NCBI RefSeq assembly: GCF_000246855.1
Contig: NC_016609.1
Span: 3,968,001 to 4,032,000, forward strand
DNA: 64,000 nt
Direction of reading: 5' to 3'
Source of the DNA: Niastella koreensis GR20-10
GTDB lineage: Bacteria; Bacteroidota; Bacteroidia; Chitinophagales; Chitinophagaceae
Part shown: piece by piece, positions 1 to 64,000 of the stretch
How the letters are laid out: each line of letters starts with the position of its first letter
How positions within the stretch are numbered: the stretch's first letter is position 1
Made by a program: the position numbers and the translations under genes
The notes under the pieces: generated by a model
Database searches by the model: none
What the model was told of the DNA's origin: nothing
What the model saw: only the letters and a program-made list of their open reading frames with translations

Positions 1-285
1 ACTTGTAGATTTCTTCCTCGTCGTTCTCTTTCCTGCTGACTTTTTCTTACCCGGCGATTTCTTCCTGGCGGTTGTAGCTCTCTTCTTTGCAGCGCTTTTT
101 TTAGTGGCGCTTTTCTTTTTAGGCACCCTTGCGCCTTCCTTCCGGGCTTCGGACAAACCAATGGCAATGGCTTGTTTACGGCTCTTTACTTTACGGCCGC
201 TTCTGCCACTTTTCAATGTGCCTTCTTTTTTTTCGTGCATAGCCTTTTCTACTTTTTTACCTGCACCTTTTGAATATTTAGCCAT
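1..285 (-). CDS. Lysine-rich DUF6496 protein, C-terminus cut by window edge
   Basis: The frame opens at an ATG (283-285) and stays open to base 1, so 95 codons are visible without a stop. The first ~55 residues fit the DUF6496 pattern: a short basic start, then KEGTLKSGRSGRKVKSRKQA and IAIGLSEARKEG. The rest is a Lys/Ala/Ser/Thr/Arg tail of repeated KK and RK blocks resembling the C-terminus of histone H1. The family has no proven function; the tail suggests nucleic-acid binding, which is inference. Its neighbours (CinA-C and DUF892 proteins) are stress-linked. Confidence 0.8.
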   Translation of the reverse strand, partial: MAKYSKGAGKKVEKAMHEKKEGTLKSGRSGRKVKSRKQAIAIGLSEARKEGARVPKKKSATKKSAAKKRATTARKKSPGKKKSAGKRTTRKKSTS

Positions 286-410
286 AAAAAACAATTTAAA
301 GGATTAATAATTACCATTATCTGCATCAATTTCGTTACCAGTGCATTTGTAGATGAATGTCTACATGCAAGGCATTCTATCAGGGCAGTATTTTTGTGGG
401 CGCATTAAGT

Positions 411-893
411 ATGGAACTATTTGATAAGAATCTGCTTATACGAATTGGTAAATACCTGAAGAAAAAGGAAGAAACCATTGCAGTGGCCGAAAGCGTTACC
501 TCGGGAATGCTGCAATATGCCTTCTCCAATATACCCGATGCCACTGACTTTTTCCAGGGCGGACTTACAGCATACAACATTGCTCAAAAATACAAACACC
601 TGCAGGTAGAACCCATTCACGCCCTGTCTGTTAACTGTGTTTCACCATTGGTGGCTGAACAAATGGCAATAGAAGTTTGCCGCATCTTTGGGGCGCACTG
701 GGGTATTGGTATAACCGGTTATGCCACCCCGGTACCGGAATCGGGCAATAAACTGTTTGCTTACTTTGCCATTACATATAAAGAAAAAGTACGTTTAAAA
801 GGCATGTTGCGCAGCGAAGAGAAGCATCCACCCGACGTTCAGCTTCAATATACAAAGACCGTGTTGCAAAAGCTGGCTACAGTAACAAAGTAA
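411..893 (+). CDS. Stand-alone CinA C-terminal domain protein (PncC-like nicotinamide-nucleotide amidase family)
   Basis: This 160-residue protein starts at the ATG at 411; the upstream in-frame ATG at 357 adds 18 residues that do not look like the domain. CinA-C features are visible: AESVTSGM, which keeps the serine of the family's AES-x-T-x-G signature, DATDFFQGGLTAYN followed by a lysine (AQK), and GIGITGYATP. Family members deamidate nicotinamide mononucleotide in pyridine-nucleotide recycling. The family usually has AESCTGG, so Val and Ser here are substitutions in the loop and activity is not assured. The N-terminal molybdopterin-binding domain of full-length CinA is absent. Confidence 0.8.
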   Translation: MELFDKNLLIRIGKYLKKKEETIAVAESVTSGMLQYAFSNIPDATDFFQGGLTAYNIAQKYKHLQVEPIHALSVNCVSPLVAEQMAIEVCRIFGAHWGIGITGYATPVPESGNKLFAYFAITYKEKVRLKGMLRSEEKHPPDVQLQYTKTVLQKLATVTK

Positions 894-1066
894 TTATTCT
901 TCCGTTTCACTGCAAGGGGGTATCAACTGGCTTTGACTGGGACGATCCCTTTTAACGGAGATAAATAGATAGGTTTGGCCGGAAAGACTAATCACAAACA
1001 ACAGGAAACAATGGACAAACTATTTTCATGAATGAACTTTCGCATACAACATTAATTGCAAAACAA

Positions 1067-1094
1067 GAGCCCTCCCGATAAATGGGGAGGGCTC
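1067..1094 (-). terminator. Hairpin terminator after the DUF892 gene
   Basis: GAGCCCTCCC (1067-1076) and GGGAGGGCTC (1085-1094) form a perfect 10-bp stem with an 8-base loop. Read on the minus strand it is followed by a T-rich run and lies about 30 bases past the DUF892 stop. It may also stop transcripts arriving from the plus-strand CinA-C gene. Confidence 0.8.
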
Positions 1095-1126
1095 ACAATC
1101 CAACAATGCTCATCAGTAAAAAAAGT

Positions 1127-1732
1127 TTATTCTTCCTCTTCTTCTTCCTCCCCTTCTTCGCCTTCATCAGATTCCTCCTGTTCAGCTTCCCAGTTAATAC
1201 CACTCTCAGCTATTCCGGTGAGGGTTTGATCTGTTTGTTTTTCTTCTTCCAGCGTTTGCGCCAGCAATTCGGCCACATCGTTTTCACCCATGGTTTTTGC
1301 CAGGGTTACCAGCGTGCCATAGGTGGCGATCTCGTAGTGTTCTACTTTTTGCGCTGCAGCAATAATACCGGCATCGCGGGTCATGGAACCTCTTTCAGTT
1401 TCCTCCAGAATGCTTTCCCCTTCTTTCACCAGGCCTTCCATGGCTTCGCATTTTTTTGCCTGGGCTTTTTTACCCATCATTTGAAAAGCCTCTTCAATAC
1501 GGCTAACATGTTCCTGGGTTTGGCTCAGGTGTTCTTCAATGGCATTCTTTAACTCCTGCGTAGTAGCTCCCTTTTGAAGCTTGGGCAGGGTTTTCGTCAG
1601 CTTCTTTTCAGCCCAGTAAATGTCTTTAAGGGCGTCCATAAAAAATTCCTGAAGTTGTGAATTTCCTTTTGCGGCAGCTGCTACCGGAGCTGCTTTCTTT
1701 TTTGTGCTGCGTGACTTAGTTGTTGCAGGCAT
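1127..1732 (-). CDS. Ferritin-like DUF892 (YciE/YciF family) protein
   Basis: The 201-residue protein begins with a basic Ala/Lys-rich stretch (1-25). The DUF892 four-helix domain follows (about 27-170), starting LQEFFMDALKDIYWAEKKL and continuing with the Glu/His-bearing segments HLSQTQEHVSRIEEAF and QKVEHYEIATYGTL. The fold is related to ferritin and rubrerythrin; members are induced by osmotic and general stress and may bind a di-metal site. The last ~20 residues are almost all Glu, which is unusual in length. The family assignment is firm; the biochemical role is not. Confidence 0.9.
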   Translation of the reverse strand: MPATTKSRSTKKKAAPVAAAAKGNSQLQEFFMDALKDIYWAEKKLTKTLPKLQKGATTQELKNAIEEHLSQTQEHVSRIEEAFQMMGKKAQAKKCEAMEGLVKEGESILEETERGSMTRDAGIIAAAQKVEHYEIATYGTLVTLAKTMGENDVAELLAQTLEEEKQTDQTLTGIAESGINWEAEQEESDEGEEGEEEEEEE

Positions 1733-1923
1733 ATTCGTTAGGTTTTTAATTTAATAAATAATAAAAGAGATACACAAAATGTTGTGCCTATGCTTATTTG
1801 ATATATACGTGTAATTATTTTATGGAATAGTATAAATCTGTTTTTTATATGTTCCCCAAGGTGTAGGTATAATTGCCCATCGTTGGTACAAATATTTCAG
1901 CTGATTATAAAACATTATCCATT

Positions 1924-2169
1924 ATGACTGCAGAAGATAAGATATTCAACATTGCATTTGAATCGGATGGTGTAAAATATACAGGCTGGGCAAATCCGTC
2001 AGATAAACTCAATGAGGCTGGTTTACCCGCATCCTTTCATGTTATACTGAATGATGTATCGTTCGGATATGTATCTCATAATAGTGGCGAATGGACAGTG
2101 AATGAAGACCGGCCTGAAGGCCTTGTTGAAAAGGTAGGCAGGGCCATTGAAAAGAAGTATGCCCTATAA
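1924..2169 (+). CDS. Small conserved hypothetical protein
   Basis: This 81-residue frame starts at the ATG at 1924; the longer frame from 1873 would need a TTG start. It has no signal peptide or membrane segment. Alternating hydrophobic stretches (IFNIAFESDGVKYTGWA, SFHVILNDVSFGYVS, GEWTVNEDRPEGLVEKVG) suggest a small beta-rich domain with a final helix. I recognise no family. It stands alone, and a perfect inverted repeat follows its stop by 13 bases. Confidence 0.65.
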   Translation: MTAEDKIFNIAFESDGVKYTGWANPSDKLNEAGLPASFHVILNDVSFGYVSHNSGEWTVNEDRPEGLVEKVGRAIEKKYAL

Positions 2170-2182
2170 AGCCAAGGCAAAA

Positions 2183-2228
2183 AGGGAACGAGGCAACCAG
2201 TTGCTTCGTCCTTGTTGCCTCGTTCCCT
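2183..2228. terminator. Perfect 15-bp inverted repeat between convergent genes
   Basis: AGGGAACGAGGCAAC (2183-2197) is repeated in reverse complement at 2214-2228, with a 16-base spacer. It fills most of the gap between two convergent stops, so a bidirectional terminator is likely. There is no strong T run on either side, so a dispersed palindromic element that drifted there is an alternative. Confidence 0.55.
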
Positions 2229-2238
2229 GGTTGCCGCT

Positions 2239-4683
2239 CTATTTCAACTGAATCCCCACCGACTTCAAATGCTGGTACAACAACAAATTAACCGCACTCT
2301 TCGCCTCCCCGGCCTTACCAATATCAACGCACCAGAAATACACGGTTAAGTCAAAACCTTCGTCATGTACTTTGGTGAATAAGACGGAAGGTTCGCGGTT
2401 TTCGTAAACAAAGCCGGAAGCCAGGATGGCTTTTTTAACGGTGTTGGTCACTACTTCCATATCGTTATTGCCGGTAACGCTCAGGTTTAACTGAATGCGT
2501 TGCTGGTTGTTGCTCAGTGTCCAGTTTACGATCTGTTGCCCTAACACATCACCATTGGGAATAATTACTTCGGCGCCATCACCGGTCATGAGGGTGCTTG
2601 AACGCAACCCAATTTCGCGTACGCGGCCTTGTTTATCGCCAATCTGCACCACATCGCCAATTTGCAGCGGCCGGTCGAAGATGAGGATGATACCAGACAC
2701 GAAATTGTTTACAATGTTCTGTAAGCCTAAACCGATACCAACACCCAGGGCGCCCAGTACGATGGTGATCTTATCAACCGGAACGCCGGAAGCGGCCACC
2801 GCCAGCAGGTAACCCAGGCATAACAAAATAAGACGGGCTATCAACAGCCGGGAACGGGCTCCTTTGTTGTGAATTTCATCATCCTCGGCAGTACCGGTAT
2901 CGCCAAAGAAAAAGCCTACGTACTTCTGCAGCAGGTGCGCCAGCCAAATGATAAAGAAGAACAGCAATACCCCGCCTAAGGTAAATTCGGCACTGCCTAT
3001 ACTACGTGGGGTGGTAAGGAATACGCCCAACGCGTCCATTACCGACGTATAAATATTGAGGTTGGTAAAAAATACGATCAGCCACAGGATCACCGTAAGG
3101 AACAAAATAGGCCGGCGGAAACCGGTAAGCACCGGCTGGTAATTCAGCCGCGCCTGTACATTGCGGCGAAGGCGGCTGGCAACTATTTGTTGCAGGATGG
3201 CCTCCATACATATTTTGCTGAATACGGCCAGTCCGATCGCCTGCGTAAAGGCAAAGATGGCGGTGCTGCCCAGGATCTGGGCCAGTGACACCCGGCCTGC
3301 CATATTGCAGATCACACTCACCAGGTTCATGATATTATGCAGGTTTATCACAAATCTCAGGAAGCCGCGCATGGGCAGGTTGCGTTGGATCTGCGACAGG
3401 AACAACATGCCAAATACTACCGATAATATATTCAGCAGAATGAGCCACGTGCGTTGTCCCAGGCCGGGATCGGCCATATGATGCGTAAAAGAGAAACAGA
3501 TATACAGGACCATTACTGCGATCCAGTACAGGAACAGGCGGCGGGGCCATTTCTTCCAGCATATGACGGTAAGAATAACCAGCATCAGGAACTGCATGGA
3601 TTCAATGTATACCGAAGGTGCATGCAGATCGAACAGCGGCGCTACGGCAAACATCATGATAAAGGAAGCGACAATATAATTGTTCGGCAGGTATTCGAAC
3701 TCCATATTAGCGAGGCTTTCCATGGCATTCAGGCGCTTCAGCGTTCTGATGTTGCGGTACAGCCAGATAAAGAACAATAACCCGATCAGCAGCAGGAACA
3801 ACCGCTTTTGATTGCTGTCTTTGAAATAATAATGCAGGGCCTTCCGCTCGCCATCGTAGGCTTTGCCTATTGAACTTCGCGCGCTGTTCGACAGGCTGAT
3901 TGTATCTTTCTCCCACAAATAATTATACTCTTTGCCAAAAATGCGCGCGGCCGAGGTATTTAACAGGGAAGTTACCTTGTCAAGCAACTGGGCAGTTGTT
4001 AATGAGTTGGCAGACACATGCGTTTGTAATAAGTTAACCGCCGCCATAGCGCCGCGTAACTTTTGGGTGGCGCCGGTGAACAATTCGCGCATGCCTTTTA
4101 ATTGCGGCTGAAACTGTGCGCGTAAGGCCGAATCGCGCCACAGCTGACGCATGGTAGTATCCCCTACCAGCGCTTTCATACTGTTGCGCAGGTCAACCAG
4201 TTTGCCTTCGGTACTATCGAGCAACTGGTGTTCTTCTTTACTAGCCTCCTGGATATGCAGCAGCAGGGTTTTAAATACCTGCAGGTTGCGGAGATTAAGC
4301 GCCGCACTGTTATTAAGTACGTTGTCCTTCAGGATCGCCAGCATGGAGTCGTTATCTGCCAGGTCCTGTTTTATCTCTTTAACCCGCAGTCCCAATTCAC
4401 TTTTGTTCCTGACATTATTCATGATCAGGTAGGTTTTTTCTATCTGTAACTGAAAATCGCTGGAGGTGAGTTTGGCAGAATCGGCAAACAGGTCGCGAAG
4501 CGCATTATTCCTTCTAAACCGGGCAGTATCCCTGCGGGCGGTATCCCTGCGGGCAGAATCGGCTATATTAAATTTTTTACTGGAATCTGTATGGGGTGTA
4601 TGCTGGGTATGTTGCGCCAGGGCAGAGCACGCTAACAACAGGCAACTGATCAGGATGGACAAACGGCCAACGGGCATTCTCAT
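2239..4683 (-). CDS. MscS-family mechanosensitive channel with large N-terminal region
   Basis: The 814-residue protein has a signal peptide (1-23, ending SALAQ) and a coiled periplasmic-type region of about 270 residues. Roughly ten hydrophobic helices (about 295-640) lead to an MscS core near 640-800. The pore helix is Gly/Ala-rich (VLGALGVGIGLGLQNIVNNF) and is followed by the beta domain (RPLQIGDVVQIGDKQG, EVIIPNGDVLG). It thus resembles MscK/YbdG-type large channels rather than 280-residue MscS. Such channels release solutes on hypo-osmotic shock; the long periplasmic part probably adds regulation. It is a single gene. Confidence 0.9.
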   Translation of the reverse strand: MRMPVGRLSILISCLLLACSALAQHTQHTPHTDSSKKFNIADSARRDTARRDTARFRRNNALRDLFADSAKLTSSDFQLQIEKTYLIMNNVRNKSELGLRVKEIKQDLADNDSMLAILKDNVLNNSAALNLRNLQVFKTLLLHIQEASKEEHQLLDSTEGKLVDLRNSMKALVGDTTMRQLWRDSALRAQFQPQLKGMRELFTGATQKLRGAMAAVNLLQTHVSANSLTTAQLLDKVTSLLNTSAARIFGKEYNYLWEKDTISLSNSARSSIGKAYDGERKALHYYFKDSNQKRLFLLLIGLLFFIWLYRNIRTLKRLNAMESLANMEFEYLPNNYIVASFIMMFAVAPLFDLHAPSVYIESMQFLMLVILTVICWKKWPRRLFLYWIAVMVLYICFSFTHHMADPGLGQRTWLILLNILSVVFGMLFLSQIQRNLPMRGFLRFVINLHNIMNLVSVICNMAGRVSLAQILGSTAIFAFTQAIGLAVFSKICMEAILQQIVASRLRRNVQARLNYQPVLTGFRRPILFLTVILWLIVFFTNLNIYTSVMDALGVFLTTPRSIGSAEFTLGGVLLFFFIIWLAHLLQKYVGFFFGDTGTAEDDEIHNKGARSRLLIARLILLCLGYLLAVAASGVPVDKITIVLGALGVGIGLGLQNIVNNFVSGIILIFDRPLQIGDVVQIGDKQGRVREIGLRSSTLMTGDGAEVIIPNGDVLGQQIVNWTLSNNQQRIQLNLSVTGNNDMEVVTNTVKKAILASGFVYENREPSVLFTKVHDEGFDLTVYFWCVDIGKAGEAKSAVNLLLYQHLKSVGIQLK

Positions 4684-4863
4684 GAAAACTGGATTTTTGA
4701 GCTGCTAAACTATAAAAAGAATGCTGATATGTAAAATACTAATGCAACCGGAGGACACTACTACGATCTTTGGGTTATATTATTATGCCATTGACATATC
4801 CTGCTATTAAGGGGAAAATATTCCACGGGAAAACAATAATAAGCGAGGAATGGGCATAGGTTC

Positions 4864-4871
4864 TATATTTG
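4864..4871 (+). promoter_or_regulatory. Candidate Bacteroidota -7 box (TAnnTTTG)
   Basis: TATATTTG matches the -7 consensus of the primary sigma factor of Bacteroidota and lies 16 bases before the receiver ATG at 4888. I see no good TTTG -33 element at the expected distance, so support is partial. The implied leader would be very short. Confidence 0.4.
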
Positions 4872-4887
4872 CACAACTCATTATGCT

Positions 4888-5298
4888 ATGGGAAAGAACA
4901 AAGTAAATATACTAATGGCTGATGACGATGTGGAAGATATTGAATTGATTGAAGAAGCCATCCTGAATATAGAACCTGATGCAACCCTGCACAAGTTCTT
5001 TAATGGTAATTCCGTTCTTGAATACCTGCGTTCCGCTCCCGACGATTCCCTTCCCTGCCTCATCGTGCTCGACTACAATATGCCCGAGCTCAAAGGTTCT
5101 GAAGTGTTGTCTTTTATGAAATCAAAAAAACGCTACGACACCATTCCCAAAGTAGTGCTTAGCACTTCCAATGCGTACAGGCATCAGCATGAGTGTTTAA
5201 ATAACGGCGCTTCAGAATATATTGTAAAGCCCGATAATATGAAAGAATTGCAGAGCCTGGCCAAAAAGCTGCTTACTTACTGCAATGGCATTGCCTGA
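4888..5298 (+). CDS. Single-domain response regulator (receiver only)
   Basis: The 136 residues form one CheY-like receiver. The acidic pocket is D12-D14, the phospho-acceptor is D62 in VLDYNMP, the conserved hydroxyl lies in LSTSN (92-94), and K114 is in VKP. There is no output domain, as in Rcp1/CheY-type proteins that pass phosphate on or act by protein contact. It converges on, and overlaps by 22 bases, the PAS histidine kinase gene on the other strand, its probable partner. Confidence 0.9.
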   Translation: MGKNKVNILMADDDVEDIELIEEAILNIEPDATLHKFFNGNSVLEYLRSAPDDSLPCLIVLDYNMPELKGSEVLSFMKSKKRYDTIPKVVLSTSNAYRHQHECLNNGASEYIVKPDNMKELQSLAKKLLTYCNGIA

Positions 5299-6947
5299 TC
5301 TGCGGGTAAATAAACCGAGAACCGGGCACCTACCTCAGGTTCCCCATTTGCTTCGATAGCTCCTTTATAATTCTGAACAATTTTTTTACAAATAGCCAGC
5401 CCTATTCCCGACCCCTTTGCATTGGTTGAATTGTTCAGCCGTTGAAAGATCTCAAAGATCCTGTTGGCATGTGCCGGATCGAAACCAATTCCGTTATCAA
5501 TAACCGAGATCTGAAAATATTTTTTATTCCGTTCCAGGTTATGTACTGGTACCTGGCTGCCTTCTACCAGTTTAACCGTTACTTTTATTACCACATCGCG
5601 CCCGGGATGTTTGTATTTGACCGCATTATCAATGAGGTTGGAAAACAGCTGTTTTATTTGAAAAGGCACGGCATAAACAACAGGCAGTTTTTCAATAATG
5701 ACCTCCCCGTCTCCGATCTCTTCTTTATGCGTTCCTGCTATTTCCTCGATCACTTTGTTTAGGTCTACCTCTTCATAAACGTCTGTTCGGATGGTAGAAC
5801 GGGAATAGATCAGCAGGTCTTCTATCAGCACCTTCATGCGTGCAGCCGCTTTCAACGACCTGCTTAAATAATCCCTGGATTTTTCATCCAACCGGTTTTC
5901 CGGCTGATCGGCTATGTAATTGGCATAGAAATTCATTTTGCGCAGCGGTTCTTTCAGATCGTGCGATGCGGCATACACAAATTGTTCCAGTTCTTTATTC
6001 TGAAATTCCAGCTGCCTCAGGTAATCGTTGGTGCGGTCTTCGGCCAGCTTCCGTTCTGTAAGATCGCGGGTAACTTTGGTAAAGCCAATCACCCGGCCTT
6101 CATCGTTATGGATAGCTGTAAGCACAATGCTGCCCCAGAAAACACTGCCATCCTTTCTTTTCCGCCAGCCTTCATGCAGGGCCTTGCCTGTTTGCCTCGC
6201 GAGTTCCAATAGTTGCAGTGGCAATCCCTTTTTCCGGTCTTCAGCCAGGTAAAACTCCTGGAAGTTCCTGCCCACTATCTCCACCTCTTTATAGCCTTTT
6301 ATTTTTTCCGCCCCTTTATTCCAATTCACGATCGTTCCTTCCTTATCCAGCATCAGAATGGCATAATCTTCCACTTCTTCCACCATTTTATGATACCGTT
6401 CTTCGCTCTTTTTTAATTCCTCGGTTTTTTGTACCAGGTCCTGGGTCTTCCTTTGTACGATCTTCTCCAGGGAGATAGCCAGTTCCTGCAATTTTTCCTC
6501 TCCTATCTTTCTGCTCAGCACCCGTTCTGCTTCTTTTTGCCAGGTTATATCATCAAAGCAGTTGATAACACCTGCCTGTTTGCCGGTGCCATCCAAAAGC
6601 GGTACAACATTTACCCTGATATATAGCCGGGAAAGGTCGGGACGTTCGAGGATCAGTTCCACGTCTTTTCTGGGCTGTCCGTCCTTTATGCACACTGCCA
6701 TTGGGCTTTGTTCATGCGGTAAATGTGTTCCATCTGGAAGGTATAATTTATAACAGCCGCAATAAAGCTCGTTCGCATCCCCCACCCGTGGTCGCCGGTT
6801 CCACAATTGCGCAGCCTTTTCATTATATCTTATAACAACACCCGTCATATCGCACACGCATACCGCCGTGGGTAGAAGATATAAAATGGTACTGTCGTCC
6901 GGAACATCTATGGCCCCTGGTTCAGGAATCCCTGGTTGTTGTTTCAT
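5277..6947 (-). CDS. Cytoplasmic PAS-domain histidine kinase
   Basis: This 556-residue kinase has no membrane segment. It reads as PAS (about 22-140), coiled coil (145-185), second PAS with its PAC tail (about 183-300, ending TRDLTERKLAE), HisKA with H329 in ASHDLKEPLRKM, and HATPase_c. The last has N437/N441 in FSNLIDNAVKYKH, DNGIG at 484-488 and GSGIGL at 512-517. All catalytic motifs are present, so it should autophosphorylate. It lies between two receiver genes, one convergent with 22-bp overlap and one divergent, so a small phosphorelay is likely. The ligand of the PAS domains is unknown. Confidence 0.93.
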   Translation of the reverse strand: MKQQPGIPEPGAIDVPDDSTILYLLPTAVCVCDMTGVVIRYNEKAAQLWNRRPRVGDANELYCGCYKLYLPDGTHLPHEQSPMAVCIKDGQPRKDVELILERPDLSRLYIRVNVVPLLDGTGKQAGVINCFDDITWQKEAERVLSRKIGEEKLQELAISLEKIVQRKTQDLVQKTEELKKSEERYHKMVEEVEDYAILMLDKEGTIVNWNKGAEKIKGYKEVEIVGRNFQEFYLAEDRKKGLPLQLLELARQTGKALHEGWRKRKDGSVFWGSIVLTAIHNDEGRVIGFTKVTRDLTERKLAEDRTNDYLRQLEFQNKELEQFVYAASHDLKEPLRKMNFYANYIADQPENRLDEKSRDYLSRSLKAAARMKVLIEDLLIYSRSTIRTDVYEEVDLNKVIEEIAGTHKEEIGDGEVIIEKLPVVYAVPFQIKQLFSNLIDNAVKYKHPGRDVVIKVTVKLVEGSQVPVHNLERNKKYFQISVIDNGIGFDPAHANRIFEIFQRLNNSTNAKGSGIGLAICKKIVQNYKGAIEANGEPEVGARFSVYLPADQAMPLQ

Positions 6948-7096
6948 TTAAAAAAATTAAACTTTATAAAGTTACCGAAATAACCACTGACTTCCCTGGA
7001 AAAACACGCGTATTGATGTTCACATTACAAGTAATGCGGTGACCAATACAGTGGCATAATTTTTAGAACGCATACTGGTAGCATGAAAATATACTT

Positions 7097-7525
7097 ATGC
7101 AAACAGAAGCTATCTGGATAATAGATGCAGATGAGGATGACCAGGTAATGGTTAGGGAAGTATGGCGTGAATTAAAACTTTCAAACGAACTGGTGTTTTT
7201 GGAAAGTGCAAAAGCGGCGCTTGAGCATTTAGGCTCAATAGATACTGCTCCCTTTATTATCATTTGCGAACTGAATCTTCATAAAATGGACGGGTTTGAG
7301 CTACGGGAAAGAATGCTGGCAACAGGCTTGAAAATATTCAGAAGCGTGCCTTTTATTTTCTGGGCTACCGAAGTGTCGGAACAACAGATCACCCGGGCAT
7401 ACGATTTATCTATTCACGGACTTTTTATAAAGGATAACAGTTTCCTGGAATTGAAAAAAACCTTCACGCATATTCTCAATTACTGGTTGAAAAGCAAGAT
7501 GCCTTCCAAAAAGGTAAATGCCTGA
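7097..7525 (+). CDS. Degenerate receiver protein with Glu at the phospho-acceptor position
   Basis: The 142-residue protein has a receiver fold: acidic cluster at 10-15 (IIDADEDD), hydroxyl in WATEVS (T91) and K112. At the position where receivers carry the phosphorylated Asp it reads IIICELNLHKMDGFE, placing E58 in that slot. The lysine is followed by Asp rather than Pro. A Glu there can mimic the phosphorylated state, so it may be constitutively on or phosphate-independent (inference). It diverges from the PAS kinase gene with a 149-bp gap. Confidence 0.8.
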   Translation: MQTEAIWIIDADEDDQVMVREVWRELKLSNELVFLESAKAALEHLGSIDTAPFIIICELNLHKMDGFELRERMLATGLKIFRSVPFIFWATEVSEQQITRAYDLSIHGLFIKDNSFLELKKTFTHILNYWLKSKMPSKKVNA

Positions 7526-7585
7526 GCCAACCGGCACACATAAATGAGCCGGAAAAAGCCGGTTTGAATTGATGAAAACTATATT

Positions 7586-7617
7586 AAAAGTCCCTGCCGT
7601 TAACAACAGGGGCTTTT
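7586..7617 (+). terminator. Hairpin terminator after the degenerate receiver
   Basis: AAAAGTCCCTG (7586-7596) pairs with CAGGGGCTTTT (7607-7617) with one G-T pair and a 10-base loop. It sits about 60 bases past the receiver stop and ends in a T run. Confidence 0.7.
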
Positions 7618-7643
7618 AACTTCCCTTAAAAGGACTTATCTTT

Positions 7644-8165
7644 ATGGAAATGAAACGGATAATCCTTTTTGCTGCGATAATAATCTCCGCTGTAGCGGTG
7701 AAAGCCCAGGCCCCGTTAGGCTTTGGCGCTATGAACCAGCCTTATTTCCGGCATTTTGGCCAGGTGGCTGATTCCAATTATCATCAAAAGAAATGGTTCC
7801 TTTCAAAATACGCCGGTATTTCGGCGGGTTACCTGTTCTTTAATGGCGGTGGTGGTCCGTTTTTATCGGCCCCGGCAGGATTACAAATTAACCGGCAGTT
7901 AACAAATAACGTCTACGCTTTTGCGGGCGTTAATGTGGCGCCAACCATTTTCAATTTCAATACGCCTTATAATTTCAATAAGACCGGCAGCTTCATGAAT
8001 AACAACCGGTATGGCGTTTCTTCATCGGCTTATATGGGTTTGATGTATATCAATGACGAACGCACGTTTTCCATCAGCGGCAGCATTGGTGTAAGCAATT
8101 ACTCTGGCCAGTCGCCTTTTTACCGCCCCGCTCCTCCTCCGGCGGTCAGGAATTATCATCAATAA
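7644..8165 (+). CDS. Secreted hypothetical protein, probably a small outer-membrane beta protein
   Basis: The 173 residues begin with a signal peptide (about 1-22, [20 protein letters not shown]; an internal ATG at 7650 is an equal start). The mature part is rich in Gly, Asn, Tyr and Phe with alternating patterns such as [20 protein letters not shown] and [17 protein letters not shown], typical of beta-barrel surface proteins in Bacteroidota. I recognise no named family. Its last 7 bases overlap the 3' end of the convergent cupin gene. Confidence 0.7.
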
Positions 8166-8566
8166 GCTTTCAACAAAGCATATTGTTCATCTGTAACTTT
8201 CTCCAGCCAGTCAACCAGTTTACCATTTAAATTTTCCTGGATGGCAATGTGGGTCATACCCGTTACAGGCGTAGCCCCATGCCAGTGCTTTTCATTTGGT
8301 TCAAACCAAACCACATCACCCGGGTGGATCTCAATAACCGGCCCGCCTTCTTTTTGCACCCAGCCGCAGCCTGCGGTAACAATCAAAGTTTGTCCTAAAG
8401 GATGTGTGTGCCAGGCAGTACGCGCGCCCGGTTCAAAAGTCACATTCGATGCGGCGCCACGCCGGGCATCGTTTGGCAGGAATAACGGGTCGATGCGCAC
8501 CTGGCCCGTAAACCAGTCTTCAGGACCTTTAGCAGAAGCCTGTGAGCCTATCTTTGTGATTTGCAT
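8159..8566 (-). CDS. Cupin-domain protein ((R)-mandelonitrile lyase/carboxymuconolactone-type cupin)
   Basis: The 135 residues form one cupin barrel. Motif 1 is around [12 protein letters not shown], with the H-x-H pair and downstream Gln, and motif 2 is around [16 protein letters not shown] with its His. These would bind one divalent metal. Proteins of this length and motif set are usually annotated as small cupins or mandelonitrile-lyase-like; the substrate cannot be told from sequence. There is no signal peptide. It is convergent with the preceding secreted-protein gene, and the WG-repeat gene lies upstream on the same strand. Confidence 0.85.
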
Positions 8567-8592
8567 ATGTTGTACAGTGAGTATATTTTACT

Positions 8593-9669
8593 TTATGAAT
8601 ATAGTTCCGATTTACCGCCGCGCACTGCCCAGTGATCCGCCTCATAACTTTCGTTAAAGTATACAGTACCGCCTTTGTTCACCACCCATTGGCCCTCTTC
8701 GGCTTCCTGTACCCAGTCGTATTCAATCGGAATAATAATTTTATTATTGGTATCCACCACCCCCCACTTAACGCCTTCTGCAATTAAATTACCGGTCTCC
8801 TCCTCGAAGTAAAAGTTGAAGACGCCTTTGGCTACCTTGAAAAAACCGGTGCCCTCAAACACATCTACAAACGCATAGTCGCAGGGAATTTTTACGGCCC
8901 CATCGGCATTGATAATGCCCCAGATGCCCGTAAAGGCGCTCATACCGTTATCGTAATAGTCAAATTCCGTTTCCTGGCATTGCCTGATCACTTTGTATAA
9001 TCCAGGCGCTGTTTTTCCTTCAGCACCTGTATTGGGAGATGCCAGAAAGATGCTGTCGTATGGCAATGCGTGCAATTCACGGGTGGGAAAATGAAAAGTA
9101 AAATACCGGCTATTCAGGTCCTGCACTATAACCCTGTCGTTTTTTACCTGGTTGAAAATATACCGGTATTTAAAATCGAGCAGTACGTTTTCACTAACAT
9201 CGATAATGCCATACCCGTCGCCCTGTTGCGCTTTATAAATACCGGTCTGCAGAAAATGCAACGACACATAAGAAAAAGGAATTACGGACCTGCCTTTGTT
9301 ATCGAGCAGCCCCATGGCATCCTCCTTCAGCACCAGCAGGCAGCCCCCCTCGTCTATTTGTACGGTTGAAACGCCCAGCACACTTGCCTGCACCTGGCCA
9401 TTTATATCATAAAAATAAAAGTTCTTTCCATCCACCTGCCAGTGGTCCTCCGGGTAAAACACCGCTTGCAGGTAATTCAATACGTGGTTAAAACTGATTG
9501 AATTATAAACCGGTTCAACCAAAATGGAGAAAACTCCCGGCATGATTTCACTGAGCACACCCCATTTATCGTCACTATTTTTATAAATAGTGATCGCCTC
9601 ATACACCAGTTCGCTGTACTGAATGGCGTATCTGTCCACAATAGGTGATGGTAACAGGTTATTTGTCAT
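8593..9669 (-). CDS. WG-repeat protein
   Basis: The 358-residue protein contains several WG repeats, a beta-rich unit of about 40-60 residues marked by W/Y-G-[VI]-[IL]-[DN]: KWGVLSEIMPG, GYGIIDVSENVLLDFKY, GIWGIINADGAVKIPCDY, VKWGVVDTNNKIIIPIEYDW. There is no signal peptide or membrane helix. WG repeats are poorly understood and thought to act in binding. The stop is 27 bases upstream of the cupin ATG, so the two may be cotranscribed. Confidence 0.85.
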   Translation of the reverse strand: MTNNLLPSPIVDRYAIQYSELVYEAITIYKNSDDKWGVLSEIMPGVFSILVEPVYNSISFNHVLNYLQAVFYPEDHWQVDGKNFYFYDINGQVQASVLGVSTVQIDEGGCLLVLKEDAMGLLDNKGRSVIPFSYVSLHFLQTGIYKAQQGDGYGIIDVSENVLLDFKYRYIFNQVKNDRVIVQDLNSRYFTFHFPTRELHALPYDSIFLASPNTGAEGKTAPGLYKVIRQCQETEFDYYDNGMSAFTGIWGIINADGAVKIPCDYAFVDVFEGTGFFKVAKGVFNFYFEEETGNLIAEGVKWGVVDTNNKIIIPIEYDWVQEAEEGQWVVNKGGTVYFNESYEADHWAVRGGKSELYS

Positions 9670-9854
9670 GGAACAGTTTTTCAGGCCCTTGCCGAAGCCA
9701 AGGTACTTGTTATTTTTTCAAACTGTTTGGGGTGAAGGTATTATTAAACACTACAGTAAGTGTTTTTCATTATATGAACCTGTCAAATTATCCGGTCGGC
9801 CGCTAAGTTAAATAAGGTTCTCCTTATCGTGTACACCTGACCTGTTAATTTTGC

Positions 9855-10609
9855 CCGGAAAAGCTAAATTGAATTTTATTTGACAGCTTTAGCTTTTTGG
9901 ATGACAACAATAGCACATTGGATGACACCAATAGCATATGAAGTCACGTCTTTGCTTCATTGAATGAGACAAATAGCACATGGATAGGTCAAAGTAGATC
10001 ATGCGATAACTTAAATGCTTCATGACTAATCCCAAATAGATCATGCCCTGGCCAAAATAAGTTATTGGCTACCGAAAATTGATTGGGCTACCCTAAAAGT
10101 AAATCATGGAAGCTCTCATGTGATTTATGGAAGCCATCGTTCGATTTTTTATAGCTATCAACTGATTTAAGGAGGCTAATTAGTAACTTTTTGGAGCTGC
10201 TAACTAACTTTTGCCATGAAATAATGAGCATAAGAAGCCGGGAAAATAAAAACATGCACCTTAAAACCAAATGATGCCGGTTGCTACTTAAATTATGACG
10301 GCATAAAATGATTATTGCTACCTGCTATTTGAATTATGGCAGGTGATTTTTGGACGTAGGAAGCTTAAAACTAAAAATTGATCGCTTTCTGCCTGGTGTC
10401 GAAAATATTTGCCTGACGGAAGGACACAGCCAATGAATTGATGGTAACAAAACAATGATTGGTAGTACCCTAAAATTGAAACACGGTCTATCCAAAATTG
10501 CAAATGGACCATGATAAATGCAATGGGAAGGCTGCTAACTGGAATAGCCAGCCTGGAAAATGACAAGTGCCATTATACAAATGGAAACTGAGGAAGCAAT
10601 TCATAATAT
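9855..10609. repeat. Array of about 34 diverged 21-bp units
   Basis: From about 9855 (clear from 9897) to 10609 the DNA falls into consecutive 21-base units with a single one-base slip near 10316. Most units start TG or TT, often TGG with GC a few bases later, carry AAAT or similar around columns 12-15 and end in CA, TTA or TTT. The first two units (9897-9917, 9918-9938) share 19 of 21 bases; 10107-10127 and 10128-10148 share about 15. There are no constant repeats with unique spacers, so it is not CRISPR. Since 21 bases are seven codons, one minus-strand frame (10088-10270) reads as heptads rich in Lys, Ser and Leu, but no frame is open across the array. Confidence 0.75.
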
Positions 10610-11058
10610 CCGGACACATGAACATTAACCGGAACCTGAGTACCCATGGCTTTTACATTCAATCGCTCCCCCGGCATCATTCTGATCTTTGTTGAGAAGT
10701 AAGTGCCATAAATGGATGATTTTTAAATTAAAAGGGTAAAACGAAAAAGCCCCCTCGCTTATTTGAATCTTTCCAGCCTTTATCCTTCGATAATTGCACC
10801 GGCTTGATTATTTTTAGCGCATGAGCATCTTATCCCAACTGAAAGAGCATGCTGCAATGCAGGGAAGCCATCCGGGCTAAGGGGTTCACAGGTTATCACC
10901 TGCAGGATGCATTGGAAGAAGAAGATTTCAGGGAGGGGGGAGCGGTTGCAATAAAATTTCCTCTCATCAATTAATGCGAGCATCCAGCTTAATGAAAAAC
11001 ACGGACGACTGACGCTATCTGTATAAGGGTTTGGTTACAGGCAAAGAAGCTGTAAGAT
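10610..11058. other. Gene-poor DNA after the 21-bp array
   Basis: The 21-base phasing fades after 10609. The only coding-like trace is a short plus-strand frame at 10849-10974 (41 codons from an ATG, with the segment GFTGYHLQDALEEEDFREGG). It is preceded in another frame by MSILSQLKEHAAMQ from 10821, so it could be a decayed small gene. No known family is recognised. Nothing else was seen here. Confidence 0.4.
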
Positions 11059-11090
11059 AAAAAAAGGTCCACTTTTCAGTGAACCTTCGT
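11059..11090 (-). terminator. Terminator of the glutaminase-type gene
   Basis: On the minus strand AAGGTTCACTG pairs with AGTGGACCTT across a short loop and is followed by seven T residues. It lies about 45 bases past the stop at 11132. A nearly identical hairpin follows the tRNA-Val gene at 14949-14974. Confidence 0.85.
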
Positions 11091-11131
11091 GCTAAAACAG
11101 ACTAATTGCTGAACTATAAAAAAGTTTAATA

Positions 11132-13597
11132 TCATTTAACCTTCGTGCTGTCTGCCAGCATTTTCATAAAGAATCCCCCTACCACACTTCTGGCTTTAAA
11201 GTTTTCCCGGATGCCGGTGATGGCATCGTAGAAATCGTTCAGGGGAACGCGGGATCCGGTTTCAAGGGTAAACCGGTAAACAGGTGTTATCAGCTTTTCA
11301 AATTGATCTTGTTGCGGAGCAAAACTGGCAGTCCACAGGATCCAGTCGTTCTTGGTATAGGTTTTCCGGCTGTCCAGTGGCAACCCGAATTTCTGTTGCC
11401 TGCCAAGATAATATTGGGTTTCCGTGTCATATACCTTTTGCGGGAAAAGATGCAGGTTGAGCACTTTATCCCAGATAAGATTGTACTTCTGGCTCCAGGT
11501 TTCTTTATTATCAAAGGTGAGGCTATAGTGATCGCCGGCGTCTGCCATCTGCATCCATTTAGGCACCATGCTTTCGGCAATCGCCCGGTATTTTTTCGCA
11601 GTTTCGGTTTCGCCTAACATTTCAGCAAGCTGCGCATAACACGCGATCCCAACGATTGCTTTTACCGATAGGTTCGCATTCCGCGCCAGGTGACCGGCAA
11701 AATCATCCGTGCACAATTGCGTTTTGGGATCAAGCCCTTCTTTTGTGAGGTAGTCAACCCAGGTAGTCAATGTTTTCCAGTGCAGCTTCGCATAATTGGC
11801 ATTGCCCTGCCTGTTGGCCATTGCCGCTGTGAGGATGATCATATTACCTGATTCTTCCACTGGCATTGGCTCCCCATAGGTTTGCCCGTTAGCAGCCGGA
11901 TAAGTGCCCAGATCATGGGCTGCCCAGGGATGGGCATACTTACCGGTTTCACTGAAATGAAAAATTCCATTCAGCATCCCCTGTACCAATTCCGGGTTAT
12001 AAAGCAGGTATAACGGGGCCGATGGATAGGTGACGTCTACCGTGTTGATAAACCCGCCGCTGTTGTTTTCCTTGGAAAGCCACAGGATTTCCCCTTCAGG
12101 ACTTTTTACCAGCGTGTGCGCAGCAATGCTTTGACGATAAGCCAGGGCACACAAGTGCGCATACATATTACCACCTGCTTTGACAGCCTCGTTATTCAAT
12201 TCGTTATTAAAGGCTGCACACTTTTCCATAACCGTCTTATATTCTTTAGCAGCTTCCGCCAGCTGGCCTTCTATTGTGTGCTTACCATCATTATTCCACC
12301 AGGGACGCAGATTGGTATTAAAATACTGAATGGAAAACAGCTCGTCGTAACCAAGCAGCATCTCCCGTTCAACAGGTTCTTTTCCTACAGCACCGATGGG
12401 AATCACGGTATTCAGCGCCAGCGATTTTCCGGTAGCCGCGGTTGAGGTTACAGATCCATTACCAAATACGCTTGCAGCGTCAGGACTTCTGGTGATAAAT
12501 TGCTGCGCGCCGGACGACTGGGGTACTGCTACATAAAAATATCCCCAGTCAATTCGCATATCATCTGCACCCTTTTGAAGCACCGGTTGCGCTACAGTGC
12601 CAGTTTTTAAAATTGACAACCCGCCCGCATTATACCTGCGGGTAGAAACTTCCTGCGCAGGCTGGTACACGGCAATATTGGAGGAAGCACTCAGGAATAC
12701 TTTGACGTTGTGCTTTTTTTCATCATTGGCTTTTACGCCATAGGTAATATACGAAACAGGCCGCGACAACAACTTTAGATCATTCAGCAACAGCGGCGAG
12801 GTAAATGTCAGTTTCAGATCAATATTGCCACAGGTAAAATCATAAATGGTTTGGGTAGCGGTAACGGCCACATGCTTTTGTTCAGCCAGGGCCATGTTAT
12901 CCGTATTGTCTTTGACTTTATCTACCAGTCCAAAGTCAAGGAACCTGCCGCCCGCGGTATTTTCCAAATGGATAGCAATAATATTCTGGCCGGTTGTAAG
13001 GTCAGTTTTATTTATGGGTTGATATTGAAAGGAATTCGTCCATCCCACTTTGTCATATATCTTTTTCCCATTCAAAAAAACTTCCACATTGTCGTCGTGG
13101 TTCAACTTCAGAAAAAGCTCATTGATGTTGGCAAGATCTGTTATCGTAAAAGATCTTCTCACCCAAATGTGGTTTGACGTCCAACTGGTCTTTGCGATCT
13201 TTTCGTTATCGCCAATGGGGGCCTGACCGGATTTCCAGGCGGCATCGTTGAAATTGGCCGACATCCAGTCGCCCTGGGGCTGCGTTTCGGTATAGCGGAC
13301 TGGATAGGCTGTTTCGTCAGAAGCTTTAAGAATAGTCTTATAGTTGGTTTCGGCCTTACCCATGAACCGGTAAATGCGGCCATCTACATTGATCAATCCT
13401 AATAAAGAATGGTCTGCTCCGGTCCAGTGTTGGGTGGTTGAGGCATTCAACTGATCGGTAGTTGACCAGATACTAAAATAGGTATTGTGCGTAATGAGCG
13501 GGTAAGCGGGCGCCTGTCTGTCCTGCGCGAAGATCCAGGTTGATACAAATATTGCTGTAGTTACGGCAAGTACTTTAATGCTGTTCAATCGTGTCAT
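11132..13597 (-). CDS. Secreted glutaminase-family (DUF4964/DUF5127/DUF4965) protein
   Basis: The 821-residue protein has a signal peptide (about 1-25, ending WIFAQ) and the order typical of GtaA-like glutaminases: DUF4964 at the start (TYFSIWSTTDQLN, TQHWTGADHSLLGLINVDG), DUF5127 in the middle, and DUF4965/DUF1793 at the end with EEILWLSKEN-like and AAHDLGTYPAANGQTYGEPM, MPVEESGNMIILTAAMA segments. Family members hydrolyse glutamine to glutamate or act on glycans, as the fold is an alpha/alpha toroid like glycosidases. It is likely periplasmic or extracellular. It stands alone with its own terminator. Confidence 0.88.
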   Translation of the reverse strand: MTRLNSIKVLAVTTAIFVSTWIFAQDRQAPAYPLITHNTYFSIWSTTDQLNASTTQHWTGADHSLLGLINVDGRIYRFMGKAETNYKTILKASDETAYPVRYTETQPQGDWMSANFNDAAWKSGQAPIGDNEKIAKTSWTSNHIWVRRSFTITDLANINELFLKLNHDDNVEVFLNGKKIYDKVGWTNSFQYQPINKTDLTTGQNIIAIHLENTAGGRFLDFGLVDKVKDNTDNMALAEQKHVAVTATQTIYDFTCGNIDLKLTFTSPLLLNDLKLLSRPVSYITYGVKANDEKKHNVKVFLSASSNIAVYQPAQEVSTRRYNAGGLSILKTGTVAQPVLQKGADDMRIDWGYFYVAVPQSSGAQQFITRSPDAASVFGNGSVTSTAATGKSLALNTVIPIGAVGKEPVEREMLLGYDELFSIQYFNTNLRPWWNNDGKHTIEGQLAEAAKEYKTVMEKCAAFNNELNNEAVKAGGNMYAHLCALAYRQSIAAHTLVKSPEGEILWLSKENNSGGFINTVDVTYPSAPLYLLYNPELVQGMLNGIFHFSETGKYAHPWAAHDLGTYPAANGQTYGEPMPVEESGNMIILTAAMANRQGNANYAKLHWKTLTTWVDYLTKEGLDPKTQLCTDDFAGHLARNANLSVKAIVGIACYAQLAEMLGETETAKKYRAIAESMVPKWMQMADAGDHYSLTFDNKETWSQKYNLIWDKVLNLHLFPQKVYDTETQYYLGRQQKFGLPLDSRKTYTKNDWILWTASFAPQQDQFEKLITPVYRFTLETGSRVPLNDFYDAITGIRENFKARSVVGGFFMKMLADSTKVK

Positions 13598-13719
13598 GAA
13601 AAATCATTGTTCAATTAAAAGAGAAAAGTAAAGAAATAGCAAATTGCTGATAGCACAATTCGTATCAAACTTTGTACGATTTGTTTCAAAATGATTTAAC
13701 ATGCCGGTAACAATGCTTA

Positions 13720-14646
13720 TCAACAGATCAGCAACAACCTAGGTCCCGATTTTTCGGCAGGTGCACGGTGAAGACAGGGAGGAACCTGGCTTTCAGGATG
13801 ATCAACCGCCAACCTCCACAGGTTACCAATGCCTAAGCTAATTGGGCGGGCATCCGTTTCAGCCTGATAGTGCAGATCAAAGAAATGTTCACTTAGGAAT
13901 AATTCAAAACCATCTTCTGCTCCCTGATATAGTTTTCTGAGCTCCGCACGTATTTCCGGAATAAGTATTTTCTGTTTACCCTGCCCATTGGGCAATATTT
14001 CACTCGGGTCGCCATAGTAAGTGCACAAGAAGGTATCGGTTGGCACAGGCGAGCGATCTACATGATAGGAATAAACGTCGGTTGGGAAAAACGGGTAGGC
14101 ATCATCCCGGTCATAATGGTTGATCACATTCAAGACCGGCGATGCACCATGAGCCTTTAATAACTCCAGGTCATTTAAAAGAATTTCCCGGGCCAATTGC
14201 CCTTGTTCACTCAGGGAAAGTTCATTAAGTTCTTCCGGGTCAATGGTGGTTATATTTCCGGTTAGCGTTACCTTTTTAACAATCTCAGCAAAATCTCCTG
14301 TTAGTTTACGGGACCAGCAAATCGCATTAATTATTCCGGTATATGGCATAGATACCAGGTCCTCAAAATTCGGGACATAGAGAATTTGATTCTCAGCCAG
14401 AAATAAGTCGTCCCAAACCTTATTATCCGGAAGGCAATAGCCAACGATAATATCCATCGTGTCAAGTATTCTATCTTCATCTTTTTCATTTCCTTCTCTT
14501 TGCAATTCATACCTGATCTCTGTAAAGATCCGGTAAGCATCCTGAGCCGACATTCCTTCTTCTTTCATTTTTACCAGCACATCCCGAAAACTGTATATTT
14601 CGTTTTTAAAATATGAAAAAATTAATTCATGCCATTTACCTGCCAT
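13720..14646 (-). CDS. DUF1826-like protein (tentative)
   Basis: The 308-residue protein has no signal peptide or membrane segment. The N-terminal ~90 residues are acidic and helical (QDAYRIFTEIRYELQREG). The rest resembles the DUF1826 pattern: INAICWSRKL, then a long helical region, then SYHVDRSPVPTDTFLCTYYG and PISLGIGNLWRLAVDHPES. The C-terminus (HRAPAEKSGPRLLLIC) fits the HRSP-type ending of that family. The assignment is from memory of the motif, not a search. DUF1826 proteins have a cupin-like appearance and no proven activity. It is a single gene. Confidence 0.6.
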   Translation of the reverse strand: MAGKWHELIFSYFKNEIYSFRDVLVKMKEEGMSAQDAYRIFTEIRYELQREGNEKDEDRILDTMDIIVGYCLPDNKVWDDLFLAENQILYVPNFEDLVSMPYTGIINAICWSRKLTGDFAEIVKKVTLTGNITTIDPEELNELSLSEQGQLAREILLNDLELLKAHGASPVLNVINHYDRDDAYPFFPTDVYSYHVDRSPVPTDTFLCTYYGDPSEILPNGQGKQKILIPEIRAELRKLYQGAEDGFELFLSEHFFDLHYQAETDARPISLGIGNLWRLAVDHPESQVPPCLHRAPAEKSGPRLLLIC

Positions 14647-14948
14647 GGGTTTGATTTTTTATACATTAGCGGCCTTATGTCTTAGCTATGCAATCGGAAC
14701 CGCTCAATTTTTAAAGGCCAAAGTTACCGGAATTGATAACCCTGAAATCTGATGCAATTAAAAAGACTGTTTATTGGAACGAAGAGAGAAGCATCCCATC
14801 CGAACCAATCAAAAGATGGGGGCTCAAAAGAATTAAACGGCCAGGTGAAGAGGAATAATCATGAATATCCTGAACCTGTTTTTAATATTAAACAGCAGTT
14901 GCGTGGGAGAGAGATGAGTTAAATGCTCTGAGTCGTTCACCAATAAAA
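14647..14948. other. Intergenic region without recognised features
   Basis: About 300 bases upstream of the DUF1826-like gene. I see no frame, repeat or hairpin that I can support. Confidence 0.5.
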
Positions 14949-14974
14949 AAAGGTCCACATTACTGTGAACCTTT
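14949..14974 (-). terminator. Terminator of tRNA-Val
   Basis: On the minus strand AAAGGTTCACAG pairs with the complementary arm GTGGACCTTT across a short loop and is followed by a T run. It begins about 10 bases past the tRNA 3' end and is nearly the same hairpin as at 11059-11090. Confidence 0.85.
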
Positions 14975-14983
14975 CTTGTTTTG

Positions 14984-15058
14984 TGGGAGTTGACGGGCTC
15001 GAACCGCCGACCCTCTGCTTGTAAGGCAGATGCTCTGAACCAACTGAGCTAAACTCCC
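14984..15058 (-). tRNA. tRNA-Val (anticodon UAC)
   Basis: Read on the minus strand, the 75 bases give a complete cloverleaf: acceptor GGGAGTT/AACTCCC, D-arm with AGCTCAGTTGGTTCAGAGC, anticodon arm CTGCC-TTACAA-GCAG with anticodon TAC, and T-arm with GGTTCGAGCC. The discriminator is A and CCA is not encoded. A terminator hairpin follows. It decodes GUA and other GUN valine codons. Confidence 0.95.
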
Positions 15059-15090
15059 TTTTTGATTTCTTTAGATTTTAACTTGTTTGC

Positions 15091-15146
15091 CCGCCGATTC
15101 TCCCGATTGTAAATCGGGATGCTCTGAACCAACTGAGCTAAACTCC
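15091..15146 (-). pseudogene. Decayed second copy of tRNA-Val
   Basis: Read on the minus strand from 15146, the first 29 bases (acceptor 5' strand, D-arm, junction) are identical to the intact tRNA-Val just downstream. The anticodon arm is changed to CCCGA-TTTACAA-TCGGG, keeping a 5-bp stem and the TAC anticodon, followed by the shared TCGGCGG. The T-loop and 3' acceptor strand are then lost. It cannot make a normal cloverleaf. A tandem duplication with later decay is the simplest explanation. Confidence 0.75.
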
Positions 15147-15325
15147 TTCTGATCAAACTGGTTTAATCCCCTTGATTATCACTGGGGTTGCAAATGTAAG
15201 GTTCCTTTTTAAATTACAAAATTTTGAGGCCCTGTTTTTTTTATCTTTCTTCCATACCCGTTTGCCGATTCCATTTTTTTATTCAAAAAAAGCTCCATTT
15301 CTTTGATAAACATCATCCTGTTATA

Positions 15326-16375
15326 ATGGCCGAAAACCGGGAAGTAACGATATACGATATTGCCAGGCACCTCAATATTTCTGCCGCCACGGTCAGCCGG
15401 GGCCTGAACAACAATCCTGCTGTAAGCAAGAATACCAGAAAGAAAATTACGGAGGCGGCGCAGAAACTGGGTTACCAGAGCAACACCTTTGCCAGCAGCC
15501 TGCGCAGCAAAAGCACGCATACGCTGGGCGTTCTGGTGCCCCGGCTCAACAGCCATTTCATGTCATCCGTACTGGCGGGCATGGAAAAAGCAGCCAATAA
15601 ACACGGGTATAACCTCATCATTGCCCAATCGCTGGAAGAAGCGGAGAACGAAAAGCAGAATGCCGACACGATGTTCAACAAACGGGTAGATGGCCTGCTG
15701 ATCTCCCTGGCTTACGATACCAGCAACCTGAATCACCTGGAGCCTTTTTTCAAGCGCAATATCCCGGTGGTGTTCTTCGACCGTGTTCAATCCCATACCA
15801 GCAGCATATCGGTTGTCATCAACAATTATGAGGCCGCCTACAAGATAACCAGCCACCTGATAGACCAGGGCTGCCGCCGGATCATGCACATCGGCGGAAA
15901 TGTACTCAGGAACGTGTATAAAGACCGCTTCGAGGGTTACCGGCAGGCGCTGAAAGACCATGACCTCCCCTTCCAGGAGAAATGGCATTTAGTGACTGCC
16001 TTGTCTGAGGAAGATGGCACCGCAGCAGCCAATCACATCCTCGGTTTCCCGGCGTCAAAACGGCCGGATGCCGTCTTTTGCGCCAACGATACATCAGCCG
16101 TATACTGTATGATGGCATTGAAAGCAGCCGGGTTCCGCATACCTGAGGACATAGCATTTGCCGGCTTCAACAACGACCCCATCAGCAAGGTCATTGAACC
16201 CAACCTCACTACGGTTGACTATTCTGGCGAAACTATGGGCAATACCGCTGTCACCAATCTCATTAACCACCTCAAAGGCATTAGCAATCTTTACAGTACC
16301 AACTCTATTACATTACGGGCTAATTTGATCATCAGGGCTTCTTCGTTGAAGAAAGTGGCAGGAAGTAAGAAGTAG
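15326..16375 (+). CDS. LacI/GalR-family transcriptional regulator
   Basis: The 349-residue regulator starts at the ATG at 15326 (MAENREVTIYDIARHL); the longer frame adds an unlikely leader. The LacI helix-turn-helix and hinge helix occupy residues 1-60 (TIYDIARHLNISAATVSRGL, then the Ser-Leu-Arg hinge). The periplasmic-binding-protein-like effector domain follows (LGVLVPRLNSHFMSSVLAGM, RVDGLLISLAYD, PDAVFCANDTSAVYCM). It would bind a sugar-type effector and a roughly 14-bp palindrome with a central CG. The SusC/SusD pair about 6 kb downstream has a candidate site (25441-25454), so it may be the target; that link is inference. Confidence 0.92.
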   Translation: MAENREVTIYDIARHLNISAATVSRGLNNNPAVSKNTRKKITEAAQKLGYQSNTFASSLRSKSTHTLGVLVPRLNSHFMSSVLAGMEKAANKHGYNLIIAQSLEEAENEKQNADTMFNKRVDGLLISLAYDTSNLNHLEPFFKRNIPVVFFDRVQSHTSSISVVINNYEAAYKITSHLIDQGCRRIMHIGGNVLRNVYKDRFEGYRQALKDHDLPFQEKWHLVTALSEEDGTAAANHILGFPASKRPDAVFCANDTSAVYCMMALKAAGFRIPEDIAFAGFNNDPISKVIEPNLTTVDYSGETMGNTAVTNLINHLKGISNLYSTNSITLRANLIIRASSLKKVAGSKK

Positions 16376-16389
16376 GAAGAAATTACCGG

Positions 16390-16932
16390 TTAACGTTTAT
16401 ATGCTATATTATTTTCATTTTTAAATACCAATTGCTTCAACCACACCAGGATCCAGATCAAAGCCATAAAAATGTTCGCAATTAATAAAATGGTTTTTAT
16501 GGTGGTGAAATAAGAAACTACAGTAGCAATTCCGTCCCCTGCGCCCAAAAGATAAGTCGCAAAACTTAGGTCTTCCAGATAATCAAAAATAGCGCCCATC
16601 ACTATAACAACAGCAAGTATCCTATACAATTTGAGATGAGTACATACCTGCAGGCAACTCATGAACAACAAGGTATACACAACCGGAAACACCAGGTCTA
16701 ACGGAAAAAACGATGTAAAATAACGCTGATGATCGTAGCCAAAGTGTTTGGCATCCATCACATATTGTTTATCAATTTTGAACTTTGCCTCCCAGGAATG
16801 TACATCTATCGGGTGAGGGCTCACCACCGCATTTTTAATATAATAACTTTCTATTTCACCAAAGATGAACCTGAACAGCAGAAACAAGGCTATATAAGGT
16901 ATAATATATTTTTTAGCAATCAGTTTATTCAT
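16390..16932 (-). CDS. Four-helix membrane protein related to the N-terminus of the neighbouring patatin protein
   Basis: The 180-residue protein has four hydrophobic segments (about 10-26, 75-95, 103-120, 145-168). The stretch from LDLVFPVVYTLLF through RILAVVIVMGAIFDYLEDLS to a last hydrophobic helix matches in order and spacing the start of the adjacent 970-residue patatin protein (LDYIFMLVYLSFF, RAILKVGGVALL, AIDAVQDNKIS). The acidic D-x-x-[EQ]-D motif after the third helix is shared. I recognise no named family. It lies 13 bases downstream of the patatin stop on the same strand, so the two are probably cotranscribed. Confidence 0.75.
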   Translation of the reverse strand: MNKLIAKKYIIPYIALFLLFRFIFGEIESYYIKNAVVSPHPIDVHSWEAKFKIDKQYVMDAKHFGYDHQRYFTSFFPLDLVFPVVYTLLFMSCLQVCTHLKLYRILAVVIVMGAIFDYLEDLSFATYLLGAGDGIATVVSYFTTIKTILLIANIFMALIWILVWLKQLVFKNENNIAYKR

Positions 16933-16945
16933 ATTAATAGATTAA

Positions 16946-19858
16946 TCAGCGATTACTTTTTATTTCGCGGATAATAGCATTCAGGTTGGGATTTTCCTGT
17001 AGCCTGATGTTAATTCGTCTGGCGGTAGTATCCGACATAAACCAGTTCATGGCATAGGGTGGTTCAGCATTATAAAACCGGTGCAGGTTTTTATCATTAT
17101 CCCACTCGTCCTTACTTTTATACAGTGAAACACGTTTATAATCTGCCGGAAAGGAATCATAGTCTCTGAGATCATTGAGATAATTAATGAGGCGTCCATC
17201 GTTGACCGTTGTCTGCATGTCGTATGCACCGAGAATGGTCAGAACCGGGGCCAGCAAGTCGTTTTTAAAAGGCGGAATACTTTTTATACCGGTTGAATCC
17301 ACTTCAATCGGACTGTTCACAATGTGGATCACATGAAAACGCACCCGTTTAATCAATTTCCCAATGGGTTCATTATTGCGACTGGCTTTTTCACCGGTTA
17401 CAATAATAGCACGGATTAACTCCTGTACAACCCCTGCACCGGAGTTGTCAAAATAACCACCGTCTACAAAATAATTGTCTTTGATCTTTCCTGCCGGGCT
17501 CAGATAAGGAAATCGTGCGCCGAGAATGGAGCCGGAGGCCATGCTGATATCCATAGTATCATCCAGCAGTTTTACCACATCTACCCGGTTATTAAAAGTA
17601 GCACTGTCCATCCTGAGATTGGTGACTACGCCAGGATTGCCATCCTGCACCCGCGTGGTATTAATGCAAAGGATGGGGTATTTTATTTTACCATTTTTGT
17701 CAAGCGCCGGGAAGCTGGAAAAGTTTTCATTAAAAGGAATTTTATATAATGGGGTATCGGTTTGGCAGGATGCCTCAAAAGACTCTTCCAGTTTGGCGCC
17801 CCTGTCAGACGCTGTTAACAATTTTAACCCGGGAATGATATAGTGAAAATAATCAGGCCCCAGCAAATAGGCAAACGTGTAAGTAAAATAATCCTGCTTC
17901 AAATACGCCTGCAGAGATTGCTCGTACCGGGATCGGGAAGTAATTGTTCCTTTATTTCCCAGCATGGAGAAATAGCTGGCCACGCCTACCCCGCCCCCGG
18001 ATGTCCCCGACAGGCAAAATACCTGATCGGAAAATCGCCTGCCGTCAGAACGGACGGCTAGGTCCTCCAACCTGCCAAGTACCGAGGCGGTCCAGTACCC
18101 CGACCTGGAGGCGCCACCATTGGACATAACAAAGTACATATCAATTTTAGATGTACTATCATTCAACGGTGCATTCTTTTGCAACCATGCCAGCAGATAA
18201 GGTTTAAATTCCGCCCTATCTGCTTTTTTAATAGTAACCTTATTAACATCCTGTAATTTCTTTTGGCGTACACAGTGATTTTCATACATCCCTATGGAAG
18301 AAGCAAGTAAAAAAAGCAGGAAGTGAAAATTCAATTTATACTTTACAGAGAGGGCGGTAATAAAATTACCAAAGATCAGCAGCACCCCAAACGCCAGCAA
18401 TACAGAAGAGAAAGGCCCCACTACACGTGCAAAAGTCAGGGACCAGATAATACCCAAATAACAACCGATCCCCATTACGCTGGTAATCAGGAACCATGTA
18501 TAATAACCGGTTTCCAGCGGCGGAATACAGAAATATGCCATAATACGTTTAGTGTTACTTATCCTTACGGGCGCCGGAGCAGGTGGCGGCGCCGGCACCT
18601 GACTAACATTCTTCCGGTGTAGGCTGGTATAGAAAATATAAACAATATGCAGTAGAATTATCAAAAGCAGGATAGACCAAAACCCAACGCTCTGGCCAAA
18701 GCTGATAACCACCAGGCTTACCAGAAAGACCACTCCCAGCACATTAAACAAAAACCTGAAAGCAGACTCATTTTGCGGACTCTTCGACATCCAGTTCCCA
18801 ATCCATTTGTTCAGAAAATAAAAAGCCAGGATTAATTCAAGCAAAAGCAATACAGCCCATTTCGATTGCATAGCAAGAACAACAAGCGGCGACTGAAGAA
18901 TGGCCAACTCAAGCACCAGGAAACAGGTATTACCGATGGTCTTCGGAAACTCTACAAGAAAACTCTTGTATACATTGGGATAGGTTTTTCCCTGCGATGG
19001 AATTGATTTTCCTATTGCTTTGCTGATCTCTGCAACCGGTTCCTCGTGCTTTTTTTCTTTGATGTAATAAATAATCCTGGAGGAATACCAGCTTACATAG
19101 GACCAAAAGCCAATAGCCATAAAAAAGACAATCCTTGAATAATTCCAATGCACCCCATCATAATTGATAACATCCGTTTTACTATTGGCAAACGCTACTA
19201 TAAAATCCTTACCCTGTCCAGCCAACCAAAGAGCGGCAATACATAAAACAAGAAATATAATGCCGGGAAAAAAGATCCAGATGGATTTAAGGAATTGTGA
19301 CAAAAGCGACCTGGCCCCTTCAAGAAATACCTTTACAGACACTTTTGCACTGGAAAACGTTATGGGTGCGCGTGGAATGAGAACGAATAAAGTGCTGAGA
19401 ATGGCCACACCGATAAAAGTGAATTTTGAGTAGGTATAACCACGCATATCCACCGCTGATTCATTGAACTGAATAATATGAGATATTTTATTATCCTGGA
19501 CAGCATCGATAGCTGTTCCGATCAGGAGAGCCACTCCGCCAACTTTCAAAATAGCTCTCATCCATCTTCGCTTTTCATTGGCGTGCAGCCGGTAGATAAT
19601 GAATAAAAAGAAGGATAAATAAACCAACATAAAAATATAATCCAGTTTAATAAGGCTTGTAACAGCATTGCTCCTTCGCACATCTTCTTTCCAAAAGTCC
19701 AAAATGGTATTTGCACCGGCTGAGTCGCTGCGATTGAAAGTAGTAAACTGGAAAGCTTTCTTTCCATCTGCCGCCCGGTCATTTTGAAGGGATAAATAAG
19801 AAACTATGAGTGTAAATGACACAAGGCCTACCAGGAGTACAGGTAAGATCCGTTTCAT
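16946..19858 (-). CDS. Multi-membrane-span patatin-like phospholipase
   Basis: The 970-residue protein starts at the ATG at 19858 (MKRILPVLLVGL); the 20 residues upstream would need a TTG start. About the first 560 residues hold many hydrophobic helices (ten or more) separated by basic loops. The C-terminal ~400 are a patatin domain with the glycine-rich start MSNGGASRSGYW, the nucleophile motif GTSGGG near residue 620 and the DGG dyad motif (VDGGYFDNSG) near residue 800. Patatins are acyl hydrolases of phospholipids with a Ser-Asp dyad. A membrane-embedded version this large suggests action on membrane lipids. A small paralogue of its N-terminal module follows. Confidence 0.88.
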   Translation of the reverse strand: MKRILPVLLVGLVSFTLIVSYLSLQNDRAADGKKAFQFTTFNRSDSAGANTILDFWKEDVRRSNAVTSLIKLDYIFMLVYLSFFLFIIYRLHANEKRRWMRAILKVGGVALLIGTAIDAVQDNKISHIIQFNESAVDMRGYTYSKFTFIGVAILSTLFVLIPRAPITFSSAKVSVKVFLEGARSLLSQFLKSIWIFFPGIIFLVLCIAALWLAGQGKDFIVAFANSKTDVINYDGVHWNYSRIVFFMAIGFWSYVSWYSSRIIYYIKEKKHEEPVAEISKAIGKSIPSQGKTYPNVYKSFLVEFPKTIGNTCFLVLELAILQSPLVVLAMQSKWAVLLLLELILAFYFLNKWIGNWMSKSPQNESAFRFLFNVLGVVFLVSLVVISFGQSVGFWSILLLIILLHIVYIFYTSLHRKNVSQVPAPPPAPAPVRISNTKRIMAYFCIPPLETGYYTWFLITSVMGIGCYLGIIWSLTFARVVGPFSSVLLAFGVLLIFGNFITALSVKYKLNFHFLLFLLASSIGMYENHCVRQKKLQDVNKVTIKKADRAEFKPYLLAWLQKNAPLNDSTSKIDMYFVMSNGGASRSGYWTASVLGRLEDLAVRSDGRRFSDQVFCLSGTSGGGVGVASYFSMLGNKGTITSRSRYEQSLQAYLKQDYFTYTFAYLLGPDYFHYIIPGLKLLTASDRGAKLEESFEASCQTDTPLYKIPFNENFSSFPALDKNGKIKYPILCINTTRVQDGNPGVVTNLRMDSATFNNRVDVVKLLDDTMDISMASGSILGARFPYLSPAGKIKDNYFVDGGYFDNSGAGVVQELIRAIIVTGEKASRNNEPIGKLIKRVRFHVIHIVNSPIEVDSTGIKSIPPFKNDLLAPVLTILGAYDMQTTVNDGRLINYLNDLRDYDSFPADYKRVSLYKSKDEWDNDKNLHRFYNAEPPYAMNWFMSDTTARRINIRLQENPNLNAIIREIKSNR

Positions 19859-19953
19859 AATATGCAATTTAGAGATGGATAATGAACGCTTATACGAAGG
19901 TAGTTTTTGACACCCCAATTAATTTCCCGTGAAAACACCCATTTTTTTAAACG

Positions 19954-19983
19954 AAAAAGGCTGCCCCTTTCGAGACAGCCCCT
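19954..19983 (-). terminator. Terminator of the SusC/SusD operon
   Basis: On the minus strand GGCTG (19976-19980 side) pairs with CAGCC (19959-19963 side) around a loop that can pair further, and five T residues follow. It starts about 28 bases past the SusD stop. Confidence 0.7.
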
Positions 19984-20010
19984 AACGTCAAACTATGCTA
20001 TATGTATCTG

Positions 20011-21990
20011 CTACTGATAACCCGGATTTTGGTATGCAGCTTTTTCATCTGCTGTCGCGTCCATACCATCCAGCTGGGCCTGTGGTATCGGCCGCAGGTA
20101 ATATTTTTTATCAATGGTGCGCGTTACCGTTTGTGGCGTATGGCTGCCGTAAGTGGCTGCACAGATATCATAGGTACCTGCAATATCGCTCCAGGTTTGG
20201 GTACGCACCAGGTCGAACCAGCGCATCCCTTCACCGAAGTATTCGCGTGAACGTTCAGCCAGAATATAAGGGATATCTATAACGGCCGGTGTGGCAGCCG
20301 TCATGGCAGCACTGTTATCTGCAACAAATGCCGCATTGTCTTTATTGGAGAACTTCCATTTACCTGCTCTTGCGCGGATCACATTGATCAGTTCCCTCGC
20401 GCTTTTGCCTGCTACAGGAGTAGCGCCTTTTACAGCGGCTTCCGCAGCGATAAAATAGAATTCAGAGAATTTGGCGATCTTGAATGGACGCGTGCTGGTA
20501 GCATTGGGCTGACCGAGACCGGTACCATTATCGGTGCGGTATTCACCTATCTTCCACAAATTGGGAAACACAATTCTGCTGATACCGCGGGGCGAGATCA
20601 CAAAGTCTGCGCGGCCGGGCAATACACCGGCGCCAATTGCATTGGATGATTTACCAGGAAAGGAAGCGCCGGAAGGATAGGTGATGCCTGGGGTTAGTGA
20701 TTCATCATTCAAAAAGCTCAGGATGGGTTGTCCGGGTGTAACCGGCATGTCATTCGCATTATACAAGGTGGCGTTGGTAGTGCCGCCTTTGGGCCAGTTA
20801 CCCCTGAAAACGGTGGTGAAGGTACCATCATAACGGGAGTCGAGCGTTTTTTCTGCAAAAGTGTTCGTAATAGCACCAATGGTTGGGCACATCCGCGTAT
20901 AGGGGCGGCCTAAAGACTGGGCGGCCTCCCGTTGTACGGGGCTTACGCCTGCACCATCACCGGTGGGATTCGGCGCACTTCTGATACCGGTATAATTGAA
21001 GGTCACCATCCAGGTGGCCCCGTTTCTGCCATTGCCCGATTCCGAATCAAAACAACTCAAACAGGCGCCATTATAAAATTCGTTGTCCTGCGTATGATCG
21101 GCATACAACATTTCTTCTTTACCGCGGTCATTGCCACCTACATGCACATCATAAAATGTACTTTCCAATCCATAAGAACCAGGATTGCTGATACCCTGTA
21201 CCGCAATATCATATGCTTTTTGAAAATACCAGGCTGCATCATGGTTATCCGGGTCGGTCCGGTTGGCAGCCGGGTAAGTAGGAATGTTGTTGGGGTTTTG
21301 CAACCACCAGCCATACGTTAAATACGCTTTTGCCAGGTACAACCGCGCCACGTTTTTCGTAACGCCACCGGTTACCCTTGGCGCATCCGGCAGATCATTG
21401 ATCGCCTGCAGCAGGTCGGGAAAGACAGCTTTGGTATATACTTCGGGTACGGTATTGCGTACAGATTTTCTGGAGGCCGAGATATTAAATTTCAATTCGC
21501 CTGCTCCCAGGTCCAATGGAACGCCACCAAACGTTTGCACCAGCAGAAAATAGTCAAAGGCGCGGAAGAACCTGGCCTCCGCGAGCAGCGCAGCCGAAAT
21601 AGTGGGTACAGCTCCGCCATTTTCAATAATGCCACTGGCGGTATTGATATTAGAGAAGGCCGTTCCCCATAAAGCGTCAGAGCGGCTGCTGGCTGCGGTT
21701 AAATTCCCTACCCCGCTCAAATCAACATCCTTAAAGTTCTGGTCAGCACTCGATGCATAGGTATATTCATCGGTGCCGGTTTCCAGTGTGTTATAATAAT
21801 AGGGTTGTCCATAAATTAAGCGGAGGTGCGCATATTGAGAGGTGATCCCTCCCAGCACGCCTTTCTCCGTTTTGAAGAAATCGGGTGTATAAGTGCTGCG
21901 TGGTTCTTCTTCCAGCACTTTCTTACATCTTGTAAACAACAGCATGGCGCATGCCGATACCGTAAGTGATTTTATAAGCAGATGGTTCAT
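20011..21990 (-). CDS. SusD/RagB-family outer-membrane nutrient-binding lipoprotein
   Basis: The 659-residue lipoprotein has a signal peptide with lipobox (LLFTRC, Cys at about 22). TPR-type SusD helices follow (FFKTEKGVLGGITSQYAHLRL, RFFRAFDYFLLVQTFGG, VARLYLAKAYLTYGWWLQN) and the family C-terminus ends with SREYFGEGMRWFDLVRTQTW and KKYYLRPIPQAQLDGM. SusD proteins sit on the cell surface and cap the SusC transporter, binding oligosaccharide or other ligands. The gene follows susC by 12 bases. No glycosidase is adjacent, so the substrate is not suggested by context. Confidence 0.96.
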   Translation of the reverse strand: MNHLLIKSLTVSACAMLLFTRCKKVLEEEPRSTYTPDFFKTEKGVLGGITSQYAHLRLIYGQPYYYNTLETGTDEYTYASSADQNFKDVDLSGVGNLTAASSRSDALWGTAFSNINTASGIIENGGAVPTISAALLAEARFFRAFDYFLLVQTFGGVPLDLGAGELKFNISASRKSVRNTVPEVYTKAVFPDLLQAINDLPDAPRVTGGVTKNVARLYLAKAYLTYGWWLQNPNNIPTYPAANRTDPDNHDAAWYFQKAYDIAVQGISNPGSYGLESTFYDVHVGGNDRGKEEMLYADHTQDNEFYNGACLSCFDSESGNGRNGATWMVTFNYTGIRSAPNPTGDGAGVSPVQREAAQSLGRPYTRMCPTIGAITNTFAEKTLDSRYDGTFTTVFRGNWPKGGTTNATLYNANDMPVTPGQPILSFLNDESLTPGITYPSGASFPGKSSNAIGAGVLPGRADFVISPRGISRIVFPNLWKIGEYRTDNGTGLGQPNATSTRPFKIAKFSEFYFIAAEAAVKGATPVAGKSARELINVIRARAGKWKFSNKDNAAFVADNSAAMTAATPAVIDIPYILAERSREYFGEGMRWFDLVRTQTWSDIAGTYDICAATYGSHTPQTVTRTIDKKYYLRPIPQAQLDGMDATADEKAAYQNPGYQ

Positions 21991-22002
21991 ATTCTAAATA
22001 AT

Positions 22003-25000
22003 TTAAAATGTCAAATTAGCACCCAAAATATAGTTGCGGGTAGACGGTGTATTGTACCCTACGGTAAGCAGGCGGTTCAACAGGCCTGTGTTTGAACTGA
22101 TAGCTCCTGTTGATGACACGTTTTGATTACCATACGAGTTGGTTTCCGGATCAAGGCCCGATTCTTTATGAAATGGTGAGAACATGACAAATGGGTTTTG
22201 AACGGTAGCGTACATCCGCAATTTGATATTTGACTTTTTCAGCAGGCTCTGGTTGAAGTCGTAGCCCAGAGTGATGGTGCGGATCTTCATAAACGAGCCG
22301 TCGAAATAACTGAGCGTACTGCCATACTTGGGGTTATCACTGCTCACAATACCGCCGGGTTTAGGATATTTTGCATTGGGATTATCGGGTGTCCAGTAAT
22401 CAACGTTTATATTGTTACGGCGTCCGCTCAACAAATTCAAATAACCGCTTGCACCATGAATGGTACTGAAGAGAATGCCACCATGACGATAGAAACCAAC
22501 CACGCCCAAATCGAAACCTTTGTAGGCAACATGGGTATTAAAGCCGCCCTGCCAGTCAGGGTCCACATCCATGATCTGTCTGTCGGCAGAGCCAATTGCC
22601 CGTTCAGGCGTGCCATCTGATTTATAACCACCGGTATATTTCACTTTGATCATACCTATGTTTCCGCCTGGCTCCAGGGTATTTAAATAAGCATCGTCTT
22701 TTTGCCACAGGCCAACGCGCTGGTAATCAAAAATGGCATTGATGTTATGCCCTACGAACCACCAGTTGGCTTCATCACGGGTTTGTCCGGAAGCGAGGGA
22801 GGTGAGTTTATTTTTGTTTACATAGAAGTTAATGCCCGCATCCCAGGTAAAGCCATTTACATTGTCGAGGATCACGCCATTCAGCCCCAGTTCAAAACCC
22901 TTGTTCTGCGTGGTGCCAATATTGCCGGTAATGCTGGTTACGCCAGATGTGGGCGGCAGGGTTTGACCAAACAGAACGCCTTCTGTTTTGGTAATATAAT
23001 ATTCGATAGTACCCGACAAGCGGTTTTTGAGGATGCTGAAATCAAGACCAAAGTTAAAGGTCTTGGAGAATTCCCAACCCAGGTTGGGATTCGGCAATTG
23101 CGTTACATACAACCCGGTGCTATAGCTGCTGCCGAAATTATAAGGCCGGGTATCCAGTTTTCCCAGGGTTGAGTAAGGCGCAATGGCCTGGTTGGAAGTT
23201 TCACCGTAACCAGCCCGTAATTTCAGGGTATTGAAGATATCGAGGCTTTGGATGAACGATTCGTTAGCCAGGTTCCAACCTGCCGAGATGGCCGGATAGG
23301 TATGCCATTTATGACCCGGTGCCAGCCTTGACGAACCATCGGAACGTAAAGTTGCAGAGATCATGTACTTGTTATCATAAGAATACATGATACGGCCCAT
23401 AGCCGATTTAAGTCCCGATAACTGGTAATCCTGGTTGGCAGGATCAACAGTTATTTGTCCGGCCGCCTGACCAAGGTTATAAAATTGAAAGGCATCGGCC
23501 GGAATATCGCGGGCTGCCATATTGGTACGAACATACCTGAGTTGTTCTGCAGAATACAAAGCCACCGCATTGATGGCGTGTTTGCCAATTGTGCGATCGT
23601 AAGTAAGCAGATTTTCCAGTGTATAGTGCACTGTATTTCTGCTGTCAACAGATGCAGAAGAAGGCGTAGTGGGGTTAAGCGCATCGCCAACGCCGGCGCC
23701 GGTATAGGCGCCATTATTGGTTTGCACATAATCAAGCCCCAGGTTCATCCTGTACTTCAACCCGGTAATGAACGGCGCTTTTATTTCACCATACACCGAA
23801 TTATAGGTTGCAAACCCGCGGGTTTCATTTACCCACTGATCATTATTCGTCAGGTTCTTCACTACATCCTTCGTATAAACATACTGGTTGTCAGCAATCA
23901 TTCTTACACCTCTTCTCAATGTGCCATCAGCATTGTATGGCGAGGAAATAGGCGTCATGCTTAAGGTATTGTACAAACCAACCTGGCTGCCCTGGGTTTG
24001 GTTGTAGTTGGTATTGGTGGTCAACCCCACGCGAACATATTGCCCCACTCCCTGATCGAGCGAGCCACGTACAGTATACCGTTTGTATTGCTGCGTGGGT
24101 ATTACGCCCTGGTTGTTATAATAACCGCCGCCAAAATTGTAGCTGCCGGTTTCTGAACCACCCGAAACACTGATGTTGTGGTCGGTCACAATACCGGTTT
24201 GATAAAGCAGGTCCTGCCAGTCGGTATTCACGCTGTCGGCCTCATCCTGTCCGTTTGTATACTGACCGGCGGCTTTACGCAGGGCAACAAACTGGGGACC
24301 GTTCATCATGGGGTATTTGGCAAACACTTTTTGTGCGCCTACATAGCCGCTGTAAGAAACACGGGGTTTTCTGTTTTTGGCGCCTTTATCGGTGGTAACC
24401 AATATAACACCATTGGCGCCACGCGAACCGTAAATAGCAGTGGCCGAAGCATCCTTCAGCACATCGATGCTTTTAATATCATTTGGGTTGATGTCGGCCA
24501 GAGAACCGATAAAAGGAATTCCATCCAGTACGATCAACGGGTTGTTGTCGCCGGTTAAGGAGCGTGTACCACGAATACGGATCTGCATGGTAGCGCCCGG
24601 CTGGGTACTCGTTTGCGCTATATCTACTCCGGGTAAACGTCCCTGCAGGGCCTGTGAAATATTGGGTGTTGGCACCTCCCGCATTTTTTCGCCGCCAATA
24701 GAAGCCACCGAACCGGTAACCGCTTCTTTCCGCTGGGTACCATAACCAATTACCACCACTTCATTCAGATCTGTTGCGGCCGCAGCCAGCTGTATATTAA
24801 GGATCGCATTATCATCGCCTACAGTAACTTCTTTAACAGCAAAAGTTACACTGGAGATCACCAGCACGGCCCCTTTGGAGGCCGGAATGGCAAAGCTGCC
24901 ATCCATACCGGTGTTGGTACCGGTATTGGTACCCTTTACCGTTATCGAAGCGCCGGGAACAGGCGCACCTTTCTGATCAGTTATCTTTCCTCTTACGGTA

Positions 25001-25146
25001 TTTTGCGCAAATGCTGCTGTATCTGCAAAAAAGCAGCATACAATCAACAACGTCGCTGCAAGCACTTTTTCCCATAGCCGTCCTTGCAGACTGCGCTTTT
25101 TGGGATGTAGAACGTTTAGCATAGTAATCGTTTTGGTTATAAACAT
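22003..25146 (-). CDS. SusC/RagA-family TonB-dependent outer-membrane transporter
   Basis: The 1047-residue protein begins with a signal peptide ending AAFAQ (about 48; MLNVL at 25122 is an alternative start). A carboxypeptidase-regulatory-like beta domain follows (VRGKITDQKGAPVPGASITV). Then come the SusC signature DLNEVVVIGYGTQRKEAVTG, the plug (PNISQALQGRLPGV, IRGTRSLTGDNNPLIVLDG, IYGSRGANGVILVTT) and a long beta-barrel. The C-terminal residue is Phe, as usual for barrel insertion. It imports ligands bound by the SusD partner, powered by TonB/ExbBD encoded elsewhere. No anti-sigma or ECF sigma gene lies beside it, unlike many Bacteroidota loci. Confidence 0.96.
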   Translation of the reverse strand: MFITKTITMLNVLHPKKRSLQGRLWEKVLAATLLIVCCFFADTAAFAQNTVRGKITDQKGAPVPGASITVKGTNTGTNTGMDGSFAIPASKGAVLVISSVTFAVKEVTVGDDNAILNIQLAAAATDLNEVVVIGYGTQRKEAVTGSVASIGGEKMREVPTPNISQALQGRLPGVDIAQTSTQPGATMQIRIRGTRSLTGDNNPLIVLDGIPFIGSLADINPNDIKSIDVLKDASATAIYGSRGANGVILVTTDKGAKNRKPRVSYSGYVGAQKVFAKYPMMNGPQFVALRKAAGQYTNGQDEADSVNTDWQDLLYQTGIVTDHNISVSGGSETGSYNFGGGYYNNQGVIPTQQYKRYTVRGSLDQGVGQYVRVGLTTNTNYNQTQGSQVGLYNTLSMTPISSPYNADGTLRRGVRMIADNQYVYTKDVVKNLTNNDQWVNETRGFATYNSVYGEIKAPFITGLKYRMNLGLDYVQTNNGAYTGAGVGDALNPTTPSSASVDSRNTVHYTLENLLTYDRTIGKHAINAVALYSAEQLRYVRTNMAARDIPADAFQFYNLGQAAGQITVDPANQDYQLSGLKSAMGRIMYSYDNKYMISATLRSDGSSRLAPGHKWHTYPAISAGWNLANESFIQSLDIFNTLKLRAGYGETSNQAIAPYSTLGKLDTRPYNFGSSYSTGLYVTQLPNPNLGWEFSKTFNFGLDFSILKNRLSGTIEYYITKTEGVLFGQTLPPTSGVTSITGNIGTTQNKGFELGLNGVILDNVNGFTWDAGINFYVNKNKLTSLASGQTRDEANWWFVGHNINAIFDYQRVGLWQKDDAYLNTLEPGGNIGMIKVKYTGGYKSDGTPERAIGSADRQIMDVDPDWQGGFNTHVAYKGFDLGVVGFYRHGGILFSTIHGASGYLNLLSGRRNNINVDYWTPDNPNAKYPKPGGIVSSDNPKYGSTLSYFDGSFMKIRTITLGYDFNQSLLKKSNIKLRMYATVQNPFVMFSPFHKESGLDPETNSYGNQNVSSTGAISSNTGLLNRLLTVGYNTPSTRNYILGANLTF

Positions 25147-25440
25147 TTAGTTGTTTTTAAGATCGTGGGCATGGCAATCCCGTTCACCCGGCCGGTGTGC
25201 TATAAGCTGTATACAGTTTATACGGCTATGGCTACCGGCGAATGTTTTACGTGGACAACACCCGGGTTAGTTGTTGAAAACTATCCCGGCACCTGGCATA
25301 CGAAGTAGTTATGAAAGATTAAAAGCTTGTGAGAAAGGCGGTTAGAGTGTAACATATGGCAATTTTTAAGTCGGTTTCAAGCGTTTACCGGGCTATTAGG
25401 ACCGTCCGGCATAACGAAAATAGTGATTTTTTTAAAAAAA

Positions 25441-25454
25441 TGAAACCGATTACA
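25441..25454. promoter_or_regulatory. Candidate LacI-family operator upstream of susC
   Basis: TGAAACCGATTACA agrees with its own reverse complement at 10 of 14 positions with a central CG, the usual layout for LacI/GalR operators. It is flanked by A and T runs and lies about 295 bases upstream of the susC start. A LacI regulator is encoded at 15326-16375. The pairing is inference. Confidence 0.35.
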
Positions 25455-25555
25455 TTTTTTTAGACAAATATTTCAGGGCGGAAACTAATTGAACTGACAT
25501 ACCCTAATTTGATACAGGGGATTAGCAGTAGCAACCGATTGCAAAATAATTGCAG

Positions 25556-25650
25556 GATGAAAGGCCCGCCTACGCCAAGGCTTCGGCGGACGAAGCAGAC
25601 AACAAAGGGCAAAAGGCTCGCCTACTCCGCCAAACGGCGGATTCGGGGGA
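25556..25650. repeat. Short palindromic intergenic elements
   Basis: GCCTACGCCAAGGCTTCGG at 25567 onward folds through CGCC..GGCG and is followed at about 25620 by a similar piece, GCCTACTCCGCCAAACGGCG, that folds through CCGCC..GGCGG. Both start with GCCTAC after a GGC or GGCTC lead, so they look like copies of one small palindromic element. A related hairpin lies at 29699-29726. Confidence 0.45.
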
Positions 25651-25756
25651 CAATGACGGGTGGGGTAGTATAAAACTGAACGCTGAGTGTGCGAAAGCGG
25701 ACAATTAATAAAAACAATGAAAACGCAACCGGTTGGATGTTAATGGGTAGAAAAAA

Positions 25757-25772
25757 AGGCACTTTTCTGGCT
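25757..25772 (+). promoter_or_regulatory. Possible sigma-54 (-24/-12) promoter
   Basis: AGGCACTTTTCTGGCT has GG and GC dinucleotides separated by 10 bases and matches GGCAC of the -24 box and T-GC of the -12 box. Transcription would begin about 20 bases before the permease ATG at 25803. The window encodes one sigma-54 activator. A single site by eye is weak evidence. Confidence 0.3.
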
Positions 25773-25802
25773 GTGGTATAGCCGTAGTCTAAAATCAAAA
25801 GC

Positions 25803-28184
25803 ATGTTCAAAAACTATCTCCATCTCGCACTCCGCCAGCTGCGCAGGAACCGTGGCTACTCCTTTGTCAATATTTTCGGGCTCGCCACCGGCATGGCCAT
25901 CGCCATTGTCATCGGCATTTGGGCAACCGATGAATTGTCGTTCGATCAGGGAATTCCGAATGGCAACCGCGTGGTGGAGATTATGCAGAACCAGTGGCCA
26001 CAGGGCCAAACCAGTGAAAAAACGCCCCCCCTGTATGTAGGCACCACCGTGTCCCCGGCCCTCAATCCCTGGCTGCAAAACGGTAACTACCGGAATGTAT
26101 TCGCCCAAACAGCAATGGTCCTTTGGGCGGGCCGGCATTTGCTGGTGAACGGCGACAAAACCGTCGCCCAAACCGGTACCTCGGCAGAATATACTTTCCC
26201 GCTCATTTTCGGTTATCGCTTCCTGAGTGGCACTGCCGCATCCATGCGCGATCCGAACACCGCTTTAATTTCACGATCTACGGCCATTGCACTCTATGGC
26301 ACCGAAAACGCAGTTGGTAAAACCTTTAAATATGAAAATCGCCGGCCGTTCGTCGTGGGCGGCGTTTATGCCGATCAGCCCGCGAACAGCAGCTTACATG
26401 AGTATGACTTTTTTATTTCGATGGCTAGTGAGGAAACCAACTGGGTCAGGATTATCGACGATTTCGAAAACCATAGTTGCCGTATGTTTGCCCGCCTCGC
26501 CGGTAACATCACCGCAGATCAGGCAACGGCGCGCATCAAGAATATCTGCAGCCCCCATGTGAAGTACGCGTACGAAAACTACCAGGTGCTTCCATACCCC
26601 AGCCTGTATCTGCATTACGATGATACCAACTCACTCAGTGGGGGCCGTATCGTTTATGTGAGAATGCTCGGGATCATAGGAGTCTTTATTCTCTTACTGG
26701 CCTGTATCAATTTTATGAACCTGGCTACGGCGCGCAGCGAAAAACGTGCAAAGGAAGTGGGCATCCGCAAAACCATCGGCTCGCTGCGCAGTCATCTCAT
26801 TGCCCAATTCCTTGGTGAGTCGGTTATGCTCGCCTGTTTCTCTTTTATCATCGCCATTGCCCTGGCGGCGCTCACCCTGCCCTGGTTCAATCAACTGGCC
26901 GGCAAAACCATGACCTTTCCCTGGACAAACCCGCTTTTCTGGGTGCTCGCATTGATCTGTACGCTGATCACCGGCCTGCTGGCCGGCAGCTACCCGGCCT
27001 TCTATCTTTCCGGCTTCCGCCCGGTGAAAGTGCTGAAAGGGATTGTCAAAGCCGGTAAAGGCGCCAGCAATCCACGCAAGGTTCTTGTGGTGATCCAATT
27101 CTCCATTTCGCTTGCACTGATCATCGGCACCATCGTCGTATTCCGTCAGATCCGGTTTGCCAAAGACCAACCGTTGGGTTATAACCAGGGCGGTCTGATC
27201 ACCGTTCCCGCTAATACGCAGGAACTGGACGCTCATTATGAAGCTCTTCGCCAGGGCCTGCTCAATACAGGTATGGTGGCCAATATCGCCAACGCCTCCG
27301 CGGACATCAACGCATTTTACCGGAATAATAGGCTTGAATGGGAAGGAATGAGTGAAGAAGCAAAAACCGTCTCGTTCCGCGACGTTTTTGTAAACGCTGA
27401 TTTTGGTCCCACTATCGGCTGGAGCATCATCAAAGGACGTGACTTCTCCCGTGCATACCTCACCGACAGTACAGCCGCCATCGTTAACGAAACGGGCGCC
27501 CGCATCCTCGGATTTAAAGATCCCATTGGCAAGACTATCAAACATTGGGGAAAGACCTATACCATTGTCGGAGTGGCGAAAAACATGATCAGCAATAATC
27601 CCTATTACCCGGTGCAGCCCGCGGTGTTTATGGGTGAAGGCGGCCATTCCGTGTTTACGATCCGGATCAAACCCGGTGTACCGGTACGCACCGCCCTTGC
27701 CGCGATGGAACCCGTCTTCAAACGATTCAACCCGGCCAGTCCATTTATCTATTCTTTCATTGATGAGGAGTATCAGAAAAAGTTTAATACCGAGTCGCGC
27801 ATTGGCAATCTCGCCACGGTGTTCTCCGGCCTGGCCATCCTTATTTCCTGCCTGGGCCTCTTTGGTCTGGCCTCCTTCGTTGCAGAACAACGCACCAAGG
27901 AAATCGGCGTTCGCAAAGTGCTTGGCGCCCGCGTTATCGGTCTTTGGGCACTCCTTTCCGCCGACTTTATAAAACTGGTGGCGCTGTCCATGCTCATAGC
28001 GATACCGCTTTCCTACTACTGCATGAACCAATGGCTTCAGAACTATGTGCTTCATACCTCCTTATCCGCATGGATCTTTGTGATCGCCGGCCTGGGCTTA
28101 CTGTTCATCACCCTGGCAACGGTCAGTTACCAGGCCGTGCGGGCGGCGTTGATGAATCCTATCAAAAGCCTGCGTACCGAATGA
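25803..28184 (+). CDS. FtsX/MacB-type ABC transporter permease
   Basis: The 793-residue protein has the duplicated layout of this Bacteroidota family. An N-terminal helix lies near residues 20-40 and a MacB periplasmic core domain at about 45-240. Three helices of the first FtsX domain follow (about 280-410, with ACINFMNLATARSEKRAKEVGIRK motif parts), then a second periplasmic domain. The last FtsX domain (about 675-790) contains EQRTKEIGVRKVLGA and ends NPIKSLRTE. Such permeases act with a separate ATPase in extrusion or lipoprotein-type transport. No ATPase gene is adjacent. A second paralogue is at 49618. Confidence 0.92.
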   Translation: MFKNYLHLALRQLRRNRGYSFVNIFGLATGMAIAIVIGIWATDELSFDQGIPNGNRVVEIMQNQWPQGQTSEKTPPLYVGTTVSPALNPWLQNGNYRNVFAQTAMVLWAGRHLLVNGDKTVAQTGTSAEYTFPLIFGYRFLSGTAASMRDPNTALISRSTAIALYGTENAVGKTFKYENRRPFVVGGVYADQPANSSLHEYDFFISMASEETNWVRIIDDFENHSCRMFARLAGNITADQATARIKNICSPHVKYAYENYQVLPYPSLYLHYDDTNSLSGGRIVYVRMLGIIGVFILLLACINFMNLATARSEKRAKEVGIRKTIGSLRSHLIAQFLGESVMLACFSFIIAIALAALTLPWFNQLAGKTMTFPWTNPLFWVLALICTLITGLLAGSYPAFYLSGFRPVKVLKGIVKAGKGASNPRKVLVVIQFSISLALIIGTIVVFRQIRFAKDQPLGYNQGGLITVPANTQELDAHYEALRQGLLNTGMVANIANASADINAFYRNNRLEWEGMSEEAKTVSFRDVFVNADFGPTIGWSIIKGRDFSRAYLTDSTAAIVNETGARILGFKDPIGKTIKHWGKTYTIVGVAKNMISNNPYYPVQPAVFMGEGGHSVFTIRIKPGVPVRTALAAMEPVFKRFNPASPFIYSFIDEEYQKKFNTESRIGNLATVFSGLAILISCLGLFGLASFVAEQRTKEIGVRKVLGARVIGLWALLSADFIKLVALSMLIAIPLSYYCMNQWLQNYVLHTSLSAWIFVIAGLGLLFITLATVSYQAVRAALMNPIKSLRTE

Positions 28185-28226
28185 CGTTTTTGGCTTTAAC
28201 CCGTTTTCTTCACTTAACGTGTCAAC

Positions 28227-28673
28227 TCACTTCGTCGGCTTTCTAAACACCCCCTGGCCGGTTGTTAAATAAGACTGTAAACTTGTTTTTATCCAGTGCG
28301 TCCAGCCCTGTTCACAATCTGTGTAACACTCTACTTCAGGCGTTAGCCCTTCATGGGTAAATGTCAGGTCGGTTTCACCGTTATGTTCGTTCAGGTCAAA
28401 GATCAACCGGGTGTTGGCCCATTCCTTTTTGTCGGTAAACCAGGGCATATAACAATCTTTAATAAACCACACCACCCTTTTACCAGGCACCAGTTCGCTT
28501 ACCGCCATATCGAAGAAAGAATCGCCCCCCATGGTTATCTGAAAGGTGTCGTTTTGCTTTTCGGAGTGTCCGGTAAAGGTCACACCCCACCAGCCGGTTA
28601 CATTGCTGATCTTTTTAATAGCTTCAGAAGCGCTTATTTTTGCAGTAATGCTGCTGTTAAAATCGTTTGCCAT
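28227..28673 (-). CDS. SRPBCC/AHSA1-domain protein
   Basis: The 148-residue protein starts at the ATG at 28673 (MANDFNSSITAKISASEAIK); the longer frame needs a TTG. It has the AHSA1-like START fold pattern: an N-terminal strand, SNVTGWWGV, FQITMGGDSFFDMAV, GKRVVWFIKDCYM, TRLIFDLNEHNGETDLTFTHEG and a C-terminal helix with W and SLQSYL. These proteins bind hydrophobic ligands or act as Hsp90 co-chaperone-like factors; the ligand is unknown. It is convergent with the permease gene. Confidence 0.85.
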   Translation of the reverse strand: MANDFNSSITAKISASEAIKKISNVTGWWGVTFTGHSEKQNDTFQITMGGDSFFDMAVSELVPGKRVVWFIKDCYMPWFTDKKEWANTRLIFDLNEHNGETDLTFTHEGLTPEVECYTDCEQGWTHWIKTSLQSYLTTGQGVFRKPTK

Positions 28674-28759
28674 TGTTATTTGATTTATAACAGCAAAGCT
28701 AGCCCGGCAACCAAAGCGGGTATTGTACAAATCGGAACTCCCCCTTCCCCGCCTTCCTC

Positions 28760-28858
28760 TATCAACGCTGTCAACGCTGTCAACTTCCCGCTTTGTACTT
28801 TATTTATCTCAACTTACTTGTCAACGTGTCAACAAGTGAACTTGTCAACCCGTCAACT
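28760..28858. repeat. Cluster of GTCAAC hexamers
   Basis: Six exact GTCAAC copies and one ATCAAC occur in about 100 bases, as three pairs in which the copies are 7-10 bases apart (for example TTGTCAACGTGTCAAC at 28819 onward). One more lies at about 28217. The last copy overlaps the end of the AraC gene, whose TGA stop is part of the repeat read on the minus strand. Confidence 0.6.
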
Positions 28859-29683
28859 CGTATAATGCTTCGTAGCAAGCTCATTCAGACCGCCTTGCAA
28901 ATCAGTAGGGGTAGAACCGGTGAATCGTTTAAATGCCTTGAGGAAATGAGACTGATCGTAGTAATATTCGTAGATGTGTTCTTTTAAATGAAACAGATCC
29001 GCGCCGGTTGAATATGCCTGGTAAAATTGTTTGAACCGGATGATCTCGGCCAGGTTTTTCGCGCCGGTACCCAGGTTGGCCGAAAACTTTTTATGCAGCC
29101 AGCGCGCACTGTAGCCGGTTTCTTTCTCCAGCTGTGCTACGGTGATCAATCCTTTATTCTCAACAATCCGGTTGATGCAAAAATCGTATATGAGGTCAGA
29201 CGATGCATTTTCCAGCCGTTTAAGCAGAAAGTTTTGCAGCAGCTGCACTTTACCTGCCACCGTTTTCGCCTCCCCTATTCTCTCCTGTAGTCCTGACACC
29301 TGTTTGCCCAACAGGTCGGGCATGCCAACGATATGATTTTTGACTTCCGTATACGGTAACTGAAAAAAGCGATAGGCGCCGAGCGGATTGAATTCAACCA
29401 GGATGGTATTGGTTTGAATATCGTCTGTGGGATCCAGCATAACAGCGGTATCGATCAAACCCGTAAATGACAACTCATTCTCTTTTTGGGTAAAGGTGTT
29501 GTCGTCTACCCGGGCCACTATGCCGTTTCGGCTGGTAAAGGTGAGTTTAAAATTGGCGTTGGGCACAATCAGTTTTTTATCCAGGGCAGGCAAACGGCCG
29601 CTGCTTTCAAACACCCACATCTTTGCAACATATGGCTGCAATAATGGATGTGGCGTAACCGGATTGAAACTGAATGTTGTCAC
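28853..29683 (-). CDS. AraC-family transcriptional regulator (DUF6597-type N-terminus)
   Basis: The 276-residue regulator appears to start at a GTG (29681-29683). The N-terminal half fits the DUF6597/AraC sensor pattern (HPLLQPYVAKMWVFES, IVPNANFKLTFTSRNG). The C-terminal ~90 residues hold two helix-turn-helix motifs (VAQLEKETGYSARWLHKKF and YYYDQSHFLKAFKRFTGSTP). The effector is unknown. The SRPBCC gene lies next downstream on the same strand. It is one of four AraC regulators within 8 kb. Confidence 0.9.
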   Translation of the reverse strand: MTTFSFNPVTPHPLLQPYVAKMWVFESSGRLPALDKKLIVPNANFKLTFTSRNGIVARVDDNTFTQKENELSFTGLIDTAVMLDPTDDIQTNTILVEFNPLGAYRFFQLPYTEVKNHIVGMPDLLGKQVSGLQERIGEAKTVAGKVQLLQNFLLKRLENASSDLIYDFCINRIVENKGLITVAQLEKETGYSARWLHKKFSANLGTGAKNLAEIIRFKQFYQAYSTGADLFHLKEHIYEYYYDQSHFLKAFKRFTGSTPTDLQGGLNELATKHYTS

Positions 29684-29698
29684 TAGCTAAAGATACTA

Positions 29699-29726
29699 CA
29701 AAGGCCCGACTTACGCCAGGCCTTTG
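29699..29726. repeat. Small inverted repeat upstream of the AraC gene
   Basis: CAAAGGCC (29699-29706) and GGCCTTTG (29719-29726) form an 8-bp perfect stem around ACTTACGCC. It sits between the Usp stop and the AraC start. There is no T run, so it is more likely a dispersed palindrome or operator than a terminator. Its CCGACTTACGCCAGG core resembles the elements at 25556-25650. Confidence 0.4.
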
Positions 29727-29751
29727 GTCCTATAAATAAACAAACGCAAGT

Positions 29752-30567
29752 TTAAGAAGGTAATGACAACAGCGGTACGTTGTTGCCGGAAGCCATCATC
29801 CTGGTTTTGCTACGGTGTACAATAGAATCCCAGAATCCGTATTTGTACGGCGACATAATCAGCAGGTCGGCATGGATCTCCTGAATCTCCTCCTGGATGG
29901 CGCTGATGATCTTACGCGACTGCACATTCTTGTAATAGTAATTGATGCCTGCCAGGGTTTTGTCAACCACCGCATGGCCTGCTTCATCGGCGCCCTGCAA
30001 TGCTTCCAGCGTTTCAGTAACATAAAACACTTCAACCGCAGCGCCGAATACGGTAGCCAGTTCATGTACATCTTTCAACACTTTATCTTCCACCCCTTTT
30101 TCGAGGTCACAGGCAAACAAAACGTTTTTAATGCCCTTGTATTTGGCACTTACCGGAATAGCCAGCAACGGGAACTCCAGCTTATGAATAGTGGAGGTAG
30201 TGGTGTTACCCAACAAGTCCTGTTCAACAGATCTGTTGGCCATACCCATCACCACCACAGCCGGTTTATACTGGTTAATACAGGCCACCAGGCTGTTATA
30301 AAAGTTACCCGAAGCCAGGTAAGGCTTCACAGGTACATTATACTTTTTGCTCAGTGCATCCGCTGCTTTATCAAGGTTCTTCCGGAATAACTCCAGCATA
30401 CCGTCAATATCGTCGCTGGAAGCCCTGGCATTTAAAAGATGAATAGAGATTTCACTGTAATTAAAGAGGATCAGTTCGTGGCCTTGTTCGGCTGCCACCG
30501 CTGCAGCATATTCTGCCGCATTTTCAGCTTCCGCTGAATAATCGGTAGCGATGAGGATTTTTTTCAT
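29752..30567 (-). CDS. Universal stress protein with two UspA domains
   Basis: The 271 residues form two Usp units, about 1-140 and 145-271. The first starts MKKILIATDYSAEAENAAEY and contains VVMGMANRS with downstream Gly-Asn-Thr-Thr-Ser, an approximate G-2x-G-9x-G-S/T ATP-loop pattern. The second has VLFACDLEKGVED and LLIMSPYKYGFWDSIVHRSKT, a degenerate loop. Tandem Usp proteins act in the cytoplasm in stress survival, some binding ATP. It is a single gene. Confidence 0.93.
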   Translation of the reverse strand: MKKILIATDYSAEAENAAEYAAAVAAEQGHELILFNYSEISIHLLNARASSDDIDGMLELFRKNLDKAADALSKKYNVPVKPYLASGNFYNSLVACINQYKPAVVVMGMANRSVEQDLLGNTTTSTIHKLEFPLLAIPVSAKYKGIKNVLFACDLEKGVEDKVLKDVHELATVFGAAVEVFYVTETLEALQGADEAGHAVVDKTLAGINYYYKNVQSRKIISAIQEEIQEIHADLLIMSPYKYGFWDSIVHRSKTRMMASGNNVPLLSLPS

Positions 30568-30654
30568 AACGAGATCGGGATTGTTCCTCTTTATAACAGG
30601 CGCCGATCGTATTTGTTTATCCCGTTCAATATTTTTTGTCGGAAATACAATTAA

Positions 30655-30683
30655 AAATAAAAAAGAGCCATCACGGCCCTTCT
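30655..30683 (-). terminator. Terminator of the HMA protein gene
   Basis: On the minus strand GGGCC-GTGAT-GGCTC is followed by six T residues. It starts about 35 bases past the stop at 30718. Confidence 0.8.
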
Positions 30684-30717
30684 TTATAGTGATTATACTA
30701 TTGCTTTGTTATTAATG

Positions 30718-31062
30718 CTAAAGACACTTTACTTCAGGTTCCTTTCCGATAGCTTTTACATGTTGCGTATCATGCCCGGTTTCGGCAACCAGCTTTTCAA
30801 TTTTGTCGAGCGTAATGTTTGACCGGTTAAATCTTACCAGCAACAATTGTGACTCAACATCCCAATCGGCCAGGTAAACACCCGGCAATTTCCTTATTGC
30901 CTTCTCAATGGTTTGTTTACACTGGGTGCATACGCCCGTAACGCGAATTTTTTGGGTAGAAGTAAAGGGCCCGTCCCGTTTGTCATTGTAGAGACTGCCG
31001 CTCTGCGCTTTTGCCGCCGGCCATGCAACTAAAAAAACGGCTGCACAAATGAAATGCTTCAT
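30718..31062 (-). CDS. Secreted heavy-metal-associated (HMA) domain protein
   Basis: The 114 residues carry a signal peptide (about 1-19, ending AAKAQ) and one HMA ferredoxin-like domain (about 38-100): IRVTGVCTQCKQTIEKAIRKL with the metal-binding C-x-x-C, then GVYLADWDVESQLLLVRF and a final helix ending in AETGHDTQH. It should bind copper or a similar soft metal in the periplasm. No P-type ATPase or copper regulator lies beside it. It may deliver metal to envelope enzymes (inference). Confidence 0.88.
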   Translation of the reverse strand: MKHFICAAVFLVAWPAAKAQSGSLYNDKRDGPFTSTQKIRVTGVCTQCKQTIEKAIRKLPGVYLADWDVESQLLLVRFNRSNITLDKIEKLVAETGHDTQHVKAIGKEPEVKCL

Positions 31063-31347
31063 GTTGTTTTCTTTGTTTTTTGTAAAAAATGGGCAGACAA
31101 TCGATGGAAAGACAACCGTGGTACAATTCTTTTATATGAAGTATTCATATTTTTTGCGGCGCTAATTTCGCTATTTAGCATGAACCATGTATTAATTCAG
31201 GCTAATTAGTATCAAAAAGTGGAATTTTTTTTCACTTAACGAAAACATATAAAATGTTTTAATGTGCGGCATTCCGGCTAAATGTTAATACCGTGGTATA
31301 ACTTTTTCAGGGAACTAGAATGATTTTAAACCAATAATAATTTAACT

Positions 31348-31839
31348 ATGAAAGTATCATCTGCGCTGGCCGGAGGATTGGCAGGAACAATTACAGTGGC
31401 ATCCCTGCATGAGGCAATGAGAAGAGTAATCCCCACTGCTCCCCGTATGGATCTGCTTGATATGGACCTGTTACGCAAAGGACTTACAAAAATGAATAGA
31501 ACAGTACCGGGTGATGATACGTTGCAGCGCTGGGCCGTAGGCGGCGAACTGTTTTGTGATACTGCTTATTTTAGTATGGCAGCTGCGGGCGGCAGGAAAA
31601 GAGTATGGTTAACCGGCGCCTTATTAGGACTGGCAGCAGGCATTTCGGCTGTTGTGTTACCCAAGTCGATGGGGCTGCCTGAACCAGGCAATAAAACAAC
31701 GGGCACAAAACTCATGACCATAGGTTTGTATTTTCTGGGCGGATTAGCTGCGGCAGCAGTGGCACGTCTGGTAGAAGGTTCGAAGAAGCAAAGCGAAGAA
31801 CTGGAATATACCGAATATATAGAAGAAGTTTACCAGTAA
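31348..31839 (+). CDS. Hypothetical membrane protein
   Basis: The 163-residue protein has an N-terminal hydrophobic Gly/Ala segment (ALAGGLAGTITVASLHEAM) and two strong helices, about 92-108 (GALLGLAAGISAVVLP) and 128-146 (MTIGLYFLGGLAAAAVARL). The tail is charged and Glu/Tyr-rich (EELEYTEYIEEVY). I recognise no named family. The start is the only well-placed ATG. Its stop is 1 base from the end of the convergent AraC gene. Confidence 0.65.
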   Translation: MKVSSALAGGLAGTITVASLHEAMRRVIPTAPRMDLLDMDLLRKGLTKMNRTVPGDDTLQRWAVGGELFCDTAYFSMAAAGGRKRVWLTGALLGLAAGISAVVLPKSMGLPEPGNKTTGTKLMTIGLYFLGGLAAAAVARLVEGSKKQSEELEYTEYIEEVYQ

Positions 31840-31840
31840 A

Positions 31841-32596
31841 TCAGTCAGCCTTTAGTAAGGCCGTTGGACTCAATCCAAACATTCTTTTAAAAGTGCGATT
31901 AAAGTGAGGAGCATCGGCAAAGCCGCCATCCAGGGCCACGTGCGTAAAATTGGCACGCTTGTCGAGCTTTTTTACCGCGGTCATCAACTTCGACCACAGG
32001 ATGTACTTGCGAACAGGAATGCCTACCTGTTGCGTAAACAAATGGATCAATCTGCCTGGTGAAATATGAACAGTACCAGCCAGGTCTTGTATGGAAACAG
32101 CTTCCTGTTCCGGCTCCCGGAGCAAGGCCAGCACCTGTGCAATCCTTTCATCAAGGGGTTGCGGTGTATGCTTATGGGCTATGGAGGCAAGCAAATCATT
32201 TGTTAAATGATAAATTTCATCAGCCGGATTGTTTCCCGCTAACAAAACCTTCAGTTGGCCCAGGTAATTATCGATGGCAGCCAGTGGCAGTTCTGCCATC
32301 CCGGTTTTAACTAAATATTCCTTTTTTAACGCGGTTCCGATACCTGTCTCCGGGTCGATATTGACCAGGACAAAAGGACCGCCAAAAGTTCTGCATTCAT
32401 GCGGCACATCCGAGTTGATGATGACTGCCTGGTATACCCGCTGCACACTTTTACTAATCACTTCAATGGGCCTCTCCAACGCAATAGCAATCTGAATGGC
32501 ATGATGGGCATGCACCTTCGTATCTGCTCCCCGGCCGATATACATAAAATACCCAGGCCAGAAAAGCAACAAAGGGAAGTTTTTATCACCGGTCAT
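31841..32596 (-). CDS. AraC-family transcriptional regulator
   Basis: The 251-residue protein has a cupin-like N-terminal half (LFWPGYFMYIGRGADTKVHAHHAIQIAIAL, of which HAHHAIQI is the sensor-barrel motif) and a C-terminal AraC double helix-turn-helix. The latter is SIQDLAGTVHISPGRLIHLF and THVALDGGFADAPHFNRTFK, ending RMFGLSPTALLKA. It is divergent from the next plus-strand membrane protein with only a 45-base gap, so it may control that gene (inference). Confidence 0.9.
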   Translation of the reverse strand: MTGDKNFPLLLFWPGYFMYIGRGADTKVHAHHAIQIAIALERPIEVISKSVQRVYQAVIINSDVPHECRTFGGPFVLVNIDPETGIGTALKKEYLVKTGMAELPLAAIDNYLGQLKVLLAGNNPADEIYHLTNDLLASIAHKHTPQPLDERIAQVLALLREPEQEAVSIQDLAGTVHISPGRLIHLFTQQVGIPVRKYILWSKLMTAVKKLDKRANFTHVALDGGFADAPHFNRTFKRMFGLSPTALLKAD

Positions 32597-32641
32597 ACCG
32601 CGAAAATAGCCAAATCGTACAAGCCTGTAAATATTTGTTGA

Positions 32642-33319
32642 ATGAACTTTGCATCAAATATATCAGCTATGTATGCAATCAATCATGCGGCAACGGCCTT
32701 ACTTATTAAAAAGAACAAACCGGAATTGCCTTTATGGCCGCTGTTAATATCTGTTCAGCTGGTGGAGATAGGTTGGGTTATTTTCAACTACCTGGGCATT
32801 GAACATTATTCAGTTACAACCGGCAAACTGCACCTCGACTTTCTCCCCTACTCCCATTCTGTTTTTTCGGGTGTATTGGCAGCCTTGCTGTCCTATGTCA
32901 TCTTAACGCCGGGATTTAAAAACCGGAAACTGGCCATCGCTTTTGCCATCGGCGTACTATCACATATTGCTATTGACCTTATTTTCCACGAGCACGATAT
33001 CCGGCTCTTCCCTTTTGCCGAACATCCGGTTTGGGGGTTGGGCATCATCAAATATCCATTGGTAAATTTCATCCTCGAACTGCTGTATGGAATAGGCTGC
33101 TGGTGGTATTTCGGCGGAAACAAAAAGCTTCTGGCGGTTATCATTATTTTTAATCTGGCCGATCTGCCCACCATGTTTGCCTCCGGCGATGCGTTAAACC
33201 CATTGAAACTGTACCCGTTTATTTTACCTACGTTTATTCTTATACAAATACTCCTCACCTGGTATTTTGTCTGGCGCTATGCCAGACAAAAACCGGTTGG
33301 GACGCGAAGTAGCAACTAG
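32642..33319 (+). CDS. Multi-span membrane protein, possibly YdjM/metal-dependent hydrolase type
   Basis: The 225-residue protein has about six hydrophobic helices (for example 70-90, 98-112, 135-155, 160-175, 190-210). The His-rich segments PYSHSVFSG and LSHIAIDLIFHEHDIRL in the second and third helices resemble the YdjM-like membrane hydrolase pattern. MYAINHAATALL at 32669 is an alternative start. The activity is unproven for this family. It is divergent from an AraC regulator and overlaps the end of the convergent DUF4440 gene by 4 bases. Confidence 0.7.
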   Translation: MNFASNISAMYAINHAATALLIKKNKPELPLWPLLISVQLVEIGWVIFNYLGIEHYSVTTGKLHLDFLPYSHSVFSGVLAALLSYVILTPGFKNRKLAIAFAIGVLSHIAIDLIFHEHDIRLFPFAEHPVWGLGIIKYPLVNFILELLYGIGCWWYFGGNKKLLAVIIIFNLADLPTMFASGDALNPLKLYPFILPTFILIQILLTWYFVWRYARQKPVGTRSSN

Positions 33320-33777
33320 TTTATAGCATGATTACCACTAAACGAATCCCTGTACATCTTCCAGCCCTTGCTGGTCTTTTTCCAAAGCACCAGAAACTTT
33401 CCCTCGTCGAATAATTCACCTTTTGCATTGATCGATTGCCAGATGCCCTCTTCCGTTACATATTCCTTTCCATCGCCATACACGTTAGTAGTGATGAATT
33501 GGCCATTTCGCAGGCCATAATCATTGTAACCCGCCCGAAAGAATTTTGCAATAGCGTCCCGGCCGCAAAAGGCCGGGGCATTCGGGGCCAGAATGCAGGC
33601 ATCATCTGCATAGCTATTGATAAAAATGGTGGAGTCGTTTTTGACAAAGGATTTAAAATAGCGGGCATTGCTTTCCGCAATGGCTTTTTTGGCTTCTTCC
33701 AGTTGGGCACTCCCCGTAATACTTACGCCAATCAGGAATACAGCGAGCAAAAACAAGATCTTTTTACCGTTTCTCAT
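33316..33777 (-). CDS. Secreted DUF4440/SnoaL-like (NTF2-fold) protein
   Basis: The 153 residues start with a signal peptide (about 1-24, ITGSAQ). A DUF4440-type NTF2 cone domain follows: helix ending SNARYFKSFVKNDST, SYADDACILAPNAPAFCGRDAI, FITTNVYGDGKEYVTEEGIW, GKFLVLWKKTSKGWKMYRDSF. Such domains bind small molecules or act as steroid-isomerase-like enzymes, but without other domains the role cannot be given. It is likely periplasmic. Confidence 0.85.
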   Translation of the reverse strand: MRNGKKILFLLAVFLIGVSITGSAQLEEAKKAIAESNARYFKSFVKNDSTIFINSYADDACILAPNAPAFCGRDAIAKFFRAGYNDYGLRNGQFITTNVYGDGKEYVTEEGIWQSINAKGELFDEGKFLVLWKKTSKGWKMYRDSFSGNHAIN

Positions 33778-33879
33778 GTTTATAAATTTTAGTAAAGGTA
33801 AAAGCCGCCAAAAAGGCTAAATTGTATAAAAGCGAACAGTCGCCAGCCGGTTGGCAAATGAATAATCTTTGATTACCAT

Positions 33880-34659
33880 ATGAGAGACAAGGTGTTTTAT
33901 CCCTCGGGTGTTTTAAGCCGTTATGTAAAGTACTACTGGACCTGCGCCCATGACCGGGATGCACTGGAGGTTATGTATCCTACCGGGTGTGTGGAATTGT
34001 GTATCGACATAACGGACGGCGCAACAATAAGACATCGCGGCAGCCAGTCTGTGCCGGTGCCGCGCCTGGAGGTGTTGGGTCACTGGACAATACCTACCAG
34101 GGCCACCATCAAAAAAGGCAATACCTGTCTTATAACACGTTTTCAACCCTTTGCCGGCGCCCTCTTCTTCCCCAACCCCATTGCTGAATTTACCAATGAA
34201 TCCATCGACCTGTTTGATGTACTCAATAAAGAATGCAGTGAATTTTACAACCGGTTAATGGAGCAGCCATTGCTGGAACAAAAAGTAACAGTGCTTGAAG
34301 CGTTCCTGGTTAACAGATTGGAAAGGGCCCAAAAAAACCAGGAGAAGATAGGCCTGGTGGAAGTGTTGTGTCATTCCATCAGCCACCAGGAAGATTCGTT
34401 TGATATGCGGCGCCTGGCGGCGGAAACCGGGTTTTCTGTGCGGTATATCCAAAAACTGTTTCAGCATTATGTAGGCATCTCCCCCAACAGCTTCCATTCG
34501 GTTCAACGCTTTAATAAAAGCCTCCAATTGGTACGGTCGGCGGATATGTCGCTGACAAATATCGCCTATGAATGCGGCTATTACGACCAGGCGCATTTTA
34601 TCAGGGAGTTTAAATCCTATACGGGCCTTACGCCTTCACAATTGATCCTGCAGCCATAA
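33880..34659 (+). CDS. AraC-family transcriptional regulator
   Basis: The 259-residue protein has an N-terminal DUF6597-type sensor domain (YYWTCAHDRDALEVMYPTG, CVELCIDIT, ITRFQPFAGALFFPNPI). The C-terminal AraC domain has FDMRRLAAETGFSVRYIQKL and IAYECGYYDQAHFIREFKSY followed by TGLTPSQL. It is followed by an alpha/beta hydrolase gene on the same strand after 92 bases, so it is a candidate regulator of it (inference). Confidence 0.92.
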   Translation: MRDKVFYPSGVLSRYVKYYWTCAHDRDALEVMYPTGCVELCIDITDGATIRHRGSQSVPVPRLEVLGHWTIPTRATIKKGNTCLITRFQPFAGALFFPNPIAEFTNESIDLFDVLNKECSEFYNRLMEQPLLEQKVTVLEAFLVNRLERAQKNQEKIGLVEVLCHSISHQEDSFDMRRLAAETGFSVRYIQKLFQHYVGISPNSFHSVQRFNKSLQLVRSADMSLTNIAYECGYYDQAHFIREFKSYTGLTPSQLILQP

Positions 34660-34751
34660 CAAGCTTCATTTTGGATACACATCCCGGTATTCTGAACACT
34701 CGGGGCGGCCGCCGCTGGTTGAAATTTGTGTCATAATAAACAACAGATATT

Positions 34752-35681
34752 ATGACAAAGACAATAACCAATCAGGCTGTCAGCTTTAAATCAAATGGAC
34801 TCAATATTGCAGGCATGCTTTACCTGCCCGCCGATTTTCATTCCTCCACACAGCCACGTCCGGCCATTGTAGTAGGCCACCCCGGCGCCGGAGTTAAAGA
34901 ACAGGCTGCTGGTTTATATGCCGGGCTGCTGGCTGAACAGGGTTATATCACCCTGGCCTTTGATGCCGCTTATCAGGGCGAAAGTGAAGGATTACCCCGC
35001 AACTATGAAGATCCGGAACAACGAATCGAAGACATAAAAGCAGCTGTTACATTCCTTTCTACGATGCAGGAAATAGACGCCAACCGCATCGGCGTACTCG
35101 GTATTTGCGCTTCTGGCGGTTACGGCGTAGCCGCCACGGCTACCGATCACCGGATAAAAGTGCTGGCGACGGTTTGTGCGGCCGGCATCGGACATCAGTT
35201 CCGGCATGGTGGCGATGGGCATCAAAACCCGGCCGTGATCCAGGCCCTGCTCAACCAGGCAGCCGCAGACCGCCAGGCAGTAGCCAATGGCGCAGCACCC
35301 GGCGAATTTCCCATCTTCCCCGCCAATGCTGAACAGGCAAAAGGGATGGGCCAACACGTATATGAAGGCTGGGAGTATTATTGTACGGAGCGAGGCTTCC
35401 ACCCGCGTTCTGCCAAAACCTTTACGTGGAAAAGCGTAGAGTTGGTCGCCGGTTTTGACGCTTTCCGGTTCGCGGATCTGATCGCACCCCGTCCCCTGCT
35501 GCTGATCGCCGGTTCGGAAGCCACCACCTTATGGATGACCCAGGAAGCAATGGAAACCGCCAAAGGGCCCAAAGAACTGTTTATGATAAATGGCGCTACG
35601 CATGTGGACCTGTACGATAAAATCGAATTCGTTGCCCAGGCGGTAGATAAGCTGGTTACTTTTTACCATTCAAATCTGTAA
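34752..35681 (+). CDS. Alpha/beta hydrolase (YcjY/dienelactone-hydrolase-like)
   Basis: The 309-residue protein has the alpha/beta-hydrolase core: AIVVGHPGAGVKEQ near the oxyanion hole, GVLGICASGGYGVAA at the nucleophile elbow, DLIAPRPLLLIAGSEA, and the C-terminal NGATHVDLYD containing the catalytic His. The elbow reads G-I-C-A-S-G-G, which departs from plain G-x-S-x-G; Cys, as in dienelactone hydrolases, is the better candidate for nucleophile. There is no signal peptide. A terminator follows its stop. Confidence 0.88.
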   Translation: MTKTITNQAVSFKSNGLNIAGMLYLPADFHSSTQPRPAIVVGHPGAGVKEQAAGLYAGLLAEQGYITLAFDAAYQGESEGLPRNYEDPEQRIEDIKAAVTFLSTMQEIDANRIGVLGICASGGYGVAATATDHRIKVLATVCAAGIGHQFRHGGDGHQNPAVIQALLNQAAADRQAVANGAAPGEFPIFPANAEQAKGMGQHVYEGWEYYCTERGFHPRSAKTFTWKSVELVAGFDAFRFADLIAPRPLLLIAGSEATTLWMTQEAMETAKGPKELFMINGATHVDLYDKIEFVAQAVDKLVTFYHSNL

Positions 35682-35687
35682 AACACT

Positions 35688-35723
35688 GCCTCCTTATTTG
35701 CAGCACGGATAAGGAGGCTTTTT
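35688..35723 (+). terminator. Terminator after the YcjY-like hydrolase
   Basis: GCCTCCTTAT (35688-35697) and ATAAGGAGGC (35709-35718) form a perfect 10-bp stem, followed by five T residues. It begins six bases past the stop of the hydrolase gene. Confidence 0.9.
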
Positions 35724-35737
35724 CCTACTTTTAAAAC

Positions 35738-36655
35738 ATGAAGAAGATGCCCGTTGTGCCTCAACAGATCGATTCCATTTCACAGCTACACCGGTTACTG
35801 GGTTTGCCCAAGCCCCAGCACCCTATGGTAAGCCTGGTGCACAACTGCAACGTGCGCCTGGTGAAAGACCAGTTCCCCACTACACTCCTGCTTAATTTTT
35901 ACAAGATCTCATTTATCCAAGACATGCGCGGAAAGGTAAAGTATGGGCAAAGCTTTTATGACTTCGAGGAAGGCGGGATGGTTTTTGTGGCGCCTGGTCA
36001 GTTGCTTACTACATCCCCTGATGCAGATGAATACGAAGGCTTCAATATTTTTGTACACCCCGATTTCTTTCGTGGTTATCCGTTGGCAGCCAGCATTGAA
36101 AAATATCATTTCTTCACCTATGCGGCCAACGAAGCATTACATCTGTCAGATAAGGAGCGCAAAACCATCCTGGCTCTTTTCAGGATCATTGAAGACGAAC
36201 TGCAATCGAACATCGATGATTCCAGCCAGGATGTGATTATTTCGCAGATCGAGTTGTTGCTCAGTTACAGCAACCGTTTTTACAAACGCCAGTTCACTAC
36301 CCGCAAAGTGATGAACAACGACCTGCTGGCAAAACTGGAACAGGTGCTCGATACCTACCTCGACAAGGACATGGCGTTGGCAAAAGGACTGCCAACGGTT
36401 CAATACCTGGCAGAACAACTACATGTGTCACCGCACTATTTAAGTGATATGCTCCGAACGCAAACGGGACAAAATGCACAACAACTCATTCATCATAAAA
36501 TAATAGAACGGGCAAAAGTATTGCTGAGTAATACTACCCTTACCGTGGCGGAGGTAGCCTATCAGTTGGGATTTGAATATCCGCAGTCATTCAATAAGCT
36601 GTTCAAACAGAAAACACGGGTTTCACCATTGGAGTTTAGGAAGTCGTTCAATTGA
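35738..36655 (+). CDS. AraC-family transcriptional regulator
   Basis: The 305-residue regulator has an AraC-type N-terminal cupin-like domain (YDFEEGGMVFVAPGQLLTTS, GFNIFVHPDFFRGYPL). The C-terminal DNA-binding domain at about 215-305 holds TVQYLAEQLHVSPHYLSDML, then VAEVAYQLGFEYPQSFNKLF, ending TRVSPLEFRKSF. This form often regulates a neighbouring oxidoreductase or hydrolase; here the hydrolase gene is upstream with its own terminator in between. It is the fourth AraC gene in the region. Confidence 0.92.
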   Translation: MKKMPVVPQQIDSISQLHRLLGLPKPQHPMVSLVHNCNVRLVKDQFPTTLLLNFYKISFIQDMRGKVKYGQSFYDFEEGGMVFVAPGQLLTTSPDADEYEGFNIFVHPDFFRGYPLAASIEKYHFFTYAANEALHLSDKERKTILALFRIIEDELQSNIDDSSQDVIISQIELLLSYSNRFYKRQFTTRKVMNNDLLAKLEQVLDTYLDKDMALAKGLPTVQYLAEQLHVSPHYLSDMLRTQTGQNAQQLIHHKIIERAKVLLSNTTLTVAEVAYQLGFEYPQSFNKLFKQKTRVSPLEFRKSFN

Positions 36656-36667
36656 GGAACGTGATAA

Positions 36668-37222
36668 TTAATTACGATTTGTTGAGGTATCGCTGTATAC
36701 CGGTTGCTGAAATCCAGTCAGTTTCTCCAGGTAACTCCCGATCTCATCTTTTCGCCAATGGCTGGAAGGAGTTATAAAATAGGTCCCATTATAGTTATTA
36801 CCGGTTTTATTAACCAGGATCTCAAACGATTCGCCGTCCGCTGCAACCAGGATCATTTTTGTTTCCCACACATTGGAGGGATGACTGGGAGAATATACTT
36901 CCGCTTTTTTCAACAATTGAACAATGGTATCTATCTGTTTGCTGTCGGTAATTGTATAATCCCTCCCGGTTAAATTTACTTTCCAATCCGGCAATGCAGG
37001 TTGCAGGTGTATGGCAGCAATAACTTTACCGTTTAGCCTGGAAATAGAATTCCATGTTCCAAATATTTTCCGCGGCATAAAGGAAAAAGAAAAGAGAATC
37101 AACACCAGGGCAATAAAGGTGAAACGTCTGGTAAAAGGTCTCTTTTTGATCCTTTTATCAATCCGGTAACAGTATATTAAAATTGCTAAATAAAGTACCC
37201 AAACCAGCAGATAGTAGTTCAT
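36668..37222 (-). CDS. Hypothetical protein with two N-terminal membrane helices
   Basis: The 184-residue protein starts MNYYLLVWVLYLAI; the longer frame needs a TTG. It has two hydrophobic helices (about 2-18 and 30-48, FTFIALVLILFSFSFMP) and a soluble part with beta-like strands (VIAAIHLQPALPDWKVNLTG, KMILVAADGESFEILVN). I recognise no family. It converges on an AraC gene with a 12-base gap. Confidence 0.6.
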   Translation of the reverse strand: MNYYLLVWVLYLAILIYCYRIDKRIKKRPFTRRFTFIALVLILFSFSFMPRKIFGTWNSISRLNGKVIAAIHLQPALPDWKVNLTGRDYTITDSKQIDTIVQLLKKAEVYSPSHPSNVWETKMILVAADGESFEILVNKTGNNYNGTYFITPSSHWRKDEIGSYLEKLTGFQQPVYSDTSTNRN

Positions 37223-37386
37223 ACGTTTATTTTTAACTCCGCCCTTCCACGTTGTCAAAAATAGGGAATTATGCAAATACCGTTAAAACACTATTCCTGT
37301 TTCATAATTTTCACACTGCTGCCATTTCCAGGGAAGAAATATTGCTGAAGGAAGTACCATCTGAAGATTGTGCCAGTTGAACAACC

Positions 37387-39303
37387 CTATTCCATATACT
37401 CCTTTTTTATCCCAAGCTTCTTCATCTTTGATTTCAACGTAGAAGGATTGATATTCAGGATCTCGGCCGCGGCGCCCGGGCCCCATATTCGCCCATTGCA
37501 TTTCTTCAGCACAGAGATGATATAGTCCTTTTCATTTTCAACGATCGTTTTCATCGCTGCATCCTGTGCGTCCTCAGTGCCTTGCTTTTTTGTAACAGTG
37601 GGCAGCAGGATCTCTTCAATCACTGGTCCTTTGGATAACAACACACTTCGTTCAATTAAATGTTCCAGTTCGCGGATATTGCCGGGCCAGTTATATGCCA
37701 TCATTTTCCGGAGCACATTATCGGAGATGCCACTGAGTTTTTTCCCTGCTTTATGGCTGTAGTGATTCATAAAATGATACCCCAGCGCAGGGATATCTTC
37801 TCTGCGGTCACGCAAGGGCGGTAGGGTAATGGGAAAAACATTCAAGCGGTAATACAGGTCCAGCCGGAACCGGCCATCGGCTACTTCTTTTTCCAGGTTT
37901 TTATTGGTAGCTGCAATAATGCGCACATCCACTTTAATGGTGTCCCTGCCTCCTACTCTTTCAATTTCCTTTTCCTGTAATACCCGCAATAACTTCACCT
38001 GCAGTTCAACCGGCATTTCACCCACTTCATCCAGGAACAGCGTGCCCTTGTCGGCCCGTTCAAATTTGCCGATCCTCTTCTCCAGCGCCCCGGTAAATGC
38101 GCCTTTTTCGTGCCCGAACAATTCTGATTCTATCAGTGTGGCAGGTAATGCGGCACAGTTCAATTTCACAAATGGTTTTCCTTTGCGGGCCGACAGGTTA
38201 TGGATGCAATCGGCAATTTTTTCTTTGCCCGTTCCGCTCTCACCCAAGATAAGCACCGAAGTATCTGAAGGCGCTACCTGCGAAATGTAATCAAATACAT
38301 TTAACAACAAGTGGCTTTTACCAACAATGCCATCAAACCTGGTCTTCGTTTCCTGCTGTAACAGTTTGCCGGCTTCACTCATTTCCTGCTGCAGCAAATG
38401 CTCGATGGTTTGCATCAGCGAAAACTGGATCCTTTCAAACAGCTCCAGCTGCTCGGTGGTATAAGCATCCGGTCTTCTGCTGAATAAACAAAAGCTGAAA
38501 GGTTTCCTGTCCATCATGCGCATGGGCATTTCCAAATGTGATCTTAACTGGAAACTATCTGCAAAAAGCTTTCTTAAAGAAGGCTGCCGGCAAATATTTT
38601 CAAAAGCAGCCTCCTTATAAATGGCGGCCACTTCCGCTACCGCATCCGGCGCCTGCAATGCCATCAACGCGTCGCCCGACATTCCTGTAACGGTGGCCAG
38701 TTCCTGCAGACCCATCTCCTGGTATTCATCGAAACCTGTTCTTAAAAAGCACCTGCCTTTAAAGAAGGGGTCTTTTATATTATCAAACCCTACGGCGAGA
38801 AAATCGAAAGGAATAAACGATTGCAGGGCGGTGGCTATTCGCAACAACTTTTCCGGCCAGGTACCGGCGTCTGTTACAATTGACTTCAGCAATTTGCGCA
38901 ATTCAGTCTCCTTATGGTACCGCGCATCCATACTATGTGCATGGCGGTAACGGGCAATTTCAAGGGCCACCAGCAGATCCTTCTCCCGGAAAGGTTTTAC
39001 CAGGAAACCATAGGGATGCGTTTGCTTGGCAGCATTCAAAACTTCTTCATTGGAGTTGGCCGATAGAAATACAAACGGGATATTGTCTGTTGCCAACACT
39101 TTTGCCAGGTCGATCCCGGTTTGTTTGCCTTTTAGAAAGATATCCAACAAAACAAAATCCGGCTTTTTTTCCTTTATCAGTTCCAGGGCCTGATCAACCG
39201 AACGCGCCATGCCGGTAATACCATAACCCGCCTGTTCCAGCAACAGGCGTACATAATCCGCCTCCACAAACTGGTCTTCTACAATTAAAATTTGTTCTTT
39301 CAT
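37387..39303 (-). CDS. Sigma-54-dependent response regulator (receiver-GAF-AAA+-HTH)
   Basis: The 638-residue activator has an N-terminal receiver (D54 in VLLDIFL, K103 in VKPF), a GAF-like region (about 135-305) and a sigma-54 AAA+ domain (about 325-560). The AAA+ domain has Walker A GESGTGKE at 354-361, the sigma-54-contacting loop GAFTGA at 401-406 and Walker B GTLFLDEVGE. A Fis-type helix-turn-helix ends the protein (about 590-638, GAAAEILNINPSTLKSKMKK). When phosphorylated it should open sigma-54 promoters (-24/-12). It follows its probable kinase gene by 15 bases on the same strand. Confidence 0.95.
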   Translation of the reverse strand: MKEQILIVEDQFVEADYVRLLLEQAGYGITGMARSVDQALELIKEKKPDFVLLDIFLKGKQTGIDLAKVLATDNIPFVFLSANSNEEVLNAAKQTHPYGFLVKPFREKDLLVALEIARYRHAHSMDARYHKETELRKLLKSIVTDAGTWPEKLLRIATALQSFIPFDFLAVGFDNIKDPFFKGRCFLRTGFDEYQEMGLQELATVTGMSGDALMALQAPDAVAEVAAIYKEAAFENICRQPSLRKLFADSFQLRSHLEMPMRMMDRKPFSFCLFSRRPDAYTTEQLELFERIQFSLMQTIEHLLQQEMSEAGKLLQQETKTRFDGIVGKSHLLLNVFDYISQVAPSDTSVLILGESGTGKEKIADCIHNLSARKGKPFVKLNCAALPATLIESELFGHEKGAFTGALEKRIGKFERADKGTLFLDEVGEMPVELQVKLLRVLQEKEIERVGGRDTIKVDVRIIAATNKNLEKEVADGRFRLDLYYRLNVFPITLPPLRDRREDIPALGYHFMNHYSHKAGKKLSGISDNVLRKMMAYNWPGNIRELEHLIERSVLLSKGPVIEEILLPTVTKKQGTEDAQDAAMKTIVENEKDYIISVLKKCNGRIWGPGAAAEILNINPSTLKSKMKKLGIKKEYME

Positions 39304-39318
39304 AGTCAGTTATTTTGG

Positions 39319-41547
39319 TTACGCTTCAGCAATAAAATCAAGCGTTATTTGTGTGCCATTGTTATTGTGAATTTGAAATACCGCATCAAGGTCATCACTC
39401 AATCCCCGCATCAACCGCATGCCCATAGTGGTCTGGCTGGCAGCATTGAATGTCGCCGGCAAGCCAACTCCATTGTCTTTGATTGAAAGCAGAAAATGTT
39501 CGTCGCCCAGGCTTTTCAATGAAATATCTATTACACCTTCCTGCTTATCCGGAAAAGCATGCTTTATGGCATTGGTAACGGCTTCGTTCACAATGAGCCC
39601 AACCGGAACGCAGTATGAAACAGTAAAAGTTACCGGGTCAATTTGCAGGTTGAACCGGATGGTATTGCCGGTATGAAAACTGTCTTTCAGGTAATCGATC
39701 AGCTCATGAATATAACCGGTCATGTTGATGGCTGATAAATTATCTGACTGATACAATTTCTGATGCACCAGCGACATGGCCTGAATACGCTGTGAGCTTT
39801 CGGTTACCGCCTGGATGGCTTCCTCACTCTGCAGGTAGGCAGCCTGTGTATGCAACAGCCCCATTACCATATGAAAATTGTTCTTTACCCGGTGATGGAT
39901 CTCCCGCACCAGCCATTCCTTTTCTGCCACCAGCTGTTGCAGGGAATTGTTTTTCTTTTCAATTTGTATTTGCTGCACCTGCAGTTCCTGGTTAGTGCGT
40001 TGCTTTAACCGGGAATAATTCACCAGCAAGCCTACAATAGCTATCAATAACAGGACAGCCCCAACAATCCAGCGTTTGGTATTTTGTTCCTTTGCCAGCT
40101 CGTTTTGCTGCAACTGCTTTTCATTCTCCAGTAACCGGATGTTCTGTTCTTTTTTCTGCGTTTCGTATTGCACGGTCAATTCTTCGATCTGCCGGCTTTT
40201 TCTTTCATTGTAAATGGAATCATTGAGAAACTGGTAGTACTGCAGGTTTTTAATGGCGGCGGAATAATTTCCCAACGCAGAATCTGCGGTGAACCGCATT
40301 TTGAACAACTCCCGTTGGTCTATTACCCGGTCCGCGCCCATAATTGTCACGGCTGTATCCAGGTAGGTTTTCGCTTTCTTAAACTGCCCATGCTGCAAAT
40401 AAAACCGGCCCAGATCCATATTGCCTATTGAAATGGTTTCATTGTCGAAACCTGCTTTACGGCAGTATGCCAAACAGGAAATGTAGTTTTGCTCCGCTTC
40501 CGGGTAGCGCTTCAATGCATCAAAACAATACGCATAATTTTGTGCAACGGCAGACTTTTCCCGTAAGTTTTTTGGCGGATATACCACCAGCAGGCTATCC
40601 ATCAAAGCAAGGGCTTCCCTGTTCTTTTTTAGTTTTATCAGTTGCCTGATAAGAAAAGTTGCCGTTTGTAAGACAGATGTCCCGTCCTGTTTTTGTTCCG
40701 ATCTTTTTTCAAGTGTTTTCCGGTACCAATGGCAGCTTTCTTCCGGACGGCTCAATTCATCATATACCAGGGCCAGTTCGCCATAATAATTGTCAAGAGA
40801 AGTAGTATCATTATTACGCTCAGCATTTTCAACACATTTTGTGGCGTATAAAAGCGACTTCTCATAAGCACCCCGGTACCTGTTCACATAAGAAAGGGAA
40901 TAATATACATCCGAAACCTTTGTACTTCCTATCTTATTATATAATTCAAGCGCACGCAGTAACTCGCTTTCTGTTAAATTGGATTTCCCAAAATTATAAT
41001 GGAAACCTGCCAGTATAGTCCTCGCATAAGCTTCTCTTTCTATATTGTGCGCCTGCGCATACAATTGGACCGCTTTATCTAAATAAGATTCCACCTCGGC
41101 GCTATTTTCCTGGTACCAGTTTATTTTCCGGCCCAGCCTCAGCCAGGTACGCGCCTCTCTTTGCACATCGCCTTTTGCATGATAAATAGCCGCCACCTGA
41201 AAAAAACTTTTCTTCCCCTCTACCGTATCGTCTTTGTTAAGATGAGCTTCCGCGACAAGCAGAGTGCTTTCGAACCAAAAGTTCCTTAAGTGCAGGGAAT
41301 CGCCCAGCCTGAGGGCCTGGTTAAACAGGTCAGCGGCAGAATCCATCATGACCGCTTTTTTATCGCTGTTGATCTGTTTAAGGTAGGTTCTGCCCAGTTC
41401 ATACAGGATCAGAAGACGATTACTGTCCCGTTTGCTTTCCTTCAACAATTGGCGCAATTCACCCTGCGACAGGTTGGCCGCCAGCTGTGCCATAGCCGGC
41501 GCTGCCATTACCATCATAAAAAAAGTATATGTAACAAACCTCAGCAT
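39319..41547 (-). CDS. TPR sensor histidine kinase (HisKA_2 type)
   Basis: The 742-residue kinase starts at the ATG at 41547 with a signal peptide (MLRFVTYTFFMMVMAAPAMA); a GTG at 41604 would add 19 residues. TPR-like helical repeats fill about 30-440 and are presumably periplasmic. A membrane helix follows (about 490-510, WIVGAVLLLIAIVGLLVNYS), then a coiled coil, HisKA_2 with REIHHRVKNNFHMVMGLL near 550, and HATPase_c with NEAVTNAIKHAF and KDNGVGLP. The probable partner is the sigma-54 activator 15 bases downstream. The signal sensed is unknown. Two tandem palindromes lie just upstream. Confidence 0.93.
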   Translation of the reverse strand: MLRFVTYTFFMMVMAAPAMAQLAANLSQGELRQLLKESKRDSNRLLILYELGRTYLKQINSDKKAVMMDSAADLFNQALRLGDSLHLRNFWFESTLLVAEAHLNKDDTVEGKKSFFQVAAIYHAKGDVQREARTWLRLGRKINWYQENSAEVESYLDKAVQLYAQAHNIEREAYARTILAGFHYNFGKSNLTESELLRALELYNKIGSTKVSDVYYSLSYVNRYRGAYEKSLLYATKCVENAERNNDTTSLDNYYGELALVYDELSRPEESCHWYRKTLEKRSEQKQDGTSVLQTATFLIRQLIKLKKNREALALMDSLLVVYPPKNLREKSAVAQNYAYCFDALKRYPEAEQNYISCLAYCRKAGFDNETISIGNMDLGRFYLQHGQFKKAKTYLDTAVTIMGADRVIDQRELFKMRFTADSALGNYSAAIKNLQYYQFLNDSIYNERKSRQIEELTVQYETQKKEQNIRLLENEKQLQQNELAKEQNTKRWIVGAVLLLIAIVGLLVNYSRLKQRTNQELQVQQIQIEKKNNSLQQLVAEKEWLVREIHHRVKNNFHMVMGLLHTQAAYLQSEEAIQAVTESSQRIQAMSLVHQKLYQSDNLSAINMTGYIHELIDYLKDSFHTGNTIRFNLQIDPVTFTVSYCVPVGLIVNEAVTNAIKHAFPDKQEGVIDISLKSLGDEHFLLSIKDNGVGLPATFNAASQTTMGMRLMRGLSDDLDAVFQIHNNNGTQITLDFIAEA

Positions 41548-41581
41548 GCAGGAAATTGCTTTATATAAAATTAAAATAACC

Positions 41582-41599
41582 ACCGCGAAATTTCGCGGT
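41582..41599. promoter_or_regulatory. Perfect 18-bp palindrome, candidate operator 1
   Basis: ACCGCGAAATTTCGCGGT is its own exact reverse complement. It lies 35 bases upstream of the kinase ATG on the minus side and about 115 before the plus-side hydrolase start. A related palindrome is centred 30 bases away. Confidence 0.65.
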
Positions 41600-41610
41600 C
41601 TCACAGCGCC

Positions 41611-41630
41611 AACCGCGAAATATCACGGTT
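41611..41630. promoter_or_regulatory. Related 20-bp palindrome, candidate operator 2
   Basis: AACCGCGAAATATCACGGTT matches its reverse complement at 16 of 20 positions and repeats the CCGCGAAAT half of operator 1. The centres of the two are 30 bp apart, about three helical turns, so a dimeric regulator could bind both on one DNA face. Confidence 0.6.
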
Positions 41631-41712
41631 TACCTACACTCTCATTTAGCAAAGCTATTGAACTGCATTCACTTATAAAAAAGGCATCGTAATTGGCATG
41701 GGATACCCATAA

Positions 41713-42507
41713 ATGTTATTTATGGGGAAAACACTTCCAAAAACAGTCGTCTTTATCACCGGCGCTTTTGTTCATCACAGCTGCTGGGACGAATGGAAAA
41801 ACTATTTTAAAAGCAAGGGGTACCATGCCATCGCCCCGCCCTGGCCGCATAAAAGCGCTTCGGCCGAAGCTTTGCGCAACAGCCATCCCAGCAAGAATAT
41901 TGCCGGTAACCGGCTGGCGGCATTAACGGATTATTACGACAACATTGTAAAGCAGCTTCCTGAAAAGCCCATCCTCATCGGTCATTCCATCGGCGGGCTG
42001 ATAGTGCAGCTGCTGTTGCAAAGAGGGTTGGGCTTTGCGGGTGTTGCCATTCACTCGGTGCCGCCACAGGGGATCATGACCTTTAAATTCTCCTTTCTAA
42101 AGGCGGGCTGGGGGCCACTTGGCTTCTTTACTTCCACCCGCAAATCGTTTCTGATGTCGTTCAACCAATGGAAATATGCTTTTACCAATGGTATGGATTG
42201 CGATGATCAGAAAGAAGCCTACTACCAGTTTGCCATTCCCGAATCCAAGCTGATCGTACGGGATACCATCACCAAAGCGGCCAAAGTAAACTTTGAAAAT
42301 CCGCATGCCCCGTTGTTACTCACCTCCGGCAGTGACGACAACACCATTCCGGCTTCGCTGAATTACTCGAATTACCAGAAATACAAAAACAGCAATTCCA
42401 TTACGGATTATGCAGCATTCAAGGGTAGAAATCACTTTGTTTTAGGCCAGCCCACCTGGAAAGAGGATGCAGATTATATCCTGGACTGGCTTACTAAACT
42501 ACCATAA
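41713..42507 (+). CDS. Alpha/beta hydrolase
   Basis: The 264-residue protein has the alpha/beta-hydrolase core: VVFITGAFVHHSCWDEW, then the nucleophile elbow LIGHSIGG (G-x-S-x-G), LLLTSGSDDNTIPASL with the acid and GRNHFVLGQ with the His. There is no signal peptide; MGKTLP at 41722 is an alternative start. It is the first gene of a co-directional run of eight that ends at 49408. Its substrate is unknown. A palindrome pair lies between it and the divergent kinase gene. Confidence 0.88.
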   Translation: MLFMGKTLPKTVVFITGAFVHHSCWDEWKNYFKSKGYHAIAPPWPHKSASAEALRNSHPSKNIAGNRLAALTDYYDNIVKQLPEKPILIGHSIGGLIVQLLLQRGLGFAGVAIHSVPPQGIMTFKFSFLKAGWGPLGFFTSTRKSFLMSFNQWKYAFTNGMDCDDQKEAYYQFAIPESKLIVRDTITKAAKVNFENPHAPLLLTSGSDDNTIPASLNYSNYQKYKNSNSITDYAAFKGRNHFVLGQPTWKEDADYILDWLTKLP

Positions 42508-42544
42508 TTATAGACTTCAACCAACAATCAAAATAATTCTTATT

Positions 42545-43525
42545 ATGACAAAATTGATCCCGGTACTTTTTGCTGCCCTTATTTTACAGGCAGCCTGCAA
42601 CAATGCGCCAAATGAGACAAAAACGGCAACCACTCCTTCTGCAGACAGTACTCAAACTACTACTTCAACCACGCAACCAGCTGCCCCCCCGGCCAATTTT
42701 AAACACGCCACCGCCAAAGTAAACGGCGTGGATGTTCACTATGTGATCGGCGGACAAGGCGAACCGCTGGTGTTATTGCATGGGTTTGGGCAAAACTGGT
42801 ATATGTGGAACCGCCTGTTGCCTGAGTTCTCCAAACATTTTACCGTAATCGCACCTGATCTTCCTGGCCTGGGCGAATCGGGCAAACCTGACAGCGGGTA
42901 TGATAAAAAAACGCTGGCCACTTACATCCATGGCGTGGTGAAACAACTGGGTTATGAGCACATCAACCTGGCCGGTCACGATATTGGCCTGATGGTGGCT
43001 TACGCCTACGCCGCACAGTTTTCAACCGAAGTAAACAAACTGGCATTGATGGATGCACTGCTTCCCGGGGTTGAACCGGTTTGGAGCCAGGTGAAGGGTT
43101 CTGCCTGGTGGTTTGGTTTCTTTTCCTTCCCCGCTTCGGGCGAATTGGTAGCAGGCAGAGAACGCCTGTTTCTGACCAATTTCTGGCCGGTAGTGGGCCA
43201 TGTAAAAGATCCGTTCACACCCGAAGAAGTAAATGAATTTGTACGGGCTTATGCCGTAAAAGGTGGCACCACAGGCGCCTTCCATTGGTTCGGCGCTTTT
43301 GAGCAGGATGCAAAGGACAATAAGGTATTTATGAAGACCAAACTTAAAATGCCGTTGCTGGCCATGGGTGGTGAATATTTTGGCGCCGGCTTCCTGGTAG
43401 ATCATTGTAAACTGGTGGCTGAAAATGTAAAAGGCTCCAATATCAAAGGCGCGGGTCACTGGGTAGTGCAGGAAAATACTGCCCAGGTTCAAAAAGACCT
43501 GTTGGATTTCTTTCTTTCAAAATAA
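42545..43525 (+). CDS. Lipoprotein alpha/beta hydrolase, epoxide-hydrolase-like
   Basis: The 326-residue protein starts at the ATG at 42545 with a lipoprotein signal (LQAAC, Cys at about 19) and a Thr/Ser/Pro-rich linker to about residue 50. The alpha/beta core has the oxyanion motif LLHGFGQNWYMWNRLL, the nucleophile elbow GHDIG with Asp instead of Ser, and a C-terminal His in GAGHWVVQE. An Asp nucleophile is typical of epoxide hydrolases and haloalkane dehalogenases. It would act anchored at the envelope. The gene starts 37 bases after the preceding hydrolase. Confidence 0.88.
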   Translation: MTKLIPVLFAALILQAACNNAPNETKTATTPSADSTQTTTSTTQPAAPPANFKHATAKVNGVDVHYVIGGQGEPLVLLHGFGQNWYMWNRLLPEFSKHFTVIAPDLPGLGESGKPDSGYDKKTLATYIHGVVKQLGYEHINLAGHDIGLMVAYAYAAQFSTEVNKLALMDALLPGVEPVWSQVKGSAWWFGFFSFPASGELVAGRERLFLTNFWPVVGHVKDPFTPEEVNEFVRAYAVKGGTTGAFHWFGAFEQDAKDNKVFMKTKLKMPLLAMGGEYFGAGFLVDHCKLVAENVKGSNIKGAGHWVVQENTAQVQKDLLDFFLSK

Positions 43526-43561
43526 TACGCACTAACACACATCCCATAAAGAATTGTAGCG

Positions 43562-44566
43562 ATGAAAAAGAACCATGTAGTCACAATAATGACAGGCCTT
43601 TTCCTATCTCTTAATTTCACAGCTATCGCTCAAATCCCCTTGCCACCCCAGGTCCCCATCTGGGATGGCAACAAGGTGGAGCTGACATTGCACAAAGTAG
43701 CCACCGATGTATATGCTATTCAACCCACATCGGTAGAATCGGAAACCACGAAGGGTATTCCACAGGCCACCTCAGGCGGGTTTATCGTAGGCGATAAAGG
43801 GGTAATGCTGATAGAATGTTTCCTGAACAAAAGACTGTTCGAGCAGGAAATGAAATTGATCCGGTCGGTAACCAGCAAACCCATTTTGTACGCCGTAAAT
43901 ACAAGCGATCATGGCGACCACTGCTTCACTGATTATTTGTTACCCGCCAATACCCTCATCATTCAGAATGAGTTTGCCAAACAAAACCTGGCTAAGAATT
44001 TCGAGGGCATCAAACAGTTTATGATCATGCTGTTTGGGAAAGGGCGTGGCATTGAAGAAGCAACCTACCGGCCGGCAGACATAACCGTTGCCAAGAACAA
44101 TAAATTCACCGTTGACCTCGGCGGCGGCAAAACCGTTGAACTGATCAATACCGGTTCGGCGCAGTCACCCGCAGATCTTTTTGTATGGATGCCCACTGAA
44201 AAAGTGTTCTGGGCAGGCAATCCCTTTATTGCCGAAAGCCCTACCATTCCCTGGCTGTTTGACGGGTACTTCCTGGAACCCGCAGCCAATTTGAAAAAGA
44301 TGTATGATATGCTCCCCGATGATGCCATCATCATCCCCGGCCATGGCAGGATCACCAATAAAGCAGGCATAAAATATACCCTCGATTATGTGCAATCCCT
44401 CCGCCAACAGGTACAGGCAGCCGTACAAAAAGGGCTCACGCTTGAGCAAACAAAGCAAACAGTGACCATGAAGGAATATGACAAAGGGTATGAGCTGTTC
44501 AACTGGCTTCATTACAACTTCAACCTGCCCAACGCATATAAAGACATCAGCAACAACAAGCAGTAA
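43562..44566 (+). CDS. Secreted MBL-fold hydrolase with altered first zinc ligand
   Basis: The 334-residue protein has a signal peptide (about 1-24, TAIAQ) and a metallo-beta-lactamase fold (about 45-285). Instead of H-x-H-x-D-H it reads NTSDHGDHCF, so the first His is Ser. The later metal motifs look present (NTGSAQSPADLFVWMP, IIPGHGRI). It may bind one metal only, or be a variant hydrolase. The gene sits 36 bases after the epoxide-hydrolase-like gene, within the co-directional run, consistent with extracytoplasmic processing of an ester, lactone or similar substrate. Confidence 0.85.
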   Translation: MKKNHVVTIMTGLFLSLNFTAIAQIPLPPQVPIWDGNKVELTLHKVATDVYAIQPTSVESETTKGIPQATSGGFIVGDKGVMLIECFLNKRLFEQEMKLIRSVTSKPILYAVNTSDHGDHCFTDYLLPANTLIIQNEFAKQNLAKNFEGIKQFMIMLFGKGRGIEEATYRPADITVAKNNKFTVDLGGGKTVELINTGSAQSPADLFVWMPTEKVFWAGNPFIAESPTIPWLFDGYFLEPAANLKKMYDMLPDDAIIIPGHGRITNKAGIKYTLDYVQSLRQQVQAAVQKGLTLEQTKQTVTMKEYDKGYELFNWLHYNFNLPNAYKDISNNKQ

Positions 44567-44600
44567 TAACACATATAGAAAGTCCTCAAAAACAATAATC

Positions 44601-46367
44601 ATGAAAAAGCTTTTGCTTATTCTATTATACCTATGCCCGCTGCTGATTGCAGCACAGCAAAAAGCCGACCTCATCCTGATTAACGGCAAGATAGCCACCA
44701 TGGTGAAAGCCGGCGAATTCAAAGAGGCCGTAGCCATTAAAGACGGGATCATTGTAGATGCAGGCAGTTCCGCCTCCATACTTGCCAAATACAAAACGGA
44801 GAATACCCAGGTGGTAGATGCCAAAGGCAAAACGGTAGTGCCGGGGCTGAATGACAGTCACCTGCATGCCATCCGCGAAGGCCTGAACTATAATGCCGAA
44901 CTGCGTTGGGACGGAGTGACCTCGCTGAAACGCGCCATGGAAATGTTAAAAGAACAGGCAGCCCGCACCCCACCCGGTGTTTGGATAAAAGTAGTAGGTG
45001 GCTGGAACGAATACCAGTTTGACGAAAAAAGACAACCCACTATTGACGAGATCAACCAGGCGGTTCCGGATAAACCCGTATTTATTACTTACCTGTATGG
45101 GAAAGCGTTTGTAAATAAAAAGGGAATAGAGATTTTAAAATACGACAAGAATACAAAGTATGAAGGCAGCCTGGTTGAACTGGATGCCAATGGAAATCCA
45201 ACCGGCATGTTGTTCGCTAAGGAAACGCCTAAAGCCATTTACACCACGCTGGCGCTGACCACAAAACTTTCCCATGATGAAAGACTGAACTCCACCCTTC
45301 AATGGTACCATGAATTAAATAAATATGGCCTGACCAGTGTAGTGGACGCAGCCGGCGGCGGTCAGTTCTACGCCGATGATTATTCAATTGCCATAGAGCT
45401 GGCCAAAGCAGGTAAACTAACGCTGAGAACGGCTTATTACCTGTTTGCCCAGGTATATGGAAAAGAATTGCAGGACTATGAGAGCTGGGTGAAATCGGTA
45501 AAGCTCAAACAAAACGACAACATGCTTTTGGCCAATGGATTTGTAGCAGAAGGCGGCGGCGAAAACCTGGTAGCCAGTGCAGCCGACTTTGAAAATTTCC
45601 TGGAACCCAGAATTGTGTTGTCCGGTAAAATGGAGGCCGACCTGGAACCCATCATCCGGTTGTTCGTGCAGAACCGCTGGCCTTTCCGGTTACACGCCAC
45701 CTATGGCGAATCGATAGACCGGATGCTGACAGTGTTTGAAAAGATAAACAAAGAAACTCCCTTTAACGGGCTGCACTGGTTGTTTGACCATGCGGAAACA
45801 GTAACCGAACCCGAGCTGCAACGCATAAAGAAATTAGGCGGGGGTATTGCGGTACAGTTCAGGATGTATTACCAGGGCGAGCTGTATAAAAAAATGTATG
45901 GCGAGCCGGATCATCAGATCCCACCGATCAAAAAAATGATCCAGTTGGGCGTGCCCGTTGGATTGGGAACCGATGCCACCCGCATCTCCACCTTCAATCC
46001 CTGGATGAGCCTGCATTGGGCAACCACCGGAAAAACGATTGGCGGCTACCAGTTCTGGCCACAAAAGGATGTATTGACCAGGTTTGAAGCCTTGCAATTA
46101 TATACCACCGGCAGCGCCTGGGTAAGCGGCGAAGAAAAGCTAAAGGGTAAAATAGCAAAAGGCCAGTATGCTGACCTGGTAATACTCAACAAGGATTATT
46201 TCTCTATTCCTGTAGACGACATCAGGTCCATTCATGCCGAGTGTACTATCGTGAATGGCAAACCGGTTTATGGCGAAGGCGAGTATTCTAACCTGGATGC
46301 ATCGCCACCTGCTGTTATCCCCGACTGGAGCCCCGTAAAATATTATGGAGGGTATCAAAACAAATAG
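44601..46367 (+). CDS. Secreted amidohydrolase (YtcJ-like, amidohydrolase_3)
   Basis: The 588-residue protein starts at the ATG at 44601 with a signal peptide (MKKLLLILLYLCPLLIAAQQ). The amidohydrolase fold shows DLILINGKIATM and VVPGLNDSHLHAIREG with the metal-binding H-x-H. Later come the His-containing HWLFDHAETV and VGLGTDATRISTFNPWMS, with a final KIAKGQYADLVILNKDYF. It is homologous to YtcJ-type hydrolases of unknown substrate. It sits 34 bases after the MBL gene and 1 base before the DoxX gene. Confidence 0.9.
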   Translation: MKKLLLILLYLCPLLIAAQQKADLILINGKIATMVKAGEFKEAVAIKDGIIVDAGSSASILAKYKTENTQVVDAKGKTVVPGLNDSHLHAIREGLNYNAELRWDGVTSLKRAMEMLKEQAARTPPGVWIKVVGGWNEYQFDEKRQPTIDEINQAVPDKPVFITYLYGKAFVNKKGIEILKYDKNTKYEGSLVELDANGNPTGMLFAKETPKAIYTTLALTTKLSHDERLNSTLQWYHELNKYGLTSVVDAAGGGQFYADDYSIAIELAKAGKLTLRTAYYLFAQVYGKELQDYESWVKSVKLKQNDNMLLANGFVAEGGGENLVASAADFENFLEPRIVLSGKMEADLEPIIRLFVQNRWPFRLHATYGESIDRMLTVFEKINKETPFNGLHWLFDHAETVTEPELQRIKKLGGGIAVQFRMYYQGELYKKMYGEPDHQIPPIKKMIQLGVPVGLGTDATRISTFNPWMSLHWATTGKTIGGYQFWPQKDVLTRFEALQLYTTGSAWVSGEEKLKGKIAKGQYADLVILNKDYFSIPVDDIRSIHAECTIVNGKPVYGEGEYSNLDASPPAVIPDWSPVKYYGGYQNK

Positions 46368-46368
46368 T

Positions 46369-46803
46369 ATGAAAAAGTTACTCGCGAAAACGCTCAGCCC
46401 CCATCCCCGGCCGGTTGTTTTTGATTGGGGCATGCTCCTGCTGCGGGTGGCAGCCTCCCTGGAAATTGCCATCGTTCATGGGTTCAAAAAGATTGGCGTA
46501 GGCGTAGCACAGGCTGAAAACATTCCTAATCCGCTGCACCTGCCGGAGGCATTCAATAATGTGTTTGCCATTGCGGCTAACATCGTGTTTCCCTTTTTTG
46601 TGTTGACAGGCTTTTTCACACGATTGTCGACCCTGCCTACCCTTGCGGTTACGCTCACGGGATATTTCGTAGTGCACTGGAATGATTCGCTTTTAGAAAA
46701 GGATACGCCTTTCATCTACAGCCTGATCTTCCTGGTGATTTTGATCCTTGGGCCCGGTAAATATTCAGTAGACAATTCACTTTCCAAAAAACTATCAGCA
46801 TGA
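46369..46803 (+). CDS. DoxX-family membrane protein
   Basis: The 144-residue protein starts at the ATG at 46369, one base after the amidohydrolase stop. It has four hydrophobic helices and the DoxX pattern (WGMLLLRVAASLEIAIVHGF, NIVFPFFVLTGFFTRLSTLP, FIYSLIFLVILILGPGKYS). DoxX proteins are small inner-membrane proteins often found beside oxidoreductases, with a role in thiol or quinone-linked redox in some cases. Its function here is open. It overlaps the next gene by 4 bases (ATGA), so translational coupling is likely. Confidence 0.88.
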   Translation: MKKLLAKTLSPHPRPVVFDWGMLLLRVAASLEIAIVHGFKKIGVGVAQAENIPNPLHLPEAFNNVFAIAANIVFPFFVLTGFFTRLSTLPTLAVTLTGYFVVHWNDSLLEKDTPFIYSLIFLVILILGPGKYSVDNSLSKKLSA

Positions 46804-47240
46804 AATATATCTGGATCATTATGGCGCTGTTATCCGGAGCTTTTCTTCCGATCCAGGGCGGTATCAATTCCCGGCTCGGTAAAGAAATCGCAAGTCCGGT
46901 ACATGCTTCATTGATCTCATTTTTAGTAGGCGCCGTTGTGTTGTTCACTTATACCCTCATCATGCGTCAGCCGGTACAAATAAGCGGTTTGAAAAATGCG
47001 CCTTTATACCTCTGGAGTGGCGGTTTGTTAGGCGCATTTTATGTAACGGTCATAATCCTGGCCTTTCCTAAAATTGGTCCGGCCCTCACCTTCGGGCTGG
47101 TCGTAGCCGGACAAATGATCATCTCTATCATCCTGGACCATTTCAATATCCTGGTGGCCCAACCGCACCCGGTTAATATCTGGAAAGTATTGGGCGTTTT
47201 GCTCGTGATCACCGGAGTAATAATTGTCAGAAAATCTTAA
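46800..47240 (+). CDS. YdcZ-type DMT superfamily membrane protein
   Basis: The 146-residue protein has five predicted helices and the DUF606/YdcZ pattern (LLSGAFLPIQGGINSRLGKE, SFLVGAVVLFTYTLIM, FPKIGPALTFGLVVAGQMII, VLGVLLVITGVIIV). This is a half-length DMT transporter type that probably works as a homodimer. Its substrate is unknown; a role in uptake or export of the pathway substrate or product is possible. It is coupled to the DoxX gene and the porin gene follows by 2 bases. Confidence 0.88.
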   Translation: MKYIWIIMALLSGAFLPIQGGINSRLGKEIASPVHASLISFLVGAVVLFTYTLIMRQPVQISGLKNAPLYLWSGGLLGAFYVTVIILAFPKIGPALTFGLVVAGQMIISIILDHFNILVAQPHPVNIWKVLGVLLVITGVIIVRKS

Positions 47241-47242
47241 AC

Positions 47243-48619
47243 ATGAAAGCACTACTAGCCATCTCCCTGTTTCTTTTATTATTATCAGGGGCCTATGCGC
47301 AATCGATACCTGCGTTCAAACAACTCCGGTATGACGAGGATTACTACAGCCTGAAACAGGACAGCAACCCGAACTGGTATAAGAAAACCAAGTTCAATCC
47401 CCTTTCAAAGAATGGCAATACGTATGTCAGTTTTGGGGGCGACATCCGGTATCAATACCAGTGGTTCAAAAATGAGAACTGGGGAGAATCGCCCCAGGAC
47501 AACGACGGGTTTATTCTTACCCGCACGCTGGCGCATGCCGACTTTCATGCAGGCAGTCATTTCAGAACGTTTGTGCAGCTGCAAAGCAGTTTCGCCAACG
47601 GCAGGGCAACCACGCCATCACCCGTAGAAGAAAACCAGTTGGACCTGCACCAGGCGTTCGCCGATCTGGCATTTCCGCTGAAGGATGAACAGTCGCTAAC
47701 GATCAGGGTTGGCCGGCAGGAATTGTTATACGGCTCGCAAAGACTGGTAGCTGTCCGGGATGGGCCTAATAACCGGCAATCATTCGACGCTGCCCGGTTG
47801 TTGTACACCCATCCGGGCTGGAAGGCCGACGTGTTCTTCTCGCATTTTGTACAGTCGAAACAACAGATCTTCGATGATGGCTTTAAGAATAATACCCGGT
47901 TCTGGGGCGCTTACCTGGTTAAGAACAAGGTACCCATCCTGAATAATGTCGATCTCTATTACTTCGGGCTTTTGAGGAACAATGCAAAATTCGATGATGG
48001 TGCTGGAAGGGAACTAAGACACTCCGTAGGCAGCAGGATCTGGTCGGCTAAAAAGTTCTGGCGATACGATGTTGAAGGGTTGTATCAGTTCGGCGGTTTT
48101 GCCGGCAAAACAATCTCTGCCTGGACATTCTCGGTTAACACCGGTTATAAGTTTGCAAACACTTTACTGAAACCGGAACTGGGAATAAAAACAGAGCTCA
48201 TCAGCGGCGATGCAAAGTATAATGATAACAAACTGCAAACTTTTAACCCGCTGTTCCCACGCGGCGGTTACTTTGGGTTGGTATCATTGATCGGCCCTTC
48301 CAACCTGTGCGATATCCATCCATCTTTATCACTCGATCTGTCGCGCAGGCTGTTCTTTGGCCTCGACTATGATCTTTTCTGGCGTTACAGCAGGTATGAT
48401 GGCATTTATGGGCCCAATGTGGCCATGATCTATTCAGGAAAAAAGAGTGATCAAAAATCCATAGGGCGGCAGTATTCAAATACCCTGGAATACATTCCCA
48501 ACAACTACCTGTATTTCCGCGTGGAATTTACCTGGTTCAAGGCCAGTGATTTCCTCCAGGATGTTGGCCCGGGTAAAAACATTTTGTTCACAGCCGTAAC
48601 GGCTCAACTTAAGTTTTAA
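47243..48619 (+). CDS. Alginate-export-family outer-membrane porin
   Basis: The 458-residue protein has a signal peptide (about 1-19, AYAQS) and the alginate_exp beta-barrel pattern. The start has FGGDIRYQYQWFKNENWG, and FILTRTLAHADFHAG and VGRQELLYGSQRLVAVRDG follow. The end is LEYIPNNYLYFRVEFTWFK and FTAVTAQLKF with a C-terminal Phe. Related proteins form anion- or polymer-selective outer-membrane pores. Uptake of the cluster substrate is more likely than alginate export here, as no alginate genes are near (inference). Confidence 0.9.
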   Translation: MKALLAISLFLLLLSGAYAQSIPAFKQLRYDEDYYSLKQDSNPNWYKKTKFNPLSKNGNTYVSFGGDIRYQYQWFKNENWGESPQDNDGFILTRTLAHADFHAGSHFRTFVQLQSSFANGRATTPSPVEENQLDLHQAFADLAFPLKDEQSLTIRVGRQELLYGSQRLVAVRDGPNNRQSFDAARLLYTHPGWKADVFFSHFVQSKQQIFDDGFKNNTRFWGAYLVKNKVPILNNVDLYYFGLLRNNAKFDDGAGRELRHSVGSRIWSAKKFWRYDVEGLYQFGGFAGKTISAWTFSVNTGYKFANTLLKPELGIKTELISGDAKYNDNKLQTFNPLFPRGGYFGLVSLIGPSNLCDIHPSLSLDLSRRLFFGLDYDLFWRYSRYDGIYGPNVAMIYSGKKSDQKSIGRQYSNTLEYIPNNYLYFRVEFTWFKASDFLQDVGPGKNILFTAVTAQLKF

Positions 48620-48646
48620 CGCTTTTATCAAATAACACTATCAAAC

Positions 48647-49408
48647 ATGAAAAAGCTTATTCATTCCACCTTATTATCCATTTTACTTTTAACCATTTCA
48701 ATTATGACAAACGCACAAACTCCAACAGGCGTCAAAAACGTCGTGATCGTTCACGGAGCTTTTGCCGATGGCTCCGGCTGGCAAAACGTATATGAGCTGC
48801 TTACCAAACAGGGGTACCATGTTACCATTGTTCAAAATCCATTATCATCTTTAAACGATGATGTGGCCGCTACTACCAGGATCCTCGACAAACAGGATGG
48901 ACCTACCGTGTTGGTTGGCCATTCCTGGGGCGGATCGGTTATAACCCAGGCCGGTGTTCATCCTAAAGTGGCCGCGCTCGTATATGTAGCAGCCTTTGTA
49001 CCCGAGGTTAATGAAACCACGCTCGATCTTATCAAAACAGCTCCGCCTGCAACCGAGAATGGTATTCTTCCTCCCGATGACAAGGGTTTTATATTTTACG
49101 ACAAACAAAAGTTCCATGCAGGTTTTGCCGCCGATGTTCCAAAGGAAAAAGCGGAATTCATGTATGCATCACAAGGGCCGATTGCGGCACAATCCTTTGT
49201 TACCCCGTTAACCCAGGCAGCCTGGAAAACAAAACCATCGTTTGCGATTGTAGCAGCAGAAGATAAAAGCATCAACCCCGACATCGAGCGGTTCATGTAT
49301 AAAAGAGCAGGATCAAAGGTTACCGAGTTACACGGCAGCCATGCTATTTATATGTCAAAGCCAAAAGAAGTGGCCGAAGTGATTGAAATGGCAGCAAAAG
49401 GGAAATAA
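48647..49408 (+). CDS. Secreted alpha/beta hydrolase
   Basis: The 253-residue protein has a signal peptide (about 1-24, ending MTNAQT). The core has VVIVHGAFADGSGWQNVYEL, the nucleophile elbow VLVGHSWGGSV (G-x-S-x-G), VAAEDKSINPD and the C-terminal SHAIYMSKPKE with the His. It resembles the salicylate-esterase/hydroxynitrile-lyase-like subfamily (AB hydrolase 6). It is the last gene of the run and is followed by a strong hairpin, so it closes the operon. Confidence 0.9.
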   Translation: MKKLIHSTLLSILLLTISIMTNAQTPTGVKNVVIVHGAFADGSGWQNVYELLTKQGYHVTIVQNPLSSLNDDVAATTRILDKQDGPTVLVGHSWGGSVITQAGVHPKVAALVYVAAFVPEVNETTLDLIKTAPPATENGILPPDDKGFIFYDKQKFHAGFAADVPKEKAEFMYASQGPIAAQSFVTPLTQAAWKTKPSFAIVAAEDKSINPDIERFMYKRAGSKVTELHGSHAIYMSKPKEVAEVIEMAAKGK

Positions 49409-49431
49409 GATATAAGGGTCACATGAGAATA

Positions 49432-49471
49432 AAAAAGGACCGCCTCAAAAGTAATTTGAGGCGGTCCTTTT
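49432..49471. terminator. Strong bidirectional terminator after the catabolic run
   Basis: GGACCGCCTCAAA (49437-49449) and TTTGAGGCGGTCC (49455-49467) form a perfect 13-bp stem with loop AGTAA, flanked by A and T runs on both sides. It lies about 25 bases past the hydrolase stop. Confidence 0.95.
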
Positions 49472-49617
49472 CATTTTCCATACTCAATACCGTACACTTT
49501 TGTAACGAAAGCGAACATGGGAGAAACAAGGCTCACATCAATATATAATTGATTGTCAAAGCAGTAACAACCTGGCATTTGCTTCGTGGTGATTTATGAT
49601 CCAGCAATTAAAAAAAT

Positions 49618-52026
49618 ATGTTCCGAACCTGGTTCAAAACCGCCGTCAGAAGCTTTACAAATAATAAAGTTTTCTCCTTCATCAATATCTTTGGTTTAGC
49701 CATTGGCTTAACCTGTTTTGTGCTGATCGCAATTTTTATTTTCAATGAACTGAGTTATGATCGCTACTCAGCCAACGCAAAAGATATTTATCGTATAAAC
49801 TTATCAACAATCGGCAATGGCAATGTTGCTGTTTATCCAAATGTTGACTATGCTGTTGGCGAGGGAATGAAAAACGCTTTTCCTGAGATAAAAGAATTTG
49901 CAAGATTGTCGCCGGCTACTGATTTTGTAAAATACGACGACAGGAAATTCAAAGAAGACAAGCTTGCCTTTGCAGATTCAAATTTCCTGCAACTGTTTTC
50001 TATTCCTTTATTGGAAGGAAATAACAAAGACGCCCTCGTTCAGCCAAACAGTGTTGTTATTTCAAAGACCCTGGCAAAAAAATATTTTGGAAATGCGGAT
50101 CCTATTGGTAAAACCCTGGTAATCGGCTTGCATGATGCGCTGTATACAGTAACCGGGGTGTTTGACAAAGTTCCGGATAATTCTCATTTTCATTTTGAAG
50201 CGTTCTTAAGCATCACATCATGGCATGTAACAAAACCAAGCTGGAGCAACTTAGGTCTGTACACTTATTTGTTACTGAATAAAAATGTTGATCCGAAAAA
50301 ATTAGCGGCTAAATTTCCGGTGTTGGTTGCCCAATATGTTGTGCCGGAAGTGCAGCATGATATGGGCATAAGTTTGGCTGAAGCACAGAAATCAGTCAAT
50401 ACATTTATTTTTTCATTACAACCGCTTGAAAATATCCATCTTTACTCACACACCAAATATGAAATTGACCCAGGCGGCGACATACAATATGTTACAATTT
50501 TTTCTGTGCTTGCGGTGTTTGTTTTATTGCTTGCCTGTATAAACTTCACTAATCTTTCCATTGCCCGTTCAGTAAAAAGAGCCAAAGAAGTGGGCATACG
50601 CAAAGTAATGGGTTCTGCCAGATGGCAATTGGTAAAGCAGTTCCTTTCTGAGTCGGTATTATTGAGCTTTTGCGCCATGTTTGTTGCCGTTCTTTTCCTG
50701 TTTGTGTTACTTCCCTTTTTTAACCAGCTTTCAGGCAAACAAATAAGTATCGGTTATTTGTTGAATTATAAATTCTTACTTGCATTGATCGCCTTGTTGT
50801 TCCTGGTTGGGATACTGGCAGGTATTTACCCTTCATTCTTTTTATCAGGATTCAATCCAGTCACCGTTTTAAAAGGCGCTCCGGGAACAGGGCGCCATAA
50901 AAGTCATCTGCGCGGCGGGTTGATCGTGTTTCAGTTTTTTGTTTCAACAACGTTGATTATTTCCACCCTCATCGTTTACCGGCAATTGCGCTATATGCAA
51001 AACAAGAACCTGGGTTATGAAAAAGAACAGGTTTTGTTTTTGCCCGACGGAAGGCTGATGGGCGACAACCAGGAAGCATTTAAGCAAAGCGTGTTGAAAG
51101 ATAGCCGTGTCGTTGCTGCCACCATTGCGAGATCCGTTCCGGCCGACAATTTTATAGATGGAACAGAGGTATACCCCGTAAATGAAAAAGGCAATGGCAC
51201 AGAGATCCACATGAACATTTATCATGTCGACTATGACTATGTGAAAACACTGGGTATTCAAATGCAAAAGGGAAGATATTTTTCGGAAGATTTCGGTTCA
51301 GACAGCAGCGCTGCGGTAGTTAACGAAGCTGCAGTAAAGGAATTGGGATGGAGCAATACAGATCCTATTGGCAGGACCATTGTACGTTCGGGACGGCAGG
51401 CGTTTAAAATTGTGGGAGTGATGAAAGACTTTAACTACACATCAGCCAAACAAAAAGTTGCGCCCTTAATGATGTTGCTGGGTGGAAACCGCGGTGGCTT
51501 CGTCATTAAAATAAAAACGGCCGATGTAGCCGGATTTTTAGCTGCGCTTAAGGAAAAGTGGAATTCATTCAATCCGCAAGGCCCCCTGAACTATGTTTTT
51601 TTAGATGAAAAGTTTGCAGCCATGTATGCCGGCGAGATCAGAACGCAACAAATATTCTTTGTATTCGCCATCGTTGCCATTATTATTGCAAGCCTGGGAT
51701 TATTCGGACTTTCTGCCTTTGTAATTGAACAACGCACAAAAGAGATCGGCATCCATAAAGTATTGGGTGCGTCTGTGCAAAATGTACTATTGCTGGTATC
51801 AAAGGAGTTTTTGTGGCTTATTGTTATCGCATTTGTTATTTCCATTCCTGTAACCTGGTGGAGCATGCATAAATGGCTGGAGAATTATGCATACAGAATA
51901 AACATAGGCTTGGCAGTATTTGTCATTGGCGGATTGGCCGCAACATTGATAGCCGTGCTTACCATCAGCTATCAATCCATCAGGGCGGCAACGGCAAACC
52001 CGGTGAAAAATCTGAGAACGGAATAG
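49618..52026 (+). CDS. FtsX/MacB-type ABC transporter permease
   Basis: The 802-residue protein has the same domain order as the permease at 25803. It runs from MFRTWFKTAVRSFTNNKVFS into an N-terminal helix, a MacB periplasmic core (about 50-240), the first FtsX domain with INFTNLSIARSVKRAKEVG and a second periplasmic part. The last FtsX domain has EQRTKEIGIHKVLGAS and ends NPVKNLRTE. It shares the SINIFGLAIG and KEVGIRKV motifs with its paralogue at moderate similarity, so it is an old duplicate or a different subfamily. No ATPase gene is adjacent. Confidence 0.92.
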   Translation: MFRTWFKTAVRSFTNNKVFSFINIFGLAIGLTCFVLIAIFIFNELSYDRYSANAKDIYRINLSTIGNGNVAVYPNVDYAVGEGMKNAFPEIKEFARLSPATDFVKYDDRKFKEDKLAFADSNFLQLFSIPLLEGNNKDALVQPNSVVISKTLAKKYFGNADPIGKTLVIGLHDALYTVTGVFDKVPDNSHFHFEAFLSITSWHVTKPSWSNLGLYTYLLLNKNVDPKKLAAKFPVLVAQYVVPEVQHDMGISLAEAQKSVNTFIFSLQPLENIHLYSHTKYEIDPGGDIQYVTIFSVLAVFVLLLACINFTNLSIARSVKRAKEVGIRKVMGSARWQLVKQFLSESVLLSFCAMFVAVLFLFVLLPFFNQLSGKQISIGYLLNYKFLLALIALLFLVGILAGIYPSFFLSGFNPVTVLKGAPGTGRHKSHLRGGLIVFQFFVSTTLIISTLIVYRQLRYMQNKNLGYEKEQVLFLPDGRLMGDNQEAFKQSVLKDSRVVAATIARSVPADNFIDGTEVYPVNEKGNGTEIHMNIYHVDYDYVKTLGIQMQKGRYFSEDFGSDSSAAVVNEAAVKELGWSNTDPIGRTIVRSGRQAFKIVGVMKDFNYTSAKQKVAPLMMLLGGNRGGFVIKIKTADVAGFLAALKEKWNSFNPQGPLNYVFLDEKFAAMYAGEIRTQQIFFVFAIVAIIIASLGLFGLSAFVIEQRTKEIGIHKVLGASVQNVLLLVSKEFLWLIVIAFVISIPVTWWSMHKWLENYAYRINIGLAVFVIGGLAATLIAVLTISYQSIRAATANPVKNLRTE

Positions 52027-52075
52027 AATACTTACCTTTAAGCAAGGCTTCTCAAACACCTTTAAAAAATCCACC

Positions 52076-52456
52076 ATGGCAAACGAATTTATGCTGTACA
52101 TCCGCAATGCCGGTGATGCAAAGGCAAACCTCTCTGCCGACGAGCATTTGAAGTTTATAAAACAGTGCGAAGTATATATTGAGCAATTAAAGTCAAAGGG
52201 CAAACTCATAGCAGCGCAGCCATTATTACGCGAAGGTTGTATTATTACAAAAAATGACAATACCTGGAACACTTCATTAGTCGATCCCACCAAAGAGATC
52301 CAGGTAGGTTATTACCACATCCAGGCAGACAGCGTTGACGAGGCGATCGAGATCGCCAAACAAAATCCTGAATTTGCCTTTGTTCCAACAGCCAGTATTG
52401 AAGTGAGACCTGTAAAGACAAAAGAAGCGCAGACCAATTTTGTTTATCCGAAATAA
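52076..52456 (+). CDS. YCII-related-domain protein
   Basis: The 126-residue protein has the YCII/DGPF-type ferredoxin-like fold: MANEFMLYIRNAGD, a helix with HLKFIKQCEVYIEQLKSKG, QVGYYHIQADSVDEAIEIAK and PTASIEVRPVK. Family members are small proteins of unclear role, some linked to ECF-sigma genes. It starts 49 bases after the permease stop and converges with the MFS gene, with an 8-base gap. Confidence 0.85.
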   Translation: MANEFMLYIRNAGDAKANLSADEHLKFIKQCEVYIEQLKSKGKLIAAQPLLREGCIITKNDNTWNTSLVDPTKEIQVGYYHIQADSVDEAIEIAKQNPEFAFVPTASIEVRPVKTKEAQTNFVYPK

Positions 52457-52464
52457 GAACAGTT

Positions 52465-53670
52465 TCACCGGGGGTCCTCCATTCTGAATATAATTACCAT
52501 CGCCGATAGCACCGTTAAGACGCCCACTGTAACAACAGATGTATTGATCCCAAAGTTATCAGCAATAACACCGGTAATAACGGCGCCGATAGCATAGCCT
52601 GCATCGCGCCAGAGGCGAAATACGCCCAGGCCGCCGGCCCTGTCTGTTGGATGTGTATTTTCGGCAATAGTGGCTAAAAAGGTAGGATAAACCATGGCAG
52701 TGCCCCATCCCAGCATAACCGACAGCAAAACATAATGCATCATTGAATTGGCAAAAGGAAAAAACACCAGTACCACTCCCTGTAACAGCATGCCGGTGAA
52801 CAGGAGTTTCTTTTTTGAAAAGTGATCGGCCATTTTTCCTGTAAACAACTGACCAAAGCCCCAGACAGCCGGGTAAACGGCCGTTACAATCCCAATTTTA
52901 TCAATGGAAAATCCTTTCGATGCCAGCAGCATCGGGAATATGCCCCAGGCCATGCCATCGTTCAGGTTATTGATCAATCCGGCCTGGGTAACTGAACCCA
53001 GGTTCCTGTTTGTCCACGTGGTTTCCCAAAAAACATTTTTCAGCATACGCACTCTACTCGCGGTTGTTTCGGCAGCCACATGATGACGGGTATCTTTTAC
53101 CAGCAGCCAGCTGCTGAACAGGCCCAGCATGGATAGTACAATACCGGTATAGAACGGGTAAGGCCGTAAGCCATAGGTAGCCGCTATCCAGCCGGTTAAA
53201 AATGCCACGGCGGCCACTGCTATGTACCCGGCAAATTCATTCAGCCCCATGGCAAAACCACGTTGTTTCTCCCCTACCAGGTCAATTTTCATTATCACTG
53301 TACTGCTCCAGGTAAGGCCCTGGTTTATACCCAGCAATACATTGGCGGCAATGATCCAGTTCCAGTTTTCGGCAAACATTAAAATGAACGGCACCGGCAC
53401 ACCTGACAGCCAGCCAATGGTCAATAAATTTTTTCTACCAACCTTATTGGCCAATGCGCCGGTAAAATAGTTAGTGAGCGCTTTAACAACACCAAAAACA
53501 ACGATGAAGGAAAGAATGGCCGTTTTGGCGGCAATATGAAATTCCGCTTCTGCGATCCGGGGAAGAATAGTCCGCTCCATGCCAACCATGCCGCCCACAA
53601 ATGCATTGATGATCACAAGCAGGGTAAATTGCTTCCAGTTCTCCTTTAATCCTAATTGTACCTGTTCCAA
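52465..53670 (-). CDS. MFS transporter
   Basis: The protein has about 12 helices. The start is ambiguous: the frame upstream has no ATG, and a TTG at 53668-53670 places the first residues at LEQVQLGLKENWKQF, giving about 401 residues; a TTG further up would add 18. The MFS pattern includes the loop 2-3 motif GALANKVGRKNLL and GKMADHFSKKKLL in the second half. It has no close indication of substrate. It converges with the YCII gene, and the pectate lyase gene is upstream on the same strand. Confidence 0.85.
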   Translation of the reverse strand: MEQVQLGLKENWKQFTLLVIINAFVGGMVGMERTILPRIAEAEFHIAAKTAILSFIVVFGVVKALTNYFTGALANKVGRKNLLTIGWLSGVPVPFILMFAENWNWIIAANVLLGINQGLTWSSTVIMKIDLVGEKQRGFAMGLNEFAGYIAVAAVAFLTGWIAATYGLRPYPFYTGIVLSMLGLFSSWLLVKDTRHHVAAETTASRVRMLKNVFWETTWTNRNLGSVTQAGLINNLNDGMAWGIFPMLLASKGFSIDKIGIVTAVYPAVWGFGQLFTGKMADHFSKKKLLFTGMLLQGVVLVFFPFANSMMHYVLLSVMLGWGTAMVYPTFLATIAENTHPTDRAGGLGVFRLWRDAGYAIGAVITGVIADNFGINTSVVTVGVLTVLSAMVIIFRMEDPR

Positions 53671-53865
53671 TTTGATGAACCGATTTGTTGTTAAAGGTAA
53701 GCGACTGCCATCGACCTTTCCCAATTTATTAGCTGATCTTCAAACAGGTAAAAAGGTATAATCTCTTCCGTGGTTTCAACTGCCCGCGGTTTCTTTCGCA
53801 ATTAATCCAGCCTCGCCGAATTATAAAAGTTTACCGTCCGGATCTGCCCTTTGAACCAGTCTTTT

Positions 53866-55299
53866 TTATTCAACCGCACGCCTAAAGCAAGACTGCCCAT
53901 GCTTTATCAGCCAGCGGTTCCGGCTGTCAAGCCGGTCAATAATAACTTTCACGCCTGCTTCAGATACAGGTTCATTTTCGGCATGCTCCTCCCGGCTGAG
54001 GTGATACCAGGTCTGCGGAATATCAGCCCCTTCAAATTCACCTGGCATCAGTGGAGAATCATGCGTCACTTCTTTCGGTGACAACGCACTTATTTTTGCA
54101 TACTCATCTTTCAGGTATTGAATATTTATATAACTCTTCCCCGGATAATGCCCCAACAATCTGGCATCGGAGGTATCTGCATAATAATAACCATAGATGA
54201 CATTGGCGCCTTTGCGATGAACAAAGATGGGTTTATCGTTGGCCGGATTTACATAAAGCGGATGGGTATATTTTCCATTCTGCGTCATGCGCTCGGGAAG
54301 CTTTGTCTTTTCCAGCCATTTGGCGTCCTGAATATGCGCCAGGTATTTCCGGTCGCCGGTGTACCGATAGAACCTAAGCAACAACAGGCAATTATTAAAA
54401 GTATAACGGGGAAGATAATCTGCCGGTTCATAAGTCCTGGCGCCGGCCACCTGCCTATTCATATCGTACTGCTGCCCCCATGCCCCGTTTTTACCCTGCA
54501 CCAATAAATAGAAATTCATTCCCTTGTTGATCGGTTCCAGAAACCTGCTTTCACCCAGGGTTTCATAACATTGAATAAGAAAAAAAACGTTCTCCCAGAT
54601 CACATCATCGTTGAAAGTATAAAAGGAAGAATAGTCGGGATGACCGGCCTTATTAAAATCGTGTTTAAGCGGGTAACGTTGCGGCCATCCGCCGTTGGGA
54701 TACTGGCTTTTGAGGATAAAACTGATGGCCTTATCGAGTGCCGGTTTGTATCTGGGATCGAATTTCTCCAAATATAATCTCAGCAGTAAACGGGCTGCAT
54801 CAGATGACACATCATCATCGTAAGTGCTGTTACCATAGTAATGTTGAAACTCCTCGAGCCGCCATCCATTTTTTCCGATGGTGGCATACCATTTTTTAAG
54901 CGAGCGGTCGCCTGCAAAATCAACCATATAATTCCATCCGCCCTCATTGCTCTGTCCCCAGATCATTGCCTCTCCTGCCCTTTCCGCCTGCTGGTAAAAG
55001 TATTCGTTACCCGTAGCGTCATAGGCGTCCAGCAACATATGACCAACGCTTACGGTGCCCCCGTCCTGTACCCAGATCATGGTTTTATAGGCTTCCATTT
55101 CGCCCCATCGCCTCGACAGATCAGGCAAATAGTACCACACATAGCCGCCATGCGTACTCACGCTGTCGGCCATATACCGGGTGGCCTTTAACATGGTTTG
55201 TTCCGCTTGTTGAGGAAGCGGGAGCTGACGGGCAACAACAACATGACAGTACAGGATAGCAAACAGGGTAACAGTTTTGCGCGGAATGGAAGCAAGCAT
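53866..55299 (-). CDS. Pectate lyase (PL10-type)
   Basis: The 477-residue protein starts at the ATG at 55299 (MLASIPRKTVTLF), with a signal peptide ending near VVVARQ. The family PL10 (alpha/alpha toroid) pattern is visible: GGWNYMVDFAGD, NSTYDDDVSSDAARLLLR, the strongly typical SQYPNGGWPQRYPL, YTFNDDVIWENVFFLIQC, and NCLLLLRFYRYTGD. PL10 enzymes cleave polygalacturonate by beta-elimination with calcium; the protein is probably secreted. There is no SusC/D pair adjacent to it. Confidence 0.9.
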   Translation of the reverse strand: MLASIPRKTVTLFAILYCHVVVARQLPLPQQAEQTMLKATRYMADSVSTHGGYVWYYLPDLSRRWGEMEAYKTMIWVQDGGTVSVGHMLLDAYDATGNEYFYQQAERAGEAMIWGQSNEGGWNYMVDFAGDRSLKKWYATIGKNGWRLEEFQHYYGNSTYDDDVSSDAARLLLRLYLEKFDPRYKPALDKAISFILKSQYPNGGWPQRYPLKHDFNKAGHPDYSSFYTFNDDVIWENVFFLIQCYETLGESRFLEPINKGMNFYLLVQGKNGAWGQQYDMNRQVAGARTYEPADYLPRYTFNNCLLLLRFYRYTGDRKYLAHIQDAKWLEKTKLPERMTQNGKYTHPLYVNPANDKPIFVHRKGANVIYGYYYADTSDARLLGHYPGKSYINIQYLKDEYAKISALSPKEVTHDSPLMPGEFEGADIPQTWYHLSREEHAENEPVSEAGVKVIIDRLDSRNRWLIKHGQSCFRRAVE

Positions 55300-55646
55300 A
55301 AGATCGTTGAAATAGATGAAGCAATTGTATAATAAACCTTTATAAATATAGTACAATACTTACGAAATCCCGGGCACGAATAAAAAAGCCCTCCCGCAAA
55401 GAAAAAACTAACCGGCAAGGATGCCTGAAGAGTATTCATCATGTCTGAAAAAGATGGTATAAAGTCAGGTGTTTTCGCATTGGGTCCCTGGTAAGGAGAT
55501 AACGACGCCAGCCCGCTTTCAATAAGTAGCTTACAGGAAAGGTCCGTGCGGCCAATGTTTGCCACGGAGGGTGCATTTACAACAGTCCACTGAAACCAAA
55601 TGGCAGGTAAGGTGTTTTCAGGCGGAGGATGGGGCAATCCCTGATC

Positions 55647-56045
55647 TTATTGACCTAACTTTTCTGATTCCGCATATACTTTATGAAGCTGTTTACATAT
55701 ATCTTCATAATCCTTGAAGGAAAAAGGCTTTAGGAAAACCGAAACAGTATCTTTCCTGTACTGAGGGTAAATAATATCCTCCAGCATTTGGGGGAAATTG
55801 GAGAGAAAAACAACCGGCGTATCGTTGTGAGTCAAAAATTGACTAAAAAAATCTTTTATAAGCTCTCCGGGAAAAAAATAATCAACCAACAAAACATCCG
55901 CAGTCTGTAACGAAGGATGTTTTATAAGTTCAGAAACCGAATAAACAACATCAACAATATTAAACTCCCTGGGTAAGCAGGAAAGATTTAACATCGCTTC
56001 GGCGTTTTCCGGATCATCGATCAATACTATTAAATTAAGTAGCAT
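55647..56045 (-). CDS. Orphan single-domain response regulator
   Basis: The 132 residues are a receiver: acidic pair D10-D11, phospho-acceptor D55 in VLLVDYFFPGE, LSNF in place of the usual hydroxyl segment, and K106 in LKPFSF. There is no output domain. The gene starts 29 bases after the stop of the upstream RRM gene on the same strand, so it belongs to the RNA-binding group by position. No kinase is near. Confidence 0.88.
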   Translation of the reverse strand: MLLNLIVLIDDPENAEAMLNLSCLPREFNIVDVVYSVSELIKHPSLQTADVLLVDYFFPGELIKDFFSQFLTHNDTPVVFLSNFPQMLEDIIYPQYRKDTVSVFLKPFSFKDYEDICKQLHKVYAESEKLGQ

Positions 56046-56074
56046 ACCTATTTAAAAACGGATCTTTCATTAAA

Positions 56075-56326
56075 TTACCATCTGGACTCTATCAGATATT
56101 CGTTAACTGATATTTTTTTCCCGTCAAGTAGACTTTGATCAAGCGATTCAATTGCCTGCCGGCCTTCCTTTTCGTTGGGCATTTCAATCATAGCATTTCT
56201 TTTTGAACGGCCACTCATTTTATCTTTCATCACCTCAGCCGTTGTCACAAGGCCAAAGGCAGAAAATAATTTTCGCAAGTCGCGGTTTTCCGTATTCAAA
56301 CTAAGATTAAACACCTGTATATTCAT
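56075..56326 (-). CDS. RRM-domain RNA-binding protein, degenerate RNP motifs
   Basis: The 83-residue protein is one RRM. The RNP2-like segment is IQVFNLSLN and the region expected to be RNP1 is KRNAMIEMPNE, with the aromatic residues of canonical RNP1 (K/R-G-F/Y-G/A-F/Y) missing. The start is the ATG at 56326; a GTG two codons up is an alternative. Small RRM proteins in Bacteroidota bind RNA broadly and act as post-transcriptional regulators or chaperones. It shares a strand with the cold-shock protein gene upstream and the receiver downstream. Confidence 0.85.
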   Translation of the reverse strand: MNIQVFNLSLNTENRDLRKLFSAFGLVTTAEVMKDKMSGRSKRNAMIEMPNEKEGRQAIESLDQSLLDGKKISVNEYLIESRW

Positions 56327-56374
56327 ATTCACTTTTTATTGGAAATATTTTTCTGATCTTTTTCTGCGGATGCA

Positions 56375-56659
56375 TTAGTTATTAAAATACAAATAAACGC
56401 CACGCAGCCAGTTAAAAACTGACAACTCACTTTTAGCTTCCTTTGGCAATTGTGTTGAAATTAATTCTTCAATTTGCAGGCCCTCGGTAAAAGTCATTTT
56501 GCCAACGGAAGTGCCAAAATAATTAATCATGAACAAAACCTGGTTACCGTTGAACCGGTTAAAAATTCGCCGGTCGGGTTCATTATTTTGCAGGGAGTGA
56601 TTTAACCCAATTTCCCAATCATAATCACTTTTACGTAAATGCTCTCTTAAAATCACCAT
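56375..56659 (-). CDS. Hypothetical protein of the RNA-binding gene group
   Basis: The 94-residue protein has no signal peptide, membrane helix or RNP motif. Its composition is mixed; a central stretch reads as beta (QVLFMINYFGTSVGKMTF) and a helix follows (EGLQIEELISTQLPKEAK). I recognise no family. It sits between the RRM gene and the cold-shock gene on one strand with short gaps (48 and 27 bases), so it is probably part of the same transcript. Confidence 0.6.
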   Translation of the reverse strand: MVILREHLRKSDYDWEIGLNHSLQNNEPDRRIFNRFNGNQVLFMINYFGTSVGKMTFTEGLQIEELISTQLPKEAKSELSVFNWLRGVYLYFNN

Positions 56660-56686
56660 TTATAACCGGTTTAAGATGTGATAATA

Positions 56687-57136
56687 TTATTTAGCCAGGG
56701 ATACGTCAGTAGCCAGCAGCCCCTTGGGGCCATTCTGCACCAGAAATGTTACCTTGTCATTTTCCTGAACCGAACCCGACAAATCATTAACATGAACAAA
56801 TATGCGTTCACGTGTTTCAGCATCGATGATAAAACCAAAACCTTTTTGTGTGTTAAAAAATGAAACAGTGCCTTTCCTGGGCAGATCCGGAACTCTGTCT
56901 TCGCTCTTAGGCACACTGATTTGAATATCTTCCTGACGGAAAGTTTTCATTTTTCTTGGATCAGGAGGTCTGTTGGTAAGGTTTCCATTTTCATCCAGGT
57001 AAGCCAGCATATTTTGCATATCGCCGCTTTTTCCCTTAGCCTTTCTCTCTTTCATTTTCTCCCTTTTATCTTGTTGCTTTTTCTGGCGTTGTCTTTCACG
57101 ATCTCTTTTTGTGAATGGTTCTTGTGATTTTGCCAT
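56687..57136 (-). CDS. Cold-shock-domain protein with basic N-terminal extension
   Basis: The 149-residue protein starts at the ATG at 57136. Residues 1-40 are highly charged and rich in Lys/Arg/Gln (TKRDRERQRQKKQQDKRE), followed by a linker. The cold-shock domain is at about 85-149, with RNP1 KGFGFIID and RNP2 RIFVHVNDL. CSD proteins bind single-stranded RNA and DNA and melt structures. The basic extension is like that of the CspA-type long proteins of Bacteroidota. Confidence 0.92.
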   Translation of the reverse strand: MAKSQEPFTKRDRERQRQKKQQDKREKMKERKAKGKSGDMQNMLAYLDENGNLTNRPPDPRKMKTFRQEDIQISVPKSEDRVPDLPRKGTVSFFNTQKGFGFIIDAETRERIFVHVNDLSGSVQENDKVTFLVQNGPKGLLATDVSLAK

Positions 57137-57424
57137 AACAATTGCTAAGTTATTCCTGTACAACAGGAATATTGTTTGTATGTGGTTTATAAATAAACTA
57201 ACTGTTCAGGGGTGGCTTATGATCGGCCTTAACAGGTGTTGTGAAGATTCAAAACAGGTGCAGGGGAGATAATAAGAAATTGAAGGTACCAATAATAAAT
57301 TAGATTTTGGTAAATATTAAACGTAGCTTTAAAGACTGGCTTTTTATTGTGTAGTATCCTCCCTTATAGTTTGCCCACCCATACACTATACCTGGTCAAT
57401 CTTATAATCAGTAAATCAAATACA

Positions 57425-57670
57425 ATGCGTTTATTCATTAGCAACCTGAACAGGTTTACTACAACTTCTCAAGTTGTAGCGCTTTTAATTCCTTTTGGCT
57501 TCGTAAAATCAGCCAAACTTAATATGAGCATCCTGAATGGCTATTCCGAGGGAACAGCAATGATAGAAATGGAATACGATGCCGGCAGTTCGGCTATCAG
57601 GGAACTGAATGACCGCAGGTTTATGAATCGTTATATTAAAGTGGAAGAGAACTTTGGTGCTTTTGCCTGA
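57425..57670 (+). CDS. Small RRM-like protein
   Basis: The 81-residue protein starts at the ATG at 57425. It has an RRM-like layout: RLFISNLNRF (RNP2 position), a helix, SAKLNMSILNGYSEGTAMIEMEYD (RNP1 position with GTAMIEM and no aromatics), a second helix and RYIKVEENF. The degenerate RNP1 resembles that of the RRM protein at 56075. It is on the opposite strand from the other three RNA-binding genes. A shared hairpin follows. Confidence 0.8.
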   Translation: MRLFISNLNRFTTTSQVVALLIPFGFVKSAKLNMSILNGYSEGTAMIEMEYDAGSSAIRELNDRRFMNRYIKVEENFGAFA

Positions 57671-57695
57671 AGATGATACATCCATATATAAAATA

Positions 57696-57720
57696 TAAAA
57701 AGCCCCTTACGGGGCTTTTA
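57696..57720. terminator. Bidirectional terminator between two RRM genes
   Basis: AAAAGCCCC and GGGGCTTTT form a stem with a four-base loop (TTAC), flanked by A and T runs. It lies 25 bases past the plus-strand RRM stop and about 40 past the minus-strand RRM stop. Confidence 0.9.
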
Positions 57721-57762
57721 TCTGAAACCGGAAAGAATTTAGTATATATATTCTTGTTATAA

Positions 57763-58050
57763 CTATTTCCAAAAACCGCTTCTTCCATTATTACGGGCAG
57801 GCCTGTCTTCTTTTGGCTTTGCCACAGATACGCTGATGGTCCTGTTTTCCACTGTGCTACCATCCAATTCTGCAATTGCCTTTTTGGAAGCTGCTTCATC
57901 GGTCATTTCAACAAATCCGAAACCTCTTGATCTGCCAGTTTCTCTATCTGTGATAACTTTAGCTGAAGTTACTTCTCCATAAGGAGCGAAAAAATCTTTC
58001 AAGTCTTCGTCATGTACGTCGAAGCTTAAATTTGATACATAAATGTTCAT
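57763..58050 (-). CDS. RRM-domain RNA-binding protein with canonical RNP motifs
   Basis: The 95-residue protein has one RRM with RNP2 IYVSNL (3-8), RNP1 RGFGFVEM (42-49) and a short Gly/Arg/Asn-rich tail (RPARNNGRSGFWK). It is like the RbpB-type proteins of Bacteroidota and the Rbp proteins of cyanobacteria, which bind single-stranded RNA and influence mRNA and small-RNA networks. It is the best-preserved of the three RRM proteins here. Confidence 0.93.
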   Translation of the reverse strand: MNIYVSNLSFDVHDEDLKDFFAPYGEVTSAKVITDRETGRSRGFGFVEMTDEAASKKAIAELDGSTVENRTISVSVAKPKEDRPARNNGRSGFWK

Positions 58051-58566
58051 TTGTAAATAATTAATTGATAAATAATTTCGAGGAAGGCAAGAAGTAAGAA
58101 ACTAACTTAAAGTGCAGATAAACTGGACGATGTAATTAATGAATACTAATGCGAGGCTCAAATTAACTATGCGAAGATAGGGTTTATTTATTACAATGTC
58201 ATAATTAAATGAAATCAGACGATATCCGCGCATCAATTTGAATACCATATTGAAATATCAAACATTGCCAATCAAAAAGCCATCCTGATTCCCCCCATGC
58301 CACCGGCGAAACCGGGGTTCGCGTGGAATTGATTGTGCCTTATAAAACGGAGAAATGATCTTCCTGTAGCACCCGTTTCAGCTAAAACAGGCATTATATC
58401 CTGATGCCGGTTCTTCACAGATCCGGCATTTGTTTTTATTGGTAATAAGCGAACGGGAACGGTATCCCCAACTACCGGGGATCGCGGGTGTATTTACGGC
58501 AAAAAGAAGGGAATTTCGCTAAAAGGTCATAAGTACTTATTTTTATAATCGGACAATCAATACGAT
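58051..58566. other. Intergenic region with several short hairpins upstream of kaiC
   Basis: Three short stems are visible: GCGAA/TTCGC (58306-58322), ATGCCGG/CCGGCAT (58404-58429, followed by TTGTTTTTATT, so a possible terminator) and ATCCCC/GGGGAT (58464-58482). A 12-bp palindrome lies closer to kaiC. No open frame was seen. The stems may be structured leader RNA or chance. Confidence 0.45.
58529..58540. promoter_or_regulatory. 12-bp palindrome upstream of kaiC
   Basis: ATAAGTACTTAT is exactly self-complementary and lies 27 bases before the kaiC ATG. It could be an operator or part of the promoter. No second copy was found nearby. Confidence 0.4.
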
Positions 58567-60288
58567 ATGGCTTCCAAATCAAAAAATAACGCGGCAAAAC
58601 AGATTGAAAAAAGTCCTTCCGGCATTAGTGGGTTTGATGAAATAACCAGTGGGGGCTTACCAAAAGGCAGGCCTTCGTTAATTTGTGGGGATGCCGGGGC
58701 GGGTAAAACGCTGTTTGGGATTGAATTCATTGTAAAGGGCGCCGTGCAATATGGCGAACCCGGCGTTATTTTGACTTTTGAAGAACGCTCCGCTGATCTG
58801 GCTTCCAACGTGGCTTCCCTGGGATTCGATCTAAAGAAACTGGAGAAATCCAACCTGTTGCAGATCGACTATGTGCATGTGGAAAGAACTGAGATCGAGG
58901 AAACCGGTGAGTACGACCTGGATGGATTGTTTATCCGGTTGGCGCATGCCATTGATAGCATTAAAGCAAAAAGGGTATTGTTGGATACCATAGAAAACCT
59001 GTTTGGTGGCCTGTCAAACACCGCCATTTTACGGGCGGAACTACGGCGTTTGTTCAACTGGTTGAAGGAAAAAGGGGTAACGGCAGTAATTACCGCCGAA
59101 CGGGGAAAGGGTTCTTTAACCAGGCAGGGATTGGAAGAATATGTTTCAGACTGCGTGATCCTGCTGGATCACCGGGTTACCAACCAGATCTCCACCCGCC
59201 GGTTACGGGTAGTTAAATACCGGGGATCTATCCACGGAACCAATGAGTACCCGTTTTTAATTGATGAAGATGGTATTTCGGTGCTGCCGGTCACTTCACT
59301 CCAATTGAATAAGGAGGTTGGCTCACAACGGATCTCATCAGGCGTTGATTCGCTGGACAATATGTTGGATGGCAAAGGTTTTTACCGGGGTAGTTCTATA
59401 TTGGTGTCTGGCACGGCCGGAACCGGCAAAACCAGTATTGCGGCTACTTTTGCCAATGCCGCCTGTCTTAGAAAAGAGCGCTGTTTGTTCTTTGCCTTTG
59501 AGGAATCGCCGCAACAGATTGTGCGGAATATGAGGTCCATTGGCTTGAATCTGCAGCAGCATATCGATGCGGGGCTTTTGCAATTCCACGCTTCCCGCCC
59601 TACCCTGCATGGGTTGGAAATGCACCTGGTAACCATTCATAAAAAGATAAAAGCCTTTAAGCCCAAAGTTGTCATCCTGGATCCCATCAGCAACCTGACC
59701 TCTACGGGGCTGCTGACGGAAGTAAAATCCATCCTGGTGCGATTGATCGATTTTTTGCAAACCGAGGGTATCACCGTATTATTTACAGCACTCAACGTCC
59801 TATCGGGAGCAAACGAACAAACAGATGAAGGCGTATCCTCACTGGTAGATGCCTGGATCACTGTAAGAGAGATCGAATCGGGCGGAGAACGCAATAAAGG
59901 TTTATACATCATGAAATCGAGGGGGATGAACCATTCCAACCAGATCAGGGAGTTCCTGATAACGAATAAAGGTATTCAATTGGTTGATGTTTACATCGGG
60001 CCGGAAGGCGTGCTCACCGGTTCTGCCCGCGAAGCGCAGCAACTTTTGGAAGCAACAGGCGCCGAATTGCGTACGTATGCCGTGGGCCGTAAAGACCGGG
60101 AAATTGACCGTAAACGTAAAATACTGGAAGCCAAGATAGCTTCCCTGCAGGAAGAGTTTGCCTCATTACAGGAAGAGTTGAACAAGTCGTACCAGGAAGA
60201 AGACCTGCGCAAGGAAATTATGGAAAGAAACCGGGCCTCATTATCAACCAAAAGAACCAACAAATCGCTGAATGGCAAAAGGAAGTAA
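58567..60288 (+). CDS. kaiC: KaiC-like double-RecA ATPase
   Basis: The 573-residue protein has two KaiC domains. In the first, Walker A is GDAGAGKT (41-48) and the catalytic glutamates are E72-E73; in the second they are GTAGTGKT (282-289) and E312-E313. The KaiC phosphorylation region aligns as [14 protein letters not shown]424-S425 take the place of Ser431-Thr432 of the cyanobacterial protein, and T419 matches Thr426. The last ~80 residues form a charged coiled coil ([19 protein letters not shown]) in place of the KaiA-binding tail. It should form a hexamer and hydrolyse ATP. The stop overlaps the first kaiB by 17 bases. Confidence 0.93.
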
Positions 60289-60601
60289 ACCGGCAAAAAA
60301 GAAAACCGCCAAACCCAAAGCAAAAAAATGGGAGCTTAGATTATATATTGCCGGTAATACCCCAAAATCGATCGCGGCGCTGGCGAACCTGAAAAAATAT
60401 TGCGAACAGCACCTTGCCGGCCAGTATAGCCTTGAGGTCATCGATCTGTTGATCCAGCCGCAATTGGCTGCGGGCGACCAGATTTTTGCTGTTCCCACCC
60501 TGGTACGTAAAGTACCGGTACCTATCAGAAAGATAATCGGAGACCTCTCCAATGAAGAAAAGGTTTTGGTAGGATTGAACATAAAACCTGTAAATAAGTA
60601 A
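60272..60601 (+). CDS. kaiB: KaiB protein 1
   Basis: The 109-residue protein has a Lys-rich start (1-20) and a KaiB domain close to the cyanobacterial sequence: [54 protein letters not shown] and [10 protein letters not shown]. KaiB is a thioredoxin-like protein that changes fold to bind the KaiC CI ring. The gene overlaps the kaiC end by 17 bases and the second kaiB follows by one base. It is the more typical of the two. Confidence 0.94.
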
Positions 60602-60602
60602 T

Positions 60603-60920
60603 ATGGGTAAAAAGCAACCGTCTTTGCCAGACACTACAGGCGCTACAGTACATGCAGCGTATGTATTTCGACTGTATGTGACGGGCGCCTCCCCAAACTC
60701 TTCAAGAGCTATTATTAATATAAAAGAGATTTGTGAAATTTATTTGAAAGACCGGTATACATTGGAGATCATTGATGTATACCAACAACCCATGCTTGCT
60801 AAAAGCGAACAGATCGTTGCCCTGCCGTTATTGGTGAAAGTTTCGCCTGCACCCACCCGGAAATTGATTGGCGACCTTGCCGATAAAGAAAAAGTTTTGA
60901 AAACGCTGGGGTTAAAATGA
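60603..60920 (+). CDS. kaiB: KaiB protein 2 (divergent paralogue)
   Basis: The 105-residue protein aligns with KaiB along its length after a short N-terminal extension: FRLYVTGASPNSSRAIINI, IIDVYQQPMLAKSEQIVALP, LLVKVSPAPTRKLIGDLA and DKEKVLKTLGL. It has ASP in place of NTP in the early loop and ALPLLVK where KaiB 1 has AVPTLVR, so the two copies are clearly different proteins. It may compete with KaiB 1 for KaiC or bind another partner (inference). Confidence 0.92.
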   Translation: MGKKQPSLPDTTGATVHAAYVFRLYVTGASPNSSRAIINIKEICEIYLKDRYTLEIIDVYQQPMLAKSEQIVALPLLVKVSPAPTRKLIGDLADKEKVLKTLGLK

Positions 60921-60930
60921 CATTATTTAC

Positions 60931-62202
60931 ATGAAGCACGAAAAAACGATAACAGACCTGCGGGCCGAATTGGAAGAACTCAGGCATCAGTTATTGGAAG
61001 CTCATGAAACCATCGATGCCATTCGTACCGGGCAGGTGGATGCCCTGATCCTGGAAAGCAATGGCAGTAATGAATTGTATACGCTTAAAACGGCCGATAT
61101 CGCCTACCGCGTCTTTATTGAAAAAATGACCGAAGGCGCTGTAACCCTTAGCAGGGATGGATTTATATTATATTGTAATCAACAGTTTGCGGTAATTGTC
61201 AATCATCCCCTGTCTGCAGTTATTGGCAGTTCTTTCAGGGTTTTTATTGCCGATGAGGACCTGGCCGCGTATGATCAGCTTTTTGAAAACTGCTGGCAGC
61301 AGGACAGTAAGGAAGAAATCCGGCTTAAAAACAGCCACACCGGCATTCCGGTACAATTGTCGATGACCGCGCTGCAGATAGAAGGTACCAGGGCTTTAAG
61401 TATTATTATAACGGACCTTTCCGCCCAAAAGAAAACGCAGCTGCAACTGGAAGAAGCAAACCGTAAATTGCAGATCATGAATAAGGCGCTTGAAGAAAGC
61501 AATCATGACCTGCAGCAATTTGCGTCGATAGCCTCGCACGACCTGCAGGAACCGCTGCGTAAGGTGCAGATGTTCTCGAATATGTTATTGGAAAAGAACG
61601 AGGAATTGCATGGCGATTCAAAAAGGTTCCTGGATAAAATACTGGATGCTACCAGGCGGATGAAAATTTTAATTGTAGATGTACTGAATTATTCCCGGCT
61701 TTCGGCCCGGGACCCCATGCGGGAAACGGTTGACCTTAATAAAGTGGTGAATGAACTGCTGGAAGATCTTGAATTGATCATCCTGGAAAAGAAAGCCGTG
61801 GTAAGGGTAGGCGAATTACCCAGTATTGCAGGCAACAAAGGGCAGATCAGGCAGGTTTTTCAAAACCTGTTATCAAACGCTTTAAAATTTACGCGGGCAG
61901 ACCATAGGCCTGTGATTGACATAACAGCCCAAACGGTAGCCGAAAAATATGCGCAGCATAGTACAGAAAACAGCCGGTTTACCCTGATCAGGGTTAAAGA
62001 TAACGGGATTGGCTTTGAAGAAAAATACCTGGAAAACATCTTTGCGTTATTTGAGCGGCTGCATACAAAAGACAAATTCGAGGGTACGGGCATTGGGTTG
62101 GCCATTGCCAGGAAAATAATAGAAAAACATGGTGGTGCTATCACTGCCCAAAGTAAAATAGGTGCAGGCGCTGAATTTTTAATTTGGTTACCCATGCAAT
62201 AA
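60931..62202 (+). CDS. PAS histidine kinase of the Kai operon
   Basis: The 423-residue soluble kinase has an N-terminal coiled segment (1-50), one PAS domain (about 55-165, ending SIIITDLSAQKK), coiled coil (170-195), HisKA with H203 in ASHDLQEPLRKV, and HATPase_c with NLLSNALKFT, DNGIGF and GTGIGLAIA. There is no KaiB-like domain, unlike cyanobacterial SasA. It starts 10 bases after kaiB 2 and the receiver gene follows by 9, so the kinase-receiver pair is probably the input or output of the Kai module. Confidence 0.93.
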   Translation: MKHEKTITDLRAELEELRHQLLEAHETIDAIRTGQVDALILESNGSNELYTLKTADIAYRVFIEKMTEGAVTLSRDGFILYCNQQFAVIVNHPLSAVIGSSFRVFIADEDLAAYDQLFENCWQQDSKEEIRLKNSHTGIPVQLSMTALQIEGTRALSIIITDLSAQKKTQLQLEEANRKLQIMNKALEESNHDLQQFASIASHDLQEPLRKVQMFSNMLLEKNEELHGDSKRFLDKILDATRRMKILIVDVLNYSRLSARDPMRETVDLNKVVNELLEDLELIILEKKAVVRVGELPSIAGNKGQIRQVFQNLLSNALKFTRADHRPVIDITAQTVAEKYAQHSTENSRFTLIRVKDNGIGFEEKYLENIFALFERLHTKDKFEGTGIGLAIARKIIEKHGGAITAQSKIGAGAEFLIWLPMQ

Positions 62203-62211
62203 TAAAAAAGG

Positions 62212-62613
62212 ATGACAAAAAAAATTCTACTGGCCGAGGACGATTATGATGATCAGGAATTCTTTTATAACGTGCTTACTGCAAGAACGGATGCGGCCAT
62301 TTTGCATGCTGTGGAAAATGGCGAAGAAGTAATACAGTTCCTGAATGATACCACCACGCTGCCGGATGTGATTATCCTGGACCAGAACATGCCTAAACAA
62401 AATGGCTTGCAAACCCTTTGTTTATTGAAGGGTAATGACCGCTACGCGCATATCCCGGTTGTGATCTATTCTACATATACCAATGAATTACTGGAGGCGC
62501 AATGTTCATCGCTCGGCGCCCTGATGACGGCGGTAAAACCAGTGGATAAGAAAGGTTATAACGACATGATCGATCAAATACTGGCAGGTATCAGCAGTTT
62601 TTCAACGCATTGA
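62212..62613 (+). CDS. Single-domain response regulator of the Kai operon
   Basis: The 133 residues are one receiver with acidic residues E9-D11, D57 in ILDQNMP, S87-T88 (YSTYT) and K109 in VKPVD. No output domain follows, so unlike cyanobacterial RpaA it cannot bind DNA itself and must act on another protein. It is the last gene of the operon. Confidence 0.92.
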   Translation: MTKKILLAEDDYDDQEFFYNVLTARTDAAILHAVENGEEVIQFLNDTTTLPDVIILDQNMPKQNGLQTLCLLKGNDRYAHIPVVIYSTYTNELLEAQCSSLGALMTAVKPVDKKGYNDMIDQILAGISSFSTH

Positions 62614-62623
62614 CACGTTCTCC

Positions 62624-62847
62624 TTAATCCATTGTAACCTCCACAGTTCCTAATGGTGGAACTTTGATATATTTATTTCCTTTTACATACAATTTTTCGT
62701 CGTTTACATACTCACCCCTTGCAATACCCACTTCCAGTTAGTACATTCGCGCGGTGATTTTTTATCATATATCACAAATCTCCAGTGTCCGTCCATGAAA
62801 ATGCCCGTATGAAACCCTATGCTTAATAAAAATAAGCTGCCGGTTAT
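62624..62847 (-). pseudogene. Frameshifted remnant of a small gene
   Basis: Reading the minus strand, one frame is open from about 62847 (or from the ATG at 62796) and gives FMDGHWRFVIYDKKSPREC and TNWK. From about 62737 the next frame continues as VGIARGEYVNDEKLYVKG and NKYIKVPPLGTVEVTMD, ending at TAA (62624-62626). The two pieces join at 62730-62737 and both look coding, which suggests a one-base frameshift in a small protein. I recognise no family. The short length leaves room for chance. Confidence 0.4.
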
Positions 62848-62959
62848 TTAGTATTCCCAGGTAAAAAATAGTGATGTGCACTTGTTGAACAGGTGAAAGT
62901 GGCTGGCTATTGGCTGCTGGTGAATCTTATTGTTTGTAAATAACCCCTCCCCTATAATC

Positions 62960-64000
62960 ATGAAGCGTACAGTACGACCTTCGAACCCTGTTATTTCGAA
63001 TACCGGTTTATACCAGCTGGTATTCCTGTTACTGTGGTGTTCTGCAGGCATGTCCCAGGATTCTATCGTGTTAACAAATCCTGTTAACCCCAAAGCCCAG
63101 GGGCTGAAAGCCGTGGAATCCAACTTTCACAGTTTTCCAGCCACTGAAAAAATAACGCCTGCCGTTTGGGAAAAAGTGAATCCTGGCAGATCATACGCAC
63201 CAAACGCCGTGTACCGGGTGTTTGAAAACGACACCGTGAAATATGCGGAGGTGTTAGAAAAACGAACAGCGTTTGAAAATTATTATATCAACCCGGCCCA
63301 CCCTGCCCAGTATACCAAGATCCGCGGCTTAGACCCTATTAACTTTCAACGCAACGGACAGTGGATTCCTGTTGACGCCACCCTTAAACCGGCAGGCAAC
63401 AACATCTATGAGGCAACCGACCAGTGGGACCCCGTTGGTATAAATGTAACCGCAAAAGAAAGTTATATTATCACGGAGAAGGGTAAAGTACAGTTCAACG
63501 ACTGGACGTTGTATGGGGTAAATGGCAATGACAAAACAGTACTGGCAAAAGCCGACTGGAGCCATTATACCATTGGCGCCGATGGCATGCACATCACCGA
63601 CATTTTCCCCGGGATGGATGCCGAAATGCGGGTAAGCCGCGGCGGTATAAAAACAAGTTTTATCATTCACCGGTTAAACTTTTCGCAGTACCAGGAATTG
63701 TATTTTGAAGATTCCTTCAAAGGGCTGCAACATAAAGGACTGTATTATACCACCAGCAATACCGAAAGCAGCAGCACCGAAGCCGTATATGCCGATGTTT
63801 CCTCAAATACAGGGGCCATCAAAATTTCCCCGGCTTTTGGTTATGTAAAAAATGCGCCTTCCATCGTTACGCACTTTCCGTTACATGTTTCAGGCAATAA
63901 ACTGAGCGTGGCTGTACCGGCCGACTTTATCAATAACGGGCTTGCCGCAGGTGATGTAGTGATCGATCCGTTGGTACAAAGCTCCAATTCCATAGCAGCT
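62960..64000 (+). CDS. Large secreted protein, N-terminal part, cut by window edge
   Basis: An ATG at 62960 opens a frame that runs without a stop for 347 codons to base 64000. The signal peptide is about residues 1-34 (LYQLVFLLLWCSAGMSQ). The visible part has Bacteroidota surface-protein character: YYINPAHPAQYTKIRG, QWIPVDATLKPAG, SYIITEKGKVQFNDWT, GVNGNDKTVLAKADWS, DITDIFPGMDAEMRV-type strands, then VIDPLVQSSNSIAA. This resembles the start of large proteins with a gliding/sorting C-terminus. Neither the full length nor the C-terminal domain is visible. Confidence 0.8.
   Translation, partial: MKRTVRPSNPVISNTGLYQLVFLLLWCSAGMSQDSIVLTNPVNPKAQGLKAVESNFHSFPATEKITPAVWEKVNPGRSYAPNAVYRVFENDTVKYAEVLEKRTAFENYYINPAHPAQYTKIRGLDPINFQRNGQWIPVDATLKPAGNNIYEATDQWDPVGINVTAKESYIITEKGKVQFNDWTLYGVNGNDKTVLAKADWSHYTIGADGMHITDIFPGMDAEMRVSRGGIKTSFIIHRLNFSQYQELYFEDSFKGLQHKGLYYTTSNTESSSTEAVYADVSSNTGAIKISPAFGYVKNAPSIVTHFPLHVSGNKLSVAVPADFINNGLAAGDVVIDPLVQSSNSIAA

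Follow-up and report, generated by a model that had tools for sequence, protein, structure and literature searches.

A Degenerate 21-bp Array in Niastella koreensis Belongs to a Dispersed Family of Apparently Noncoding Elements

Introduction

Between two genes on the chromosome of Niastella koreensis GR20-10 lies a gene-free stretch in which a weakly conserved pattern returns every 21 bases, and the question raised by this locus is what kind of sequence keeps such a rhythm while hardly keeping its letters. The stretch lies within a window of 64,000 nucleotides (NC_016609.1, positions 3,968,001–4,032,000; all coordinates below are those of the window). A sequence-only reading of the window had described about 34 degenerate units at 9855–10609 and had offered three possible identities: a dead coiled-coil gene, a protein-binding array, or a satellite with its own biology. 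In the reading that we favor, and consider fairly probable, this array represents an old copy of a nonautonomous mobile element of the genus, noncoding and dispersed, that is assembled from helically phased 21-bp modules.

Results and Discussion

The 21-bp Rhythm and Its Limits

Over positions 9897–10609 the identity at lag 21 is 0.448 (z 10.96), and the multiples of this lag behave alike (lag 42, z 8.2; lag 63, z 8.9) while the neighboring lags 20 and 22 reach z values of only 1.6 and 2.3. The signal does not depend on the first two units (z still 9.7 over 9940–10609) and is present in both halves of the array (z 9.3 for 9897–10250 and 5.9 for 10250–10609). When all 700-base windows of the 64 kb were ranked over lags 10–59, the top one had lag 21 and began at 9869. 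The periodicity first noticed by eye is real, as none of 500 dinucleotide shuffles reached its lag-21 identity; the coordinates and the count of about 34 units given for it are both correct, and we obtained the same figure of 19/21 for the identity between units 1 and 2. Tandem Repeats Finder, which had been proposed as a check, detected at score 30 those first two units (9897–9936, 1.9 copies) and nothing else in the stretch; adjacent units of the window copy have about 45% of their letters in common.

The homologous element begins earlier than the array and includes bases from about 9860. Its left end (9860–9896, plus strand), delimited by an alignment of ten copies, contains TTATTTGACAGC, which corresponds to TTTTTTGACARC in most other copies and which in the window lies within an inverted repeat, AAAAGCTAAA..TTTAGCTTTT. 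The approximately 34 units follow at 9897–10610 on the plus strand, as defined by autocorrelation at lags 21, 42, and 63 and by the copy alignment, and stand in the same order as in those other copies. The right end falls near 10610, with a boundary that is not sharp, and the right flank (10611–11130) has no 21-bp periodicity (z 0.17 over 10609–11130, reached by 225 of 500 shuffles). Both neighboring genes are on the minus strand: to the left an open reading frame (ORF) for a WG-repeat protein (8593–9669; PF14903, E 8e-14), with its start turned toward the element's left end, and to the right one for a glutaminase-A-like protein (11132–13597; PF16335, E 4e-138), whose 3′ end faces the array.

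One Copy among Many

Of the three identities offered for the array, the satellite with a biology of its own is supported and can be extended: the array is one member of a dispersed, multicopy family (family A). Among ten genomes of the genus, a model built from the primary sequence of the left end identified five loci in the N. koreensis genome itself (G000, one contig of 9,033,684 bases) and eight distinct loci in a second genome (G009; nine rows, the ninth being the opposite strand of one locus), with weaker-scoring matches in G007 (three rows), G006, and G008 (one row each) and none in G001–G005. A second copy in the N. koreensis genome, L002, is 82% identical to the window copy over 338 bases, and weaker copies exist besides. 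When the window element was searched against G009, five of the ten match rows started at bases 1–19 of the query (window 9855–9873), from which we conclude that the family-A element has a defined left end. Ten copies could be aligned, L011 over its first part only, with pairwise identities of 47–82%; their layout consists of the left end, TTTTTTGACARC.., followed by units in a common order, with TGAAGTCACGTCTTTG and TTCTATGAAATAATTAG, for example, found at corresponding places. The left end also carries a promoter-like sequence that points outward, which we rejected as a general promoter of the neighboring gene: of the 12 family-A copies with a neighbor on that side (L049 has none), six face a gene start and six a gene 3′ end.

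A second family (family B) was found through one 21-bp array of another genome of the genus, G002. A search with that array returned matches in eight of the ten genomes; the array part itself was matched in three (G000, G002, and G006), and the match in the other five did not go beyond about base 141 of the query, a part that is the end of an IS3-like element (so labeled from a neighboring transposase-like ORF, not from a family search). The N. koreensis genome holds 13 family-B copies that are 68–97% identical, ten of them wholly between ORFs of at least 100 aa and three overlapping the end of an ORF by about 15, 25, and 97 bases. The family-B element divides into 21-bp units over its entire length, with a unit order common to the copies and a leader whose length differs among them. 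Its relatives include L219, L221, with a higher-order run of 42 bp that is fresh, and L224, which lacks the array and has its left and right ends joined. At two or three G002 loci (L121:1–640, L123:4823–4920) the end of the IS3-like element abuts the left end of family-B arrays, as though such arrays were a preferred target.

In the genomes examined, elements of these families were seen only within one genus of soil bacteria. Across 79 genomes of the family Chitinophagaceae, nearly all from other genera, only the N. koreensis genome and one spurious match passed E 0.001 under stricter filters; the spurious match (G016, another genus) lies within an ordinary ORF and was dropped. Approximately 0.39 Mb from five other genera contained no 21-bp array free of a heptamer signal, which is weak evidence given that about two would be expected at the rate of the genus. 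A two-unit family-B pattern had a single record, from Niastella caeni, among 84,980 species genomes (a collection from which records of the N. koreensis genome may be left out) and no match among viral contigs, and the pattern TAAACATTGGAGCAACCYG had no record in the species-genome collection.

Letters Change, Phase Is Largely Kept

The copies of both families allow substitutions to be set against insertions and deletions. The window copy differs from L002 by 101 substitutions in 411 columns and by gaps of 1 and 42 bases only. Across family A, the larger length differences are multiples of the unit (20–23, 42, and 63 bases) at about seven distinct places; small out-of-phase gaps outnumber these, at about 11 distinct gaps (of 1–2 bases, plus one of 8 and one of 9), against roughly 700 substitutions in eight copies. 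For 11 family-B copies, a count that omits L217 (truncated) and L218 (most diverged), the tree implies at least 430 substitutions by parsimony; the internal out-of-phase indels number three (3 bases in L209, 1 in L213, and 1 in L216), with one or two further indels at an ambiguous left edge and three of unit size; L217 and L218 add up to three small indels, one of them common to both. This amounts to about 86–143 substitutions per out-of-phase indel, taking three to five indels. The mutation-accumulation rates tabulated for seven bacteria in PMC4978911 correspond, by our own division of the tabulated values, to 0.10–0.36 indels per substitution, or about 44–154 indels expected for 430 substitutions. 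Substitutions were clustered in five of seven family-B pairs tested, and the copies therefore probably exchange tracts, which inflates the substitution count and weakens the argument from indels. One orthologous pair within the genus offered only 32 aligned noncoding bases (11 substitutions and three one-base indels), too few to serve as a neutral control. In these copies, phase is largely kept while the letters change freely, out-of-phase indels being few relative to substitutions. If it is indeed the spacing and not the letters that is kept, these elements would be a rare case of helical phase as a unit of selection in bacterial DNA, and a single genome provides some twenty natural variants with which a reading of phase could be tested.

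A Putative Mobile Element of Phased Modules

A full element strings together about 20–36 nonidentical 21-bp modules in a set order and has recognizable left and right ends. As 21 bp are two turns of the helix, every module faces the same side of the DNA. We hypothesize that copies spread through a recombinase or transposase acting in trans, that units are gained or lost in steps of 21 by in-register slippage or recombination, and that tracts may be exchanged between copies. Gain and loss in register is suggested by one relative, G007, which holds a fresh run of 17.0 near-identical units (92% match) beside older ones. Phase would probably be kept through a DNA-binding protein, either of the host or of the mobilizing machinery, that has to contact the modules from one side of the helix; were such contact needed, a copy with broken phase would no longer be used or copied. 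The notion of a protein-binding array is possible insofar as phase is largely kept, although direct tests of it (dyads, hairpins, curvature, and a 10.5-bp rhythm) gave mixed results. Contact on one face would be expected to leave a 10.5-bp rhythm in the substitutions, and of three sets of copies only family B of the N. koreensis genome has it.

Copy number and identity among copies are what point to mobility. No array lies in the 1500 bases downstream of the orthologous glutaminase genes of G004, G005, G007, and G009 (highest lag-21 identity 0.28–0.36), and the relatives of the WG-repeat gene, found in three of the nine other genus genomes, have no 21-bp array within 1500 bases (highest lag-21 identity over 210 bases, 0.34–0.36). 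Mobility in trans is suggested by copies that are nearly identical and occupy unlinked sites between genes, on either strand, and by the lack of an array beside these relatives. Several features of miniature inverted-repeat transposable elements (MITEs) are found: the elements are short and noncoding, their copies are dispersed between genes (13 family-B and 5 family-A loci in the N. koreensis genome), and a tandem array lies between a recognizable leader and tail, of which L224 retains the ends only. A look for bias in chromosome position placed 17 of 23 loci in the central half of the contig (p 0.035). Inverted terminal repeats were not seen by eye among the few intact ends (the left end was usable at four and the right end at nine of ten loci); L224 has a similar TTTTAAT..AATTG stretch at both ends, in direct orientation. 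No target-site duplication was evident, the exact ends differing between copies, and no empty insertion site was found. A search of the N. koreensis genome with the whole element returned 19 rows and no longer copy with a gene inside; no parent transposase was found, though distant parents would escape such a search.

Dispersed elements with internal repeats are known from other bacteria. The BOX elements of Streptococcus pneumoniae are modular, dispersed, and intergenic and contain a variable number of an internal module, as do the Niastella elements, but their internal module is longer and present in few copies. By layout, the nearest described element that we found is BrickBuilt of Porphyromonas gingivalis, which the passages of PMC4596501 cited here describe as a MITE with an internal 23-nt minisatellite, present in 19 copies and reported as always intergenic. 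According to the same passages its units are nearly alike (0–11% mismatch, 0–6% indels) and its ends match the inverted repeats of IS5-family elements, both ends being kept in 4 of 19 copies (PMC4596501). Both elements occur in Bacteroidota, are dispersed and noncoding, have a narrow host range, and consist of a leader and a tail that flank tandem units, each about two helical turns long; the Niastella elements differ from this account of BrickBuilt in their period (21 as against 23), in units that are strongly diverged yet fixed in order, and in that no inverted ends were seen among the few intact ends compared (PMC4596501). For these reasons we describe them as MITE-like and do not file them as MITEs. 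Another P. gingivalis element treated in that paper, PgRS/MITE464, is likewise dispersed with an internal tandem array, but has 41-nt units, and so another period, and other ends (PMC4596501). A review of prokaryotic MITEs from 2024 refers to BrickBuilt and, in the passages cited here, names nothing like the Niastella element (PMC10969869). Among the matches listed from open-access papers, none reported an element of this kind from Niastella or Chitinophagaceae, or 21-bp repeats from Bacteroidetes, Chitinophaga, or Niastella.

A broader proposition, which we offer tentatively and regard as somewhat unlikely, is that these arrays form a genus-specific class of DNA element in which helical phase rather than sequence is conserved, and whose modules would be read by a protein polymer counting two turns that organizes the chromosome or copies the element.

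Alternative Explanations

The array could instead be an ordinary minisatellite, in which local slippage made the 21-bp repeat and neutral decay followed. Neighboring units are alike, slippage does act in these genomes (the fresh 17-unit run in G007 and the 42-bp higher-order runs of L067 and L221), and the intergenic DNA of the genus contains arrays of other periods (7/14 and 11) as well. The unit order and ends common to copies at many loci argue against it, as does the ratio of substitutions to out-of-phase indels among the 11 family-B copies. In its plain form, with a single locus and no shared unit order, this explanation is mostly refuted by the dispersed homologous copies, and we consider it unlikely overall.

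Equally, the arrays could be helically phased protein-binding or nucleoid-organizing sites of the host, selected locus by locus and only rarely duplicated, which we likewise find improbable. A unit of two turns is what such a site would share with our data, as is a phase largely kept among copies that differ by 20–50%, and the family-B copies of the N. koreensis genome have a substitution rhythm of 10.5 bp (power 8.29) that is the strongest of all periods from 4 to 40 and is reached by 0 of 2000 plain and 4 of 5000 base-stratified permutations. In a nine-copy subset, 26 of 5000 permutations reached the rhythm of the first half and 508 of 5000 that of the second, and periods of 6.75 and 5.0 exceed 10.5 in the halves of the set. 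The rhythm was not replicated in the family-B copies of G002 (2735 of 5000; five usable copies, two of the seven rows being empty because the loci lie at contig edges) or in family A (320 and 649 of 2000; eight of ten copies, L011 and L003 having been dropped). Further points against a host site selected at each locus are the lack of an array at the glutaminase orthologs (four relatives) and the WG-repeat gene (three), the fact that dyads exceeded column-permuted controls (at most 5 of 60) in just 5 of 17 arrays, and the lack of a known partner protein.

It is quite unlikely that the arrays are intrinsically curved DNA to which each unit adds an in-phase bend. The predicted bend of the window copy, 75° per 126 bp, does exceed that of shuffled sequences (45°, z 3.7) and of column-permuted window arrays (52°, with 6 of 200 reaching the window value), and curvature is very strong in L109, L100, and L092 (0 of 200). 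These bends are predictions that depend on the wedge parameters chosen. Whereas 10 of 17 arrays were reached by at most 22 of 200 column permutations, curvature was not raised in the other 7, which include the family-A copies L013, L014, and L018 (54 to 138 of 200).

Less likely still is an RNA, structured or guide-like, built from 21-nt units. Folding is better than in 20 shuffles for the plus strand of the window copy (z −2.9), and local 20-nt folding reaches z −1.9 or lower on one or both strands of 5 of 17 arrays, but the minus strand of the window copy folds no better than shuffles (z −0.8) and its local folding is weaker than that of shuffled sequence (z +1.9 and +2.1). The consensus structure of the left end is weak (nine pairs, −1.49 kcal/mol, three pairs with two-sided changes), and no Rfam family reached its gathering score over window positions 9650–11150, where two matches up to E 5 both fell below it. 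Small RNA hairpins were rejected as a general feature, 12 of 17 arrays having no excess folding.

A heptad-repeat (coiled-coil) protein gene, living or dead, is refuted on present data and hardly credible, since, although the period equals seven codons and short heptad-like ORFs exist (two of 60 and 82 aa on the window's minus strand, and a 98-aa MKPLPDW repeat in L052), all six frames contain stops in 10 of 10 family-A copies, substitutions show no codon-position bias in seven of eight family-A pairs (the eighth at p 0.027, uncorrected), and the two ORFs in the window have no Pfam match at E 0.001. The proposal of a dead coiled-coil gene is left unsupported by these same results, and short "heptad" ORFs annotated in such genomes or databases may be artefacts, that is, false genes.

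Short-Period Arrays in the Genus

A census covered about 1.51 Mb from seven genomes of the genus, taken at even spacing from G000, from three G009 contigs and one G007 contig, and from the contig starts of four others. It returned 86 segments with autocorrelation, of which 45 overlap ORFs of at least 150 aa by less than 40%. Nine of these 45 noncoding rows, at eight distinct places, had lag 21 or 42; the remainder had other values, including a lag of 14 in 13 rows, of 11 in 10 rows, and of 8 in 4 rows. The lag-7 signal was near zero in six of seven intergenic 21-bp arrays (z −1.3 to 0.7) and reached 2.7 in the seventh, and lay at z 3.2–9.4 in three lag-14 arrays for which it was computed and at 8.5 in a fourth array, L122.

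Heptamer arrays (such as those of TCACCTT and CCAGGTT/CCAAGTT) recur between genes in the genus (L072:18072–18239, L059:238–287, L085:14460–14985). TAACTGA heptamer direct repeats are described, in the passages of PMC4679880 cited here, from Beggiatoaceae, Cyanobacteria, and five Bacteroidetes as mostly intergenic and scattered in distribution. They resemble the Niastella elements as short-period, mostly intergenic arrays of scattered distribution and differ from them in their 7-base period, and the heptamer arrays of the genus differ in sequence from those reported there in other Bacteroidetes (PMC4679880).

Three minor observations concern individual arrays and periods. The 98-aa ORF of MKPLPDW repeats at L052:6101–6397 is simply a fresh 21-bp array. 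The array at L067:9640–10070 has a 42-bp higher-order period, its 21-bp units bearing by turns AACTGAAA and the reverse complement of this sequence, TTTCAGTT. A second class of degenerate intergenic arrays has a period of 11, about one helical turn, and accounts for the 10 lag-11 rows among the 45; the lag-11 z was 4.3–7.5 in the eight checked, and examples lie at L095:16305–16980, L082:7319–7799, and L117:17275–17723.
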